Shown one piece after another: positions 1 to 64,000 of a DNA stretch of 64,000 nucleotides. The position numbers and the translations under genes were made by a program. Origin of the DNA: Nocardioides aquaticus (GTDB lineage Bacteria; Actinomycetota; Actinomycetes; Propionibacteriales; Nocardioidaceae); assembly GCF_018459925.1 (NCBI RefSeq), contig NZ_CP075371.1:4154001-4218000 (forward strand). Direction: 5' to 3'. Below the pieces are notes generated by a model, which was given only the letters and a program-made list of their open reading frames with translations, made no database searches and was not told where the DNA came from. Position 1 is the first letter of the stretch, and each line of letters opens with the position of its first letter.

Positions 1-952
1 GGTTGCGGGCGACCTGCGGGTCGCGACCGACGACCTCGTCCACGAACGGGTAGGTCAGGAAGACGTTGAAGGCGTTGACGAAGTCGTCGCCGGAGTTCGC
101 GAGCTGGGTGAGGACCGGCTGGAGGTTCTCCAGCGTCTCGATGGTCACGGCCTTGGAGCGGCGGATGACGCCGACACCGACGTCGCCGAGGTCCTCGAGC
201 GCGGTCAGCATCCGGACCAGGTCGTCGCGCTGGCGGTCGATCGAGTCCAGGGCGCTGGGCAGCTGCTCGAGGGCGTTGTCGATGCTGGGCTGCTGCTCGC
301 GCACGGCGAGCGAGAGCTCGTTGAGCTTCTCGATGGCGGTGACGATGTCGGCCTTGTTGGCGTCCAGCTGTCCGGTGAACGAGTCCAGCTGCTGCAGCAG
401 CTGCTTGGTGGTGCCCTCGCGACCCTCGAGGGTCTTGTTCAGCTCGACGGTGATCGTCTTGAGCTGGCCGACGCCGCCGCCGTTCAGGATCAGGCTGAGC
501 GCGCCCAGCACCTCCTCGACCTCGGGGTTGCGCCCGGTGCGCGACAGCGGGATGTCCTCGCCGTCCTCGAGCTCGCCGGTGGCGCCGGCGGGCGGCGGCG
601 CGAGCTCGACGAACTTCTCGCCGAGCAGGCTGGTCTGGCGGATCTCGGCCACCGCGTTGTCCGGCAGGTCGAGGTCGTTGCGCAGCACGAGGTCGACCTC
701 GGCGCTGAACCCCTGGAGCCGGATGTCGCTGACCTGGCCGACGTTGACGTCGTTGACCTTGACCGTCGACTTGGGCACCAGGTCGAGGACGTCGCGGAAG
801 GCCACGGTCACCGTGATCGGGTCGTCCCCGACGTCGGCGCCGCCGGGCAGCGGCAGCTCGTAGACGTCGAACTCGGCTCCGCCGCAGCCGGTCAGCAGCA
901 GCGTGCCGGCCAGGCCGAGCGCCACGCGCCGCAGGATCCGTCGGGTGCTCAT
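1..952 (-). CDS. MceE-type Mce family lipoprotein (partial, cut by window edge)
   Basis: Fifth mce gene of the operon; the 3' end lies beyond the window. Reading from the ATG at 952, the N-terminus is a signal sequence with a lipobox LLLTGC (Cys about residue 23), so the product should be a lipoprotein anchored outside the membrane. An MCE domain follows (about residues 35-115), then a long helical region. In mycobacteria the MceE position is typically the lipoprotein of the complex that moves lipids or sterols across the envelope. Its start overlaps the mceD stop by 4 bp (ATGA), indicating translational coupling. Family is clear; the transported substrate is unknown. Confidence 0.9.
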   Translation of the reverse strand, partial: MSTRRILRRVALGLAGTLLLTGCGGAEFDVYELPLPGGADVGDDPITVTVAFRDVLDLVPKSTVKVNDVNVGQVSDIRLQGFSAEVDLVLRNDLDLPDNAVAEIRQTSLLGEKFVELAPPPAGATGELEDGEDIPLSRTGRNPEVEEVLGALSLILNGGGVGQLKTITVELNKTLEGREGTTKQLLQQLDSFTGQLDANKADIVTAIEKLNELSLAVREQQPSIDNALEQLPSALDSIDRQRDDLVRMLTALEDLGDVGVGVIRRSKAVTIETLENLQPVLTQLANSGDDFVNAFNVFLTYPFVDEVVGRDPQVARN

Positions 953-2124
953 CGGGTGCCCTCCACCAGTCCGCCGAGGCTCGGGTCGAAGCGCTCGCCG
1001 TAGGACGTACCGGTCCCTGCCCCGAGGAACGGGGCGCGGTTGTTGCCCTGCTGGAGGATGTCGTCGACCAGCAGCTGGATCGCGTCGCAGGCCCCGCCGT
1101 CCGTGGGGTCGTTGGGCTCCACCAGGCCGCAGAGGAACCGGCTGGGATCATCGAGGATCTGCTCCGGGAGCATCCCGAGGTTCGCGTTGGTGTCGAGGGT
1201 GCCGGCCTCGGGGTTGTAGGTCAGGGCGAGGTTGTTCAGCGCCACCGGGGCCACCTCGAGCACCTCGTCGAGCGCCGCCCGCCGGTCCGAGAGGATCTTC
1301 GCGACGTCGTTCAGCCCGGCGATGTCCTCGGTGAGGATGTCGCGGTTGTCGCGGACGAACCGGCCGACCTCGGTCAGCGCGGTCGCCAGGTTGGACAGCG
1401 CGGCGCGCAGCTCCTCGCGCTCGCCGGAGAGCACCGAGGAGACCTGCGCCAGGGACTGGTTGAAGTCGCGGACGGTCTGGTCGTTGTCGGCCAGGGTCTC
1501 GACGAACTGACCGAGCTCGGCGGTGGCTCCGAAGAGCTCCTCCTTGTTGTCGTCCAGCGTCGTGGTCAGGGTGCTGAAGTCGCGGATGGTCTGGTTGAAC
1601 GACTCCCCCTGGCCGGCGAAGTTGTCCGCGGTCGACTCGAGCAGGTCGGTCAGCGCGCCGTCGGCGTTGGCCCCGTCGGGGCCGAGCGCGACCGACAGGT
1701 CGTTCAGGCTGGAGTAGATCTGGTCCAGCTCGATCGGCACCGACGTGCGGTCCAGCCCGAGCTCGGCCCCGTCGGGCAGCGTGTCGGTGCTCGCGCCCTC
1801 ACGCCCGTACGGCGGGGTGAGCTGCACGAACCGGTCCCCCACGATCGAGGGCGCCACGATCACCGCGGTCGCGTCGGCCGGGATGTCGGTCGAGGACTCG
1901 TAGCTCATCTCGACGCGCACGGCGGTGCCCTCGGGGGTGACGGTGTCGACGGTGCCGACCGGCACCCCGAGCACGCGCACGTCGCTGCCCTCGTAGACCG
2001 AGATGGCCCGCGGGAACAGGGCGGTGACGGTCTTGCGGTCGTCGCCGTCGAGCATCACCAGCGCGCCGGCCAGCACCAGCGCGACGACGACCAGGGGCCC
2101 GACGGCCTTCTTCAGCGCCTCCAT
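949..2124 (-). CDS. Mce family protein, MceD position
   Basis: 391 residues. An N-terminal membrane anchor (about residues 8-25) is followed by one MCE domain (about 30-110, with the VRVLGVPVGTVDTV strand) and an extended helical domain. Mce proteins assemble into a periplasm-spanning tube that carries lipids to or from the YrbE permease. The start ATG at 2124 shares one base with the mceC stop (TGATG). The assignment to MceD rests on gene order; sequence alone shows only the family. The substrate cannot be read from the sequence. Confidence 0.9.
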   Translation of the reverse strand: MEALKKAVGPLVVVALVLAGALVMLDGDDRKTVTALFPRAISVYEGSDVRVLGVPVGTVDTVTPEGTAVRVEMSYESSTDIPADATAVIVAPSIVGDRFVQLTPPYGREGASTDTLPDGAELGLDRTSVPIELDQIYSSLNDLSVALGPDGANADGALTDLLESTADNFAGQGESFNQTIRDFSTLTTTLDDNKEELFGATAELGQFVETLADNDQTVRDFNQSLAQVSSVLSGEREELRAALSNLATALTEVGRFVRDNRDILTEDIAGLNDVAKILSDRRAALDEVLEVAPVALNNLALTYNPEAGTLDTNANLGMLPEQILDDPSRFLCGLVEPNDPTDGGACDAIQLLVDDILQQGNNRAPFLGAGTGTSYGERFDPSLGGLVEGTR

Positions 2125-3113
2125 CAGTTCACCCCGAGCGGGAGGCCGTTGCCGACGTCGGGCACCGGCGGGATGTTCTCGATGTAGGTGTCGAACCAGG
2201 GCCCGTTGCCGAGGGTGTTGGCGAAGACCCGGTAGAAGGGCGCCATCAGCCGCAGGCTCTCGTCGAGGTTCTCGCCGTTCGCGTTCAGCACGTCGAGCAC
2301 CCCGTCCACCTCCCGGAGCGCCGGCTCCAGGTCGGCCCGCGTCTGGCGCACCAGCAAGGTCAGCTCCTCGGACAGCGTGGAGGTGGAGACGAGCAGGGCG
2401 TTGATCTGCTCGCGCCGGGCCACCAGGGCCCGGAAGAGCACGTCGGCGTCGCGCATGAGCGCGATGATGTCCTCGTCGCGGTCGTCGAGCACGGAGGAGA
2501 ACCGCTCCAAGTTCACCAGCAGCGACTGGATCTGGTCGTCGCGCGCGGCGATGTTCGAGGACAGCCGCGACACCCCGTCCAGCGCGCTGCGGAACTCCTC
2601 GGGCGTGTTGCGGGTGAGGTCGGCCAGCGTGGTCAGCGACGCGGCGAGCTGCTCGGTGTCGACGTCGTCCACGGTCTCCGACAGGCCCTCGAACGCCTCC
2701 ACGACGTCGTACGGCGAGGAGGTCCGCTCCAGCGGGATCTCGGCGCCCTCGTCGAGCTGCCCCTCCCCGCTGGGCTGGAGGGCCAGGAACATGTCGCCGA
2801 GCAGGGTCTTGACCTTGATCGCCGCACCGGTGTCGGTGCCGAACGCCGAGTCGGTCTTGATGGTGAAGGTGGCCTTGACGCGACCCTCCTCCACGACCAG
2901 GTCGTCGACCTGGCCGACGCGGACGCCGGCGATGCGGACCTCGTCGCCGGGCTCGAGGCCGCCGGCCTCGGAGAAGGCCGCGTAGTAGGTGTCGCCGCCG
3001 CCGATCAGGGGCAGGTCCTGGGCACGGAAGCCCGCCACCAGCAGGCCCGCCACGGCGGTCAGGCTGATCGCCCCGATGATGACGGGGTTGCGCTCACGGA
3101 ACGGGGTGCTCAT
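2124..3113 (-). CDS. Mce family protein, MceC position
   Basis: 329 residues with an N-terminal transmembrane anchor (about 10-27), an MCE domain (about 38-115, containing VRIAGVRVGQVDDL) and a helical C-terminal half. It is the third of the mce genes and its ATG overlaps the end of mceB by 4 bp. It is likely one subunit of the same hetero-oligomeric lipid-transfer tube as its neighbours. Order-based naming only. Confidence 0.9.
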   Translation of the reverse strand: MSTPFRERNPVIIGAISLTAVAGLLVAGFRAQDLPLIGGGDTYYAAFSEAGGLEPGDEVRIAGVRVGQVDDLVVEEGRVKATFTIKTDSAFGTDTGAAIKVKTLLGDMFLALQPSGEGQLDEGAEIPLERTSSPYDVVEAFEGLSETVDDVDTEQLAASLTTLADLTRNTPEEFRSALDGVSRLSSNIAARDDQIQSLLVNLERFSSVLDDRDEDIIALMRDADVLFRALVARREQINALLVSTSTLSEELTLLVRQTRADLEPALREVDGVLDVLNANGENLDESLRLMAPFYRVFANTLGNGPWFDTYIENIPPVPDVGNGLPLGVN

Positions 3114-4177
3114 CCGAGGTCACACCTCTCGGCGTTGGTGCTGTACTGGACGGCCAGCGACTGGGGCAGGTCGACCGGCAGGCCGCCGAGCTCGTCGACG
3201 ACCGGGAGGTCGATCCGGCCCTTGAACTCGCACAGGTAGAAGTTGAACCACGAGCCGTACGTCGCGGTCCGGCCGATCTTGTTCAGCTTGATCGGCAGCA
3301 CCTTCATCGCCCGGTCCAGCTCGCCCCTGTTCTCGTTGATGTTGCCGGCGAAGCGACGCAGCTGCTTGACGTCCTGCACCAGCGGGGGGCGGATGCCCTC
3401 GACCAGGCCGGCGGTCTCGACCGAGAGCTCCGAGATGCCGTCCAGCGAGCCGAGGATGGCCTGGCGGTCGTCCTTCAGCCCACCCACGAGGCGGCGGAAG
3501 GACAGGATCAGGTCGCTGAGCTGCTCGTCGCGGTCGGCGAGGTGGTCGAGGACGAAGTCCAGGTTCGTCAGCAGGTCGCCGATCACCTCGTCGCGGTCGG
3601 CCAGGGTGCTGGTGACCGACGCGGTGTGGCCCAGCAGGCTCTCCAGCGTCCCGCCCTCGCCCTGGAACACCTGGACGATCTCGTACGACAGCTGGTTGAC
3701 GTCCTCGGGCGAGAGCGCCTTGAAGAGCGGCTTGAAGCCGTTGAACAGCACGGTGAGGTCGAGCGCGGGCGCCGTGCGCGAGGCCGGGATGGTGTCGCCG
3801 GGCTCGAGGCGGGCGTCGTCGCCGATCTCCTCGGTCAGCGAGATGTAGCGCTGGCCGACCAGGTTGCGGTAGCGGATCGTGGCGAAGGTGCGGCCGGTCA
3901 TCGGGACGTCGGTGGCGACGTCGAAGGAGACCAGCGCCTGGTCCCGGTCGACGACCGTCACGTCGGCGACGGTGCCGACCTTGACGCCGGCGACGCGGAC
4001 GTCGTCGCCCTTGACCACGCCGGTGGCGTCGGAGAAGACCGCGCGGTAGTCCTCGCGCTCGCCGAAGGAGATGTTGCCGATCAGGATCACCAGGACCCCG
4101 GTGAGGAGGCTGGTGACCACCACGAAGACGATCAGCCGGACGAAGTCCTTGCTGGTCTTGGCGTCGAAGAGCTTCAC
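3110..4177 (-). CDS. Mce family protein, MceB position
   Basis: 355 residues starting with GTG at 4177, which overlaps the mceA stop as GTGA. There is a hydrophobic anchor at about residues 12-34, an MCE domain at about 40-117 (VRVAGVKVGTV) and a helical tail ending in a segment with two cysteines (FYLCEFKG and ERCDLG), which could form a disulphide outside the membrane. Second mce gene of the operon; role inferred from family and context. Confidence 0.9.
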   Translation of the reverse strand: MKLFDAKTSKDFVRLIVFVVVTSLLTGVLVILIGNISFGEREDYRAVFSDATGVVKGDDVRVAGVKVGTVADVTVVDRDQALVSFDVATDVPMTGRTFATIRYRNLVGQRYISLTEEIGDDARLEPGDTIPASRTAPALDLTVLFNGFKPLFKALSPEDVNQLSYEIVQVFQGEGGTLESLLGHTASVTSTLADRDEVIGDLLTNLDFVLDHLADRDEQLSDLILSFRRLVGGLKDDRQAILGSLDGISELSVETAGLVEGIRPPLVQDVKQLRRFAGNINENRGELDRAMKVLPIKLNKIGRTATYGSWFNFYLCEFKGRIDLPVVDELGGLPVDLPQSLAVQYSTNAERCDLG

Positions 4178-5463
4178 CGCAGCCCCACCTTGGCCCCCCG
4201 CGCCATCGGCGCGACCAGCAGCGGACCGAGGTCCCCGACGTCGGTGGTCGGCACGCCCATGCCCGGGGCGAGCAGGCCCTTGAGCACGTCGGACTCCTCA
4301 CGGCTGCCGGCGAAGCCCATGCCGTCGCGCAGCCAGTAGCTCGGGGCGACGCGGGTGGTGCCCTTGCCGGTCGGCTCGTCCACGCCGTCGTCGAAGTTCG
4401 GGATGTCGTTGAACGGGTTGGCCTGGGACCCCGGGGGGTTCGGCAGGTTCAGGCAGTTCGGGCCGCGCTTGTCACCCACCCGGGGCCGGTCGGCGGGCGT
4501 GTAGCCGCGCGGCTGGTTCGGGATCGTCTCCAGCACGATGTGGAGGGTGAAGTTGCGGAACGCCTCGGCCTGGCCCTTGCCGGAGTTGACGACCCCGCCG
4601 AGCAGGCACGGGAACTCGGGTGAGTACTTCGCCAGGACCCGGAACGACGCGGCACCGAGCTCGCCGGAGCGGACCAGGTTGTCGCCGTTGTCGCGCAGGA
4701 AGGTCCGGGTGGTGTCCGAGAACGACGCGACGTCGTTGAACAGCGCCTGGAGCTTGGCCTCGCGGTCCTCCAGCGTCCCGGTGGTGATCACGGTGTTGTC
4801 CAGGATGGTGCCCAGCTCGGGCAGCACGTCGGCGTAGATGTCGGAGGTCTCGGAGGCCAGCCGGAGGTCGTCGATGAACAGCGGGATCTCCGGGTTGATC
4901 TTGCGCAGGTAGGCCTCGGTGACCTCGATCGTCTCGCCCACCTGCTCTCCGCGGCCCTCCAGTGCCGTCGACAGGGCGTTCAGGGTCATGTTGAGCTCGG
5001 CCGGCTGGACGGTGCGGAGCAGCGGGTAGAGGTCGTTGAGCACCTCCTCCACCTCGGTGGCCACCGCGGTCTGCTCGACGGTGTCGGCGGCGGTGATGTG
5101 CTCGGAGGACGGCTCGGGCGGCACGACGAGCGAGACGTACTTCTCGCCGAACAGCGTCTTGGGCAGGATCGCGCCCGTGACGTTCTGCGGGATGATGTCG
5201 ACCTGGTCGGGGTACAGGCCCAGGGTCACCTCGGCGCCGTCCTCGGTGGGCTCGAAGGCGAGCACCTCCCCCACGATCACGCCGCGGATCTTGACGTCGG
5301 CGCGCGCTGGCAGCTGGAGCCCGATCTTGGAGGTCTGCAGCGCGACCTCCTCGTAGGTCACGAACTGCTTCGAGAAGATCCCGTACGTCAGGTACGCCGC
5401 CGCCAGCAGCAGCAGGAGGAAGGCGACGCCGAGCGTCTTGTGCATCGCGAGCAGCTTGGTCAT
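4174..5463 (-). CDS. Mce family protein, MceA position
   Basis: 429 residues, the longest of the five Mce proteins here. The N-terminal anchor (about 10-30, rich in L and A) precedes an MCE domain (about 40-115, VKIRGVIVGEVLAF), a helical region and a C-terminal domain containing the PDYxxP-like region of actinobacterial MceA proteins (SPEFPCLLGG). It directly follows yrbEB with a TGATG stop/start junction, the usual yrbEA-yrbEB-mceA order. Confidence 0.9.
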   Translation of the reverse strand: MTKLLAMHKTLGVAFLLLLLAAAYLTYGIFSKQFVTYEEVALQTSKIGLQLPARADVKIRGVIVGEVLAFEPTEDGAEVTLGLYPDQVDIIPQNVTGAILPKTLFGEKYVSLVVPPEPSSEHITAADTVEQTAVATEVEEVLNDLYPLLRTVQPAELNMTLNALSTALEGRGEQVGETIEVTEAYLRKINPEIPLFIDDLRLASETSDIYADVLPELGTILDNTVITTGTLEDREAKLQALFNDVASFSDTTRTFLRDNGDNLVRSGELGAASFRVLAKYSPEFPCLLGGVVNSGKGQAEAFRNFTLHIVLETIPNQPRGYTPADRPRVGDKRGPNCLNLPNPPGSQANPFNDIPNFDDGVDEPTGKGTTRVAPSYWLRDGMGFAGSREESDVLKGLLAPGMGVPTTDVGDLGPLLVAPMARGAKVGLR

Positions 5464-6290
5464 CAGCCGGCCAGCCTCACGGTCGTGGTGGTGCCCCAGA
5501 TCGCCATCGACAGGAACAGGTCGATCACGTTGACCGCCACGATGCTGGTCCGCACCGCGCGACCGACCGCCACGCCCACGCCCGCGGGCCCGCCGCTGGC
5601 GGTGTAGCCGTGGTAGCAGTGGATCAGGATCACCACGACGGCGAAGACCAGGACCTTCCCGAACGACCAGAGCACGTCACCGGGCGGCAGGAACTGGTTG
5701 AAGTAGTAGTCGTAGGTGCCCGCGCTCTGGCCGTAGAACTGGGTGACGGTCAGCCGGGTGGCGAAGTAGGAGGAGAGCAGCCCGACGACGTACAGCGGGA
5801 TGATCGCGATCAGCCCGCCGACGATGCGGGTGGTGACCAGGAACGGCATCGAGGGGATCGCCATCACCTCGAGGGCGTCGACCTCCTCGGAGATCCGCAT
5901 CGCGCCGAGCTGGGCGGTGAACCCGCAGCCCACGGTGGCGGCCAGGGCGATGCCGGCGACCAGGGGGGCGATCTCGCGGGTGTTGAAGTAGGCCGACACG
6001 AAGCCGGCGAAGGGCGCGGTGCCGATCTGGTCGAGCGCGGCGTACCCCGAGAGGCCCACCTGGGCGCCGGTGAAGAAGGTCATCGCCGCGATCACGCCGA
6101 CGGTGCCGCCGATGACGGCCAGCGCGCCGGAGCCGAGGGTGACCTCGGCGAGGATGCGCAGGATCTCCTTGGGGTAGCGCTTGACCGACCGCGGGGTGGC
6201 GGCGAGCGCGCGCAGGTAGAACGACAGCTGCTCGCCCATGGTGTCCAGCGAGGACAGCGGTCGCTGGTAGACGGATCGGATCCCGGCCAT
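5463..6290 (-). CDS. YrbE/MlaE-family permease, second copy (YrbEB)
   Basis: 275 residues, an integral membrane protein of the MlaE/YrbE family with about five hydrophobic segments and the family core GFVSAYFNTREIAPLVAG followed by the conserved EVDALEVMAIPSMPFLV region. It forms the permease of the Mce ABC transporter with the paralogue encoded just upstream, powered by the ATPase at 7084-8037. Only 4 bp separate it from yrbEA, so both are on one transcript. Confidence 0.93.
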   Translation of the reverse strand: MAGIRSVYQRPLSSLDTMGEQLSFYLRALAATPRSVKRYPKEILRILAEVTLGSGALAVIGGTVGVIAAMTFFTGAQVGLSGYAALDQIGTAPFAGFVSAYFNTREIAPLVAGIALAATVGCGFTAQLGAMRISEEVDALEVMAIPSMPFLVTTRIVGGLIAIIPLYVVGLLSSYFATRLTVTQFYGQSAGTYDYYFNQFLPPGDVLWSFGKVLVFAVVVILIHCYHGYTASGGPAGVGVAVGRAVRTSIVAVNVIDLFLSMAIWGTTTTVRLAG

Positions 6291-6294
6291 CGGC

Positions 6295-7080
6295 TCAGCC
6301 CGTCTTCGGTGGGACGACTTGGAGGTAGATGGCGCTGATGATGAAGTTCACGATGAACAGCAGCACGAAGGTGATGACCACGGACTCGTTGACGGCGTCG
6401 CCCACGCCCTTGGGGCCGCCACCGGCGTTCATCCCCTTGTACGCGGCCACGATCGCCGCGATCAGCCCGAAGATCAGCGCCTTGACCAGGCCCACCCAGA
6501 GGTCGGGCAGCTGCGCGAGCGCGGTGAAGCTGGCGATGTACGCCCCCGGCGTACCGCCCTGCAGCCCGACGTTGAAGACGTAGCCGCCGGCCACGCCGAC
6601 CACGCTGACCATGCCGTTGAGGAACACCGCGACGAGCATGCAGCCCAGGACGCGGGGCACCACGAGGCGCTGGATCGGGTCGATGCCCAGCACCATCATC
6701 GCGTCGAGCTCCTCGCGGATCTTGCGCGCGCCGAGGTCGGCGGCGATCGCCGAGCCGCCGGCACCCGCGATCAGCAGGGCCGTCGCGATCGGGGCGGCCT
6801 GCTGCACCACCGCGAGCACCGAGGCCGAGCCGGTGAAGGACTGCGCCCCGAACTGCCGGATCAGCCCTCCGACCTGCAGCGCGATCACCGCGCCGAACGG
6901 GATGGCGACCAGGGCGGTCGGCACGATCGTCACCGAGGCCACGAACCAGGCCTGCTGGATGAACTCGCGGGTCTGGAACGGCCGCCGGAACAGGGCCCGT
7001 CCCACGTCGAGCGCGAAGGCGAAGAGGGTCCCGGCCGCGCCGACGGGCCGCAGGAACTTCGCGCTGGTCAGCGACGACAC
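6295..7080 (-). CDS. YrbE/MlaE-family permease, first copy (YrbEA)
   Basis: 261 residues, starting at GTG 7080. It has the MlaE permease layout with the conserved AADLGARKIREELDAMMVLG region and several hydrophobic segments. It pairs with YrbEB as the membrane channel of the Mce transporter. The start lies 3 bp after the stop of the ATPase gene, consistent with a polycistronic mceG-yrbEA-yrbEB-mceABCDE message. Confidence 0.93.
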   Translation of the reverse strand: MSSLTSAKFLRPVGAAGTLFAFALDVGRALFRRPFQTREFIQQAWFVASVTIVPTALVAIPFGAVIALQVGGLIRQFGAQSFTGSASVLAVVQQAAPIATALLIAGAGGSAIAADLGARKIREELDAMMVLGIDPIQRLVVPRVLGCMLVAVFLNGMVSVVGVAGGYVFNVGLQGGTPGAYIASFTALAQLPDLWVGLVKALIFGLIAAIVAAYKGMNAGGGPKGVGDAVNESVVITFVLLFIVNFIISAIYLQVVPPKTG

Positions 7081-7083
7081 CGA

Positions 7084-8037
7084 TCAGGCCCCCGTGGTCA
7101 TGGACATGTTCTGGTCGAACGAACCGGGGGGCGGGGTGATGCCGTTCTCCTCGCACCAGGCGCCGGGCTCGCGCTGGCTGCGGCGCGGGATGCCGTTGGA
7201 GGGCTCGAGCTGCATCGGGATCGGGGGCAGCGCCGGCAGGTCCTGGTCGGACTCGGCCGCGAGCTCGTCGGCGTCCTTCTCCTCCGACATGCCGATCGGG
7301 CCGACCTTCTGGGCGTTCAGGAACTGGCGCACGACCGGCTCCTCGGAGCTCAGCAGCATCTCGCGCGGACCGAACATGGCCAGGTGCTTGTGGTAGAGCA
7401 GCCCGATGTTGTCCGGCACCGTCCGGGCCGTGTTGATGTCGTGGGTGACGATCAGGAACGTCGCGTCGATCTGGGCGTTGAGGTCGACGATCAGCTGGTT
7501 CAGGAACGAGGTGCGCACCGGGTCGAGACCGGAGTCGGGCTCGTCGAAGAGGACGATCTCGGGGTCCAGCACCAGGGCGCGGGCCAGGCCCGCACGCTTG
7601 CGCATGCCGCCGGAGATCTCGCCGGGCAGCTTGTCCTCGGTGCCGAGCAGGCCGACGAGGTCGAGCTTCTCCATGACGACGTCGCGGACCTCGGACTCGG
7701 ACTTCTTCGTGTGCTCGCGCAGCGGGAAGGCGATGTTGTCGTAGAGGTTCATCGAGCCGAACATCGCGCCGTCCTGGAACAGCACGCCGAAGAGCTTGCG
7801 GATCTCGTAGAGCTCGCGCTCGGGGCAGGTGGCGATGTCGGTGCCCTCGATGATCACCGAGCCCCGGTCGGGCTTGAGCAGCCCGATCAGCGTCTTGAGG
7901 AACACCGACTTGCCCGTGCCCGAGGGACCGAGCATCACGCAGATCTCGCCGGCCGGGATCGTGAGGGTCACGTCTCCCCAGATCAGCTGCTTGCCGAACG
8001 ACTTGGTCAGGTGCTCGACCTTGATCTCCACGCCCAT
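7084..8037 (-). CDS. mceG: Mce-transport ATPase (MceG/Mkl, MlaF-like)
   Basis: 317 residues from the ATG at 8037, chosen because a GGGAGG ribosome-binding site sits just upstream; the open frame continues to 8280 but the extra part lacks ABC features. Walker A is GPSGTGKS, the signature is SGGMRKR and Walker B is IVLFDEPDSGLDP. A C-terminal tail of about 70 residues extends past the ABC core, as in mycobacterial MceG. It energises lipid transport by the YrbE permease. In mycobacteria mceG (mkl) is unlinked to the mce operons but lies near rplJL; here it lies next to rplJL and also heads the mce operon. Confidence 0.93.
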   Translation of the reverse strand: MGVEIKVEHLTKSFGKQLIWGDVTLTIPAGEICVMLGPSGTGKSVFLKTLIGLLKPDRGSVIIEGTDIATCPERELYEIRKLFGVLFQDGAMFGSMNLYDNIAFPLREHTKKSESEVRDVVMEKLDLVGLLGTEDKLPGEISGGMRKRAGLARALVLDPEIVLFDEPDSGLDPVRTSFLNQLIVDLNAQIDATFLIVTHDINTARTVPDNIGLLYHKHLAMFGPREMLLSSEEPVVRQFLNAQKVGPIGMSEEKDADELAAESDQDLPALPPIPMQLEPSNGIPRRSQREPGAWCEENGITPPPGSFDQNMSMTTGA

Positions 8038-8134
8038 CGCGTGTGCCTCCCTCGATCTCGTGGCCCCATGACCCGCGCCGGGTTGCCGGGCGCGCGCCGT
8101 GTCACCGACAGGTAACAACGCCGGCGACGCGGCG

Positions 8135-8163
8135 AGGTTACGCGTTGACTTGACGCACGTCAC
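8135..8163 (-). promoter_or_regulatory. candidate mce operon promoter with overlapping inverted repeat
   Basis: On the minus strand a -35-like GTGACG (8158-8163) and a -10-like TAACCT (8135-8140) are separated by 17 bp, about 100 bp upstream of mceG. The plus strand carries TGACG-CA-CGTCA at 8151-8162, an inverted repeat overlapping the -35 that could be an operator. Sequence match only. Confidence 0.45.
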
Positions 8164-8281
8164 GTTTTCTCGAGTCTTCGGTGCACACTCGTGACCCCAA
8201 CCGGCCCGGAGCGGCCGCTCACCCCTCCGACCTGCGCGAACTCTCCTGCGACCACCCTCCGTGACACGGGCGGGACGCACG

Positions 8282-8314
8282 ACGGGGCGGGCACCGGTGA
8301 GGTGCCCGCCCCGT
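8282..8314 (-). terminator. strong hairpin after rplL
   Basis: A perfect 14-bp stem (8282-8295 with 8301-8314) with a 5-nt loop lies about 60 bp downstream of rplL. A second hairpin, GGTCCGCC with GGCGGACC, lies closer to the stop at about 8339-8356. No clear U-tract follows, as is common in high-GC actinobacteria. The 335-bp gap 8038-8372 holds only these hairpins and the mce promoter region. Confidence 0.7.
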
Positions 8315-8372
8315 GGCGGTGTGCTGCTGCCGCAGCGTGGTCCGCCGAGGCGGACCGGGTGTCAGGCGTGCG

Positions 8373-8756
8373 TCACTTGACGGTGACGGACGCGCCGGCG
8401 CCCTCGAGCTGCTCCTTGGCCTTCTGAGCAGCCTCCTTCGTGGTCTTCTCGATGATCGCCTTGGGGGCGGACTCCACGAGCTCCTTGGCCTCCTTCAGGC
8501 CGAGGGAGGTCAGGGCGCGCACCTCCTTGATCACGTTGATCTTCTTCTCGCCGGCGGCCTCGAGGATGACGTCGAACTCGTCCTGCTCGACGGCCTCCTC
8601 CGCGGCACCACCGGCGGCGGGCGCGGCGGCGACGGCGACCGGAGCGGCCGCGGTGACGCCGAAGGTGTCCTCGAACTGCTTCACGAACTCGGAGAGCTCG
8701 ATCAGCGTCATCTCCTTGAACGCGTCGAGCAGCTCGTCGGTGCTGAGCTTCGCCAT
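8373..8756 (-). CDS. rplL: 50S ribosomal protein L7/L12
   Basis: 127 residues, the normal L7/L12 length. The N-terminal dimerisation domain ([19 protein letters not shown]) leads through an Ala-rich hinge (about 35-55) to the C-terminal domain with the conserved [20 protein letters not shown] motif that contacts translation factors. It is the stalk protein of the large subunit and is co-transcribed with rplJ 78 bp upstream. Confidence 0.98.
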
Positions 8757-8834
8757 GGTGGCGGTTCCTTCCAGTCGGTGGCCCGCGTCGGTCGACCCGG
8801 GCCGGGGGTTTGCTTCGTCGGTGGTGCCGGGCCG

Positions 8835-9488
8835 TCAGGCCTCGGCGGTCTCGCCCTCGGCGGCGGGGGCGTCCTCGGCGGCCTCGGGGGCCACCTCGGT
8901 CTCCTCCGCGGTGTCGACGGGGGCGTCCTCGGCGGCAGCCGGCGTGCCGGCACCACCAGCGAGGATCGAGGGGTCCTCCGCAGCCTTGGCCTGCAGCGCA
9001 CCCGCGACGCGGGCGGCCTGGCTGAGGGGGGCCTGGAACAGGGCGGCGGCGTTGGTGAGCGACGCGAGCATCGCGCCGGCCATCTTGCCGAGCAGCACCT
9101 CGCGCGACTCGAGGTCGGCCAGCTTGGCCACCTCGGACGCACTCAGCGCCGCACCGTCCAGGAACCCGCCCTTGATGATCAGGGCGGGGTGAGCCTTGGC
9201 GAAGTCACGCAGGCCCTTGGCGGCCTCGACCACGTCTCCGTTGATGAAGGCGATGGCGGTCGGACCGACGAGCAGCTCGTCGAACCCGGCCATGCCGGCC
9301 TCGGCAGCGGCGATCTTGGTCAGCGTGTTCTTGACCACGGCGTAGGAGGCGTCCTCACCCAAGGCGCGCCGCAGGTCCTGCAGCTCCTTGACGGTGAGAC
9401 CGCGGTAATCAGTCAGGACAGCGCCGGCGGACTCGTTGAATGACTCGACGATCTCCGCCACGGCTGCCTGCTTGTCTGGCCGCGCCAT
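8835..9488 (-). CDS. rplJ: 50S ribosomal protein L10
   Basis: 217 residues. The RNA-binding N-terminal domain ([34 protein letters not shown]) is typical of L10, and a C-terminal helix binds L7/L12. The last 40 or so residues form an acidic Ala/Glu-rich tail, as in several actinobacteria. AAGGAG precedes the ATG at 9488. The gene has its own promoter and structured leader at 9489-9719, suggesting control separate from rplKA. Confidence 0.97.
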
Positions 9489-9498
9489 GGGTCTCCTT

Positions 9499-9560
9499 CC
9501 GGTGGGCGACCACCGGGCGGGTCCTCAGATGCGAAACGCCCCGAGCGCGGGCTCGAGGCG
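9499..9560 (-). ncRNA. candidate structured rplJL leader (L10-leader-like)
   Basis: The untranslated leader of rplJ contains two hairpins near its 3' end. One is a 10-bp stem with one mismatch (9537-9546 with 9551-9560), followed on the minus strand by TTTCG, and resembles an attenuator. The other is a perfect 7-bp stem (9499-9505 with 9510-9516) directly abutting the ribosome-binding site AAGGAG. L10 leaders autoregulated by L10-L12 are known in bacteria; the match here is by position and structure, not by a covariance model. Confidence 0.45.
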
Positions 9561-9687
9561 TGGACTGGCGCGGCGGGCGGTGCCGCTGCGGGTCTGACTT
9601 CGTGGCCTGCGCTGGACGTCCGCTGCTGCGGAACCTTCGGTCCTGCCACGGGGGCGGGACGACCGGCGGTCTCTGGTTGCGTGGTGA

Positions 9688-9717
9688 ACAGTACGCGGGC
9701 CCGGCCCGCGCACCAAA
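9688..9717 (-). promoter_or_regulatory. candidate rplJL promoter
   Basis: Minus strand -35-like TTTGGT (9712-9717) and -10-like TACTGT (9688-9693) are spaced by 18 bp. They lie immediately after the rplA terminator and about 200 bp upstream of rplJ, giving a long leader. Confidence 0.5.
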
Positions 9718-9719
9718 TC

Positions 9720-9750
9720 GGCCCGGCCACCCGTGAGGGGTGACCGGGCC
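9720..9750 (-). terminator. terminator after rplA
   Basis: GGCCCGG..CACCC pairs with GGGTG..CCGGGCC, giving a 12-bp stem with one mismatch and a GTGA loop region. On the minus strand it is followed by GATTT. It lies 34 bp after the rplA stop and separates rplKA from rplJL. Confidence 0.7.
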
Positions 9751-9784
9751 GTGGCGGTGCAGGTGGTGCAGGTGGTGCGGTGGT

Positions 9785-10507
9785 TCAGACCTGCGGGGCG
9801 TCGTCGTCGCCGGCGACGTTGCGCACGCGGTTCGGGTCGACCTGGACCCCGGGGCCCATCGTCGTCGACAGCGTCACCTTGCGCACGTAGCGGCCCTTGG
9901 AGCTGGCCGGCTTGAGCCGCAGCACCTCCTCGAGGGCGGCGGCGTAGTTCTCCGCCAGCTGGGCCTCGTCGAAGGAGGCCTTGCCGATGATGAAGTGCAG
10001 GTTGGCGTGACGGTCGACGCGGAACTCGATCTTGCCGCCCTTGATGTCGGTCACGGCCTTGGCCGGGTCCGGGGTCACGGTGCCGGTCTTCGGGTTCGGC
10101 ATCAGGCCGCGGGGCCCGAGCACGCGCCCGAGGCGACCGACCTTGCCCATCATGTCCGGGGTGGCGACGACGGCGTCGAAGTCCAGGTAGCCGCCGGCCA
10201 CCTTCTCGATGAGCTCGTCGGCGCCAACCTCGTCGGCGCCCGCGGCGCGGGCGGCCTCGGCCTTGTCGCCGGCCGCGAACACCAGGACCTTGGCGGTCTT
10301 GCCGGTGCCGTGGGGCAGGTTGACGGTGCCGCGCACCATCTGGTCGGCCTTGCGGGGGTCGACCCCGAGGCGCATGACGACGTCGACGGTCTCGTCGAAC
10401 TTCTTCTTGCTCGCGGTCTTGGCGATCCCGATGGCCTTCAGGGGGCTGAAGACCTCGTCCCGGTCAAAGGACTCGGCCGCCGCGCGGTAGGTCTTGCTGC
10501 GCTGCAT
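9785..10507 (-). CDS. rplA: 50S ribosomal protein L1
   Basis: 240 residues from the ATG at 10507 ([12 protein letters not shown]), the usual actinobacterial L1 start; the frame stays open to 10570 but that extension is not conserved-looking. The signature [15 protein letters not shown] is present, as is the rRNA-binding two-domain pattern. L1 forms the ribosomal stalk at the E site. It follows rplK by 80 bp on the same strand. Confidence 0.97.
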
Positions 10508-10587
10508 GTCTGGCTCTTCTCTTCTCGTTGTCGTCCAGGTGTGGTCGGCGGGCCAGCGCGGCCCTGCCACGGGGGTGGAGCGGTGGG

Positions 10588-11016
10588 TCAGTCGGTCGTG
10601 ACGCCCATCGAGCGGGCGGTGCCCTCGACGATCTTCATGGCGGCGTCGATGTCGTTGGCGTTCAGGTCCGGCAGCTTGGTCGTGGCGATCTCGCGGACCT
10701 GGTCCTTGGTCAGCTTGCCGACCTTCTCCTTGTGCGGCACACCGGAGCCGCGCTGCAGGCCGGCGGCCTTCTTGATCAGCTCGGCGGCCGGCGGGGTCTT
10801 CGTGACGAAGGTGAAGGACCGGTCCTCGAAGATGGTGATCTCGACGGGGATCACGTTGCCGCGCATCGCCTCGGTCTGGGCGTTGTAGGCCTTGCAGAAC
10901 TCCATGATGTTGACGCCGTGGGGACCCAGCGCCGTACCGACCGGGGGCGCGGGGGTCGCGGCGCCGGCCTGCAGCTGCACCTTGACCAGCGCAGCGATCT
11001 TCTTCTTGGGAGGCAT
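10588..11016 (-). CDS. rplK: 50S ribosomal protein L11
   Basis: 142 residues from the ATG at 11016 ([18 protein letters not shown]), the conserved L11 start and length. Conserved stretches include [20 protein letters not shown] and the C-terminal rRNA-binding part ending in GTARSMGV. L11 is part of the GTPase-associated centre and the target of thiostrepton-type antibiotics. It sits in the canonical secE-nusG-rplK-rplA order. Confidence 0.98.
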
Positions 11017-11124
11017 GGTTTCTCTTTCTCTCTCGTGGTCATGACGAGGACTCGCGTCCTCTGCCACCTCGGGTGGTGCACGTGGTGCGCCGCGACCCGG
11101 GGCGTGGCCCGGGCGCGGGGTGCC

Positions 11125-11985
11125 TCAGACCTTCTGGATCTGGCTGAAGCTCAGCTCGACCGGGGTCTCCCGGCCGAAGATCTCGACCAGCGCCTTGACG
11201 CGCTGGGACTCGGCGTTGATCTCGGTGATCGTCGCGTGCAACGTGGCGAACGGACCGTCGACGACCATGACCGAGTCGCTGACGTCGAAGTCGGCGACCT
11301 CGACGGGGCGGGCGGACTTGGTGGCGCCGCCCTTGGACTTGTCGCCCTCGCCGGCGGCGGCCGCCGCGGCCTCGGCCTGGGCCACCACGGCGGGGGCCAG
11401 CATGTTCTCGACCTCGCTCATGCTCAGCGGCACGGGCTGGTGGCTGTGGCCGACGAAGCCGGTGACCGAGGGCGTGTGGCGCACGGCCGACCAGGACTCG
11501 TCGGTGAGGTCCATGCGGACCAGGACGTAGCCGGGCAGGACGGTGCGCTTGACCATCTTGCGCTGGCCGTTCTTGATCTCGGCGACCTCCTCGGTGGGGA
11601 CCACGATCTCGTGGATGTAGTCCTCCATGTTCAAGGAGATGATGCGGTTCTCGAGGTTCTGGCGGACGCGGTTCTCCATGCCCGAGTAGGTGTGGACTAC
11701 GAACCAGTCGCCCGGCTTGAGCCACAGCTCGCGGCGGAACTCCTCGAGAGGGTCGATCTCCTCGGGCTCGGCGTCCGGGTCCTCGACGGGGACCTCGTCG
11801 CCGTCGGCGAGGGCCTCCTCGCCGAGGGTGGCCTCGAGGTCGCCGTCCTCGGTGTGGTCGAGCGGCTCGACGACCTCACCGGGCATCTCGACGGTCTCGA
11901 CGAGTCCCTCGTTGCTGCTGTCCGTGAGGGCCTGGTCCTCGACCTGGCCCTCGACGTCCTGGTACTCCGACACTCGTTGCTCCAT
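11125..11985 (-). CDS. nusG: transcription termination/antitermination protein NusG
   Basis: 286 residues, longer than the roughly 180 of E. coli. The first 80 or so residues are an acidic extension, as in other actinobacteria. The NGN domain follows (about 90-205, [19 protein letters not shown]) and the KOW domain closes the protein ([17 protein letters not shown]). An Ala- and Lys-rich insert (about 210-245) lies between the two domains. NusG binds RNA polymerase and links it to Rho or the ribosome. Start ATG at 11985. Confidence 0.97.
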
Positions 11986-12027
11986 CTCAGGGGGTTCGTG
12001 GGGGCCGCGGCGCGCGCGACCCTGGTC

Positions 12028-12288
12028 TCACTGCTCGGCGTTGCCGGTGAAGACCGCGAAGGCCAGCCGGCCGAACCCGAGGTCGAGGGCGGAGATCAGC
12101 GCCATCATCACGATGACGAAGACCATCACCACGAAGAAGTAGGTAACCAGCTGCTCCTGCGTGGGCCACACGACCTTGCGCAGCTCCGCGACCACCTGGC
12201 GGTAGAAGGTCACCAGGCTGGTGCGCTTGGGCTTGTCCTCGTCGGACCCGCCGTCGCGCGACCCGCGCACGGTGTCACTGTCCGCCAC
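12028..12288 (-). CDS. secE: preprotein translocase subunit SecE
   Basis: 86 residues from the GTG at 12288 (VADSDTVRG), preceded by GTGAGGAC. The open frame runs on to 12384 but would overlap the tRNA-Trp gene, so the internal GTG is preferred. The conserved TFYRQVVAELRKVVWPTQEQ precedes a single transmembrane helix. SecE stabilises SecY in the Sec translocon. nusG follows after 42 bp. Confidence 0.95.
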   Translation of the reverse strand: MADSDTVRGSRDGGSDEDKPKRTSLVTFYRQVVAELRKVVWPTQEQLVTYFFVVMVFVIVMMALISALDLGFGRLAFAVFTGNAEQ

Positions 12289-12357
12289 GTCCTCACACCT
12301 CTCGTCGTACGGCGACGACCCCCCTGGTCGGGGAGCCGGGCCGGCTTGGTTGCTTCG

Positions 12358-12430
12358 CAGGGCACGAGGGACTTGAACCCCCAACCTTCGGTTTTGGAGA
12401 CCGATGCTCTGCCAGTTGAGCTAGTGCCCT
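12358..12430 (-). tRNA. tRNA-Trp (CCA anticodon)
   Basis: 73 nt cloverleaf. Acceptor AGGGCAC pairs with GTGCCCT, the discriminator is G, the anticodon loop is CTCCAAA giving anticodon CCA, and the T-arm contains GGTTCAAGTCC. The 3' CCA is not encoded. It is directly upstream of secE, the typical actinobacterial trpT-secE position. Confidence 0.97.
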
Positions 12431-12590
12431 CCGATGGTCCCGTGACCGGTCTCCGCCCCCCGCGGGTCCTGCTGCGAGGGCATGACGGAGCATGGCGACG
12501 AGTCCACCGTGGTGGAGTCTACGGGCAAGGGGAACGGCGCGTCCAAACGCACCGGGCGCCCGGGCCGCCCGGGCCGGGCCCGGGGCGGCC

Positions 12591-13046
12591 TCAACGCTTG
12601 CGCGCCGGACGCACCACGAGCACGGGGCAGGGCGCGTACTGCTGCACCCGCTGGGCGGTGCTGCCCAGCAGGACGGTGTCGGACAGGCCCCGCCCGCCGC
12701 TGGCGATGACCACCAGGCCGGCGTCGAGCTGCTTGGCGGCCTTGATGATCTCCTTGGCCGGCGAGCCGGACCGCAGCCGGGTGTGCACCTGGGGACCCCA
12801 CCCGTCGAACTGGGCCGCGACCGTGGCCAGCGCCGCCTGCGCGGCCTCGCGGAACCCGGACTCCTGGGCGACGGCCGTGCGCTGGTCGGCCTCGCTGACG
12901 TCGTCGGCGAAGGCGACCGCCGCGAACGGCCGGATCACCGCGACGACCGAGACGTCGGAGATCTTCGCGGGGTCGGCGAAGGACTTCAGCTTGCGGGCGG
13001 CGGCCAGCGACTGCTTGCTGCCGTCGGTCGTGACGATGACGTGCAT
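12591..13046 (-). CDS. universal stress protein (UspA family)
   Basis: 151 residues forming a single Usp domain. It begins MHVIVTTDGSKQS, the usual first strand and loop, and has the ATP-binding pattern G-x2-G-x9-G-S/T in GGRGLSDTVLLGST before the final PCPVLVV strand. It is therefore likely an ATP-binding Usp. It starts 3 bp after the stop of the APC permease gene, so the two are probably co-transcribed and the Usp may modulate the transporter. The 160-bp gap towards tRNA-Trp (12431-12590) shows only GC-rich inverted repeats. Confidence 0.92.
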   Translation of the reverse strand: MHVIVTTDGSKQSLAAARKLKSFADPAKISDVSVVAVIRPFAAVAFADDVSEADQRTAVAQESGFREAAQAALATVAAQFDGWGPQVHTRLRSGSPAKEIIKAAKQLDAGLVVIASGGRGLSDTVLLGSTAQRVQQYAPCPVLVVRPARKR

Positions 13047-13049
13047 GGC

Positions 13050-14483
13050 TCAGGCTCCTCCGGTCGGGTCGGCGATGCTCGGCGGGGCGCCGGGCGGACG
13101 GGTGCGGCTGCCGAACGCCTTCTCGGCCACGAAGAGCACGAGACCGACGCCGATCAGGCCGCCGCACCACAGCAGGGAGGTCCAGTCGTCGACCACGACG
13201 TACACGGCGAGCACCGCGTTGCCGACGAGGCCGACCGCCAGCAACGGCGTCGGGGCCCTGAACGTCGACCCCGAGCCCGTGTCGGCGTCCCCGCGCAGCT
13301 TGAAGGCGGAGAGGATCACCAGGGCGTAGATGACCAGGAGCAGCAGCACGGTGACGTTGGCGAGCGTGGTGATCAGGTCGATGTCCAGGCCGAGCCGGCC
13401 CAGCACGTCGCCGACGACCAGCAGCCCGACGACCACGACCGCCGACAGGATCAGCGCCACCCAGGGGCTGCGCCGCGTCGGGTGGACCGTGGCGAAGACG
13501 CCGGGCACGACGTCCTCGCGGGCCATGCCGTAGAGGATCCGTGACTGCGTGACGACCGCCACCAGCGTGGTGTTGGTGATCGCGACCATCGCGATGATCG
13601 CGAACAGGGTCACCGAGACCGGCAGGACGTCGGCCTTGACCACCTCGAGCAGGGACGGCTCACCCGCGTCGGAGGCGGCCGCCAGGGTCCCGGCGCCGAC
13701 CACCAGCTCGGCGGTCATCGCGACCAGGACGTAGATGACGCCGGCGCAGACCATCCCGCCGACCAGGGCCTTGGGGAAGGTCGTCGCGGGGTCGACGGTC
13801 TCCTCCGCCACGTTGGCGGCGTTCTCGAAGCCGGTCATCGCGAAGAAGGCCAGCGCCACGCCGGCCACGATCGCCCAGGTGACGTTGCCGTCCGTGGAGA
13901 ACTCGACCAGCCCCCCGAAGTCGGCGTCGCCGCGGGCGACGAAGACCACGCCGATGGCCAGCACGATCACCAGGCCGACGACCTCGACGACGGTCATCAC
14001 CATGTTGATGACCACCGACTCGGTGATCCCGATGTAGTTGACCACCGCGAGCACGAGGATGAAGGCGACCGAGACGAGCAGTGCGGGCGGCAGCGACCAG
14101 ACCGAGTCGAAGTACGTCGCGAAGCCCGTGGCCAGCGACCCGGCGGCGGCGAACACCGCGCTGAGCGCGCAGATCGTGACCACGAAGGTCAGGGTGCGGT
14201 TCTTGAAGGCCTTGTTGACGTAGAGCGCGGCACCCGCGGCCTGCGGGTACTTGGTGACCAGCTCGGCGTAGGCCAGGCCGGTGATGGTGGCGACGGTGAC
14301 GCCCACGCCGAAGGCGATCCAGAACGCGCCGCCGACGACGGCGGCGACCGCGCCGATGAGCACGTAGATGCCGGAGCCCAGCACGTCGCCGAGCACGTAG
14401 AAGAAGAGCAGCCGGCCGGTGATGGAGCGCTTGAGCTCGCTGTCACCGGCAGGACCTGCACTGGTGGTGGGTTCTGCCGTCAT
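13050..14483 (-). CDS. APC-superfamily amino acid permease
   Basis: 477 residues from the ATG at 14483 ([11 protein letters not shown]); the upstream extension to 14702 overlaps the divergent aminotransferase gene and is not credible. About 12 hydrophobic segments are present. The first carries the APC signature [15 protein letters not shown], and [11 protein letters not shown] is the typical TM6-7 motif. Likely a proton-coupled amino acid transporter in the cytoplasmic membrane. Specificity cannot be assigned. It is followed by a Usp gene and is divergent from aspC, which may hint at amino acid use. Confidence 0.9.
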
Positions 14484-14579
14484 GCGTGCTCCCCGGATGC
14501 ATCGGCTGGTCGACGGTGATGCGTCATCCGACCGGTCCCACGCACCGATGTCAACGACCCCCCTGGTCGGGGCCGCCTC

Positions 14580-14585
14580 TACGAT
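14580..14585 (+). promoter_or_regulatory. leaderless -10 element for the aminotransferase gene
   Basis: TACGAT ends 7 bp before the ATG at 14593. The TANNNT-n6/7-start pattern is the signature of leaderless transcripts in actinobacteria and decides the start of this gene. Confidence 0.6.
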
Positions 14586-14592
14586 GGCGCGC

Positions 14593-15813
14593 ATGAGCAC
14601 CCCCGAAGCCGTCAGCCCCCGCGAGCGCCGCGTCTCCGCCCGGGTGGGCGCGATCGCCGAGTCCGCGACGCTCAAGGTCGACTCCAAGGCCAAGGCGCTC
14701 AAGGCGGAGGGCCGACCGGTCGTCGGGTTCGGCGCCGGGGAGCCCGACTTCCCGACCCCGGCCTACGTCGTGGACGCCGCGGTCGAGGCCTGCCGCGACC
14801 CGCGCAACCACCGCTACTCCCCCGCCGGCGGCCTGCCGGAGCTGAAGCAGGCCATCGTCGACAAGACCCGCCGCGACAGCGGCCTGGTGGTCGAGCCGGC
14901 GCAGGTGCTGGTCACCAACGGCGGCAAGCAGGCCATCTACGGCGCCTTCGCCGCGATGCTCGACCCCGGCGACGAGGTGATCCTGCCCGCGCCCTACTGG
15001 ACGACCTACCCCGAGGCGATCGCCCTGGCCGGCGGCCGCCCGGTCGAGGTGCTGGCCGACGAGACCCAGGACTACAAGGTGACCGTCGCGCAGCTGGAGG
15101 CGGCGCGCACCGAGCGGACGAAGGTGCTCCTCTTCGTCTCGCCGTCCAACCCGACCGGCGCGGTCTACACCGCCGACGAGATCCGCGAGATCGGCGCCTG
15201 GGTGGCCGAGCACGGTCTGTGGGTGCTGACCGACGAGATCTACGAGCACCTGGTCTACGACGGCGTCGAGACCGGCTCGATGCCGGTGCTGTGCCCCGAC
15301 CTGGTCGACCAGTGCGTGGTCGTCAACGGCGTGGCCAAGACCTACGCGATGACCGGCTGGCGGGTCGGCTGGATGATCGGCCCGAAGGACGTCGTCAAGG
15401 CGGCCACGAACCTGCAGTCGCACGCGACCTCGAACGTCGCCAACGTCTCGCAGCGGGCGGCGATCGCCGCCCTGACCGGCGACCTGACCGCGGTCGAGGA
15501 GATGAAGACGGCCTTCGACCGGCGCCGCCGGCTGATCGTGTCGATGCTGAACGAGATCGACGGCGTCGTCTGCCCGACCCCGCTCGGGGCGTTCTACGCC
15601 TACCCGTCGGTGAAGGGGCTGCTGGGTCGCGAGCACGGCGGCGTCCGCATCGACACCTCGGCCGAGCTGGCCGAGTGGATCCTGGAGCAGGCCGAGGTGG
15701 CGGTGGTGCCGGGCGAGGCGTTCGGCTCGCCGGGCTACCTGCGGCTGTCCTACGCCCTGGGCGACGAGGACCTCGTCGAGGGCGTCAGCCGGCTGCAGAA
15801 GCTCTTCGGCTGA
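14593..15813 (+). CDS. pyridoxal-phosphate-dependent aminotransferase (aspartate aminotransferase type)
   Basis: 406 residues with fold-type I class I aminotransferase features: [10 protein letters not shown] near the N-terminus, [32 protein letters not shown], and the catalytic lysine in [14 protein letters not shown]. It most likely transfers amino groups between aspartate and 2-oxoglutarate. In Actinobacteria such aspC genes often lie near tRNA-Trp/secE. The start is ATG 14593, where a TACGAT -10 predicts a leaderless message; ATG 14584 is an alternative. Confidence 0.93.
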
Positions 15814-15814
15814 C

Positions 15815-16876
15815 GTGGGTCTCGAGACGTTCGCTGGCGCTCACTCCTCGACCAACGCGGCCCGCGACGTCCGGACGCTGCCCAAGGCCCACCTGCACCT
15901 GCACTTCACCGGGTCGATGCGGCACGACACGCTGCTCGAGCTCGCGGCGCGGGACGGGATCGCGCTGCCGGACTCGCTGGTCTCGGGGTGGCCGCCCCAG
16001 CTGAGCGCGGCGGACGAGAAGGGCTGGTTCCGCTTCCAGCGGCTCTACGACGTCGCGCGGTCGGTGCTGCGCACCGAGGACGACGTCCGGCGGCTGGTGC
16101 GGGAGGCGGCCGAGGACGACGCGGCCGACGGCGGCGGGTGGCTGGAGATCCAGGTCGACCCCAGCGGGTACGCGGCCCGCTTCGGGGGCATCACCGCCTT
16201 CCTCGACCTCGTCCTCGACGCCGCCCGGGAGGCCACGGCCTCCACCGGGGTCGGGGTGGCGGTCGTCGTCGCGGCCAACCGCACCCGCCACCCGCTGGAC
16301 GCCCGCACCCTGGCCCGCCTCGCGGCGCAGTACGCCGGGCGCGGCGTGGTCGGCTTCGGGCTGTCCAACGACGAGCGGCGCGGCACCACCACGGACTTCG
16401 CGGCCGCCTTCGCCATCGCCGGACGCGCCGGCCTGCTCCTGCTGCCGCACGGCGGCGAGCTGCGCGGCCCCGAGCACGTGCGCACCTGCCTGGACGTCCT
16501 GCGCCCGGCCCGGCTCGGGCACGGCGTCCGCTCGGCCGAGGACCCGGACCTGCTGGCCCGGGTGGTCGACGCGGGCATCGCGCTCGAGGTCTGCCCGGTC
16601 TCGAACGTCTCGCTCGGCGTCTACTCCGACCTGTCCTCGGTGCCGGTGCCGACGCTGCTGGAGGCCGGCGCCACCGTCGCCCTGGGCTCGGACGACCCGC
16701 TGCTGTTCGGCTCACGGCTGGCCGGGCAGTACGCGACCATGCGCGCCGCCCACGACCTCGACGACGACGCCCTGGCCGGGCTGGCCCGGATGTCGGTGCG
16801 GGCCAGCGCGGCCCCCGACGACGTCCGGGCGCGGCTGCTGGCCGGGATCGACGACTGGCTGGCCGCCCCGGCCTGA
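15815..16876 (+). CDS. adenosine deaminase family protein
   Basis: 353 residues of the metal-dependent ADA/AMP deaminase family. Zinc and catalytic motifs in order are KAHLHLHFTGS, HGGEL, RLGHGVRS and ALGSDDPLLF. The substrate could be adenosine, adenine or a modified purine; motifs do not decide. The GTG start at 15815 follows the aminotransferase stop by 1 bp, so the genes are coupled. Unusually, the first 13 or so residues are encoded by a copy of the dispersed palindromic repeat described below, and no alternative ATG or GTG lies between it and the conserved KAHLHLH. Confidence 0.88.
   Translation: MGLETFAGAHSSTNAARDVRTLPKAHLHLHFTGSMRHDTLLELAARDGIALPDSLVSGWPPQLSAADEKGWFRFQRLYDVARSVLRTEDDVRRLVREAAEDDAADGGGWLEIQVDPSGYAARFGGITAFLDLVLDAAREATASTGVGVAVVVAANRTRHPLDARTLARLAAQYAGRGVVGFGLSNDERRGTTTDFAAAFAIAGRAGLLLLPHGGELRGPEHVRTCLDVLRPARLGHGVRSAEDPDLLARVVDAGIALEVCPVSNVSLGVYSDLSSVPVPTLLEAGATVALGSDDPLLFGSRLAGQYATMRAAHDLDDDALAGLARMSVRASAAPDDVRARLLAGIDDWLAAPA
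15818..15854 (-). repeat. dispersed palindromic repeat, copy inside a CDS 5' end
   Basis: This stretch matches the repeat seen at 21649, 38118, 38148 and 39923 in reverse orientation (GGTCTCGAGACG at one end, TCCTCGACCA at the other) with a few substitutions. It lies in the first codons of the adenosine deaminase gene. Confidence 0.75.
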
Positions 16877-16884
16877 GCCTGCTC

Positions 16885-17463
16885 TCAGACCGGGCGCAAC
16901 GGGCGGACCCGGAGCTGGTCGCCGGACCAGGGCCGCTGGTCCTCCCCGGTGCGGGTCGTGACGACCTGGAGGGTGCCACGGGCGCGTGCGGGGGCGGCGC
17001 ACGCGGCCGGGACGCGGGCCACGACGGTGGCGGAGCGCTCGGCCCGGACCACCCCGACCTCGCACGTCACCTCCGTCCCGGCGTCGTCGGTGGTGCGGCT
17101 GGCGACCGACGGCGCCTGACCCGGCACCGAGGTGACGAAGATCCGGGTCGACCCGTCCTCGTCCCGGTCGCGCAGCCGGACCACGAGCAGCTGGTCCCAC
17201 CGTGCGTCCGCCGGAGCCAGCCGGGCCAGGTCGGCGGCGAGCCGGAGACCGCCCGCGGCGGTGCGGCGCACCTCCAGGCCGCTCAGGTCGATGCTGCGAC
17301 GGTTGCGGTCCGAGAGGCCCGGCACGTCGCGGGCGATGCTGACGTCGCCGCGCTGGTCCGAGGAGGTCGACACCACCTCGGCCGCGCCGGACGGGCCGGC
17401 CGCGACGACCGGCAGGAGCAGGGAGCCGGCGAGGGCTGCGGTCAGGGAGGGGGCGGCGCGCAC
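16885..17463 (-). CDS. small secreted protein, unknown function
   Basis: 192 residues from GTG 17463, chosen because GGGGGAGG lies 8 bp upstream and the product then begins with a signal peptide (RAAPSLTAALAGSLLLPVVAAGPSGAA). The open frame continues far upstream only as the shadow of the opposite gene. The mature part is polar with two cysteines (EVTCEVGV, VPAACAAP). Alternating strands suggest an extracellular beta-rich domain. No family recognised. It converges with the deaminase gene with 8 bp between stops. Confidence 0.7.
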   Translation of the reverse strand: MRAAPSLTAALAGSLLLPVVAAGPSGAAEVVSTSSDQRGDVSIARDVPGLSDRNRRSIDLSGLEVRRTAAGGLRLAADLARLAPADARWDQLLVVRLRDRDEDGSTRIFVTSVPGQAPSVASRTTDDAGTEVTCEVGVVRAERSATVVARVPAACAAPARARGTLQVVTTRTGEDQRPWSGDQLRVRPLRPV

Positions 17464-17541
17464 GGCGACAACCTCCCCCGCCCCCACGGTCGGGCGCAAG
17501 CCCCGCGCCCGGCCTGCGGGCCGTGGTTGACTGCCGTCGCG

Positions 17542-18312
17542 ATGGACGAGGACGAGGTCGAGGTCCCCCTGGCCGGGGGCGAGGTGAACGAGGTCGTCCG
17601 GGTCGGCGACACCGTCCACCGCACCGCCGGGGCGTGGACCCCGAGCGTCCAGCGCGTGCTGGCCCACCTGCGGGCCGAGGGCTTCGACCTGTCGCCGGCC
17701 CCGCTGGGCACCGACGACCGTGGCCGCGAGGTCGTCTCCTGGCTTCCCGGGACCACCGCCGCCCGCCCCTGGCCGGCGGCGCTGCTGCGGGAGGACGGCG
17801 TGCACCAGGCCGCGGCCGCGGTCGTCGGCCTGGGCGCGGCGCTGGCGACGTACGAGGCCCGACCCGACGACGTGTGGCGCCACGGGGGCGTGCCGGGACC
17901 GGGCAGCACCACCCTGCGCCACGGCGACCTGGGGCTGTGGAACACGGTGTGGAGCGGGGACCGGCTGACCGGGATCATCGACTGGGACTACCTCGAGCCG
18001 TCCCCGCCGCTGTGGGACCTCGCGCAGCTGTGCTGGTACGTCCTGCCGGTGCGGCCGACCCGGTGGGCCGCGTGCGGCTTCGACGGCGAGCCCGACCTCG
18101 ACCGGCGCCTCGCCGTGGTCGCCGAGCACGCCGGCTGCCGGCCCCGGGACCTGCTCGAGGTCCTCGACGACCTGATGGGGCTCGACCTGGAGCGCACCCT
18201 GACCTGGGGCGGGGCCGGCGTGCACCCGTGGCGGCACTTCCTCGACGCCGGGTACGTCCTCGACATCGGCACGGACCGGGCCTTCCTGCGGGAGCGGTGG
18301 CTGCGCGCCTGA
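17542..18312 (+). CDS. aminoglycoside phosphotransferase (APH)-family kinase
   Basis: 256 residues. The kinase core shows the APH catalytic loop LRHGDLGLWNTVW (HGDxxxxN) and the metal-binding GIIDWDYLEPSPPLWDLA (DxD). Such proteins phosphorylate small-molecule hydroxyls such as choline, homoserine-like compounds or aminoglycosides; the substrate is unknown and antibiotic resistance should not be assumed. The start ATG 17542 lies 78 bp from the divergent secreted-protein gene. It converges with murB. Confidence 0.85.
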   Translation: MDEDEVEVPLAGGEVNEVVRVGDTVHRTAGAWTPSVQRVLAHLRAEGFDLSPAPLGTDDRGREVVSWLPGTTAARPWPAALLREDGVHQAAAAVVGLGAALATYEARPDDVWRHGGVPGPGSTTLRHGDLGLWNTVWSGDRLTGIIDWDYLEPSPPLWDLAQLCWYVLPVRPTRWAACGFDGEPDLDRRLAVVAEHAGCRPRDLLEVLDDLMGLDLERTLTWGGAGVHPWRHFLDAGYVLDIGTDRAFLRERWLRA

Positions 18313-18328
18313 GCCCCGCGGCTGCCTC

Positions 18329-19383
18329 CTACAGGGCGCAGCCGACGAGGACCGGCTCGTTGACCAGCCGGATCCCGTACGCCGCCTCGACGCCGTCGCG
18401 CACCTCGCGGGCCAGCACCAGCAGCTCGTCGGTGGTCGCTCCGCCGCGGTTGGTCAGGGCCAGGGTGTGCTTGGTGGACAACGAGACCGACCCGCTGCCG
18501 CCGGCCGGGAGGTGGCCACGGTCGAAGCCGGCGTGCTGGATCAGCCACGCGGCGCTGGTCTTGGCCCGTCCCTCGCCGGCGGGCCACGCCGGCGCCCCGT
18601 CGGGGACCCGGTCGGCGTCGACGACGGGGTTGGTGAAGAAGGACCCGGCGCTCCAGGAGTCGTGGTCGTCGGCGTCGAGCACCATGCCCTTGCCGCGGCG
18701 CAGCCCCAGGACCGCGTCGCGGACCTCCCCGAGGGGCGCCCGCTCGCCCGGATCGACGCCGAGGGTGCGGGCCAGCTCGGCGTAGGTCACCGGGGCGCCC
18801 AGGCTCCCGAGCGGGAGCTGGAAGTCGACGGTGAGCACGACGTACCGGCCGGGCTCGGCCTTGAAGCGGGAGTGGCGGTAGGCGAACTCGCAGTCGACGC
18901 CGGCGAAGGTGCGCAGGCGGCCCTCGTGGCGGTCCCAGGCACGGACCCGGCTGACGGTCTGGGCGACCTCCTGCCCGTAGGCCCCGACGTTCTGCACCGG
19001 GGAGGCGCCGACGGACCCCGGGATGCCCGAGAGCGCCTCGAGGCCGACCCAGCCGCGCCCGACGGCGGTGGCGACGAGGTCGTCCCAGGGCTCTCCCGCG
19101 GCCACCCTGACCACGACGCCGCCGCAGGTGGGGTCGTCGCCGTCGTGGTCCGGGTGCACCCCCCGGGTCGCGACCTCGACGACGCGGCCCTCGAACCCCT
19201 CGTCGGCCACGACCAGGTTGCTGCCGCCCCGAGGACGAGGACCGGGACGCCGTGCTCGTCGGCGTCGCGGACGGCGTCGACCAGCTGCTCCTCGGTGGTG
19301 GCGCGGACCAGCTCGGCCGCGGGACCGCCGAGGCGCAGCGTCGTGTGCTCGGACAGCAGGGCCCCCGGGACGCGGTCAGCCAT
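18329..19383 (-). CDS. murB: UDP-N-acetylmuramate dehydrogenase MurB (one-base frameshift in this sequence)
   Basis: MurB reduces UDP-GlcNAc-enolpyruvate with NADPH and FAD in peptidoglycan synthesis. From ATG 19383 the frame gives LRLGGPAAELVRATTEEQLVDA and VPVLVLG, then shifts near 19227-19230. The second frame continues with VVADEGFEGRVVEVATRG, SGIPGSVGASPVQNVGAYGQE and ends at 18329. One extra C in the four-C run (plus strand) restores VLVLGGGSNLVVADEG, a canonical FAD-binding loop, and a 351-residue protein. MurB is normally essential, so a sequence error is more likely than a pseudogene. The start overlaps the hadB-like stop by 8 bp. Confidence 0.9.
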
Positions 19384-19786
19384 CGACCCGCACGACCGCC
19401 TTGGGGGCGCCGAGCACCTTCTGGCCGCCGCAGGTGACCTCGAGCGCGAGGGTGGCGCGGCCGTCCTCGACCTTCTTGACCACGGCGCCGACCTCGACCA
19501 GGGCGCCGGTGTCGTCGTCGGGCACGAGGACCGGGTTGGTGAACTTGGCACCCAGCTCGACCACCTCGGCGCCGTCGGTCCACTCCGCGACCGCGCGGGC
19601 GGCGAGGGCCAGGGTGACCATGCCGTGGGCGATCACGCCGGGCAGGCCGACGGCGGTGGCCACGCGGTCCGACCAGTGGATCGGGTTCTGGTCGCCGCTG
19701 GCGCCGGCGTAGCGGACCAGGTCGGCGCGGGTCACGGGGTAGCGGCGGGTCTCCAGGACGTCGCCGACCGCCAGCGCGGCGCTCAT
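19376..19786 (-). CDS. MaoC-family (R)-hydroxyacyl dehydratase, HadB-like
   Basis: 136 residues forming a hot-dog fold with the hydratase-2 motif YAGASGDQNPIHW containing the catalytic Asp/His, followed by GVIAHGMVTLALA. In mycobacteria HadB is the catalytic subunit of the HadAB dehydratase of fatty-acid synthase II. Its ATG overlaps the hadA-like stop (ATGA), supporting a heterodimer. The organism need not make mycolic acids; the pair occurs widely in actinobacteria. Confidence 0.9.
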   Translation of the reverse strand: MSAALAVGDVLETRRYPVTRADLVRYAGASGDQNPIHWSDRVATAVGLPGVIAHGMVTLALAARAVAEWTDGAEVVELGAKFTNPVLVPDDDTGALVEVGAVVKKVEDGRATLALEVTCGGQKVLGAPKAVVRVDG

Positions 19787-20202
19787 GCGTCGGCCCCGGC
19801 GGTGCCGGCGGTGCCGCGGTGGACCAGCGTCGCGCTCGTCGCGCAGACCAGCGCGCCCGAGGCGTCGGTGACCTCGCTGGTCGTGCCGATGATGTCGTTG
19901 CCGCCGATCTGGCGCAGCGAGGAGACGGTCAGCCCGGCGGTCAGGACGTCACCGGGGACCACGGGCCGCTCGTAGGTGAACCGCTGCTCGCCGTGCACGA
20001 TCCGCGACAGCTCGACGCCGACCTCGGCCAGGAACGCGTTCATCGCCTCGAAGGCGAGCACGATCGGGAAGGTGGCGGGCGCCGCACCCCCGTCGTAGGG
20101 GTGGCCGATCGTCGCGGCGAACTCGCGCACGCGTTCCTCGGCGACGGCATAGGGCTCGGTCGGCGCGAAGGAGCGGCCGACCAGGGAGGGGTCCACGGGC
20201 AT
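19783..20202 (-). CDS. FAS1-like dehydratase domain protein, HadA-like
   Basis: 139 residues with the N-terminal MaoC-like domain seen in HadA/HadC: GRSFAPTEPYAVAEERVREFA, then FPIVLAFEAMN and a hot-dog core with GEQRFTYERPVVPGD. The catalytic motif is absent, as expected for the substrate-binding partner of HadB. It is coupled to hadB by a 4-bp overlap. A TAGGCT -10 ends 7 bp upstream of the ATG, predicting a leaderless transcript. Confidence 0.9.
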   Translation of the reverse strand: MPVDPSLVGRSFAPTEPYAVAEERVREFAATIGHPYDGGAAPATFPIVLAFEAMNAFLAEVGVELSRIVHGEQRFTYERPVVPGDVLTAGLTVSSLRQIGGNDIIGTTSEVTDASGALVCATSATLVHRGTAGTAGADA

Positions 20203-20209
20203 GGGACCG

Positions 20210-20215
20210 AGCCTA
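20210..20215 (-). promoter_or_regulatory. leaderless -10 element for the hadA-like gene
   Basis: Minus-strand TAGGCT is followed by 7 bp and then the ATG at 20202, matching the actinobacterial leaderless pattern. Confidence 0.6.
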
Positions 20216-20246
20216 GTGCCCGACGCAGCGCCCCGAAGACGCGACG

Positions 20247-20274
20247 AGGCCCGCCGCGGTGTCGCGGCGGGCCT
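20247..20274 (-). terminator. terminator after rpmG
   Basis: AGGCCCGCCGCG and CGCGGCGGGCCT form a perfect 12-bp stem with a 4-nt loop. It lies 17 bp downstream of the rpmG stop and separates rpmG from the hadA-like transcript. Confidence 0.7.
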
Positions 20275-20290
20275 GTCGGTGGAGCAGGAG

Positions 20291-20461
20291 TCAGCGGGTC
20301 TCGCGGTGCGGCTGGTGGTGGCGGCAGCGCGGGCAGAACTTCGCCATCTCGAGCCGGTCGGGGTTGTTGCGCCGGTTCTTCTTGGTGATGTAGTTGCGCT
20401 CCTTGCACTCCACGCAGGCGAGAGTGATCTTGGGGCGAACGTCGGAGCTCTTGCTGGCCAC
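20291..20461 (-). CDS. rpmG: 50S ribosomal protein L33
   Basis: 56 residues, too short for most ORF lists. It starts at GTG 20461 after AAGGA. The protein reads [20 protein letters not shown] then a basic middle and KFCPRCRHH, with cysteines at residues 16, 19, 43 and 46 forming a zinc ribbon (the C+ type of L33). It sits between tRNA-Met and the hadA-like gene, the same place as mycobacterial rpmG2. Confidence 0.97.
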
Positions 20462-20501
20462 GGGAAGTCCTTAGTCGGTTGGTGCTGCGGTGCGGAGATG
20501 G

Positions 20502-20578
20502 TGGTAGCGGGGGCGGGACTCGAACCCGCGACACCACGATTATGAGCCGTGTGCTCTAACCACCTGAGCTACCCCGCC
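20502..20578 (-). tRNA. tRNA-Met (CAT anticodon)
   Basis: 77 nt including an encoded CCA. Acceptor GGCGGGG pairs with CCCCGCT (one G-U pair), the anticodon loop is CTCATAA, and the T-arm contains GGTTCGAGTCCC. Probably the elongator tRNA because the first base pair is formed (G-U), unlike initiator tRNA. Confidence 0.95.
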
Positions 20579-20629
20579 ACGAGCGCGAGGTGCTCCGGCC
20601 ATCATACTTCGACCGGAAACCTCGCCCAG

Positions 20630-20702
20630 AGCCCCTTTACGGAATCGAACCGTAGACCTTCTCCTTACCATGGAGACGCTCTGCCGACTGAGCTAAAGGG
20701 GC
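20630..20702 (-). tRNA. tRNA-Thr (GGT anticodon)
   Basis: 73 nt cloverleaf. Acceptor GCCCCTT pairs with AAGGGGC, the discriminator is U, the anticodon loop is ATGGTAA giving GGT, and the T-arm contains GGTTCGATTCC. The 3' CCA is not encoded. It is 51 bp upstream of tRNA-Met in the same orientation. Confidence 0.96.
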
Positions 20703-20735
20703 AACGACGCAGAACCATACACAGAGGTCGGACCG

Positions 20736-21569
20736 ATGGTGAAATCGCCCCCCACCCCCCACTTCTACGACCTCGTGGAGGCCCCCCCGGACCCCTGCGG
20801 GGACGTCTCGGAGGGCGGCCCCGAAGGGGTCCTGCCGACCTCCTGGACGGCCGGCCCGTGGACCGCCGCGGCCCAGCACGGCGGGCCGCCCTCGGCCCTC
20901 CTGGGGCGTGCCGTGGAGCGCCTCGCAGCCGCCACCGGCGGCGGTGTCGTGGGCCGGATCAGCGTCGACCTGCTCGGGCCGGTCGCGGTCGGCCCGCTGT
21001 CGGTCACGGCGTCCGTGCTGCGCCCCGGGCGCAGCGTGCGGCTGCTCGAGGCGACGCTGCACGACGTCGCCTCGGACCGCTCGGTGGCCGTCGCCCGCGC
21101 CTGGGTGCTGCCCGCACGGGACGACGGTCCCGGCGAGGTGGGTCCGCCACCCCCGCACGGTCCCGAGGACGGCGTACGCCGCCCGCGCCCGCCGTCGTGG
21201 AGCGGCGGCTACCTGGACGCGGTCGACTGGCGCTGGGTCCGCGGCGGGCTGGACGAGCCCGGGACCGGTGAGGTGTGGATGCGCTCGCCCCGGCTGGTGG
21301 CCGGGGAGGAGACCTCGCCGCTGCAGCGGGTGCTGGCCTGCGTCGACTCCGCCTCGGGGGTGAGCGCCGCCCTCGACATCGCGGACTGGGCCTTCCTGAA
21401 CACCGAGCTGACCGTGCACGTGCTGCGGCCCGCGGTCGGCGAGTGGGTCTGCCTGGACGCGGCGACGACGCTGGGCCCGGGCTCGGTGGCGGTCGCCACG
21501 TCGACCGTCCACGACGCCCACGGGCTCGTGGCGCGGTCGGCGCAGACGCTGCTCGTCGTCCGCCGCTGA
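20736..21569 (+). CDS. thioesterase-family (TesB-like double hot-dog) protein
   Basis: 277 residues. The N-terminal half carries AAQHGGPPSALLGRAVERL and GRISVDLLGPVAVGPLSVTA, and the C-terminal half a second hot-dog with FLNTELTVHVLRPAVGEWVCLDA, the pattern of acyl-CoA thioesterase II-like proteins. It probably hydrolyses an acyl-CoA; chain length is not inferable. AGAGG precedes the ATG at 20736. It stands alone, divergent from tRNA-Thr and convergent with the glycosylase gene. Confidence 0.8.
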   Translation: MVKSPPTPHFYDLVEAPPDPCGDVSEGGPEGVLPTSWTAGPWTAAAQHGGPPSALLGRAVERLAAATGGGVVGRISVDLLGPVAVGPLSVTASVLRPGRSVRLLEATLHDVASDRSVAVARAWVLPARDDGPGEVGPPPPHGPEDGVRRPRPPSWSGGYLDAVDWRWVRGGLDEPGTGEVWMRSPRLVAGEETSPLQRVLACVDSASGVSAALDIADWAFLNTELTVHVLRPAVGEWVCLDAATTLGPGSVAVATSTVHDAHGLVARSAQTLLVVRR

Positions 21570-21582
21570 CGGCCGCCACACG

Positions 21583-21629
21583 GACAGCAGCGGATCACTG
21601 TCACCCGGTGGCAGCGATCCGCTGCTGTC
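21583..21629. terminator. long bidirectional hairpin between convergent genes
   Basis: A 14-bp perfect outer stem (21583-21596 with 21616-21629) encloses a nearly complete inner stem, CTGTCACC against GGTGGCAG, giving an almost unbroken 47-nt hairpin. It lies 13 bp after the thioesterase gene and faces the converging glycosylase gene, so it may terminate both. Confidence 0.6.
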
Positions 21630-21648
21630 ATCGAAGGGCCCAGCCCTC

Positions 21649-21740
21649 GGTGGTCGAGGAGCGAGCGACAGCGAGCGTCTCGAGACCCCCCACCAGGTCT
21701 CGAGTCTCGGGCCGAGCGGCCCTCGCACCTCGACCACCGG
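21649..21740. repeat. head-to-head pair of the dispersed palindromic repeat
   Basis: A forward copy (21649-21687, beginning GGTGGTCGAGGAGCGAGC and ending CGTCTCGAGACC) faces a diverged reverse copy (21696-21740) across 8 bp. The pair can fold into one large hairpin. There is no gene between the copies. Together with the hairpin at 21583 it fills the 187-bp gap between the thioesterase and glycosylase genes. Confidence 0.75.
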
Positions 21741-21756
21741 ACGGGCCCGGCGGGCC

Positions 21757-22347
21757 TCAGCGCACGCCGCGGCGGTGGCAGCCCAGCAGGTGGGTGTCGA
21801 CCAGCCCCAGCGCCTCCATCAGCGCGTGCATCGTGGTCGGGCCGACGAAGACGAACCCGCGCCGCTTGAGCTCCTTGCTGAGCGCGAGCGACTCGGGCGA
21901 GGTGGCGGGCACCTCCTCGACGGTCCGGGGCGCCGGGCCCACGGCCGGCGCGAAGGACCGCAGGAGGCCCGCCAGGCCGTCCACGTCGCCGGCCTCGCGC
22001 AGGGCCACGGTGGCGCCGGCGTTGGTGATGGTGGCGTCGACCTTGCGGCGGTTGCGGACGATGCCGGCGTCGGCCATCAGCCGCGCCCGGTCGGCGTCGT
22101 CGAAGGCGGCCACCGCGTCGACGTCGAAGCCGGCGAAGGCCTCGCGGAAGGCGGGCCGCTTGCGCAGGATGGTGGCCCAGGACAGCCCGGACTGGAAGGC
22201 CTCGAGCGTCAGCCGCTCGAAGTAGGCGGACTCGCCCTCGACTGTGGTGCCCCACTCGGTGTCGTGGTACTCCTGCATCATCCCTCCGCCGGAGCCCCAG
22301 GGGCAACGGGCGACGCCGTCGTCGCCGACGACCGGACCGGAGCTCAT
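21757..22347 (-). CDS. tag: DNA-3-methyladenine glycosylase I
   Basis: 196 residues, the normal Tag length. It begins with RCPWGSGGGMMQEYHDTEWG, the conserved N-terminus with zinc-binding Cys and His, has LTLEAFQSGLSWATILRKR, and ends with DTHLLGCHRR, supplying the second His/Cys zinc pair. It excises 3-methyladenine from alkylated DNA in the first step of base excision repair. GAGAGG lies upstream of the ATG at 22347, 10 bp from the end of the pirin gene. Confidence 0.95.
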   Translation of the reverse strand: MSSGPVVGDDGVARCPWGSGGGMMQEYHDTEWGTTVEGESAYFERLTLEAFQSGLSWATILRKRPAFREAFAGFDVDAVAAFDDADRARLMADAGIVRNRRKVDATITNAGATVALREAGDVDGLAGLLRSFAPAVGPAPRTVEEVPATSPESLALSKELKRRGFVFVGPTTMHALMEALGLVDTHLLGCHRRGVR

Positions 22348-22357
22348 CGCGGACCTC

Positions 22358-23322
22358 TCAGGAACGGGTGCGCAGGCGTACGCGCGGCAGCGCCGGCGCC
22401 GGGATCGGCGGCATCTCGGAGACCACGCCGAAGCGGCCGTCGGCCTGCTGCTCGCCGACCTGTGCCTGCCAGGCGTCGCGGGCGGCGACGACCTCGTCGT
22501 GGGTACGGCCCACGAAGTTCCACCACATGACGATCGGCTCGCCGAACGGTGGACCGCCGAGGACCAGCACCCGCGCCCCCTCGGCCCCCGCCGCCAGCGT
22601 CAGGGTCGCGGGACCCGGGGCGGCGTAGGCCAGCTCGTGCCGCGCCACCGCCGTGCCGGCCACCCCGACGTCGCCGCGGTCGACCAGCACCCCGTGCTCG
22701 TACGTCGGGTCGACGTCCAGCACCAGGACCGCACCGGGGTCCAGGACGAGCTCCGCGCCCAGCAGCGGGGTGGCCGTCTCGACGGGCGAGGTGGCGCCCA
22801 GCAGCGAGCCGAGGAACACCGAGGCGCGCCAGCCGTCCCCGGCCAGCGGCTCGGGGGCGTGGTGCGCGAAGGCGGGCCGGCCGTCCCGTGCCCCCTCGGG
22901 CAGCGCCACCCAGAGCTGGGCGCCGTGCAGCACCGTCGTGGTCGGCAGGGAGATCTCGGAGTGGCTCACCCCGTGGCCGGCGGTCATCAGGTTGACCTCG
23001 CCGGGACGGACCACGGCGTGGGTGCCCAGGCTGTCGCGGTGCTCGATCTCGCCGGTGAAGAGCCAGCTGACCGTGGCGAGCCCGATGTGCGGGTGGGGCG
23101 CCACCACCATCCCACCGGTGTCCGCGACGTCGTCGGGCCCGTAGTGGTCGGCGAAGCACCACGCGCCGATCAGCGAGCGGTCCCGCTGCGGCAGCGTGCG
23201 CCGCACCGTCATCGCCCGGGGGCCCCCGAGCGGGACCTCCCGGGGCCGAGGACCTCGACCCCCGGAGCGCCCGGCCCCGGGCGGCACTCGACCTCGTCCG
23301 GGTCGCGCTCGCCGTTGCTCAT
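22358..23322 (-). CDS. pirin family protein (one-base frameshift in this sequence)
   Basis: Cupin-type pirin. The second frame holds MTVRRTLPQRDRSLIGAWCF, the metal-site motif HPHIGLATVSWLFTGEIEH, and the C-terminal pirin domain with PFGEPIVMWWNFVGRTHDE. From ATG 23322 another frame encodes SNGERDPDEVEC and GVEVLGP, then breaks at the run near 23242-23245. One added G/C restores VEVLGPREVPLGGPRAM and a 321-residue protein ending in the same stop. Pirins are iron-binding and may act as quercetinase-like or regulatory proteins; the role here is unknown. Alternatively translation could begin at ATG 23212. Confidence 0.88.
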
Positions 23323-23346
23323 CGACGTGGGCTCACGACGCCGTGC

Positions 23347-25761
23347 TCAGGCCAGCTGGCCCGGGTCGTCGGTGCGCATCGTCCCGGTGCCCTGGTCGCC
23401 GGAACCCTCTATCGTCCGGCTGCCCAGCACGTACCCGGGGCGCTCGAGGCGCAGGATGACCGCCTTCGAGACCGGCGTGTTGCTGCCGATCGCGGTGGAG
23501 TCGAGCGGCACCAGCGGGTTGGTCTCGGGGTAGTACGCCGCGGCGCAGCCCCGGGGCTGGTCGTAGGAGACCACCCGGAAGTCCCGGGCGATCCGCTCCT
23601 CGGCCGAGCCGTCGCCGTCGGGGTCGGTCCACTCCCCGACCAGGTCGACCATGTCGCCGTCGGCGAGCTCGAGGTCACGGATGTCGTCGGGGTGGACGAA
23701 GACCACCCGACGCCCGTTGCTGATGCCGCGGTAGCGGTCGTCGAGCCCGTAGATGGTGGTGTTGAACTGGTCGTGGGAGCGCAGGGTCTGCAGCAGCAGC
23801 CGGCCCTGCGGGACCTCGAGCACCTCGACCGGCGTGCAGCTCAGGACCGCCTTGCCGGACTCGGTCTCGAACGTGCGGGTGTCGCGCGGCGGGTGCGGGA
23901 GGACGAACCCGCCCGGCACGTCGACCTTCTCGTCGTAGGCCGCGCAGCCCGGCACGACCCGGGCGATCGAGCGCCGGATCTCGGTGTAGTCCGAGCGCCA
24001 GGCGGTCCACGGGACGCGCGCCATCGCCAGACCGGCGGGCGACTCGGGAGCCGCGGCCTGGACGGCCTCGGCCAGCCCGCAGACGACGTGGACCTCTGAG
24101 CGCAGGTGCGGCGAGGCCGGCTTCAGCGGGCCCTTGGAGGCGTGCACGGCCGACATCGAGTCCTCGACGGTGACCCGCTGCTCGATGCCCCCGGTCAGGT
24201 CCTTCTCGGAGCGACCGAGCGGCGGCAGCAGCAGCGTCTCGCGCCCGAAGGTCACGTGGCTGTGGTTGAGCTTGGTGGCGACGTTGACCACGGTGCGGAC
24301 CTTGCGCATCGCGGCCGCGGTCACCTCGGTGTCCGGGGCGGCGGAGACGAAGTTGCCGCCCATCGACAGGAAGAAGTCGACCGTCCCGTCCCGCATCTCG
24401 CGGATCGCCTGGACGGTGTCGTGGCCGTGCTCGCGCGGCGGGTCGAACCCGAACTCCCCCTGGATCGCGTCGAGGAAGTGGTCGGGCAGCCGCTCCCAGA
24501 CGCCCATGGTGCGGTCGCCCTGCACGTTGCTGTGGCCGCGGACCGGGCACAGGCCGGCGCCGGGGCGGCCGATGTTGCCCTGGAGCAGCGCGACGTTGAC
24601 GATCTCCTTGATCGTGGCGACCGAGTTGTGGTGCTGGGTGATCCCCATCGCCCAGCAGGTCGTCGTGGCCTCGGAGTCGCGGAACATCTCCGCGGCCTCG
24701 GTGATCTGGGCCCGGCTGAGACCGGTCGAGGCCTCGACCTTGGCCCAGTCGAGCTCCTGCACGTGGTCGACGTACTCCTCGAACCCGGTGGTGTAGCGCT
24801 CCAGGAACTCGCGGTCGAGCGCGTCCCACTGGACCAGCAGCGCGCCGATCGCCTGGAACAGCGCGAGGTCGCCGTTGATCCGGATCGGCAGGTGGAGGTC
24901 GGACAGGCCGGTGCCGTTGGCGAGCCAGCCCTTGACCTTCTGCGGGTTCTTGAAGCGGACCATCCCCGCCTCCTCGAGCGGGTTGACCGAGATGATCTTG
25001 GCGCCGCGACCCTTGGCCTCCTCCAGCGCGGAGAGCATCCGCGGGTGGTTGGTCCCGGGGTTCTGCCCGACCACGACGATCAGCTTGGCGAGGTGGATGT
25101 CCTCCAGGCTGACCGAGCCCTTGCCGATGCCGATCGTGTCGACCAGCGCCGAGCCGCTCGACTCGTGGCACATGTTCGAGCAGTCGGGCAGGTTGTTGGT
25201 GCCCAGGGCGCGGACGAAGACCTGGTAGGCGTACGCCGCCTCGTTCGAGACCTTGCCCGAGGTGTAGAAGACCGCGCGGTCCGGCGAGCTCAGCCCGGTC
25301 AGCCGCTCGGCCATCAGGGCGTTCGCCTCGTCCCAGCTGATCGGCTCGTAGTGCGTGCCGCCCTCGCGGACGATCATCGGCTCGGTGATCCGGCCCTGCT
25401 GGCCCAGCCAGTACTCCGTGCGTCCGGCCAGGTCGGCCAGGGAGTGCTCGGCGAAGAACGCGCGGTCGACGCGGCGCTTGGTGGCCTCCTCGGTGACGGC
25501 CTTGGCGCCGTTCTCGCAGAACTCCGCGTGGTGGCGCTCCCCCGGGCTGGGGTCGGGCCAGGCGCAGCCCTGGCAGTCGAACCCGTCGGCCTGGTTCAGC
25601 TTCAACAGGGTCTGGGCGGTGCGGACCGGCCCCATCTGCTCCATGGCGCGCTTCATCGAGACGGCCACGGCGGTCGGACCGGCGGCGTGGTGGTGGGGCT
25701 GGTCGACGTCGAGGTCGGACTCGTCGATGTCGGACTTGGGGGCGGGGCGGAGGGCACTCAC
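23347..25761 (-). CDS. FdhF/YdeP-family molybdopterin oxidoreductase
   Basis: 804 residues. The N-terminus has the YdeP-type cysteine pattern in FDCQGCAWPDPSPGE and FCENGAKAV, then the molybdopterin domain with SGKVSNEAAYAYQVFVRALG, NLPDCSNMCHESSGSAL and GQNPGTNHPRML. The C-terminal MopB-like binding domain has RSHDQFNTTIYGLDDRYRG. The family resembles formate dehydrogenase alpha chains; E. coli YdeP is linked to acid resistance, and the substrate here is unassigned. It is a stand-alone gene. GTG start 25761. Confidence 0.88.
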   Translation of the reverse strand: MSALRPAPKSDIDESDLDVDQPHHHAAGPTAVAVSMKRAMEQMGPVRTAQTLLKLNQADGFDCQGCAWPDPSPGERHHAEFCENGAKAVTEEATKRRVDRAFFAEHSLADLAGRTEYWLGQQGRITEPMIVREGGTHYEPISWDEANALMAERLTGLSSPDRAVFYTSGKVSNEAAYAYQVFVRALGTNNLPDCSNMCHESSGSALVDTIGIGKGSVSLEDIHLAKLIVVVGQNPGTNHPRMLSALEEAKGRGAKIISVNPLEEAGMVRFKNPQKVKGWLANGTGLSDLHLPIRINGDLALFQAIGALLVQWDALDREFLERYTTGFEEYVDHVQELDWAKVEASTGLSRAQITEAAEMFRDSEATTTCWAMGITQHHNSVATIKEIVNVALLQGNIGRPGAGLCPVRGHSNVQGDRTMGVWERLPDHFLDAIQGEFGFDPPREHGHDTVQAIREMRDGTVDFFLSMGGNFVSAAPDTEVTAAAMRKVRTVVNVATKLNHSHVTFGRETLLLPPLGRSEKDLTGGIEQRVTVEDSMSAVHASKGPLKPASPHLRSEVHVVCGLAEAVQAAAPESPAGLAMARVPWTAWRSDYTEIRRSIARVVPGCAAYDEKVDVPGGFVLPHPPRDTRTFETESGKAVLSCTPVEVLEVPQGRLLLQTLRSHDQFNTTIYGLDDRYRGISNGRRVVFVHPDDIRDLELADGDMVDLVGEWTDPDGDGSAEERIARDFRVVSYDQPRGCAAAYYPETNPLVPLDSTAIGSNTPVSKAVILRLERPGYVLGSRTIEGSGDQGTGTMRTDDPGQLA

Positions 25762-25767
25762 CCCGAC

Positions 25768-25773
25768 ATCATC
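25768..25773 (-). promoter_or_regulatory. possible leaderless -10 for the YdeP-type gene
   Basis: Minus-strand GATGAT ends 6 bp before the GTG at 25761. The key A2 and T6 positions match but the first base does not, so this is weaker than the other sites. Confidence 0.4.
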
Positions 25774-25811
25774 ACCCAGAGGGGGTCAGAGGTCCCCACC
25801 CCGCCCGGGGG

Positions 25812-28163
25812 TCACCCGACGCCACCGACCACGCCGTACGGCACGGGCTGGTCGAGCAGGGTCCCGTTGCCGACCGCGGCCCGCTCGTTCTCGCCCCAGC
25901 ACCAGCCGGACCCGTCGGCCCCGATGCCGCACGGCGTCCCCGAGCCCGCGGTACGGTCCAGCACCGACCAGGTCCCGGGGCCCGCGAGGCGTGCGGGGGC
26001 GAGCAGGTACTCGTACGGGTCCGGCGGGAGGGTCCCGGCCCGGCCGTCGCGCGCGTCGCCCCAGCACCACGCCGAGTCGTCGGTGCGCAGCCCGCAGACG
26101 GAGGCACCGTCCTCGGAGGCCCGGGGCTCGATCCCGCGCCACGTGCCGTCGAGCAGCGTCGGCGGCGCCGGTGTCGACCGGCGGTCCTGGCCGTCGCCCA
26201 CGGCGCCGTACCGGTCCTGGCCCCAGCAGTAGCCGGCACCCTCCGGCGTCACCCCGCAGGTCGTCTGGTCCGCCGTGCGCAGCGACGCCCAGGTGCCCTC
26301 CAGCTCGTACGGCGTCAGCTGCGGACCGGTGGTGCCGTCACCCACCCCACCCGCAGAGTTCTGTCCCCAGCACGCGGCCGTGCCGTCGGGGCGGAGACCG
26401 CAGGTGGGGTCCTCCCTCACGGTCGGCGTCAGGATCTCGGACCACGCCCCGGGCAGCCGGGTCGGGACCAGCACGTCACCGGTGGCGCCGTTGCCGACCT
26501 GGCCGGCGCCGTTCGCGCCCCAGCACCAGCCCGACCCGTCGGTCTGCACCCCGCAGGTCGTGCCCGCGTCGATGCTCTGGGTGCCGGTGGAGATCGTGGT
26601 CCAGCGGCCGGGCAGCTCGTACGGCGCCTCCCCGCCGTAGGTCCCGACGGTCCGGCCGTTGCCGACCTGGCCCGTCTGGTTCGCACCCCAGCACCACGCC
26701 GCGGCGTCGAGGTCGATCGCGCAGCGGGTCGCGCCGGTACCTGCGGGCAGGCCCGCCCACCGGCCGGGCACCTGGTGCGGGACCGGCTGGACGTCGTCCG
26801 CACCGCCCTGCCCGTCCCCGGACTGGGCGTACCGGTCGTAGCCCCAGCACCAGAGCGAGGCGTCCGTGCGCAGCCCGCACGCGGTGTCGAACCCGCTGCC
26901 GTCGGCCTGCTCGTTGAACCCGATCTCGCGCCACCGCCCCGGCAGCCGGGTCGGCACGCTCACCTCGTCGCGCCCGGAGCCGTCACCGACCGTGCCGATG
27001 TCGTTGCGGCCCCAGCACCACGCGCTGGCGTCGGGTCGCAGGCCGCAGGTGGTGCCCTCGCGGGTGTCGAGCGAGGTCCACCGGCCGGGGAGGCGGACGG
27101 GGTGGGGCTGCGGGCGGGTGGTCCCGTCGCCGACCGACCCCCAGGTGTTGAGGCCCCAGCACCACCCGGTGGCGTCCGCCTGGAGGCCGCAGGTCGTCGT
27201 GCCGTCGCTGCGCAGCGAGGTCCAGTCGGTGCCGCCGTCGGCCACGACGGTGATCTCGTCGTCGGCCACGGCCGTGCGACCGGTGACCTCGGTGAAGCGC
27301 AGCCGGAACCCGGACGTGCCGGGCGTCGTCGGCGTGCCGATGACCACGCCGGTGCCCCGGTCGAGGGCGAGACCGGCCGGGAGCGAACCGCGGACCACCG
27401 ACCAGCGGCCGGAGCGCGGGGTCCGGGTCTCGGCGAGATCGACGTACGGCTGCCCCGTGCGTGCCGGGGCGAGGTCGGAGACCACCGCGGGCGCCGGCGT
27501 GGGACGGACGACCAGCCGGCGGGTGGCCCAGGCGGTCGCGCCGTCCTCCACCAGGCGGAAGGTCACCTCGGTCCCGCGGGGCGCGTCGGACAGCGGTGCG
27601 CCGCTGACCCGCCCGTCCTGCGAGAGCGCGAGTCCCGAGGGCAGCCGCCCGGCGGCGACGGTCCAGCGCTGGGACGACGGGGGCGTGTCCCCGAGCAGCG
27701 TGTCGTAGGCGACGCCCTGCCGGCCGACGGGCAGGCGGCCACCCCTGACGTACGGCAGCTCCGCGGCCTGGCCGTAGACGACCTCGGTCGCCGAGACCAC
27801 CCGGGCCAGGCCCCGGCGCTCGAGCCGCGGCGCGACGAGGCGCAGGCGGTGCGCGCCAGTCGTCGGCGGCGCCCAGCGCAGGTCGGCCGTCCCCTCGGAG
27901 CGGCTGGTGCGCGCCTGCTCGACCGTGCGCCACCCACCGGCCCGGAGCTCCTCGAGCAGCACCGGACGGCGACCGCCGGGCTCGACCCGGGCACCGATCC
28001 CGGCCGGCTCGCCCACGGGGACCGAGACCGACGGCGCGAAGAGCACGGCGGCCGTGTACCCCTGCTGGGCTGCGGCCGCGGGAGGAGCTGCCGCCGGCAG
28101 CGCCGCGAGGAGGGTCAGGACGGGGAGCGCGGCGACGGTGGCACGCAGCAGGCGGTGGAGCAC
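25812..28163 (-). CDS. secreted RCC1-repeat protein with Ig-like (He_PIG) domains
   Basis: 783 residues. A signal peptide (about 1-32) leads to a beta-rich region with two putative Ig-like modules (LPSGLALSQDGRVSGAP, LPAGLALDRGTG). From about residue 310 there are nine RCC1-type repeats, each built on TCGLRxDGSxWCWGxNxxGxVGDGT with two cysteines, suggesting a disulphide per blade. RCC1-like propellers usually bind proteins or polysaccharides; function unknown. The TAGCCT -10 at 28170-28175, 6 bp from the GTG, indicates a leaderless message. Confidence 0.85.
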   Translation of the reverse strand: MLHRLLRATVAALPVLTLLAALPAAAPPAAAAQQGYTAAVLFAPSVSVPVGEPAGIGARVEPGGRRPVLLEELRAGGWRTVEQARTSRSEGTADLRWAPPTTGAHRLRLVAPRLERRGLARVVSATEVVYGQAAELPYVRGGRLPVGRQGVAYDTLLGDTPPSSQRWTVAAGRLPSGLALSQDGRVSGAPLSDAPRGTEVTFRLVEDGATAWATRRLVVRPTPAPAVVSDLAPARTGQPYVDLAETRTPRSGRWSVVRGSLPAGLALDRGTGVVIGTPTTPGTSGFRLRFTEVTGRTAVADDEITVVADGGTDWTSLRSDGTTTCGLQADATGWCWGLNTWGSVGDGTTRPQPHPVRLPGRWTSLDTREGTTCGLRPDASAWCWGRNDIGTVGDGSGRDEVSVPTRLPGRWREIGFNEQADGSGFDTACGLRTDASLWCWGYDRYAQSGDGQGGADDVQPVPHQVPGRWAGLPAGTGATRCAIDLDAAAWCWGANQTGQVGNGRTVGTYGGEAPYELPGRWTTISTGTQSIDAGTTCGVQTDGSGWCWGANGAGQVGNGATGDVLVPTRLPGAWSEILTPTVREDPTCGLRPDGTAACWGQNSAGGVGDGTTGPQLTPYELEGTWASLRTADQTTCGVTPEGAGYCWGQDRYGAVGDGQDRRSTPAPPTLLDGTWRGIEPRASEDGASVCGLRTDDSAWCWGDARDGRAGTLPPDPYEYLLAPARLAGPGTWSVLDRTAGSGTPCGIGADGSGWCWGENERAAVGNGTLLDQPVPYGVVGGVG

Positions 28164-28169
28164 CGGCGG

Positions 28170-28175
28170 AGGCTA
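28170..28175 (-). promoter_or_regulatory. leaderless -10 for the RCC1-repeat gene
   Basis: Minus-strand TAGCCT is followed by 6 bp and the GTG at 28163; the same hexamer precedes the mannosyltransferase gene at 34005. Confidence 0.6.
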
Positions 28176-28227
28176 ACCCGGCGCGCCGACGGCGTCCGGC
28201 GAATCCGCCGGTCTCACCCCGCCGGTC

Positions 28228-29439
28228 TCACCCCGCCGGTCGAGGACCGCCCGCCCAGGTCCAGGCGTACGCCGGGTCGTCGACCTCGGCGGCCGCCTCG
28301 CCGAGCTCGAGCGGGGCGAAGGTGTCGACCATGACGGCGGACTCGTGGAACTCCGTCGCGCCCAGGGAGGCCTCGATCGCCGCCGGCTGCGGGCCGTGCG
28401 GGAAGCCGCCGGGGTGCAGGGAGACCGACCCGAGGCCCACGCCCGAGCCCTTGCGGGCCTCGTAGTCGCCCCCGACGTAGAACATCACCTCGTCGGAGTC
28501 GACGTTGGAGTGGTAGTACGGCACCGGCACGGCCAGCGGGTGGTAGTCGACCTTGCGGGGCAGGAAGGTGCAGATGACGAAGTTCCAGCCCTCGAGGACC
28601 TGGTGCACCGGCGGCGGCTGGTGGACCTTGCCGGTGATCGGCATGAAATTCTCGACGTTGAGCGTGTAGGGGTACAGGCAGCCGTCCCAGCCGACGACGT
28701 CGAACGGGTGCGTGGCCACGGTGTGGCGGGTGCCCACGACCCCGGCCGAGGTGCGGTGCTTGACCAGCACGTCGACCGGCTCGTCGGCGGCCGGGCCCTC
28801 GACCAGCAACGGCTCGGTCGGCCCGTGCAGGTCCCGCTCGCAGTACGGCGCGTGCTCGAGCAGCTGGCCGTAGCGCGAGAGGTACCGCTTGGGCGGGGCG
28901 ACGTGGCCGGTGGCCTCGATCGCGTACAGGCTGCTGGCCTCCGTGGGGACCCAGCGGTGGGTGGTCGCCCGGGGCACCACGACGAGGTCGCCGGTCCGGT
29001 AGGGCACGACGCCGAAGACGGTCTCGACGGTGCCCGAGCCGGCCTCGACGAAGACCACCTCGTCACCGATCGCGTCGCGGTAGAGCGGGCTGGGCTCGGT
29101 GCCGGTGACGACGTAGGAGATCCGGACGTCGTGGTTGGCCAGCACCTGGCGCCGCCCGGTCACCGCGTCGGCCCCGCCGGGGACGGCCAGGTCGTGCAGG
29201 CGCAGGTGGCGCGGCAGCAGCGGGTGGTTGGGGCGGCGGGACTGGTCGGGCAGCTCCCAGGTGCCCGCGCCGACGACCGCCGACGGGACGCCGCGGTGGT
29301 AGAGCAGCGAGGAGTCCGAGGAGAACCCCTCCTCCCCCATCAGCTCCTCGCGGTAGAGCCGCCGGTCCTCGCGGGAGGTGTCGCGGTGCTGGGTGTGCCG
29401 GGTGCGCGGGACGTCGCCCACGCGGGAGTAGTACGCCAT
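28228..29439 (-). CDS. hmgA: homogentisate 1,2-dioxygenase
   Basis: 403 residues. It opens the aromatic ring of homogentisate to maleylacetoacetate in tyrosine/phenylalanine breakdown. The iron-site region shows the expected ligands: His in YYHSNVDSDEVMFYVGG, Glu in the same stretch (SDEVMF), and His in GGFPHGPQP. The start MAYYSRVGDVPRTRH has GGAGAG upstream of ATG 29439. It is divergent from a hypothetical gene and fumarylacetoacetase across 56 bp, forming a homogentisate locus. A bidirectional control region is likely but no operator was recognised. Confidence 0.96.
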   Translation of the reverse strand: MAYYSRVGDVPRTRHTQHRDTSREDRRLYREELMGEEGFSSDSSLLYHRGVPSAVVGAGTWELPDQSRRPNHPLLPRHLRLHDLAVPGGADAVTGRRQVLANHDVRISYVVTGTEPSPLYRDAIGDEVVFVEAGSGTVETVFGVVPYRTGDLVVVPRATTHRWVPTEASSLYAIEATGHVAPPKRYLSRYGQLLEHAPYCERDLHGPTEPLLVEGPAADEPVDVLVKHRTSAGVVGTRHTVATHPFDVVGWDGCLYPYTLNVENFMPITGKVHQPPPVHQVLEGWNFVICTFLPRKVDYHPLAVPVPYYHSNVDSDEVMFYVGGDYEARKGSGVGLGSVSLHPGGFPHGPQPAAIEASLGATEFHESAVMVDTFAPLELGEAAAEVDDPAYAWTWAGGPRPAG

Positions 29440-29483
29440 CGTCTCTCCTCGCAGGGCCCCCTCGGCGGGGGGACGGGTGCGGT

Positions 29484-29489
29484 TACGTT
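29484..29489 (+). promoter_or_regulatory. leaderless -10 for the homogentisate-locus hypothetical gene
   Basis: TACGTT is followed by 6 bp and the ATG at 29496. Confidence 0.65.
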
Positions 29490-29495
29490 ACCGAG

Positions 29496-30230
29496 ATGGA
29501 GAGCATCGAGCACCGGCCCTGGTGGAACGGCCTGCTGGACGTGGCGGGCCCGCCCGACACCGACCCGACGTACGCCGACCTCGTCGGCTCGCGCGTGGTC
29601 GTCGACACCGACCTGCCCGGCACCGACCCGGACGGGCCGCCGGTGACCCTGGTCGTCAGCGGCGGCGCGGGGCAGGTGGCCGGTCCGGCCGCGCTCGCGG
29701 CCCGGCGGGGCGTGCCCCTGCGGGCGGTGCGGGTGACCCTGCGCGACCCGGCCGACCTGCGCGGCAACGCCCGGCGGGTCGTGGCGGCCGTGGAGGCCGC
29801 CCGCGTCGAGGGCGCGCTGGCCGACGACGTCGTGGTCGCCGTCGGGATGCCCGACGCCGAGCCCGGGGCGGACTGGTGCGCCGCGGTCGACGAGGTCGCC
29901 GCGCTCGAGCTGGCGGTCTCGCTGCCGGTCGACGGGGCCGACCCGCTGCGGGTCGCCGCGTGGCTCGAGGCCGTGCTCGACCGGGAGACGCCGCTGACCG
30001 TCGTCGGAGGACACCCGTTGTCGGTCCTCGGCGCCGTGCGGCGGGCCTTCGACGGCGAGGGCGCGGTCGAGGTGGCCGGCGCGCTCACCGGCCGGCCGGC
30101 CCACGCCGTGACCGGGATGGACGAGACCGCGCTGCTCGGCGTCCGGCGCTGGCTGCGCGGCGTCGAGACCGGGCCGGACGGGCCGGCGGTCTACGCCACG
30201 GCGCTGGCCGACCTGGGCGTCCGCGGGTGA
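29496..30230 (+). CDS. uncharacterised protein in the homogentisate operon
   Basis: 244 residues, acidic, soluble, without signal peptide or membrane segment. It begins MESIEHRPWWNGLLDVAGPP and is rich in V/A strands alternating with helices (about 60-200), compatible with an alpha/beta fold. No family recognised. The stop overlaps the fumarylacetoacetase start as GTGA, so it is co-translated with that enzyme. This context suggests a role in tyrosine degradation, perhaps as the missing maleylacetoacetate isomerase function or an accessory protein, but that is speculation. Confidence 0.75.
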   Translation: MESIEHRPWWNGLLDVAGPPDTDPTYADLVGSRVVVDTDLPGTDPDGPPVTLVVSGGAGQVAGPAALAARRGVPLRAVRVTLRDPADLRGNARRVVAAVEAARVEGALADDVVVAVGMPDAEPGADWCAAVDEVAALELAVSLPVDGADPLRVAAWLEAVLDRETPLTVVGGHPLSVLGAVRRAFDGEGAVEVAGALTGRPAHAVTGMDETALLGVRRWLRGVETGPDGPAVYATALADLGVRG

Positions 30231-31386
30231 GGGACCTCCAGGGTCCCGAGGGGTTCGGCGCCGACCACCTGCCGTACGGCGTGTTCTCCCCGCCGGGCGG
30301 CGGTCCCCGCGTCGGGGTGCGGCACGCCGACCGGGTCGTGGACCTCGCCGCCGCCGCCGGCCTCCCCGCCCTGGCCACCGGGTCGCTGGACGCGCTGCTC
30401 GCGCTCGGCCCCTCCGGCTGGGAGCAGGTCCGCGAGCTGGCCGCGCTCGCGGTGGCCGAGGCGGGCGTGCCCGCGTACGACGTGGCGAGCGTCGAGCTGC
30501 ACCCGCCGTTCACCGTCGGCGACTACGTCGACTTCTACGCCTCCGAGCACCACGCACGCAACGCCGCGGCGGTGCTGCGCCCGGACGCCCCGGCGCTGCC
30601 GCCGGCCTGGCGGCACCTGCCGATCGGCTACCACGGCCGGGCGCAGACGGTCGTGCCGAGCGGGACCCCGGTGGTGCGCCCGGTGGGCCAGGGCCGGCCC
30701 CCCGCGGGGGCGACGGGACGCCGGCCTTCGGGCCGACCCGCCGGCTCGACCTGGAGGCCGAGCTGGGCTTCGTGGTGGGGGCCGGGTCGGCGATGGGCGA
30801 GCCGGTCGCGGTCGACGCGTTCGCCGACCACGTCTTCGGCGTGGTCGGGCTCAACGACTGGTCGGCGCGCGACCTGCAGGGCTGGGAGATGGCGCCGCTG
30901 GGACCGTTCCTCGGCAAGTCGTTCGCGACGTCGGTGTCGCTCTGGGTCACGCCGCTGGCCGCCCTCGCGGGTGCGTGGACCGACCTGCCCGGCCAGGACC
31001 CGGTGCCCCTGCCCTACCTGCGGGCCGCCGACGGGTCGACCCCGCGCGGGCTCGACGTGGCGGCCGAGGTCGTCGTGGACGGCGAGGTGCTGGCGCGACC
31101 GCCGTACGCCTCCACCTACTGGGCCCCGGCGCAGATGCTGGCCCACCTGACGGTCAACGGCGCCTCGGTGCGCCCCGGTGACCTGTTCGCCTCCGGCACC
31201 ATCTCGGGGCCCGGCGACGACCAGCTCGGGTCCTTGCTGGAGATGTCGGCGCACGGGCGCGGGTTCCTGGAGGACGGCCAGGAGGTGGTGCTCCGCTACA
31301 GCGCCCCGGGCCCGGCCGGCGGGCGGATCGCGCTCGGCGAGGTGCGCGGGCGGGTGCAGCCGGCCCGCCACGTCGGCGACACCTGA
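30227..31386 (+). CDS. fahA: fumarylacetoacetase (one-base frameshift in this sequence)
   Basis: Last enzyme of tyrosine breakdown, splitting fumarylacetoacetate to fumarate and acetoacetate. The first frame encodes the N-terminal domain and active-site region FYASEHHARNAAAVLRP and HLPIGYHGRAQTVVPSG. The frame breaks around 30698-30710. The second frame continues RRLDLEAELGFVVGAGSAMG, VVGLNDWSARDLQGWEMAP and KSFATSVSLWVTPL. One extra base in the six-C or five-G run gives a continuous 386-residue protein including a GDGTPAFGPTRRLDLEAELG stretch. GTG start overlaps the upstream stop. Confidence 0.9.
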
Positions 31387-31426
31387 GCACGCCCGCGCGT
31401 TCACCCGGCCCCGGTTGACTCGGGCG

Positions 31427-32554
31427 GTGCGCATCGCCCAGCTCGCCAACTTCGTCGGCCCGGCCTCGGGCGGGATGCGGGTGGCGCTCGAGGCGCTGGC
31501 CCGCGGTTACGCCGCGCGCGGCGTCCCGCGCCTGCTCGTGGTGCCCGGGCCCACCGACGCACGGACGACCACCGCCGCCGGGGAGGTCGTGCAGCTGCGC
31601 GCGCCGCGGGTCGGCGGCGGCTACCGGCTGATCGTCGAGCCGTGGCGGGTCGTCGACGTGCTCGAGCGGTTCGCGCCGACGTCGGTCGAGCTCAGCGACA
31701 AGACCACGCTGCTGCCGGTGACGCGGTGGGCACGGCGCCAGGGGGTGCGGACGGTGCTGTTCTCCCACGAGCACCTCGGCGAGATGCTCGCGGGCCGCAC
31801 CGGCCTCGAGCTCGGCCCGCGCCTCTCGGTCGGGCTGCTCAACCGGCTGCTGGTGCGCAGCGTGGACGCGGTGGTGGTGACCTCCCGCTACGCCGAGGGC
31901 GAGTTCGCGGCGCTGGCGGCGGGGGCGGGCTGCCCGGTGGTGCGGGTCCCGCTCGGGGTCGACCTCGAGACGTTCACGCCGGCCGGCCGGTCGGCGGGGT
32001 CCGTACGGCGGGACGCCCCGCTGCGGCTCGTGCACGTTGGCCGGCTGTCGCGGGAGAAGTCGCCGCACCTGGCCGTGGCCACGGCGGTCGAGCTGCACCG
32101 GCGCGGGGTCCCGGTGACCCTGGACGTGTGGGGCGACGGGCCGCACCGCGACGAGCTGGTGGCGCTCGCCGGGGATGCCCCGGTGCGCTTCGGCGGGTAC
32201 GTCGCCGACCGGGCCGCGCTGGGCGCCGCCCTGGCCGGCGCGGACGTCGCGCTGTCGGTCTGCCCGACCGAGACCTTCGGGCTGGCGGTGCTCGAGGCCC
32301 TGGCCAGCGGCACCCCCGTGGTCACCGCCGACACCGGCGGGGCCTGCGAGATCGTCGACGCCGCCTCCGGCGCGTGGGCGCCGGCGCTCCCCGGCCCGCT
32401 GGCCGACGCGGTGCTCCGGGTCGCCGCCCGGCCGGAGGCGGCGCGACGCCGGGCCGCCCGGCGGCGGGCCGAGCTGTTCACCTGGGACCGCTCGGTCGAG
32501 CGGATGCTGGCGGTGCACGCCGGCGAGCCCGACGCGGTCGGCGCCGCGGGCTGA
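31427..32554 (+). CDS. glycosyltransferase family 4 (GT-B)
   Basis: 375 residues from GTG 31427 (VRIAQLANFVGPASGGMRVA), the typical GT4 N-terminus. The C-terminal domain contains VGRLSREKSPHLAVATAV and the nucleotide-sugar binding EX7E motif in TETFGLAVLEALASGTPVV. It probably adds a hexose to an envelope lipid or polysaccharide; donor unknown. It converges with the membrane mannosyltransferase gene with 4 bp between stops. A weak -10-like TTGACT lies 6 bp before the start. Confidence 0.88.
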   Translation: MRIAQLANFVGPASGGMRVALEALARGYAARGVPRLLVVPGPTDARTTTAAGEVVQLRAPRVGGGYRLIVEPWRVVDVLERFAPTSVELSDKTTLLPVTRWARRQGVRTVLFSHEHLGEMLAGRTGLELGPRLSVGLLNRLLVRSVDAVVVTSRYAEGEFAALAAGAGCPVVRVPLGVDLETFTPAGRSAGSVRRDAPLRLVHVGRLSREKSPHLAVATAVELHRRGVPVTLDVWGDGPHRDELVALAGDAPVRFGGYVADRAALGAALAGADVALSVCPTETFGLAVLEALASGTPVVTADTGGACEIVDAASGAWAPALPGPLADAVLRVAARPEAARRRAARRRAELFTWDRSVERMLAVHAGEPDAVGAAG

Positions 32555-32558
32555 GGCG

Positions 32559-33998
32559 TCACGCCGGGAGCAGGTGCGCCTCGGCGATCCGGCCGACCCG
32601 GTCACGGCCCGCACGGGTGGCCAGCAGCAGCGGCGTGATCGCGGCGAGCAGGAGGCAGCCCCAGACGATCGCCAGGTAGGCGCCGTGGAGCGAGGAGTCC
32701 AGGGGCGAGGCCAGGCCCAGGACCAGCGACAGCACGAGCACCACCGCGGTGCCCGCCCGCGGGAGGCGGAGGCAGGCGGCGAACGGCAGCACCCACAGCA
32801 GGTACCAGAGGTGGACCACCGGACTGAGCAGGACGGTCGCGGTCAGGACCACGACCAGGGCGCGCAGGGCCTCGCGGCGCCCGCCCGTCGGGGCTCGCAG
32901 CACGACCATCGCCGTGAGGACGACCGCGGCCACCGAGCCGACGGTGCGGGTCAGGTCGAGCAGGGCCGCCTCCGGCAGGCCCACGGCCCCGCCGCCCAGG
33001 TCGAGCAGGCCGCCGACGACGGTGGTCAGCGACAGCGGCGTCGCGACGGTGGTCGGCACCGACAGCGCCGCCAGCCACCCCAGGCCCAGGCCACCGGCCA
33101 GGCTCAGGCCGACCAGGGTCCCGACGCTGACCAGGCCCACGCCGGCCAGCCGGCGCCACCGGGCGGCGAGCGCGGCACCGGCCGGCAGGGACGCCACGAC
33201 GACCGCCACGCAGACCAGGCCGCCGGGGAGCTTGACCGCCGCGGCCAGGCCGGCGAGCACCGCCCCGGCGGCCCAGTGCCGCTCGACCCCGACGACGAGG
33301 GCGGCTGCCATCAGGCCGACCATCAGCAGGTCGTTGTGCAGCCCGGCCACGCCGGCGGCCAGCGTGAGCGGCGAGACCAGGACGAGCGCCGAGGCCAGGG
33401 CGGGGCTGGCCCCGGTCCACCGGGCCAGCCGCGGCACGGCCCAGGCCAGGAGGACCAGTCCGACCAGCGCGAGGAGCCGGTGGCCGACGACGAGCAGCCA
33501 CGGGTCCGAGGTGACCGAGGCGCCGAGCCCGCCCAGCAGCAGCGGGACGGGCCCGTACGGCGCGGGGGTGCCGCTCCAGCGCGGGTCGACGGCCTCGGCG
33601 ACCGCACCGGCGAGCACGCCGGGACCGTGCTCGTAGGGGTCGACACCGGCCTCGACGAGCGCGCCCTGGGCGGCGTAGGACCACCCGTCGCGCGAGAACA
33701 GCGGTGGTGCCAGCACCAGCGGGACGCTCCACCAGACGGCGACGCGGCGCACCAGCGCGAGGTCGCCGTCGGGGTCGCGCTCGCCGGCCGCGGTCGACCG
33801 GCACAGTCGCAGCCACTGGGCCGCGAGGATGCCGAGACCGCCCATCACCACGGTCAGCCCGAGCATCCGCCCGGCCTCCGTGGTGCGCAGCGCCACCAGG
33901 GCGTCGAGCCCGAGCAGCGGCGTCGAGGCCGGCAGGGTGGCCACCACCAGGCCGCCGAGGGCCACCAGCATGCTGCCGAGGACCCCTCGCGCGACCAT
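32559..33998 (-). CDS. polytopic membrane mannosyltransferase (MptA/MptB-like, GT-C)
   Basis: 479 residues with about 12-13 hydrophobic segments and the GT-C catalytic loop region around FSRDGWSYAAQGALVEAGVD (acidic residue after the first transmembrane helices) and GPVPLLLGG. This pattern fits polyprenyl-phosphomannose-dependent alpha-1,6-mannosyltransferases that elongate lipomannan. The start ATG 33998 is preceded 6 bp upstream by TAGCCT. Acceptor and linkage are inferred from family only. Confidence 0.8.
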   Translation of the reverse strand: MVARGVLGSMLVALGGLVVATLPASTPLLGLDALVALRTTEAGRMLGLTVVMGGLGILAAQWLRLCRSTAAGERDPDGDLALVRRVAVWWSVPLVLAPPLFSRDGWSYAAQGALVEAGVDPYEHGPGVLAGAVAEAVDPRWSGTPAPYGPVPLLLGGLGASVTSDPWLLVVGHRLLALVGLVLLAWAVPRLARWTGASPALASALVLVSPLTLAAGVAGLHNDLLMVGLMAAALVVGVERHWAAGAVLAGLAAAVKLPGGLVCVAVVVASLPAGAALAARWRRLAGVGLVSVGTLVGLSLAGGLGLGWLAALSVPTTVATPLSLTTVVGGLLDLGGGAVGLPEAALLDLTRTVGSVAAVVLTAMVVLRAPTGGRREALRALVVVLTATVLLSPVVHLWYLLWVLPFAACLRLPRAGTAVVLVLSLVLGLASPLDSSLHGAYLAIVWGCLLLAAITPLLLATRAGRDRVGRIAEAHLLPA

Positions 33999-34004
33999 GG
34001 TCGG

Positions 34005-34010
34005 AGGCTA
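34005..34010 (-). promoter_or_regulatory. leaderless -10 for the mannosyltransferase gene
   Basis: Minus-strand TAGCCT ends 6 bp before the ATG at 33998. Confidence 0.62.
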
Positions 34011-34084
34011 GGAGGCCGCGCCGACGGGGCGGTGGCCGTCGTACGACGGGGCGCGGGCGACCCGGCGACGATGACGTGAACGGG

Positions 34085-35662
34085 TCAGCCGGCGCCCTCG
34101 ACGTAGATGCCGTTGCCCGGACCCAGCGGCACGTCGAGCTGCACGAAGGCCAGCAGCACCAGCGCCCACGCGATCCAGAACGGCACGACGAAGGGCAGCA
34201 TCCGCGCGATCAGCGTGCCCAGGCCGGCCTGCGGCTCGTAGCGGCGCACGAAGGTCAGCAGGACGATCATGTACGGGTTGAGCGGCGTGATGATCTGCGT
34301 CGCCGAGTCGCCCACGCGGAAGGCCGCCTGCACGAAGGCCGGCTCGTAGCCCAGGATCCCGAACAGCGGCACGAACACCACCGCCATCAGGGTCCACATC
34401 GACGAGCCCGAGATGATGAACAGGTTCAGCACCGAGCAGAGCAGCATGAAGCCGAAGATCACCACCAGCCCGGTGAGGCCGGCCGACTGCAGCGCGTCCG
34501 CCCCGGTCACCGCCAGCCCGGAGCCGACGCCGGACCAGTCGAAGAGCGCGATGAACTGGCCGAGCACGAAGGCCAGCACCAGGAACGGGGTCATGTCGCG
34601 CAGCGCCTCGCCCATCATCCGCGGCACCTCGCCGAAGCCGCTGATGGTGCCCGCCACCCGGCCGTAGACGTAGCCGCCGAGGGCGAAGTAGGCGAAGACC
34701 ACGAACACGATCGAGTCCAGCAGCGGCGAGGACGGCAGGAACCCGCCGTCGGCGTTGCGCCACGGCGAGGCCGGCACCAGCACCGCGACCAGGACGACGA
34801 GCGTGAGCACGGCCAGCGCCAGCACGGCCGCCCGCAGCCCGCGCCGCTCGTCGGCGGTGAGGTCGGTGCCGGTGGCGTGCTCGTGGGCGTGCTCGACCTC
34901 GCCGGCCTCCGCGCGCTCCTCGGTCGGCACGCCCTGGCGGACCAGGCGCGGCTCGAGGACCCGGTCGATGACGAAGCCGGCCACGAGGGTGAGCACGATC
35001 GCCGAGACGGCGTTGAAGAAGTAGTTCGACAGCGGGTTGACCGGGTCCGCGGCCTGCTCGAGCGCCGGCACGGTCGGGATCACCGCGTTGGTGATGCCCG
35101 CGAAGAGCGCGTCCAGCGAGGTCGGCACGATCGAGGTGGAGTAGCCGGCGCCGGCCGCCGCGAAGCCGCCGAGCAGGCCCGCCATCGGGTGCCGCCCGGC
35201 CGCCTTGAAGGCCAGCGCGGCCAGCGGGGGGACGACGACGAAGATCGAGTCCGACATCACCGAGCCGCAGACCCCGAGCAGGCCCACGGCGTACGGCAGG
35301 GCCCACCGCGGCGCGGAGCCCATCGTCCGGCGGATGCCGGCGGCCAGGAAGCCGGTCTTCTCCGCGATCCCGATGGCCAGCAGGATCGTGACCACGGTGA
35401 CCAGCGGCGGGAAGCCGATGAAGTTCGCGCCGAGGTTCGAGGTGAACCAGGCCAGGCCCTCACCGGTGAACAGGCCGCGGATCACCACCGGCTCGTCGGC
35501 GCCCGGGACGGTGACGTCGACCCCGCCCCAGGCCAGGCCGGTGGAGACCACGCCGGTGACCAGGAACAGGATCAGGAACAGGTTGAAGGGCTGCGGCAGC
35601 CGGTTGCCGGCCCGCTCGACGCGGGTCAGGAACCGGTCACCGATGCTCGTGCTGCTGGCCAT
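34085..35662 (-). CDS. AbgT-family transporter
   Basis: 525 residues with about 12 hydrophobic segments and AbgT features: GNRLPQPFNLFLILFL, the re-entrant hairpin region GAGYSTSIVPTSLDALFAGI, and TPLNPYMIVLLTFVRRYEP. AbgT proteins move p-aminobenzoyl-glutamate or sulphonamide-type compounds. The gene lies just downstream of an M20 hydrolase, the arrangement expected for uptake and cleavage of a folate breakdown product. GGGAGG precedes ATG 35662. Confidence 0.92.
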   Translation of the reverse strand: MASSTSIGDRFLTRVERAGNRLPQPFNLFLILFLVTGVVSTGLAWGGVDVTVPGADEPVVIRGLFTGEGLAWFTSNLGANFIGFPPLVTVVTILLAIGIAEKTGFLAAGIRRTMGSAPRWALPYAVGLLGVCGSVMSDSIFVVVPPLAALAFKAAGRHPMAGLLGGFAAAGAGYSTSIVPTSLDALFAGITNAVIPTVPALEQAADPVNPLSNYFFNAVSAIVLTLVAGFVIDRVLEPRLVRQGVPTEERAEAGEVEHAHEHATGTDLTADERRGLRAAVLALAVLTLVVLVAVLVPASPWRNADGGFLPSSPLLDSIVFVVFAYFALGGYVYGRVAGTISGFGEVPRMMGEALRDMTPFLVLAFVLGQFIALFDWSGVGSGLAVTGADALQSAGLTGLVVIFGFMLLCSVLNLFIISGSSMWTLMAVVFVPLFGILGYEPAFVQAAFRVGDSATQIITPLNPYMIVLLTFVRRYEPQAGLGTLIARMLPFVVPFWIAWALVLLAFVQLDVPLGPGNGIYVEGAG

Positions 35663-35686
35663 GACGGCCTCCCGGGAGTGGTGGGT

Positions 35687-37051
35687 CTAGTCGAAGTAGC
35701 GGGCGACGTCGACGGCGCCCCCGGACTCCTCGAACTCGTGGCGGACCGCGGCGGCCAGGTCGTCGTCGACCAGCAGGTCCAGGGCGGCGCAGGCCAGGCC
35801 GTACGCCCCGTCGACCGCGGCCCGCTCAGCCTCCGGGGACGCCGAGGCCGCGGCGAACTCGGGCGTGTGCAGCGCGGTGCCGGGCTCGGCGACCTTGACC
35901 AACGGGTGGATGCCGGGCAGCCGGTAGCTGACGTTGCCGAAGTCGGTGGAGGCCGCGAGCGTCTCGGAGACGACGCCGGCCGGGTACGGGGACCGCCCGC
36001 GCCGCTGCTGGGCCAGCGCCCAGCGGGCGGTGAGGGCCTCGTTGGTGCGCACCGGCAGCGACGGCGGGTGCTCGTCCCACTGCAGGTCGAGGTCCACCCC
36101 GGCCATCAGGGCGGCCCCGCGCAGCACGTCCTCGACCCGCCTCGAGAGGTCGACCAGCGTCTCGGGGTGGGGCGAGCGGACGTAGAGGTCCATCCGCGCG
36201 GTCGCCGGGATCACCGACGGGCGGGTGCCGCCCTCGGTGATCACCGCGTGCACCCGGTCGACCGGGGGCACCTGCTGGCGGAGCAGCCCGATCCCCTGGT
36301 AGGCCAGCGAGGCCGCGTCGAGGGCGTTGCGCCCGCAGAACGGCTGGGCCGAGGCGTGGGCCGGCAGGCCGGTCCAGGTCGCGGTGGCGACCCGCCGGCC
36401 GAGCCAGACCTGGTCGGCGACGTCCGCGCCGTACGGGTGGCACATCACCGCGGCGTCGAGGCCGTCGAAGGCGCCTGCGCGGGCGAGGTGCTCCTTGCCG
36501 GTGTGACCCTCCTCCGCGGGCGTGCCGAGGACCACGACCCGGCCCTCGAAGGCGTCGGGGTCGGCGTCGAGCAGCCGCCGCAGCGCGACGGCCGCCCCGA
36601 CCGCGGTCGCGGCGATCACGTTGTGGCCGCAGGCGTGGCCGATCTCCGGCAGCGCGTCGTACTCGCCCAGGACGGCAACCGTGCGGTGCCGGTCCGGGTC
36701 GAAGCCGGGGCTGGCGAGCTCGGCGCGCACGGCGGTCGGGAGGCCGTGGACGCCGACCTGCGGGTCGTACCCGTGCCGGGCCAGGAGGGCGGCGAAGGCC
36801 GCGGCGGCGTGGTGCTCCTCGTAGGCCGTCTCGGGGTGGGCGTGCAGGTCGTGGACCAACGTGCGCAGGTCGTCGGCGACCGCCTCCACGTGGGCCTCGA
36901 GCGCGTCGTGCTGCGGGGAGGGCGCCCCGTCGTGGGGCGAGGTCACCGGGCTGCTCGCCGCCGCCCGCCTCGCGGTCTGCTGCTCGAGCACGGCGAGGTA
37001 GGGGGACGGGGCGTTCGGGTCGGGCGCACTCCCGAGATGAGGGTCCGGCAC
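35687..37051 (-). CDS. M20-family amidohydrolase (aminobenzoyl-glutamate hydrolase-like)
   Basis: 454 residues from GTG 37051; the open frame reaches 37936 but overlaps the divergent phosphoesterase gene. Metal-binding features are HPETAYEEHHAAAAF, GHACGHNVIAA and GTPAEEGHTGKEH, with the dimerisation/lid domain in between (AHASAQPFCGRNALDAA). It likely cleaves an N-acyl or peptide-like bond, possibly in p-aminobenzoyl-glutamate given the adjacent AbgT transporter 24 bp downstream. Confidence 0.9.
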   Translation of the reverse strand: MPDPHLGSAPDPNAPSPYLAVLEQQTARRAAASSPVTSPHDGAPSPQHDALEAHVEAVADDLRTLVHDLHAHPETAYEEHHAAAAFAALLARHGYDPQVGVHGLPTAVRAELASPGFDPDRHRTVAVLGEYDALPEIGHACGHNVIAATAVGAAVALRRLLDADPDAFEGRVVVLGTPAEEGHTGKEHLARAGAFDGLDAAVMCHPYGADVADQVWLGRRVATATWTGLPAHASAQPFCGRNALDAASLAYQGIGLLRQQVPPVDRVHAVITEGGTRPSVIPATARMDLYVRSPHPETLVDLSRRVEDVLRGAALMAGVDLDLQWDEHPPSLPVRTNEALTARWALAQQRRGRSPYPAGVVSETLAASTDFGNVSYRLPGIHPLVKVAEPGTALHTPEFAAASASPEAERAAVDGAYGLACAALDLLVDDDLAAAVRHEFEESGGAVDVARYFD

Positions 37052-37058
37052 CGGCGCC

Positions 37059-37064
37059 ACGCTA
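37059..37064 (-). promoter_or_regulatory. leaderless -10 for the M20 hydrolase gene
   Basis: Minus-strand TAGCGT ends 7 bp before the GTG at 37051 and fixes that start. Confidence 0.6.
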
Positions 37065-37129
37065 GGCACGCGACGGGGAGGGCACAAGAGCGGGTCGCCA
37101 GGGTCTCGCGGACCGGTCGCCCGGGTCGA

Positions 37130-37135
37130 TAGCGT
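37130..37135 (+). promoter_or_regulatory. leaderless -10 for the metallophosphoesterase gene
   Basis: TAGCGT ends 6 bp before the ATG at 37142. The same hexamer drives the divergent M20 gene 66 bp away. Confidence 0.62.
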
Positions 37136-37141
37136 GGTGCG

Positions 37142-38104
37142 ATGCCTGCTCCCGTGCAGCTCGGCCAGCACGCGCCGCCGCGTCACGTGATCGCCCACCT
37201 CAGCGACCCGCACCTGCTGGCGCACGGGGTGCGGCAGTACGGCGCGGTGGACACCGAGGCCGGTCTGGCCGCGGCCCTCGCCCGGCTGCGCCGCCTCGAC
37301 CCGGCGCCCCAGGCGCTCGTGTTCACCGGCGACCTCGCCGACCTCGCCGAGCCGGCGGCGTACGACCGGCTGCGCAAGGTGGTCGAGCCGGTCGCCGGCG
37401 AGCTGGGCGCCGAGGTGGTGTGGGTGATGGGCAACCACGACGACCGTGCGGCGTTCTCCGAGATCCTCCACTCGCAGCCGCCGGCGCACCCCGGCGCGAC
37501 CCAGGACCGCGTGCACGTCGTCGACGGCCTGCGGGTGGTGTCGCTGGACACGACCGTGCCCGGCTACCACCACGGGGAGGTCACGCCGGATCAGCTGACC
37601 TGGCTGGCCGGGGTGCTGGCCTCGCCCGCGCCGCACGGCACCGTGCTGGCCCTGCACCACCCGCCGATCCCGGTCCCGATGCTGCGCGGGGCGGAGGTCA
37701 TCGAGCTGGCCGACCAGCACGAGCTCGAGGCGGTGGTGCGCGGCAGCGACGTCCGACTGGTGATCGGCGGCCACTTCCACCTCACGTCGTGGTCCACCTT
37801 CGCCGGCGTCCCGGTCTCGGTCGCCTCCGCCACCTGCTACACCTCCGACCCGGCTCCGGGCCACGGACTCGTCGCGGGCGTCGACGGCCACCAGGCCCTG
37901 ACCGTGCTGCACCTCTACGACGACCGCGTGGTCCACACCGTCGTCCCCGTCGCCGCCGCCCCGGTGGTCAGCGGCTACGACGACGACGTGGTCGCCCGGA
38001 TCGAGGCGATGAGCCCCGAGGAACGGCGCGAGCAGGTCTCGCGCGCCGACTCACCGCTGAACGCCGCCACCGAGGACCACGCCGCCGCCTCCGTCGACCC
38101 CTGA
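37142..38104 (+). CDS. calcineurin-like metallophosphoesterase (CpdA-like)
   Basis: 320 residues. All family motifs are present in order: HLSDPHLL, FTGDLADLAEP, WVMGNHDDRAAF, ALHHPPIP and IGGHFHLTSW, giving a dinuclear metal site. Class III phosphodiesterases of this type hydrolyse cyclic nucleotides or other phosphodiesters; cAMP is a plausible but unproven substrate. The C-terminal 70 residues are less conserved and acidic. Confidence 0.9.
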   Translation: MPAPVQLGQHAPPRHVIAHLSDPHLLAHGVRQYGAVDTEAGLAAALARLRRLDPAPQALVFTGDLADLAEPAAYDRLRKVVEPVAGELGAEVVWVMGNHDDRAAFSEILHSQPPAHPGATQDRVHVVDGLRVVSLDTTVPGYHHGEVTPDQLTWLAGVLASPAPHGTVLALHHPPIPVPMLRGAEVIELADQHELEAVVRGSDVRLVIGGHFHLTSWSTFAGVPVSVASATCYTSDPAPGHGLVAGVDGHQALTVLHLYDDRVVHTVVPVAAAPVVSGYDDDVVARIEAMSPEERREQVSRADSPLNAATEDHAAASVDP

Positions 38105-38117
38105 CGCGCGACGGGGC

Positions 38118-38185
38118 GGTGGTCGAGGAGCGAGCGCAGGCGACCCCGGTGGTCGAGGAGCGAGCGCAGCGAGCGTCACGAGACC
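38118..38185 (+). repeat. two tandem forward copies of the dispersed palindromic repeat
   Basis: A shortened copy (38118-38145) and a full-length copy (38148-38185) both begin GGTGGTCGAGGAGCGAGC; the second ends in the GAGCGTCACGAGACC form of the repeat. They lie between the phosphoesterase stop and the SOS promoter of the DUF222 gene. Confidence 0.8.
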
Positions 38186-38194
38186 CTCCACAAA

Positions 38195-38206
38195 GGACCT
38201 AGGTCC
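38195..38206. promoter_or_regulatory. 12-bp perfect palindrome upstream of the SOS box
   Basis: GGACCTAGGTCC is a perfect palindrome 9 bp before the LexA box, near where a -35 element would lie. It may be an additional operator; no regulator is known to me for it. Confidence 0.35.
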
Positions 38207-38214
38207 ACTGATGG

Positions 38215-38230
38215 TCGAACATATGTTCGA
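38215..38230. promoter_or_regulatory. LexA (SOS) box of the DUF222/HNH gene
   Basis: TCGAACATATGTTCGA is a perfect 16-bp palindrome matching the mycobacterial/Bacillus-type SOS box TCGAAC-N4-GTTCGA. It ends 1 bp before the -10 hexamer, so bound LexA would block RNA polymerase. This predicts DNA-damage induction of the downstream nuclease gene. Confidence 0.9.
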
Positions 38231-38231
38231 G

Positions 38232-38237
38232 TATACT
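38232..38237 (+). promoter_or_regulatory. leaderless -10 of the DUF222/HNH gene
   Basis: TATACT ends 6 bp before the ATG at 38244, placing the transcript start at or next to the start codon. It supports ATG 38244 over the upstream ATG 38211. Confidence 0.75.
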
Positions 38238-38243
38238 AGATCC

Positions 38244-39776
38244 ATGACCACCACCGCAGACGACGGCACCGGGCCCGACCCGACGCTCGACGTCGAGGCT
38301 GCGGTGGAGGTCGAAGCGGTGATGTCACCGGACCCGTCGTTCTGGGAGTGGGTCCACGCACTCGACACCGAGCGCGAGACCACCCGGGTCGAGGCGCTGG
38401 CGGTGGTCAAGAACGCCAGGGCCGTGCAGGCCGCAGCCGACGTCGCGGTCCTGCAGTCGATCGTGGAGTGGTGCGTGATCAACGAGGCCCTCACCGATGA
38501 TGAGGCGATGTGGATCGCCGGGTACGGCGACCACGGCCTGTCCCTGGGCGGGGTCGGGTGCCCGCTGGTGCGCGAGTCCGCGGTCATCGAGCTGTCCGCC
38601 GTGCTGGGGGTGTCCACCAGGTCCGGTGCCAACCAGGTCGCTGTGACGTTGGAGCTGCGGTACCGGCTACCGCGGTTGTGGGAACGCGTGATCTCCGGGG
38701 CGTGTCCGGTGTGGCGTGCCCGCCAGGTCGCGGAGAAGACCATGGGCCTGTGCGAGGACGGCGCCGCCGAGGTCGACCGCCTCGTCGCCCCCTTCGCGCA
38801 CGCCATCTCCTACGCCCAGCTGTCCCGGATCACCGACGAAGCACTCCTACGCTGGGACCCCGAAGCGGCCGAAGAGAAACGCCGCGCCGCAGCGGACGGC
38901 AGGTACTGCCGCATCGGCCTGAGTAAGCACGTCGATGGCACCGTGCAGCTCGACGCCGGCCTCGACCTCGCCGACGCGATCGCCCTCGAAGCAGTCGTCA
39001 GCGACCGGGCCCACGCCCTGGCCCAGGACGGGTCCACCGAATCGTTGGACGTCCGCCGCTCCCAGGCCCTTGGCTCGCTGGCGACCGGACAGCCCACCCT
39101 GCCCGAGGGTCAAGAGATGCCGACTCCGGCGGGTCCGAGCCTGGTGCTGTACGCCCACATCCCCGGCGCCGTCTTCAACCCCCTGTTCTGCACCACCAGC
39201 CCCGCCAGCGGGGCCCAGCTCTCGCGGCTGGACAACCGCCACCCAGCGAAAGGCCCGATCACCACCGCCCAGGTCCGGCAGTGGGCCCACACCGCGGCCA
39301 GCATCACGATCCGGCCCGTCATCGATCTGGCCGAGACGATCCATTGCGACTCCTACGAGTGCTCCGACCGTCTCAAGGAACAGACCGCCCTGCGCGATCT
39401 GACGTGCGTGTTCCCGTGGTGCACCAACCCGGCGGTGTTCGCCGACATGGACCACGTCGTCCCGCACCCCGAAGGGCTCACCGAGACCGGGAACGTCGCC
39501 CCCGCCTGCCGCCAGCACCACCGCGCGAAGACCCACATGGGCTGGGCCTACGACGTCCTCGGACCCGGCCTCTACCTGTGGACCAGCCCGATCGGGCAGC
39601 GGTACCTGCGCTCCCACACCGGGACCCACCCCCTCGACGTGCTCCCACCCGGGCCACCACCCGACCCACTGCCCGAGCAACCCGACACCACCCCGTACCA
39701 GGCACCGCCCCCGGTGCCGGACGATCCCGACGGCGCCGCCGAGCCTCCACCCCGAAACGACCCCCCACCCTTCTGA
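38244..39776 (+). CDS. DUF222/13E12-type HNH endonuclease
   Basis: 510 residues. The N-terminal DUF222 (13E12 repeat) domain covers about residues 40-330. The HNH nuclease follows at about 390-435: CVFPWCTNPAVFADMDHVVP with paired cysteines, then PACRQHHRAKTHMGW. The C-terminal 50 residues are proline-rich and probably disordered. The promoter has a perfect SOS box and the unit is bracketed by inverted palindromic repeats. Codon use appears less extreme (AAGACC, TTG, GAA codons are visible) than in neighbours. 13E12 proteins are multicopy in actinobacteria; their job is not established. Confidence 0.92.
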   Translation: MTTTADDGTGPDPTLDVEAAVEVEAVMSPDPSFWEWVHALDTERETTRVEALAVVKNARAVQAAADVAVLQSIVEWCVINEALTDDEAMWIAGYGDHGLSLGGVGCPLVRESAVIELSAVLGVSTRSGANQVAVTLELRYRLPRLWERVISGACPVWRARQVAEKTMGLCEDGAAEVDRLVAPFAHAISYAQLSRITDEALLRWDPEAAEEKRRAAADGRYCRIGLSKHVDGTVQLDAGLDLADAIALEAVVSDRAHALAQDGSTESLDVRRSQALGSLATGQPTLPEGQEMPTPAGPSLVLYAHIPGAVFNPLFCTTSPASGAQLSRLDNRHPAKGPITTAQVRQWAHTAASITIRPVIDLAETIHCDSYECSDRLKEQTALRDLTCVFPWCTNPAVFADMDHVVPHPEGLTETGNVAPACRQHHRAKTHMGWAYDVLGPGLYLWTSPIGQRYLRSHTGTHPLDVLPPGPPPDPLPEQPDTTPYQAPPPVPDDPDGAAEPPPRNDPPPF

Positions 39777-39871
39777 CCCACCGCTGACACCCCAGCAGCA
39801 GCCGTACCGCCGGACCGGGCACGCCCACCGGCGGTACCGGCACGCCCAGGCCCCCTCACCCCCGTCGATGG

Positions 39872-39904
39872 GTGATCTGCACGCACCAGATGCGTGCAGA
39901 TCAC
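39872..39904. repeat. 14-bp inverted repeat after the DUF222/HNH gene
   Basis: GTGATCTGCACGCA (39872-39885) and TGCGTGCAGATCAC (39891-39904) flank a 5-nt loop. It could be a terminator of the HNH gene without U-tract or part of the repeat-bounded unit. The gap 39777-40030 otherwise contains only the repeats at 39923-39992. Confidence 0.7.
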
Positions 39905-39922
39905 ACGTCGACCACCGGCCCT

Positions 39923-39992
39923 GGTCTCGAGACGCTCGCTGCGCTCGCTCCTCGACCACCGGTGACAATGGCTCTCGCTCCTCGACCACCGG
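39923..39992 (-). repeat. reverse-orientation copies of the dispersed palindromic repeat
   Basis: A full copy (39923-39960) in reverse orientation to the pair at 38118-38185 is followed by a partial copy (about 39971-39992). The DUF222/HNH gene is therefore enclosed by inverted repeats. Confidence 0.8.
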
Positions 39993-40030
39993 ACCCGCGG
40001 CGCTCACCGCGCGACCGCCGCGCGGGAGCG

Positions 40031-40885
40031 TCAGCGGAGGACGACGGTGCGCTGGCCGTTGAGCAGGACGCGGCCCTCTGCGTGCCAGCGCACGGCGCGG
40101 GCGAGGGCCTGGCACTCGACGTCGCGGCCGGCGGCGACGAGCTGTTCGGGGGTCATCGCGTGGTCGACGCGGGCGACCTCCTGCTCGATGATCGGGCCCT
40201 CGTCCAGCTCGGCGGTGACGTAGTGGGCGGTGGCGCCGACCAGCTTGACGCCCCGGTCGTGCGCCTGGTGGTACGGCTTGGCGCCCTTGAAGCTCGGCAG
40301 CATCGAGTGGTGGATGTTGATCGCGCGACCCTCGAGGCGTCGGCACAGGTCGTCGCTGAGGATCTGCATGTAGCGCGCCAGCACCACGAGGTCGACGTCG
40401 TGCTCCTCGACCAGCTCCAGCAACCGGGCCTCGGCGGCCGGCTTGGTGTCACGGGTCAGCGGCACGTGGTGGAACGGCACACCGTAGTTGCCGGCTAGCC
40501 GCTCGAAGGTCGTGTGGTTGGAGACGATCCCCATCACGTCGACCGGCAGGGCCCCGGTCGAGGCGCGGAAGAGCAGGTCGTTGAGGCAGTGGCCGACGCT
40601 GCTGACCAGGATCAGCACCGTCGGGCGTACGGCGGCGTCGACGAGCTCCCACGACATCGAGAACCGCTCGGCCACGGGGAGCACCCGCGCCCGCAGGTCC
40701 TCGAGACCGAGACCGTCAGGGGCGGAGAGCTGGACCCGGAGGAAGAAGGTGCGGGTGTCCGGGTCGCCGTACTGCTGGCTCTGCTCGATGTTGCAGCCGG
40801 CGTCGGCCAGCAGCGTCGAGACGGCCGCGACGATGCCGGGCCGGTCGGGGCACGAGAGCCGCCAGACGTAGTCGCCGCCGCTCAC
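40031..40885 (-). CDS. purU: formyltetrahydrofolate deformylase
   Basis: 284 residues. The N-terminal ACT domain (about 5-85, VWRLSCPDRPGIVAAVS) precedes the formyltransferase-like catalytic domain with SNHTTFERLAGNYGVPFHHV, HHSMLPSFKGAKPYHQAHD and GATAHYVTAELDEGPII. It releases formate from 10-formyl-THF, balancing one-carbon pools and feeding purine synthesis. GTG start 40885. Stand-alone gene next to tRNA-Tyr. Confidence 0.96.
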   Translation of the reverse strand: MSGGDYVWRLSCPDRPGIVAAVSTLLADAGCNIEQSQQYGDPDTRTFFLRVQLSAPDGLGLEDLRARVLPVAERFSMSWELVDAAVRPTVLILVSSVGHCLNDLLFRASTGALPVDVMGIVSNHTTFERLAGNYGVPFHHVPLTRDTKPAAEARLLELVEEHDVDLVVLARYMQILSDDLCRRLEGRAINIHHSMLPSFKGAKPYHQAHDRGVKLVGATAHYVTAELDEGPIIEQEVARVDHAMTPEQLVAAGRDVECQALARAVRWHAEGRVLLNGQRTVVLR

Positions 40886-40944
40886 GTGCCACCTTCCCGC
40901 GTCCTCTGGTCAGGGTGTGCTGGTCGTGCAGGAGATGGTGGTGC

Positions 40945-41029
40945 TGGTGGCAGGTGCAGGATTCGAACCTACGTAGTCGATGACGGCTGATTTACAGTCA
41001 GCTCCCTTTGGCCGCTCGGGCAACCTGCC
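40945..41029 (-). tRNA. tRNA-Tyr (GTA anticodon)
   Basis: 85 nt including an encoded CCA. Acceptor GGCAGGT pairs with ACCTGCC, the anticodon loop is CTGTAAA giving GTA, and a long variable arm typical of bacterial tRNA-Tyr precedes the T-arm GGTTCGAATCC. Confidence 0.96.
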
Positions 41030-41156
41030 GGGTGTCGGTCCGAGGTTTTTGGCCCCCTGGCGACGAGAAGGGACAATAGCGCAGCACGGCGGCAGCCAGC
41101 GAACCCGCCCGCCCCACCCCCGCAGCCCCACCCCGCAGCCCTGAGGAGCACCACCC

Positions 41157-41648
41157 GTGGCCGACTCGTCCTTCGACATCGTCAGCAAGCTCGACCGCCA
41201 GGAGGTGGACAACGCGCTGGGCCAGACCGCCCGCGAGATCTCGACCCGCTTCGACTTCAAGGGCACCGGCGCCACCATCGAGTGGCAGGGCGACGACGCC
41301 ATCGAGATCACCGCCTCCGCCGACGACCGGGCCTCCGCGGTCCTCGACGTCTTCCGCGGCAAGCTCGTCAAGCGCGACGTGAGCCTGAAGGTCCTCGACC
41401 CCACCGAGCCGCGCGCCTCGGGCCAGCAGTCGAAGATCACCGTCGCGCTCAAGGAGGGCATCACCTCCGAGGACGCCAAGAAGATCTCCAAGCTGATCCG
41501 CGACGAGGGCCCCAAGGGCGTCAAGGCGCAGATCCAGGGCGACGAGCTGCGGGTCAGCAGCAAGAAGCGCGACGACCTGCAGGCCGTGCAGCAGCTGGTC
41601 AAGGGCCAGGACTACGAGTTCGCGGTCCAGTTCACCAACTACCGCTGA
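41157..41648 (+). CDS. YajQ-family nucleotide-binding protein
   Basis: 163 residues, the standard YajQ/UPF0234 length and start ([20 protein letters not shown]), ending with the conserved [19 protein letters not shown] and VQFTNYR. Members bind cyclic di-GMP or nucleotides and RNA in some bacteria; the role here is unknown. GGAG precedes the GTG at 41157. Confidence 0.95.
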
Positions 41649-41754
41649 CACCCTCCGCCACGGACCGAGATCACGAGGCGGCCCCGGGGGTGCGGGCTAT
41701 CGTGGCGAGGCGCTCGCCGGCGTCGGCGAGACCCCCCGACGGAACAGGACGGCC

Positions 41755-43700
<1,946 letters not shown>

Positions 43701-43704
<4 letters not shown>

Positions 43705-44813
43705 GCACCACCGCCGACCTGCCGTCCCCCGCCCTGCGCACCGGCACCGACGGCGTGCCCGCCCTCGACGCGGACGCCCCGGCGCAGACCGGCAAGGAGT
43801 TCACCTCCGACCAGGAGGTGCGCTGGTGCCCCGGCTGCGGCGACTACGCCGTGCTCAAGGCGGTCCAGTCGTTCCTGCCCGACCTCGGCCTACGCCGCGA
43901 GAACATCGTGTTCGTCTCCGGGATCGGCTGCTCGAGCCGCTTCCCGTACTACCTCGACACCTACGGCATGCACTCGATCCACGGCCGCGCCCCGGCGATC
44001 GCGACCGGCATCGCCACCGCGCGCGAGGACCTCTCGGTGTGGGTCGTGACCGGGGACGGGGACGCGCTGTCGATCGGCGGCAACCACCTCGTCCACGCCC
44101 TGCGCCGCAACGTCAACATGACGATCCTGCTCTTCAACAACCGGATCTACGGCCTGACCAAGGGCCAGTACTCCCCGACCTCCGAGGCCGGCAAGGTCAC
44201 CAAGTCCACCCCGATGGGCTCGGTCGACCACCCGTTCAACCCGGTCTCGCTGGCGCTGGGAGCCGAGGCGACCTTCGTGGCGCGCACCATCGACTCTGAC
44301 CGCAAGCACCTCACCGCGGTCCTGGCCGCCGCGGCCGCGCACCGCGGGACCAGCCTGGTGGAGATCTACCAGAACTGCCCGATCTTCAACGACGGGGCGT
44401 TCGACGCGATCAAGGACCGCGACACCAAGGCCGACGCGATCATCCCCCTCGAGCAGGGGCGCCCGGTCCGGTTCGGCGCCCCGGCCGAGGACGGCGGCGG
44501 CAGCCGCGGCCTGGCCCGGGACACGACCACCGGAGGCGTGCGGGTGGTCGACGTCGCCGAGGTCGGTCTCGACGCGCTGCTCGTGCACGACGCCACCCGG
44601 GACGACCCGACGACGGCCTTCGCGATCAGCCGGCTCACCGACGCGGGCTACCTGCGCCAGAGCCCGATCGGGATCTTCCGCCAGGTCGACCGCCCGACCT
44701 ACGACGACCAGGCGCGCGCCCAGCTCAGCACCGCCCGGGACGCCGCCCCGGGCGACCAGGCAGACCGCCTGGCCGCCCTCATCGGGGGCGGCGACACCTG
44801 GACGGTGGTCTGA
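43701..44813 (+). CDS. korB: 2-oxoglutarate:ferredoxin oxidoreductase, beta subunit
   Basis: 370 residues from GTG 43701, which overlaps the korA stop and has CAGGAGG just upstream. The thiamine diphosphate and iron-sulphur features are CPGCGDYAVLKAVQ, GIGCSSRFPYYL and VVTGDGDALSIGGNHLVHAL. It is the catalytic partner of KorA. It converges with a secreted-protein gene with only 10 bp between the stops. Confidence 0.95.
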
Positions 44814-44823
44814 GCGGACCGGC

Positions 44824-45288
44824 TCAGAACGTCGTGATGACGATGGCGCCGTTGCTGAAGGACCCCTTGAACTTCTTCGTGCCGACGGTCTTGGTGCGGT
44901 AGTAGACCTTGCCCCGGCGGTTCAGCTCCGCGACGCCGGTGCGGTAGCGGCTCTGGCCGTTGGTCTTGATCCGCTTGTAGGTCCGGTACGTGCCCTTCTT
45001 GCCGACCTTGCGCTGGACGATGACCTGCTTGCGGTCGTACTCCGGACGGACCTTGCCGGAGATGAAGAACTGGCTCGGGCGCGGCTCCTTGCCCACGATC
45101 GTGATGGTGCGGGTCGCGCGCCGGGCGGCGACGGCCTCGTCGGCGGCCACCGGAGCGACCTCGGAGATGCTCGCCCCGCGGCCCTCGTCGGAGGCGGAGG
45201 CGGAGGACTGGCCGGGGACGGCGAGGCCGAGCAGGGCGACGGCGACGGCGCCGCCGACGACGCGACCGGTGGTGTGACGCAGGGACAT
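44824..45288 (-). CDS. secreted small protein, paralogue of 45447-45911
   Basis: 154 residues. A signal peptide (about 1-32, ending SASASDEG region) precedes a spacer and a basic beta-rich domain of about 90 residues with many Lys/Arg/Tyr: RKVGKKGTYRTYKRIKT, GKVYYRTKTVGTKK. It aligns with the next gene along the whole domain (shared pattern G-V-P-Y, V-RK-G, YK, GKV-YR-T-T). No family recognised. A -10-like TAAGGT at 45359-45364 and GGAGAACCC before the ATG resemble those of the paralogue. Confidence 0.8.
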   Translation of the reverse strand: MSLRHTTGRVVGGAVAVALLGLAVPGQSSASASDEGRGASISEVAPVAADEAVAARRATRTITIVGKEPRPSQFFISGKVRPEYDRKQVIVQRKVGKKGTYRTYKRIKTNGQSRYRTGVAELNRRGKVYYRTKTVGTKKFKGSFSNGAIVITTF

Positions 45289-45446
45289 GGGTTCTCCTCG
45301 GGTACGGGCACGACTGCCCGGCGGCTGGTCGGCGCCCTACGGGGCAGGCGCCGTCGGGACCTTAGCCCCGTTTCCGGCCCGATGGGGACGATGGGCGCGG
45401 CGGATCAGACCACCCGTCGGGCCGGCACCGACGCCCCGGCGGGGGC

Positions 45447-45911
45447 TCAGCCGCGCTTGGTGCGGATCACGTAGATGTGGTCGCCGAAGGACTCGGCGTA
45501 GTCGGGCGTCTCCCTGGTCCTGACCCGGTAGATGACCTTGCCGAGGTCCTTGCGGGGCGCGACCGAGGTGCCGTACTTGCTCCGCTTCGTCGTCGTCAGC
45601 TTCTTGTACGGCTTGAACACGCCGCCTCCGAGCTTCCGCTCCACCAGGACCGGCCGCTTGGCGTAGGCCGGCGAGACCTGTCCCATGATCCGGAACCGGC
45701 CGGGCTCGACCATCTCGCCGTCGAGCGTGATGGTGCGGAACGGCTTCTCGGCCGCCGCGACGCCGACCCTCGCGCTGCTGGCCACGGGGACCGTACGGCC
45801 GTCGTGCGCGGGTGCGGGCGCGGCGGTGGCGGTGGGGGGCACGGCCAGGCCCATCAGGGCCACGGTGAGGGCGGCGCCGGCGGCGCGGCCCAGGGTCTGA
45901 CGCAGGGTCAT
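45447..45911 (-). CDS. secreted small protein, paralogue of 44824-45288
   Basis: 154 residues, the same length as its neighbour. Signal peptide (about 1-31, MTLRQTLGRAAGAALTVALM) then a basic domain with GQVSPAYAKRPVLVERKLGG, YKKLTTTKRSKYG and GKVIYRVRTRETP. Same orientation as the paralogue, 158 bp apart. A -10-like TATGGT (45969-45974) lies upstream and the ATG is preceded by GAGGAGAACC. A tandem duplication of promoter, leader and gene is likely. Function unknown. Confidence 0.8.
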   Translation of the reverse strand: MTLRQTLGRAAGAALTVALMGLAVPPTATAAPAPAHDGRTVPVASSARVGVAAAEKPFRTITLDGEMVEPGRFRIMGQVSPAYAKRPVLVERKLGGGVFKPYKKLTTTKRSKYGTSVAPRKDLGKVIYRVRTRETPDYAESFGDHIYVIRTKRG

Positions 45912-46011
45912 GGGGTTCTCCTCGGGGTGGACGGTCCTGGCCGGCCAGGGAGGGGCACGACCGTGCGGACCATAACCCGGCCCCGCCCCCGGAGGGGCCG
46001 AAGACCGGCCT

Positions 46012-46017
46012 TACGTT
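46012..46017 (+). promoter_or_regulatory. leaderless -10 for rarD
   Basis: TACGTT ends 6 bp before the GTG at 46024, the same hexamer and spacing as at 29484. Confidence 0.65.
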
Positions 46018-46023
46018 GGACCG

Positions 46024-46959
46024 GTGGAAGACGACCGGCCGCGGGACGGGCACCGCGACGGGCTGCTCCTCGGCGTCGCGGCGTACGGCCTCTGGGGTGC
46101 GTTCCCGCTGTTCTTCCCGCTGCTCCGCCCGGCCGGGGCGCTGGAGATCCTGGCCCACCGGATGGTCTGGTCCCTGGTCACGATGCTGCTGCTGGTGGCG
46201 CTGCTGGGCAAGATCTCCGCGCTGCGCGCGATCGTGGTCGACCCCCGGACCCGGTCCCTGCTGGTCGTCGCCGCCCTCACCATCACCGTCAACTGGGCGG
46301 TCTTCATCTACGGGGTCAACGCCGGGCGCGTGGTCGAGACGTCTCTGGGCTACTTCGTGAACCCGCTGGTGACGGTGCTGATCGGGGTGCTCCTGCTCCG
46401 GGAGCGCCTGCGCCCCGGCCAGTGGCTCGCGGTCGGCGTCGGCGGCGTCGCGGTGGCCGTGCTGACGTGGGACTACGGTCGCCCGCCGTGGGTGGCGCTC
46501 GCGCTGGCGGTGTCGTTCGGCACCTACGGCCTGGCCAAGAAGCGGGCCGACGTCGGCGCGGTCGAGAGTCTCGCGTTCGAGACCGCGGTCGTCTCGCCGC
46601 TGGCCGTGGGCTACCTGGTGTGGCTCGGCGCCACCGGGGCCGGGACCTTCACGACGGAGGGCGTCGCCCACGCACTGCTGCTGGCCTCGGCCGGCCTGGT
46701 CACGGCCGTCCCGCTGATCTGCTTCTCGGCCGCCGCCACCCGGATCCCGATGGTGAGCCTGGGGCTGCTGCAGTACCTGACGCCGGTCCTGCAGTTCGCG
46801 GTCGGCGTGCTCGTCGTCGGCGAGGACATGCCCCCGGGCCGCTGGGCCGGGTTCGCGCTGGTCTGGCTCGCGCTCGCGGTCTTCACCGTCGAGAGCCTGC
46901 GCCACCGCCGGGAGGTGCTCGCGACACGTCGCGCCGACGTCCGCGACGCGACCGTCTAG
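46024..46959 (+). CDS. rarD: RarD-type EamA/DMT transporter
   Basis: 311 residues with about ten hydrophobic segments and the RarD start GVAAYGLWGAFPLFFPLLRP, then EILAHRMVWSLV, NWAVFIYGVNAGRVVETSLG and PLICFSAAATRIPM. Members of the drug/metabolite transporter superfamily; substrate unknown despite the historical chloramphenicol link. Its TAG stop and the minus-strand stop of the polyprenyl synthase share the four bases CTAG (46956-46959). Confidence 0.93.
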   Translation: MEDDRPRDGHRDGLLLGVAAYGLWGAFPLFFPLLRPAGALEILAHRMVWSLVTMLLLVALLGKISALRAIVVDPRTRSLLVVAALTITVNWAVFIYGVNAGRVVETSLGYFVNPLVTVLIGVLLLRERLRPGQWLAVGVGGVAVAVLTWDYGRPPWVALALAVSFGTYGLAKKRADVGAVESLAFETAVVSPLAVGYLVWLGATGAGTFTTEGVAHALLLASAGLVTAVPLICFSAAATRIPMVSLGLLQYLTPVLQFAVGVLVVGEDMPPGRWAGFALVWLALAVFTVESLRHRREVLATRRADVRDATV

Positions 46960-47960
46960 GTCGAGCGGACCGCCACCACGTCGGCGAACGCCTCGAGGGC
47001 GGCGCGGACGGGGCCCTCGGGCAGGACGGTCAGCAGCGCCTTGGCCTCGTCGGCGCGGGCCACGACGTAGCGCCGGGCCTGCTCCATGGCCGGGTGCGCG
47101 CGCAGCAGGGCGAGCGCCTCGGCGTGCGGGCCGTCGGCCGACAGGTCACCCCGCAGCAGCTCGTGCAGCCGCGCGTCGGCGGGGTCCCCGGAGGCCAGCG
47201 CCATCAGCACCGGGAGCGTCGGGACGCCCTCACGCAGGTCGGTGCCCGGCGTCTTGCCGGACTCCCCGGACTCCGAGGCGACGTCGAGGATGTCGTCGGA
47301 GAGCTGGAAGGCGGACCCGACGATCTCCCCGTACGCCGCGAGCGCCTCCTCGACCTCCGCCGGGGCGTGGGAGAAGCGGGCGCCGTACCGCGCCGAGGTC
47401 GCGATCAGCGACCCGGTCTTGCCGGCCACCACCTCGAGGTAGTGCTCGAGCGGGTCCTCCCCCGGCCCCGGGGGCACGGTCTCCAGGATCTGGCCCTCGA
47501 CCAGCCGGGTGAAGGTCTCGGCCTGGATCCGCACGGCGTCGCGGCCCAGGCGGGAGGTGAGCTCGGAGGACCGGGCGAAGAGGAAGTCCCCGGTCAGGAT
47601 GGCCACGAGGTTGTCGTAGCGGGCGTTCGCCGAGTCGGCCCCGCGACGCAGGTCGGCCTCGTCCATGACGTCGTCGTGGTAGAGCGAGCCGAGGTGGGTG
47701 ATCTCCACGACGCAGGCCGCGACCTCGACGTCGACGTTGCCGGGGTCCTCGCCGGCCTCGGCCGCGAGCAGCACCAGCAGCGGCCGGAACCGCTTGCCGC
47801 CGGCCTCCAGGAGGTGCCGCGCGGCGTCCGTGACGAACTGCGAGCGACCCACGACGTGCCCGGCCAGGGACTCCTCGACCCGCGCCATCCGCTCCTGGAG
47901 CCGGCGGGCGAGGTCGGCGTCGCCGACGGGCAGCGCGAGGTCGGTCTGCGGGGTGGTCAC
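46956..47960 (-). CDS. polyprenyl (heptaprenyl/octaprenyl-type) diphosphate synthase
   Basis: 334 residues of the trans-prenyltransferase family with GGKRFRPLLVLLAAEA, first aspartate-rich motif HDDVMDEADLRRG (DDxxD) and second motif QLSDDILDVASES (DDILD). It builds the isoprenoid side chain, presumably of menaquinone, the electron acceptor of the complex I encoded upstream. The GTG start at 47960 overlaps the nuoN stop (GTGA), so quinone tail synthesis is translationally coupled to nuo. Confidence 0.94.
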   Translation of the reverse strand: MTTPQTDLALPVGDADLARRLQERMARVEESLAGHVVGRSQFVTDAARHLLEAGGKRFRPLLVLLAAEAGEDPGNVDVEVAACVVEITHLGSLYHDDVMDEADLRRGADSANARYDNLVAILTGDFLFARSSELTSRLGRDAVRIQAETFTRLVEGQILETVPPGPGEDPLEHYLEVVAGKTGSLIATSARYGARFSHAPAEVEEALAAYGEIVGSAFQLSDDILDVASESGESGKTPGTDLREGVPTLPVLMALASGDPADARLHELLRGDLSADGPHAEALALLRAHPAMEQARRYVVARADEAKALLTVLPEGPVRAALEAFADVVAVRST

Positions 47961-49657
47961 CGCAGGAAGCCTCCCACGCCCGCCGCGAGCTCGAGCAGCG
48001 GGCCCGGTGCCACGCCGAGGGCCAGGGTGACCAGGGCGCAGAGCGCGATCGTGGCCACGGTGGCGGTCGAGGCGGTGGTGACGCCGGCCTTCTCCCGGGT
48101 CAGCAGCGTCGTCGAGCCGTGCACCTCCAGCGCGGTGGAGCCCGTACGGCCCCCCGCGCCAGCGCCCGTGCCGGCGCCGACCGCGTCGCGGTCCTCGGGC
48201 TCGTCGTCGCCGACGAAGAACATCACCCGGATCATCCGGATGTAGAAGAACACCGCGATCACGCTCGAGGCGATCGCCACCAGCACGACCGGCCACGCCC
48301 CGGCGGCCAGCGCGACGGTGAAGACCGCCCACTTGCCGACGAACCCGGCGGTCAGCGGGATGCCGGCCATCGAGAGCAGGAAGAAGGCGAAGACGCCCGC
48401 GGTCAGCGGGGAGCGCCGCCCGAGCCCCTCCCAGGCCTCGAGCGCACCGGCCTCGCCGCTCGCGTCCCGCACGACCGTAACGATCGCGAACGCGCCGATG
48501 GTGGCGAAGCCGTAGGTGGCCAGGTAGAACAGCACCGCCTGCAGGGAGGTGACCTGGCCGTCGGCCAGCTCCCCGGCGGACTGCAGGCCGAGCAGCCCGG
48601 TGAGCAGGAACCCGGTGTGGGCGACCGAGGAGTAGGCCAGGATCCGCTTGACGTCGGTCTGCACGACCGCGAGGACCGAGCCGACCAGCATGGTCAGGAT
48701 CGCGATGATCCACATCATCGGCTCCCACGACCAGCGGTCGGAGCCGAAGGCGACGTAGAAGAGGCGGAGCAGCGCGCCGAAGGCGGCCACCTTGGTGGCG
48801 GCGGCCATGAACGCGGTCACCGCGGTCGGGGCGCCCTGGTAGACGTCGGGGGTCCAGCTGTGGAACGGCGCGGCGCCGACCTTGAACAGCAGGCCCACGG
48901 CGAGCAGGCCGATCCCGAGCGCGAGCAGCACGCCGTTCTCGGTGTCGTTGGCCACCGCCTCCGAGATCGCACCGAGCTCCATCGAGCCCGCGAAGCCGTA
49001 GACCATGGCCGCGCCGTAGAGGAAGAAGCCGGAGGAGAAGGCGCCGAGCAGGAAGTACTTCATCGCCGCCTCCTGGCTCAGCAGGCGCCGGCGCCGGGCC
49101 AGCCCGCAGAGCAGGTAGAGCGGCAGCGAGAGGACCTCGAGGGCCACGAACATCGTGAGCAGGTCGCCCGAGGCCGGGAACAGCATCATCCCGCCGACGG
49201 CGAACATCAGCAGGGGGTAGACCTCGGTGTGGTCCAGCCCGCGGGTCGAGGCCTCCCGCTCGGCCTCGGTGCCGGGCAGGGCGGCGGCCTGGGCGGCGAA
49301 GGCCGAGACCCCGTCCTCCAGCCGGCGCTCGCTGAACAGGGCGACGCCGGCGATCGCGAAGACCAGGATCAGGCCCCACAGGAACACCGACGGGCCGTCG
49401 ACGACGACCGTGCCGGCGCCCGCGAAGAGGCCGAGCGCGGCGCCGTCACCGACGCTCTCGAGGCCGGCGCCGACGTAGAGCACGAGGGCGAGGGCGGCGA
49501 CCAGGCCGACCGCGGCCAGCGAGACCTGGGCGACGTGGCGCAGCCGGCGCGGGGTGAACGCCTCGACCAGCACGCCGAGGCAGGCGACGCCGAGGACCAC
49601 GAGCATCGGGGAGAGCTCGACGTAGTTCAGCGTGGGTTCGGTGAACTCCATGCTCAC
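47957..49657 (-). CDS. nuoN: NADH-quinone oxidoreductase subunit N
   Basis: 566 residues of the Mrp antiporter-like membrane family with about 14 hydrophobic segments: FLLGAFSSGFFLYGAAMVYG, FKVGAAPFHSWTPDVYQGAP, and KRILAYSSVAHTGFLLTG. It is one of three proton-pumping antiporter subunits of complex I. GTG start 49657 overlaps the nuoM stop; ATG 49651 is a possible alternative. An inserted Ala/Gly-rich loop (about 500-520) lies near the C-terminus. Confidence 0.97.
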   Translation of the reverse strand: MSMEFTEPTLNYVELSPMLVVLGVACLGVLVEAFTPRRLRHVAQVSLAAVGLVAALALVLYVGAGLESVGDGAALGLFAGAGTVVVDGPSVFLWGLILVFAIAGVALFSERRLEDGVSAFAAQAAALPGTEAEREASTRGLDHTEVYPLLMFAVGGMMLFPASGDLLTMFVALEVLSLPLYLLCGLARRRRLLSQEAAMKYFLLGAFSSGFFLYGAAMVYGFAGSMELGAISEAVANDTENGVLLALGIGLLAVGLLFKVGAAPFHSWTPDVYQGAPTAVTAFMAAATKVAAFGALLRLFYVAFGSDRWSWEPMMWIIAILTMLVGSVLAVVQTDVKRILAYSSVAHTGFLLTGLLGLQSAGELADGQVTSLQAVLFYLATYGFATIGAFAIVTVVRDASGEAGALEAWEGLGRRSPLTAGVFAFFLLSMAGIPLTAGFVGKWAVFTVALAAGAWPVVLVAIASSVIAVFFYIRMIRVMFFVGDDEPEDRDAVGAGTGAGAGGRTGSTALEVHGSTTLLTREKAGVTTASTATVATIALCALVTLALGVAPGPLLELAAGVGGFLR

Positions 49658-51213
49658 TCACCTTCCTCGGGCGCGGCGGCCGGGACGTACGGGTCCTGGT
49701 CGGTGATGCCGATCTGCTGCTGCAGCTGCTCGGCGTACGGGTTGGCCAGGTCGAGCAGCGGCTGCGGGTAGAACCCGAAGGCGACCAGGGCGACCATCAG
49801 CGGCACGACGGCGCCGAGCTCGCGGGCGCCGAGGTCGTGGCGCCCGCCCTTGCGGGCGGCCCGGGTCGTCTCCATCGTGGCGACGAGGTGCTCGGGCGTC
49901 GGCCCGGTCATCACCCGCTGGTAGAGCCACAGCACGTAGATCGCGGCCAGCACGATCCCGCTCACCGCCACCGCGCCCGCCCAGGGGGCGTAGTCGAAGG
50001 CGGAGATCAGCACCAGGATCTCGGAGACGAACTGGCTCAGGCCCGGCAGCCCGGCGGTGGCCAGCCCGGCCACCAGGAACAGCCCGGCGAGCACCGGGGT
50101 GACCTTCTCCAGACCGCCCATCTCGCGGATCGAGGCCGTGCCGCTGCGGTGGACCAGGAAGCCCGCCAGCAGGAACAGCGCGGCGGTGGCGACACCGTGG
50201 TTGACCATGTAGAGCACCGAGCCCGAGATGCCCTGGGTGGAGGTGGCGAAGATGCCGAGCACGATGAAGCCGAAGTGCGACAGCGAGGTGAGCCCGATCA
50301 GGCGCATCACGTCGTCCTGCCCGATGGCCAGCAGCGCGCCGTACACGATCGAGATCAGCGCCAGCACCATCACGACCGGCGTCGCCCAGTCCGAAGCCTC
50401 GGGGAAGATCCCGAGGCAGAACCGCAGCATCCCGAAGGTGCCGATCTTGTCGAGCACGCAGACCAGCAGCACGCTGGTGGCCGGGGTGGCCTTCTCGGTG
50501 GTGTCGGCCAGCCAGGTGTGCACCGGGAACAGCGGCGCCTTGATCGCGAAGGCGATGAAGAAGCCGACGAACAGCCAGCGGCCGGCGGTCGAGTCGAGGT
50601 CGAGCTCGACGAGGTCGGAGAGCAGGTAGGACGGGGTGCCCTGCTGGGCCGAGACGACGTACAGCCCGATCACCGCGCCGAGCAGCACCAGGCCGCCACC
50701 GAGCTGGAACAGCAGGAACTTCGAGGCCGCGGCACCGCGGCCGCGCCGGCCGAACCCGCCGACCAGGAAGTACGCCGGGATCAGCGTGGCCTCGAAGACG
50801 ACGTAGAACAGGAACACGTCGGTGGCGGTGAAGACCAGCAGCGAGAGGCCCTCGAGGGCCAGCGCCCAGGCGAAGAACGCCCGCGGGCTGCCCTGGTCGG
50901 CGCCGTCGGTGTCGCGCCAGGCGGCCACCAGCACGATCGGCACCAGCACGGCGGTGAGCAGCACCATCAGCAGCCCGAGGCCGTCGACGCCGAGGGAGTA
51001 GGTGACCCCGAACGACGGGATCCACGAGTAGCTCTCGGTGTGCTGGTAGCCGCCGCCGGGGCTGTAGTCGATTGCGATGACGGCCGCGACGACCAGGGTC
51101 AGCAGCGAGACGGCCAGGCCGACCGGCCGGGCCAGCCGCGAGGGCAGGAAGGCGACCGCGACCGCGCCCACGAGGGGCACGGCGCAGAGCAGGGTGAGGA
51201 GGGGCAGGTTCAT
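49654..51213 (-). CDS. nuoM: NADH-quinone oxidoreductase subunit M
   Basis: 519 residues, antiporter-like, with about 14 hydrophobic segments and the conserved [14 protein letters not shown] (the key Glu), [20 protein letters not shown] and [18 protein letters not shown]. Proton-pumping membrane subunit of complex I. ATG 51213 overlaps the nuoL stop by 4 bp. Confidence 0.97.
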
Positions 51214-53156
51214 CCGAGGTTCACCGCCAGCAGCGCGAGGACGACGACCAGGACGCCGCCGAGCAGGGACAGGGCGTAGGAGCGCACGAAGCCGGTCTGG
51301 ATCCGTCGGCCGACGCTGCCGAGGGCGGCGATCGTGCGGGCGGTGCCGGTGAAGGCGCCGTCGGCGCCGGCCCGGTCGAAACCGACCAGGCCGTGCACCA
51401 GGCTGCGCCCGGGCTGGACGACGAGGCCGTCGTTGATCGCGTCGCCGTAGAGGTCGGCGCGGGCCGCCCGGGTCGCGAGGGAGACCCTGGTCGGGGCGGT
51501 GGCCGGCACCTCCCGGCGCCCCACGAGGACCCAGGCCAGGGCGACGCCGACCGCGACCGTGGCCACGGTGATCAGCGTGATGACGATGATCGGCAGCGGC
51601 GGCTCGCCGTGCGCCTCCTCACCGGTGACCGGCTCGAGCCAGTGCACGATCCACTCGCCGAGGATCATCACGCCGCCGACGACGGAGAGGCCGGCCAGCA
51701 CCATCAGCGGGACGGTCATCAGCGACGGCGACTCGTGCGGGTGGACGCCCTCGAGCCACCGCTTGCGACCGGCGAAGGTCATCAGCATCAGCCGCGTCAT
51801 GTAGAACGCGGTCACGCCGGCCCCGAGCAGGGCGCACAGCCCGACCAGCAGGTTCTCGGTCAGGGCGACCTCGATGATCAGGTCCTTGGACCAGAACCCG
51901 GAGAAGCCCGGGAAGCCGATGATGGCCAGGTAGCCCAGGGTGAAGGTGGCGAAGGTGATCGGCATCGCCCGGGCCAGCCCGCCGTAGTGGCGCATGTCGA
52001 CGTCGTCGTCCATGCCGTGCATGACCGAGCCGGCGCCGAGGAACATGTTGGCCTTGAAGAACCCGTGGGTCAGCAGGTGGAAGATCGCGAAGGCGTACCC
52101 GGCGGTGCCGAGGCCCGCGGCGAGCATCATGTAGCCGATCTGGCTCATCGTGGAGCCGGCCAGCACCTTCTTGATGTCGTCCTTCGCGCAGCCGATCACC
52201 GCACCCCACAGCAGGGTCACGGTGGCCACGACGACCACGACCGTCTGCGCGGCGGGGGCGTTCTCGAAGACGAAGTTCGAGCGGACCACGAGGTAGACGC
52301 CGGCGGTGACCATGGTCGCGGCGTGGATCAGGGCCGAGACCGGGGTCGGGCCCTCCATCGCGTCCAGCAGCCACGCCTGGAGCGGGACCTGGGCGGACTT
52401 GCCGCAGGCGCCGAGCAGCAGGAGCAGGCCGAACGCGGTCATCGCGGCCTCGGAGGCCTCGCCGGAGACCGCGCTGATGCCGGTGAAGCTGGTCGTGCCG
52501 AAGTAGACGAACGCCAGCATGATCGCCAGGGACAGCCCCATGTCGCCGACGCGGTTGATCACGAAGGCCTTCTTCGACGCCGCGGCGGCGGACGGCTTGT
52601 GCTGCCAGAAGCCGATCAGCAGGTAGGAGGCCAGGCCGACGCCCTCCCAGCCGAGGAACAGCAGCAGGTAGTTCTCGGCGAGGACGAGCACCAGCATCGC
52701 GGCCACGAAGAGGTTCAGGTAGCCGAAGAACCGGCGACGGCGCGGGTCGTGCGCCATGTAGCCGATCGAGTAGACGTGGATCAGCGAGCCGACCCCGGTG
52801 ATCAGCAGCAGGAAGAGCGCCGAGAGCGGGTCGTAGAGCAGGTCGAAGCCGACGTCGAGCCCGCCGACCTGCATCCAGGTGTAGAGCTGCTGGACGACCT
52901 GCCGCTCCTCCTCCCCCCGTCCCAGGAGCTCGACGAACAGCAGCACGCTGATCGCGAAGGAGCCGATCGGCAGGGCCGTGGCCAGCCAGTGGCCCCAGCG
53001 GTCGGTGAACCGGCCGCCGAGCAGCAGCACGGCGGCGCCGAGCAGCGGCAGGCCGACGACCAGCCAGAGCAGCGAGAACGTGCCGTCGGCGGTCGACGGG
53101 TCCACGAGGGGCACCGCCTCGACCATCGGCAGCACGGGCAGGGTGAGTGCAGACAT
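51210..53156 (-). CDS. nuoL: NADH-quinone oxidoreductase subunit L
   Basis: 648 residues, the longest antiporter-like subunit, with about 15-16 hydrophobic segments including the long C-terminal helix typical of NuoL. Conserved parts are [38 protein letters not shown] and [18 protein letters not shown]. It starts 7 bp after the nuoK stop. Confidence 0.97.
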
Positions 53157-53163
53157 CCGTCCC

Positions 53164-53469
53164 TCAGAACTTCAGCAGGCTCGCGTCGTCGACCGAGGCC
53201 GAGCGACGGGTACGGAAGATGGTCATGATGATCGCCAGTCCCACGACGACCTCGGCCGCGGCGACGACCATCACGAAGAACGCCGCCACCTGCCCGTCGA
53301 GGTTGCCGTGCTGTCGCGCGAAGGCGACGAACGCGAGGTTGCAGGCGTTGAGCATCAGCTCGACGCACATGAACACCACGATGGCGTTGCGCCGGGTGAG
53401 CACCCCGACCGAGCCGATGGTGAACAGGATCGCGGAGAGCACGATGTAGGGCGTCACGTCGCCGCTCAC
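53164..53469 (-). CDS. nuoK: NADH-quinone oxidoreductase subunit K
   Basis: 101 residues with three transmembrane helices; conserved [20 protein letters not shown] (with the membrane Glu) and the second Glu in [13 protein letters not shown]. Part of the complex I membrane arm. GTG start 53469 overlaps the nuoJ stop. Confidence 0.97.
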
Positions 53470-54308
53470 GGGCGTCCCTCCTCGTCACGTCGGGAGAGGT
53501 CGTGGGCGGGGTTCTCGGTGTTGGCGCCCGAGGTGGTCGGCGCCGGCGAGCCGGCGCCCCCGGGTACGCCCTGCGCCGCGGCGGCCACGTCGGTGACGTC
53601 CTGGCGGGGGGCCGGGCGGACGGTCCCGCGGGCCAGCAGGACCCGGGAGACCGACGTCGGCGCGGCGCTGCCGTCGGGCAGGAGGGCCGGGGTGTCGACG
53701 GCGTTGTGGCGGGCGTAGACGCCCGGCGGGGGCAGCGGGCCGGGGTGCTTGCCGGTCGCGGCGTACTCCGCCATCCGGCGGCGGGCCATGTCGACCTGCT
53801 TCGGCTTGGGCACCAGGCGCTCGCGGTGCGCGAGCACCATCGCGCCCAGCGCGGCGGTGATCAGCAGCGCCGCGGTGACCTCGAAGGCCACGACGTAGCG
53901 CGAGAACAGCAGGTCGGCCAGCGCCTGGATGTTGCCCGGGGCGTTGACCTCGGCCAGCCCGACCATCGTGCCCAGCGAGAGCTGCGCGACCCCGAGGACC
54001 AGGATCACGCCGAGCACCAGGCCCATCCCGATCGCCATCGGCCGCTGGCCGCGGATGGTCTCCACGACGGAGTCCGAGGCGTCGACGCCCACGAGCATCA
54101 CCACGAAGAGGAAGAGCATCAGGATGGCGCCGGTGTAGACGATGATCTGCACCGCGAACAGGAACGGCGCCTCCAGGACGGCGTAGAGCACCGCCAGGCT
54201 GATCATGACCACGGCCAGCAGCAGGGCGGCGTGGACCGCCTTGCGCACGACGAGGATGCCCACCGCGCAGATCACCATGATCGGCGCGAGGACCCAGAAG
54301 GCGATCAC
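53466..54308 (-). CDS. nuoJ: NADH-quinone oxidoreductase subunit J with extended C-terminus
   Basis: 280 residues from GTG 54308, which overlaps the nuoI stop; the open frame further upstream is only the shadow of nuoI. Five hydrophobic segments in the first 175 residues carry the family core ([21 protein letters not shown]). The last 100 residues are a Pro/Ala-rich, probably cytoplasmic tail absent from E. coli NuoJ (184 aa). Confidence 0.95.
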
Positions 54309-54871
54309 CGCTCGCCCTCCCGGCCCGCCGGGGCGGGGGCGGCGTACGTCCCGCGGTAGTAGTCGGCCTCGTCGTCGCCCAGCAGCATCGCGTGCGGCGG
54401 CTGCTCCATGCCGGGCAGCAGCGGGGCGAGCAGGTCGGACTTCTCGTAGATCAGGTCGGCGCGGTTGTCGTCGGCCAGCTCGTACTCGTTGGTCATCGTC
54501 AGCGCGCGCGTCGGGCAGGCCTCGATGCACAGCCCGCACAGGATGCAGCGCAGGTAGTTGATCTGGTAGACGCGGCCGTACCGCTCCCCGGGCGACATCC
54601 GGTGCTCGTCGGTGTTCGCGTCGCCCTCGACGTAGATCGCGTCGGCCGGGCAGGCCCAGGCGCAGAGCTCGCAGCCGATGCACTTCTCCAGCCCGTCGGG
54701 CCACCGGTTGAGCTGGTGCCGTCCGTGGAAGCGGGGCGCGGTGGGCAGCTTCTCGAAGGGGTACTGCTCGGTGACCACCTTGCGGAACATCGTCCGGAAG
54801 GTGACGCCGAAGCCGGCGACGGGGTCCCAGAACTGCTCCTTGAGCGTGGGCCCCTGGGGCTTGTCTGCCAT
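54305..54871 (-). CDS. nuoI: NADH-quinone oxidoreductase subunit I
   Basis: 188 residues from ATG 54871, one base overlapping the nuoH stop (TGATG). It contains two 4Fe-4S motifs, [12 protein letters not shown] and [12 protein letters not shown], that form clusters N6a and N6b passing electrons to NuoB. The tail after about residue 150 is polar. Confidence 0.97.
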
Positions 54872-56175
54872 CAGCTCTCCTCGTGGGCGGTGCGGGTGGC
54901 GGTGGCGGTGGTGCCGCGCGTGGTCGGGGTGGCCGAGGTCGGGAAGACCAGCGGCGCGGCGGCGCCGCGGACGGCACCACCCTCGGGCAGGGACGGCACC
55001 GGGAAGGCACCGGTCGGCTCGGCGACCGGGGAGACGTCCTCGGACTCGTCGCCGCCGACGAACAGCAGCCCGACCAGGACGACGGCGACGACGGCACCGA
55101 CCACGATCAGGCCCTGGCGGTCCAGGCCGCCGTCGAGCGTGGCGGCGCGGATCGCGGCGACCGCCACGATCCAGGCCAGCGAGACCGGGATCAGCACCTT
55201 CCAGCCGAAGTCCATGAACTGGTCGTAGCGCAGCCGCGGCAGCGTCCCCCGCAGCCAGATGAACATGAAGATGAAGGCGAGGACCTTGCCGAAGAACCAC
55301 AGCACCGGCCAGTAGCCCTCGTTGAAGCCGGGGTAGAGCCGGTCGATCCAGAACGGGGCGCGCCAGCCGCCGAGGAACAGCGTGGTGGCCAGCGCCGAGA
55401 CGGTGGCCATGTTGATGTACTCGCCGAGGAAGAACAGCGCGAACTTCAGCGAGGAGTACTCGGTGTGGAACCCGCCGACCAGCTCGCCCTCGGCCTCGGG
55501 GAGGTCGAACGGGGCGCGGTTGGTCTCCCCCACCATCGAGATCACGTAGACCACGAAGCTGGGCAGCAGGACCAGCCCGAACCACCAGTCCTCCTGGGCC
55601 GCGACGATCTCGGAGGTCGACAGCGAGCCGGCGTAGAGGAACACCGCGACCAGCGCGAGGCCCATCGAGACCTCGTAGGAGATCATCTGCGCGCTCGAGC
55701 GGAGCCCGCCGAGCAGGGAGTACGTCGACCCGCTCGACCAGCCGCCGAGCACGATGCCGTAGATGCCGATCGAGGCGATCGCCATCACGAACAGCACGGC
55801 CACGGGCATGTCGGTGAGCTGCAGCGGCGTGGTGAGGTCGCTGAACGGGACGCCGACCTCGGGGCCGAAGGGGATGACCGAGAAGGTCACGAACGCCGGC
55901 ACCACGGTGATCACCGGGGCGATGATGAAGACCACCTTGTCGGCGGCCTTGGGGACGATGTCCTCCTTCAGCGCCAGCTTCACGCCGTCGGCGAGGGACT
56001 GGAGCAGGCCGAAGGGGCCGTGCACGTTGGGCCCGATGCGGTGCTGCATCCGGGCGACGACCTTGCGCTCCCACCAGATGTTGAACAGGGTGAGCAGGAC
56101 CAGGATCACGAAGATGATCACGGCCTTGATGGCCGAGAGCCACCACGGGTCCTGGCCGAAGACGTCGAGGCTCAC
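54871..56175 (-). CDS. nuoH: NADH-quinone oxidoreductase subunit H
   Basis: 434 residues from GTG 56175, overlapping the nuoG stop as GTGA. Eight or so hydrophobic segments; conserved quinone-site loops are [37 protein letters not shown] and [13 protein letters not shown]. The C-terminal 75 residues add one more hydrophobic helix and a polar tail, as in other actinobacteria. Confidence 0.97.
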
Positions 56176-58595
56176 TGCTCGGCTCCTCTCACGGTGACGC
56201 GGGTGCCCGGGGAGGCGAGGTCGGCCAGCACGCCGCCGGCGGCGGAGCGGGCCGGGACCCACACGACGCCCTCGGGCAGGCCGGCGGTGGGCACGACGGG
56301 CAGGGTGAGCGTGCCGCGGTCACCGGTCAGGGTGACGGTGTCGCCGAGGGCGGCGTGCGCGGACGGTGCGACGCGGGCGACGGCCGGGCGGGCGGTGGCG
56401 GCGAGGTACTTGTCGCCGTCGAGCAGCGAGGCGTCGTCGAGCATCTGCTTCCAGCTGGCCAGCACCAGGCCCTCCCCGGTCGCGGGTGCGGCCGCGGGGA
56501 CCTGCGGGGCGGCCGGGCGGGCACCGTCCCAGGGACCCATCTGCTCCATCGCGGCGCGCGCCTGCTCGGGCGTACGGAAGCCCAGCGGGCGGCCGAGCTC
56601 CTCGGCGATGCCCGCCAGCGCCCGGGTGTCGGGCAGCGAGCGCGGGTCGGCGAAGACGGCGTCGAACGGCCGCGGCCGTCCCTCCCAGGTGACGAAGGTG
56701 CCGGGCTTGTCGCAGACCGGGGCGACCGGCAGGACCACGTCCGCGGCGCGGGTCACGTCGGTCTCGCGCAGCTCGAGCGACACCACGAAGGAGGCCGCGG
56801 CGAGCGCGGCCCGGAGGGCGGCCGGGTCCGCGGTGTCGTCGGGGTCGACCCCGCCGACCACGAGCCCGGCCAGCTCACCTGCGGCCGCGGCGGCCACGAT
56901 CGCGTCGGCGTCGCGGCCGACGGCGTCGGGCAGCGTGGGCACGCCCCAGGCGGCGGCGGCGTCGACGCGGGCGGCCGGGTCGGCCACCGGTCGTCCGCCG
57001 GGCAGCAGGCCGGGCAGGCAGCCGGTCTCGACCGCGCCCCGGTCACCGGCCCGGCGCGGCACCCAGGCCAGCCGGGCACCGGTGCGGGCGGCCAGCGCGG
57101 CGGCGGCCGAGAAGGCGCCGGGCGAGGTGGCGAGGCGCTCGCCGAGGAGGACCACGGCGTGCTTGTCGACGCCGAACTCGCCCTGCTCGACCAGGGACGC
57201 CACCGCGGCGGCCTCCTCGCCGGGCGCGGTCGCGACCAGGCGGCCGTCGAGCTTCTCCAGCCCGCGGGAGGCGAAGGGGGCGACGGACACGACCCGGGTG
57301 GTGCCGTCGCGGACCCCCTTGCGCAGCCGCAGGAAGATCGTGCCGGCCTCGTCCTCGGGCTCCAGCCCGACCAGCACGACGACCGGGGCGGTCTCGAGGT
57401 CGGCGTAGGAGACCCCGCCGTCCCAGGGCGTGCCCAGCACGACCGTGGAGGCCAGGAAGTCGGCCTCCTCGGCGGAGTGCGGGCGGGCGCGGAAGTCGAC
57501 GTCGTTCGTGCCGAGCGCGACCCGGGCGAAGGAGCTGTACGCGAAGGCGTCCTCGGCGGTCAGCCGGCCGCCGGGCAACACCCCGACGCCGCCGGCGGTC
57601 CGGGCCCGCTCCAGACCGCGAGCGGCGACGGCGAAGGCCTCGGGCCAGGACGCGGGGCGCAGCGAGCCGTCCTCGTCGCGCACCTGGGGGTAGGTCAGCC
57701 GGTCCTGCTCGTGGGTGTAGGCGAACCCGAAGCGGTCCTTGTCGGTGATCCACTCCTCGTTGACCTCGGGGTCGTTGCCGGCCAGGCGGCGCATCACCTT
57801 GCCGCGACGGTGGTCGACGCGGATCGCGGCGCCGCAGGCGTCGTGCTCACCGACGGCCGGGGTGGAGACGAGGTCGAAGGGCCGCGAGCGGAAGCGGTAC
57901 TCCGCCGAGGTCAGCGCGCCCACCGGGCAGATCTGGATGGTGTTGCCCGAGAAGTACGACTGCAGCGGCTCCTTCTCGTAGATGCCGACCTGCTGCAGCG
58001 CGCCGCGCTCGACCAGCGCGATGAAGGGGTCGCCGGCGACCTGCTCGGAGAAGCGGGTGCAGCGCGCGCAGAGCACGCAGCGCTCCCGGTCGAGGAGGAC
58101 GTTGGCGGAGATGTTGATCGGCTTGGGGTAGGTCCGCTTGACCCCGCCCGAGCCGGAGAACCGCGACTCCCCCCGCCCGTTGGACATGGCCTGGTTCTGC
58201 AGCGGGCACTCCCCGCCCTTGTCGCAGACCGGGCAGTCCAGCGGGTGGTTGACCAGCAGGAACTCCATCACGCCCTGCTGGGCCTTGTCGGCGACGTCGC
58301 TGGTGGCCTGGGTGCTGACCACCATGCCCTCGGCGACCGGCAGCGTGCACGAGGCCTGCGGCTTGGGCATGCCGCGGCCGTTGCCGGCGTCGGGCACCTC
58401 GACCAGGCACTGGCGGCAGGCGCCGACGGGCTCCAGGAGCGGGTGGTCGCAGAACCGCGGGATCTGGATGCCGACCTGCTCGGCGGCCCGGATCACCAGG
58501 GTGCCCTTGGGCACGCTGGTCTGGACCCCGTCGATGGTGACGGTGACCAGGTCGGTGCGCTGGTCGTGCTGGGCCTTCTCGGGCGTGGTGGTCAT
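56172..58595 (-). CDS. nuoG: NADH-quinone oxidoreductase subunit G
   Basis: 807 residues. The N-terminal iron-sulphur region has a 2Fe-2S domain ([19 protein letters not shown]), the His/Cys cluster motif [19 protein letters not shown], and a 4Fe-4S pair [13 protein letters not shown] with ICPVGALT. The remainder is the degenerate molybdopterin-oxidoreductase domain without cofactor signatures. It carries electrons in the peripheral arm. It starts 5 bp after the nuoF stop. Confidence 0.97.
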
Positions 58596-58599
58596 GGGC

Positions 58600-59928
58600 T
58601 CAGGCTCCGGTGGTGGCCGGCACCGCGGCGTCGGCGAACAGGGTGGAGGCGGCCGGGTCGAACGGGCAGCCGCCGTGCTCGAGGTGGGCGAGGTACTCGT
58701 CGCGGAAGTGCTGGATCGAGCTCGAGATGGGGCTGGTCGCCCCGTCCCCGAGCGCGCAGAACGAGCGGCCCAGGATGTTGTCGCACTGGTCGAGGAGCAG
58801 GTCGAGGTCCTCGGGGCTGCCCTGGCCGGCCTCGAGCCGGGCCAGGGTCTGCACGAGCCACCAGGTGCCCTCGCGGCACGGGGTGCACTTGCCGCAGGAC
58901 TCGTGCTTGTAGAACTCGGTCCAGCGCAGCACGGCCCGCACCACGCAGGTGGTCTCGTCGAAGATCTGCAGGGCGCGCGTGCCGAGCATCGACCCGGCGC
59001 CGGCGACGCCCTCGAAGTCCAGCGGGACGTCGAGGTGCTCGGCGGTCAGGATCGGGGTGCTGGAGCCGCCGGGGGTCCAGAACTTCAGCTCGTGGCCCTC
59101 GCGGATCCCCCCGGCGAGGTCGATCAGCTGGCGCAGGGTGATCCCCAGCGGGGCCTCGTACTGACCGGGGCGACGGACGTGGCCGGAGAGGGAGAAGATC
59201 CCGAAGCCCTGGGACTTCTCGGTGCCCATCGAGGCGAACCAGTCGGCGCCGCGGCCCACGATGCTGGGCACCGAGGCGATCGACTCGACGTTGTTGATCA
59301 CGGTGGGGCTGGCGTACAGCCCGGCGACGGCCGGGAACGGCGGACGCAGGCGGGGCTGGCCGCGACGGCCCTCGAGGCCCTCGAGCAGCGCCGTCTCCTC
59401 GCCGCAGATGTAGGCGCCGGCGCCGGTGTGGACCACGACGTCGAGGTCGTAGCCGGACCCGTGGATGTTCTTGCCGAGGTGGCCGGCGAGGTAGGCCTCC
59501 TGCACGGCCTTCTGCACCCGCCGCACGACGTGGAGGATCTCGCCGCGGATGTAGATGAAGGCGTGGTGGGCGCGGATGGCGTAGCTGGAGATGATCACGC
59601 CCTCCACCAGCAGGTGGGGGCTGGCCATCATCAGCGGGGTGTCCTTGCAGGTGCCCGGCTCGGACTCGTCGGCGTTGACCACCAGGTACTTCGGCTTGGG
59701 GTTGTCCTGCGGGATGAAGCTCCACTTCATCCCGGTGGGGAACCCGGCGCCGCCGCGTCCGCGCAGGCCGGAGGTCTTGACGGCCTCGACCACGGCGGAG
59801 GGCTCCATGCCCAGGGCGACGTCGAGCGCGCGGTAGCCGCCGCGGGACTCGTAGGTCTCGAGGGTCCAGCTGCGCTCGGCGTCCCAGTCGTCGGTCAGGA
59901 CCGGGGTCAGGGTGCTGATCTGGCTCAC
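58600..59928 (-). CDS. nuoF: NADH-quinone oxidoreductase subunit F
   Basis: 442 residues. FMN and NADH sites are [17 protein letters not shown] and [19 protein letters not shown]; the 4Fe-4S N3 motif is [15 protein letters not shown] with a fourth Cys in [11 protein letters not shown]. It takes electrons from NADH. The GTG start at 59928 forms a GTGA overlap with the corrected nuoE stop, which supports the frameshift repair of nuoE. Confidence 0.97.
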
Positions 59929-60721
59929 GTCGCGTCGCCCTTCTCGGCTGCGGTGGTGTCGGTCGGGCTGTCGGCCTCGACCGCGGCCGCGGTCGCCATG
60001 GAGTCGTCGGACTCCTCGGCCCCGCGACGGACTTCTCGGGCTCCTCCGGCACGCCGGTGTCCGCCCCCTGCGTGACCCGGGCGTCGCTGTCCGGCGCGGT
60101 CCAGCCGCGCTCCCGGGCGATGCCGAGGCCGACCAGGCTGGCGTGGCCGGCGGAGGGGCCCTCGTCGGCCCGGTCGTCGGGGAAGCCGGCCAGCACCCGC
60201 TCGGCCTCGCGCCAGGTGCAGATGCGCGGGCCGCGGGTGGAGCGGACCTCCTTGCCCGCGCGGAGGTCGTCGACGACCGCGGTGGCCGAGGCCGGGGTCT
60301 GGTCGTCCATGAACTCCCAGTTCACCATCATCACCGGCGCGTAGTCGCAGGCCGCGTTGCACTCGAGGTGCTCGAGGGTGATCTTGCCGTCGGTGGTGGT
60401 CTCGTCGTTGCCCACCTCGAGATGCTGCTGGAGCCGCTCGAAGATCAGGTCGCCGCCCATCACCGCGCAGAGCGTGTTGGTGCAGACGCCGACGTGGTAC
60501 TCCCCCACCGGCTTGCGCTTGTACATCGTGTAGAACGTCGCGACGCCGCTGACCTCGGCGGCCGACAGGCCCAGGATCTCGGCGCAGGTCTCGATGCCGT
60601 CGGCGGTGACGCGGCCCTCGGCGGACTGCACGAGGTGCAGCATCGGCAGCAGCCCGGAGCGGGCCTCGGGGTAGCGGGCCGCGATCTGTCGCAGCTCGGT
60701 GCGGGTCTGGTCGTCGATCAC
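59925..60721 (-). CDS. nuoE: NADH-quinone oxidoreductase subunit E (one-base frameshift near the 3' end)
   Basis: 2Fe-2S subunit with [14 protein letters not shown] and [14 protein letters not shown]. From ATG 60721 the frame is good to about residue 230 and then, uncorrected, runs antisense-free into nuoF for hundreds of codons. One extra C in the four-C run at 60020-60023 (plus strand) moves it into the frame ending AEKGDAT and a TGA at 59925-59927 that overlaps the nuoF GTG. The corrected length is 265 residues, with an acidic C-terminal tail longer than E. coli NuoE (166). Confidence 0.92.
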
Positions 60722-62091
60722 CGGTCGACACCTCCCATCACGGGGTCGATGGAGGCGATGGCCACGATCACGTCGGCGATCATGCCGCCCTCGGCCATCA
60801 CGCTGGTGGCCTGCAGGTTGGTGAAGGACGGGTCGCGGAAGTGCGCCCGGAAGGGACGCGTGCCGCCGTCGCTGACCAGGTGGGCGCCGAGCTCGCCGCG
60901 GGGCGACTCGATCGGCACGTACGCCTGGCCGGCCGGCACCCGGAACCCCTCGGTGACCAGCTTGAAGTGGTGGATCAGGCCCTCCATGGACTCGCCCATG
61001 ATGTGGCGGATGTGGTCGAGGCTGTTGCCCATGCCGTCGGAGCCGATCGAGAGCTGGCTGGGCCAGGCGATCTTCTTGTCGGCGACCATGACCGGCGCGC
61101 CCTCGAGGCCGGCGAGGCGCTCGGCGGCCTGCTCGACGATCTTGAGCGACTCGTGCATCTCGTTGACGCGCACGCGGAAGCGCCCGTACGAGTCGGCGGT
61201 GTCCCAGGTCTGGACGTCGAAGTCGTAGGTCTCGTAGCCGCAGTACGGCTGCGTCTTGCGCAGGTCCCAGGGGTACCCCGTGGCCCGCAGCGGCGGGCCG
61301 GTCAGGCCGAGCGCCAGGCAGCCCTCGAGGTCGAGGGTGCCGATGCCCTCCAGGCGGGCCTTGAAGATCGGGTTGGCGTTGCAGAGCGCCTCGATCTCGG
61401 GCAGCCGCTTGCGCATCAGGGCCACGAAGGAGCCGATCTCCTCCAGCGCGCCCGGCGGGAGGTCCTGCGCCACGCCGCCGGGGCGGATGAACGCGTGGTT
61501 CATCCGGAGCCCGGTGATCAGCTCGAACAGGTCCAGGACCAGCTCGCGCTCGCGGAACCCGATGGTCATCACCGTCAGCGCGCCGAGCTCCATGCCGCCG
61601 GTGGCGATGGCCACCAGGTGCGAGGAGATCCGGTTCAGCTCCATCATCAGGACCCGCATGACGCTGGCCTTCTCGGGGATGTCGTCCTCGATGCCCAGCA
61701 GGCGCTCGACGCCGAGGCTGTAGGTCGCCTCGTTGAAGAACGGCGCGAGGTAGTCCATCCGGGTGCAGAACGTGGTGCCCTGCACCCAGGTGCGGTACTC
61801 CATGTTCTTCTCGATGCCGGTGTGGAGGTAGCCGATGCCGCAGCGGGCCTCGGAGACCGTCTCCCCCTCGAGCTCGAGGATCAGGCGCAGCACCCCGTGG
61901 GTGGAGGGGTGCTGGGGGCCCATGTTGACGACGACGCGTTCCTCGTCGCCCTCCGCGAGCCCCTCGGTGATGGAGTCCCAGTCCTGGCCGGTGACGGTGA
62001 AGACCCGTCCCTCGGTGGTCTCGGACGATCCGGCGTAGAGGTCCTCCTGCGTGCCTGCGGCACGCCCGGGGCCTGGTTCGAAGGTGGTCAT
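60718..62091 (-). CDS. nuoD: NADH-quinone oxidoreductase subunit D
   Basis: 457 residues from ATG 62091 ([13 protein letters not shown]), sharing one base with the nuoC stop. The 49-kDa subunit motifs are [36 protein letters not shown] and [24 protein letters not shown] stretch ([18 protein letters not shown]). With NuoB it forms the quinone pocket. It overlaps nuoE by 4 bp. Confidence 0.97.
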
Positions 62092-62849
62092 CAGGTGTAG
62101 GACCTCCGCTGGTCCGGCGGCGGCACGGTGCCGCCCTTGTACTCGACGGGGATGCCGCCCAGCGGGTAGTCCTTGCGCTGGGGGTGGCCCGGCCAGTCGT
62201 CGGGCATGAGGATGCGCGTGAGCGCCGGGTGGCCCTCGAAGACCAGGCCGAACATGTCGAACGCCTCCCGCTCGTGCCAGTCGGCGGTCGGGTAGACGGC
62301 GACGACCGACGGCAGGCGGGGGTCGCTGTCGGGCACGCCGACCTCGAGCCGGATCCGGCGGTTGTAGGTCATCGAGAGCAGGTGGTGCACCGCGTGCAGC
62401 TCGCGCCCGGTGTCGTCGGGGTAGTGCACCCCGCTGACCGAGGAGCACAGCTCGAAGCGCAGCCGCGGGTCGTCGCGCAGCGCCCGGGCGACCTCGAGCA
62501 GGTCCTCGCGGCGCACGTGGAAGGTGATCTCGCCGCGGTCGACGACGACCGCGCCGAGGGCGTGCTCGTGGCCGCCGCCGAGGCCCGCCAGGTGCTCGAG
62601 CAGGGCGTCGGCGACCTCGTCGAACCAGCCGCCGAACGGGCGGCCGGTCGGGGGCGGGAACACCACGGGGGCGACCAGGCCGCCGTACCCGCTGGTGTCA
62701 CCGGTGCCCTTGGCGCCGAACATGCCGGTGCGCACGCCGCGCGAGGAGACCTGGCCCGGCGGTGCCGGCAGGTTCTCGGGGGACTGCTCCACCGCGGGCT
62801 GGCCCGCGGCGTCGGGGCCGGTGGGGCGCTCGCCGTCGGGGGGCGTCAC
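62091..62849 (-). CDS. nuoC: NADH-quinone oxidoreductase subunit C
   Basis: 252 residues from GTG 62849, overlapping the nuoB stop as GTGA; the open frame to 63419 is the shadow of nuoB. The 30-kDa subunit signature is [21 protein letters not shown] followed by [20 protein letters not shown]. An actinobacterial N-terminal extension of about 60 residues (Pro/Gly-rich) precedes the core. Confidence 0.96.
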
Positions 62850-63400
62850 CGCAGCAGGCCCGTCATGTCGGAGGTCGGGGCGGCGGCCAGGGCCGCGTTC
62901 TCGAGCGCGGTGACCTCGGCGCGACGGTTCGGGCCGAGCTTCTCGGCCTGGACCCGGTCGTGCAGCTTGAGGATCGCGTCGATCAGCATCTCCGGGCGCG
63001 GCGGGCAGCCGGGGAGGTACATGTCGACGGGCACGACGTGGTCGACGCCCTGGACGATCGCGTAGTTGTTGAACATCCCGCCGCTGGAGGCGCAGACGCC
63101 CATCGCGAGGACGTACTTGGGGTTGGCCATCTGGTCGTAGATCTGGCGCAGGACCGGGGCCATCTTCTGGCTGACGCGCCCGGCCACGATCATTAGGTCG
63201 GCCTGGCGCGGGCTGGCGCGGAAGACCTCCATGCCGAAGCGGGCCATGTCGTACTTCGGGCCGCCGCTGGTCATCATCTCGATCGCGCAGCAGGCCAGGC
63301 CGAAGGTCGCGGGCCAGAACGACGCCTTGCGCATGTAGCCGGCCACCCCCTCGACGGTCGTGAGGAGGACGCCGCTGGGGAGCTTCTCTTCGAGGCCCAT
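62846..63400 (-). CDS. nuoB: NADH-quinone oxidoreductase subunit B
   Basis: 184 residues. The N2 4Fe-4S cluster ligands appear in [11 protein letters not shown] (adjacent cysteines), [14 protein letters not shown] and [10 protein letters not shown]. It passes electrons to the quinone. It starts 82 bp after the nuoA stop, the largest gap inside the operon. Confidence 0.98.
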
Positions 63401-63482
63401 GGCTGGAACCTTTCGTCACTGTCCGGTGGGAAGGACTGTCCGGTACGGGGGACCGGGAGGCGGTGCCGCCCGGCGTGGCTGG

Positions 63483-63841
63483 TCAGTCCCAGTCGAGACC
63501 ACCGCGACGCCACTCGTAGGCGTAGGCGATGGTGATGTTGAACAGGAAGAGCACGACGGCGAAGAAGCCGAACCACTGGAGCTGGTCGAAGTAGACCGCC
63601 CACGGGACCAGGAACATGATCTCGACGTCGAAGATGATGAAGGTCATCGCGACCGTGTAGTACTTCACCGGGAACCGGCCGCCCCCACGGGCTGGGGCGT
63701 GGGGTCGATGCCGCACTCGTAGGAGTCCAGGCGGGCCCGGTTGTAGCGCGCGGGCCCGGTCAGCGTGCTGATGGCCACCGAGAAGACGGCGAAGCCGGCC
63801 GCGAGGCCCGCCAGCCACAGGACCGGGGTGTAGAGCTCCAT
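63483..63841 (-). CDS. nuoA: NADH-quinone oxidoreductase subunit A (one-base frameshift in this sequence)
   Basis: From ATG 63841 (MELYTPVLWLAGLAAGFAV) the frame carries the first helix and the conserved YNRARLDSYECGIDPTPQPVG, then breaks at the five-C run 63682-63686. The next frame gives GRFPVKYYTVAMTFIIFDVE, two more helices and ends YEWRRGGLDWD at 63483. One extra base yields 119 residues, the normal NuoA size. Three-helix subunit of the complex I membrane arm and first gene of the operon. Confidence 0.93.
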
Positions 63842-63879
63842 GCAGGTTCCCTCCGAGTTCTCCGCGCGCCTCGTGACCT

Positions 63880-63895
63880 TGTGAAGCCGTTCACG
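63880..63895. promoter_or_regulatory. Rex operator upstream of nuoA
   Basis: TGTGAAGCCGTTCACG on the plus strand matches the Streptomyces Rex operator TGTGAA-N3-GTTCACA except for the last base. Rex senses the NADH/NAD ratio and is known to control nuo in Streptomyces coelicolor. It lies between the candidate promoter and the nuoA start. Confidence 0.8.
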
Positions 63896-63910
63896 AGTGG
63901 CGCGGGACAC

Positions 63911-63939
63911 AGTCTGCCACTCGGGGCCGACCCCGTCAC
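63911..63939 (-). promoter_or_regulatory. candidate nuo operon promoter
   Basis: Minus-strand -35-like GTGACG (63934-63939) and -10-like CAGACT (63911-63916) are spaced by 17 bp, about 70 bp upstream of nuoA. The Rex site would lie just downstream of the start point as a roadblock. The same -35 and spacing occur upstream of mceG. Confidence 0.4.
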
Positions 63940-64000
63940 GTCGGGGGTGGTCCGGGTCACGCCGGGCCTGCTAGGCGCCTGACCTGGTCATTTAGGTCAG

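What the first reader, a model, noticed from the sequence alone, without database searches (positions are those of the whole stretch)
38118..39992. SOS-controlled DUF222/HNH nuclease gene enclosed by inverted copies of a dispersed repeat
The HNH gene (38244-39776) has two forward repeat copies on its left (38118-38185) and one full plus one partial reverse copy on its right (39923-39992), so the unit resembles an element with inverted ends. The same repeat occurs without a gene at 21649-21740 and inside a CDS at 15818. 13E12/DUF222 proteins are multicopy and unexplained in actinobacteria. A testable idea is that the HNH nuclease nicks or cuts at the repeat and mobilises or repairs it, as RAYTs act on REP elements in other bacteria, with induction by DNA damage. 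The link between nuclease and repeat is inference.
Basis: partly seen in the sequence, partly recalled or inferred. Interest (0 to 1): 0.8.

Follow-up and report, generated by a model that had tools for sequence, protein, structure and literature searches.

The report
SOS nuclease gene within paired repeats
A DNA-cutting gene, probably switched on by DNA damage, sits in this soil bacterium inside a repeated unit with inverted ends that exists in many variant and shortened copies; it looks like a self-spreading piece of DNA that uses a nuclease rather than a transposase, which could help explain a large, unexplained gene family of actinobacteria.

Summary
The HNH gene (38244-39776) lies in a 1.9-kb unit: repeats (R) pointing inward at both ends, an SOS-type box, the ORF, and a 49-bp palindrome (P) on its 3' side. 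The genome has six such units (83-91% identity to the window protein, unrelated flanks). A second, very distant DUF222/HNH subfamily shares R and P but has no SOS box. Inward R on both sides: 10 of 19 DUF222/HNH genes, 0 of 626 other genes examined. Short R-P-R units without a gene exist. In Nocardioides sp. AX2bis the window site has R and P but no ORF. At several shared sites the ORFs are more diverged than their flanks and group by species. Models of both subfamilies give DUF222 a ParB/Noc-like DNA-binding fold joined to an HNH nuclease. Best explanation: a homing-like selfish unit; the nuclease binds P and/or R and cuts, and recombination copies the unit. Cutting, and any contact of nuclease with R or P, are inferred. 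The link is not general: many DUF222 genes of the genus lack R. RAYT/REP membership fails (no tyrosine transposase; R is no hairpin).

The parts
38118..38139 (+). outer, short R copy at the left end
38148..38185 (+). inner, full-length R (38 nt) at the left end
38215..38230 (.). SOS/LexA-type box TCGAACATATGTTCGA upstream of the ATG
   Evidence: exact; exact box upstream of all 6 own A units and of all 6 AX2bis copies
38233..38238 (+). TATACT, possible -10 element (by eye, recalled consensus; the promoter scan found none)
   Evidence: sequence
38244..39776 (+). DUF222-type/HNH nuclease gene, 510 aa
38436..38855 (+). residues 65-204: ParB/Noc-like DNA-binding fold in the predicted model
   Evidence: same fold in subfamily B
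39405..39536 (+). residues 388-431: HNH core; C388, C393, H404, C422, H425, H426 invariant and N417 nearly so in 52 sequences
39864..39912 (.). 49-bp palindrome P on the 3' side of the ORF, core CACCAGATG
39923..39960 (-). inner, full-length R at the right end
39971..39992 (-). outer, short R at the right end
21649..21738 (.). gene-less inverted R pair, 90 bp, MITE-like
   Evidence: 21640-21745 folds with z -4.9
21584..21628 (.). palindrome with core CACCCGGTG beside the short pair (approximate ends)
15818..15856 (-). solo R directly after the stop of ORF 14548-15813, read as the N-terminus of ORF 15815-16876

Best explanation
The window gene is the only ORF of a multi-copy, repeat-bounded selfish DNA unit: R> R> - SOS box - DUF222/HNH ORF - palindrome P - <R <R. 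SHOWN by sequence: the unit's borders, its copies on unrelated flanks, purifying selection on the ORF, shortened gene-less derivatives, presence/absence of the ORF and of solo R between two species, and ORFs more diverged than their flanks at several shared sites. INFERRED: DNA damage relieves LexA and the nuclease is made; its ParB/Noc-like domain binds a palindromic site (most likely P) and/or R; the HNH domain nicks or cuts there; homologous recombination with another copy repairs the break and copies the unit (homing-like gene conversion), while failed repair leaves gene-less R-P units, tandem R arrays and rearrangements at R.
Confidence: 0.5

Rival explanations
1. Passenger: R (and R-P) units are spread by an unrelated recombinase or by host recombination, and DUF222/HNH genes are cargo or use R as a landing place.
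For: 52 of 114 held R hits lie outside the DUF222/HNH loci; two very divergent subfamilies share one R; a solo R of about 42 bp is present in own and absent in AX2bis at 2061663, and a block of 3 R the other way at 2060899; in 29 R loci of other genomes (one per genome) only 2 have an HNH relative within about 1.5 kb.
Against: No other gene is enclosed inward by R (0 of 626); the orientation rule recurs in other species; the only ORF of the A unit is a nuclease under purifying selection.
Confidence: 0.22
2. The nuclease acts in a transposase-like way: HNH cuts at R ends, excises the unit or R-P derivatives and inserts them elsewhere (RAYT-like logic with a different chemistry).
For: Inverted ends; 11 MITE-like pairs of 88-285 bp in the held stretches of the two genomes; clean solo presence/absence and a site where R lies in opposite orientation in the two species (own 4430455).
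Against: No target duplication found; HNH nucleases alone are not known to me to join strands (recalled); 3 of 6 own A sites are shared, ORF and all, with AX2bis.
Confidence: 0.13
3. Host function: an SOS-induced nuclease of repair or cell death, with R and P as terminators or insulators at a recombination-prone locus.
For: Five putative HNH endonucleases are induced recA-dependently in M. tuberculosis (PMC8151990, passage); purified MSMEG_1275, an HNH DNase, cleaves DNA and its overexpression kills (PMC9416677, passages; the word DUF222 is not in that paper); of 38 R hits outside these loci and outside ORFs 17 lie between convergent genes.
Against: Multi-copy, decaying, species-specific pattern is typical of selfish DNA; the terminator scan finds no T-tailed hairpin at P; PADLOC finds no defence family.
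Confidence: 0.12

Closest known systems
13E12 / REP13E12 (DUF222-HNH) genes of mycobacteria
   Same: multi-copy HNH genes of the 13E12 family listed as LexA targets (PMC4181829, passage); REP13E12 regions among the most gene-converted loci of M. tuberculosis (PMC13061034, passages)
   Different: inverted R ends, 3' palindrome and gene-less derivatives are described here for Nocardioidaceae-type genomes; I did not examine mycobacterial loci and did not read the 1999 REP13E12 paper
REP/REPIN-RAYT systems (PMC3116915, passages)
   Same: gene accompanied by a dispersed repeat, inverted doublets as miniature units, tandem repeat clusters
   Different: HNH nuclease with a ParB-like fold, not a tyrosine HUH transposase; R is not a hairpin; the palindrome is a separate element
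HNH homing endonuclease genes (recalled)
   Same: nuclease as the only gene; spread by gene conversion is the proposed route
   Different: bounded by inverted repeats, many copies within one genome, no intron or intein, no single conserved target gene
ParB/Noc/Spo0J DNA-binding domain
   Same: fold of residues 65-204 (A) and about 50-173 (B) in predicted models
   Different: fused to HNH; a ParB-type CTPase part was not looked for; binding not tested
IS elements with MITEs (recalled)
   Same: terminal inverted repeats, internal-deletion derivatives
   Different: no transposase ORF in the A unit, no target duplication seen

Membership tests
DUF222 / 13E12 (PF02720) | sequence match to the DUF222 profile | tested here: met
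   window protein alone 0 hits at 1e-3 and no DUF222 even at E<=1, but the 46%-identical P0020 has PF02720 E 4e-10 and the A and B profiles match, 96.8%, E 3e-10; met through relatives only
DUF222 / 13E12 (PF02720) | intact HNH core | tested here: met
   C388, C393, H404, C422, H425, H426 invariant, N417 nearly, in 52 sequences
REP/RAYT | tyrosine (Y1/HUH) transposase | tested here: not met
   Pfam at E<=1 gives only HNH for the window protein
REP/RAYT | repeat is itself a palindrome/hairpin | tested here: not met
   single R folds no better than shuffles (z -0.20 and +0.47)
REP/RAYT | gene accompanied by the repeat, inverted doublets elsewhere | tested here: met
IS element | terminal inverted repeats | tested here: met
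IS element | transposase gene inside | tested here: not met
   in the 6 A units the one predicted gene between the R copies is the DUF222/HNH ORF
IS element | target-site duplication | tested here: inconclusive
   two clean solo-R presence/absence sites, one with a 2-bp overlap, one with 4 unaligned bases; none for a whole unit
homing endonuclease element | site-specific cutting followed by copying | not testable with these tools
   indirect only: ORFs more diverged than flanks at several sites and grouping by species
ParB/Noc DNA-binding domain | fold | tested here: inconclusive
IscB RNA-guided nuclease | match to the IscB model | tested here: not met
   window protein 0 NCBIfam families at 0.1; P0020 14.2 bits against cut-off 175

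The most novel reading that the evidence does not exclude
A transposase-free mobile DNA family: a DUF222 protein is a ParB-like palindrome reader fused to an HNH nuclease which, switched on by DNA damage in some subfamilies, cuts at its own palindrome or repeat and spreads gene-bearing units and gene-less repeat-palindrome units by recombination, converting variants at shared sites. The multi-copy DUF222/13E12 genes of actinobacteria would largely be such selfish units or their remains.
Probability: 0.33. Interest if true: 0.87.

Novelty: new variant of a known kind. Interest (0 to 1): 0.74.

Why it matters
PF02720 genes were found in 143 of 147 sampled genomes of this genus, often in many copies, and their role is open; a 2026 study says REP13E12 regions lack a defined function though they are gene-conversion hotspots (PMC13061034, passages). 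A defined unit, a candidate palindromic target, a predicted DNA-binding fold and a likely damage-controlled promoter make the question testable: does the nuclease cut its own palindrome or repeat, and does that drive conversion? If so, it is a way for repeats to spread without a transposase.

Tried and rejected
Generality to all DUF222 genes: rejected. De novo search of inverted flanks at the best PF02720 locus of 30 other genomes gave scores of 10-14, no excess over mixed-locus controls; the same procedure scores the two-sided own units 23-49, so the method can see such ends. R as a REP-type hairpin: rejected. Close phage or plasmid carriers: 3 plasmid records and 1 phage record match, none covering 80% of the query. 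Known RNA family at P: only a sub-threshold miRNA hit. T-tailed terminator at P: not found. Defence family: none at 0.01. PDB by sequence: nothing convincing. Foldseek for model A had no match at E<=0.001, so the fold claim rests on VIA-align of Foldseek's candidates. Clean empty site of a whole unit: looked for, not found. At the window site AX2bis also lacks the neighbouring ORF 37142-38104 (its probe piece was one of 4 of 30 not found; sequence read by eye), so more than the HNH ORF differs there. AX2bis copy L110 (own 2471.7k) has unclear flanks and was left out of the argument. Ten paper searches listed no report of DUF222/HNH genes in such a unit; only open-licence papers are held, listings were capped, and the 1999 REP13E12 paper was not read.

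Full report
WHAT WAS REPORTED AND CHECKED. The window is bases 4154001-4218000 of a 4.58-Mb single-contig genome. The full R is 38 nt (consensus GGTGGTCGAGGAGCGAGCGCAGCGAGCGTCTCGAGACC in this genome); many copies are truncated (46 of 114 held hits have the full second half at <=6 mismatches).

GENOME-WIDE ASSOCIATION. R has 115 hits at <=2 mismatches against 1+1 for the reversed pattern; 114 lie in the stretches I held. The genome has six copies of subfamily A, the window gene included (83-91% identity to it), and eight of a second subfamily, B, two of them broken; five further DUF222/HNH relatives form set C. Two-sided inward R within 700 bp is found at 10 of these 19 genes, and R on at least one side at 14 of 14 A and B and 0 of 5 C. 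Of 626 other predicted genes in the held stretches 0 are enclosed inward, 1 is enclosed by R in direct orientation, 109 have R on one side and 516 have none. Fisher p is 2.9e-17, but the copies are related and the stretches were chosen around R, so this is a description, not a count of independent events. Gene models come from my own codon-usage caller.

UNIT ANATOMY. The six A copies align from the outer R to the outer R and lose similarity outside (by eye); unit lengths are 1856-2025 bp. All six have an exact TCGAACNNNNGTTCGA box upstream (11 such sites in the genome, 6 at A units, one near the start of a C gene), and so do six AX2bis copies. No B gene has such a box at <=1 mismatch close upstream in the list. 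A 49-bp palindrome P (GTCGAYGKGTGATCTGC-NNN-CACCWGRTG-NNN-GCAGATCACMCRTCGAC) lies on the 3' side of 10 of 14 A and B genes by the strict half-site pattern and on the 5' side of none; with two diverged versions judged by eye it is 12 of 14. Of the two exceptions one (3281k) also lacks the 3' R; the other (475k) has R but no P there. Of 23 two-sided palindromes in the genome 20 lie within 100 bp of an R (3 do not: 1273731, 2179619, 4383912). Pairing in P is kept in the outer arms and the core but poorly at three spacer positions, which argues for a protein-bound dyad more than an RNA stem.

DERIVATIVES AND THE SISTER SPECIES. Eleven short inverted R pairs of 88-285 bp were found in the held stretches (4 own, 7 AX2bis); 9 of 11 enclose P or a P variant (by eye). 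The own copy at 1847383 still holds the 3' end of the HNH reading frame, so it is an internal-deletion derivative (by eye). AX2bis (G134) has 288 R hits at <=1 mismatch. Of the six own A sites three carry the ORF in AX2bis (674k, 1079k, 1980k) and three have R and remnants of the unit but no ORF (2449k, 3044k and the window site). The reverse holds at own 3843k (one R plus P; AX2bis has the ORF). Another AX2bis copy joins regions that are 91 kb apart in the own genome, with breakpoints next to R, and the 674k unit is syntenic on one side only. Solo R is cleanly present/absent at 2061663 (own has it) and 2060899 (AX2bis has 3 R); many other junctions are copy-number differences of R arrays. At own 4430455 R lies in opposite orientation in the two species.

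ORF REPLACEMENT. Identity own against AX2bis, ORF then flanks: 674k 82.1, 91.0 (one flank); 1079k 82.1, 95.6 and 91.0; 3281k (B) 78.2, 93.1 on the left, while only 232 bases of the right flank align; 1980k 87.3, 92.1 and 90.0; 2664k (B) 86.3, 94.1 and 79.2. So the excess is clear at three sites, slight at one and mixed at one. In a tree of the 12 A sequences the AX2bis copies plus own_1980 group away from the other own copies (support 1.000), so the copies at 674k and 1079k do not pair by site (FastTree; one AX2bis sequence is only 53 codons long, and L110 and L111 run on in an altered frame to 557 and 875 aa). Conversion among copies, or replacement by an incoming variant, explains this best. 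dN/dS is 0.16-0.31 among full A copies other than AX_L110, 0.25-0.38 with AX_L110 (one pair not computed) and 0.33-0.87 with the 53-codon fragment.

OTHER SPECIES. R at <=1 mismatch is in 81 of 147 sampled genomes of the genus and in 64 of 293 of the order; the 7 outside the family have one hit each. Of 15 DUF222/HNH loci picked by gene in other genomes (L258-L272), 3 are enclosed inward (all G058), 5 have R on one outer side only (one of them, L269, also has an R between its two HNH pieces) and 7 have none (R at <=2 mismatches to four variants). Of the 20 regions, 17 were picked from R positions alone, by preference R clusters and once (G336:C2) because the R spacing looked like a unit; 7 of these 17 hold a DUF222/HNH relative, each with R pointing inward. 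They include another genus (G336) and, in G038, very divergent genes (26-29%) with an SOS box. The other three were picked knowing an HNH hit and are not counted. Against this: the best PF02720 loci of 30 genomes show no inverted flanks above control (positive control); of 29 R loci, one per genome, 2 have an HNH relative; and G029 and G131 have 51 R each with few HNH relatives.

MECHANISM AND VERDICT. I favour a homing-like selfish unit (0.5). Shown: unit, copies, derivatives, polymorphism, ORF divergence at shared sites. Inferred: LexA control in vivo, binding to P or R, cutting, copying. Passenger, transposase-like and host-function readings remain open. Literature seen: passages of PMC10589994, PMC3116915, PMC13061034, PMC4181829, PMC8151990 and PMC9416677; PMC3733652 was searched for four terms without a match; the rest only as search listings.

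Noticed in passing
window 15818-15856: An R copy directly after a stop codon is read as the first codons of the following ORF, whose next residues (LPKAHLHLHFTGS) look adenosine-deaminase-like (recalled motif; not searched).
   Followed up: partly
own genome 4430455-4430492 (L082) and L244: A solo R inside a predicted ORF lies in opposite orientation in AX2bis at the same place: inversion or independent insertion.
   Followed up: partly
L097 4688-7021 (own 2725687-2728020): One B unit has expanded arrays: 13 R on the left and 8 on the right, with three P copies on the 3' side.
   Followed up: no
L302, L303 (G038): DUF222/HNH genes only 26-29% like the queries used, with an SOS box and R arrays pointing inward.
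   Followed up: no
L270-L272 (G060): Multi-copy DUF222 genes with an exact SOS-type box but no R: another way of being multi-copy.
   Followed up: no
own genome 1273731, 2179619, 4383912: Three P palindromes without a held R within 30 kb.
   Followed up: no
L113; own 475.5k and 566.5k: An AX2bis HNH remnant lies at the junction of two regions 91 kb apart in the own genome, with R at both breakpoints.
   Followed up: partly
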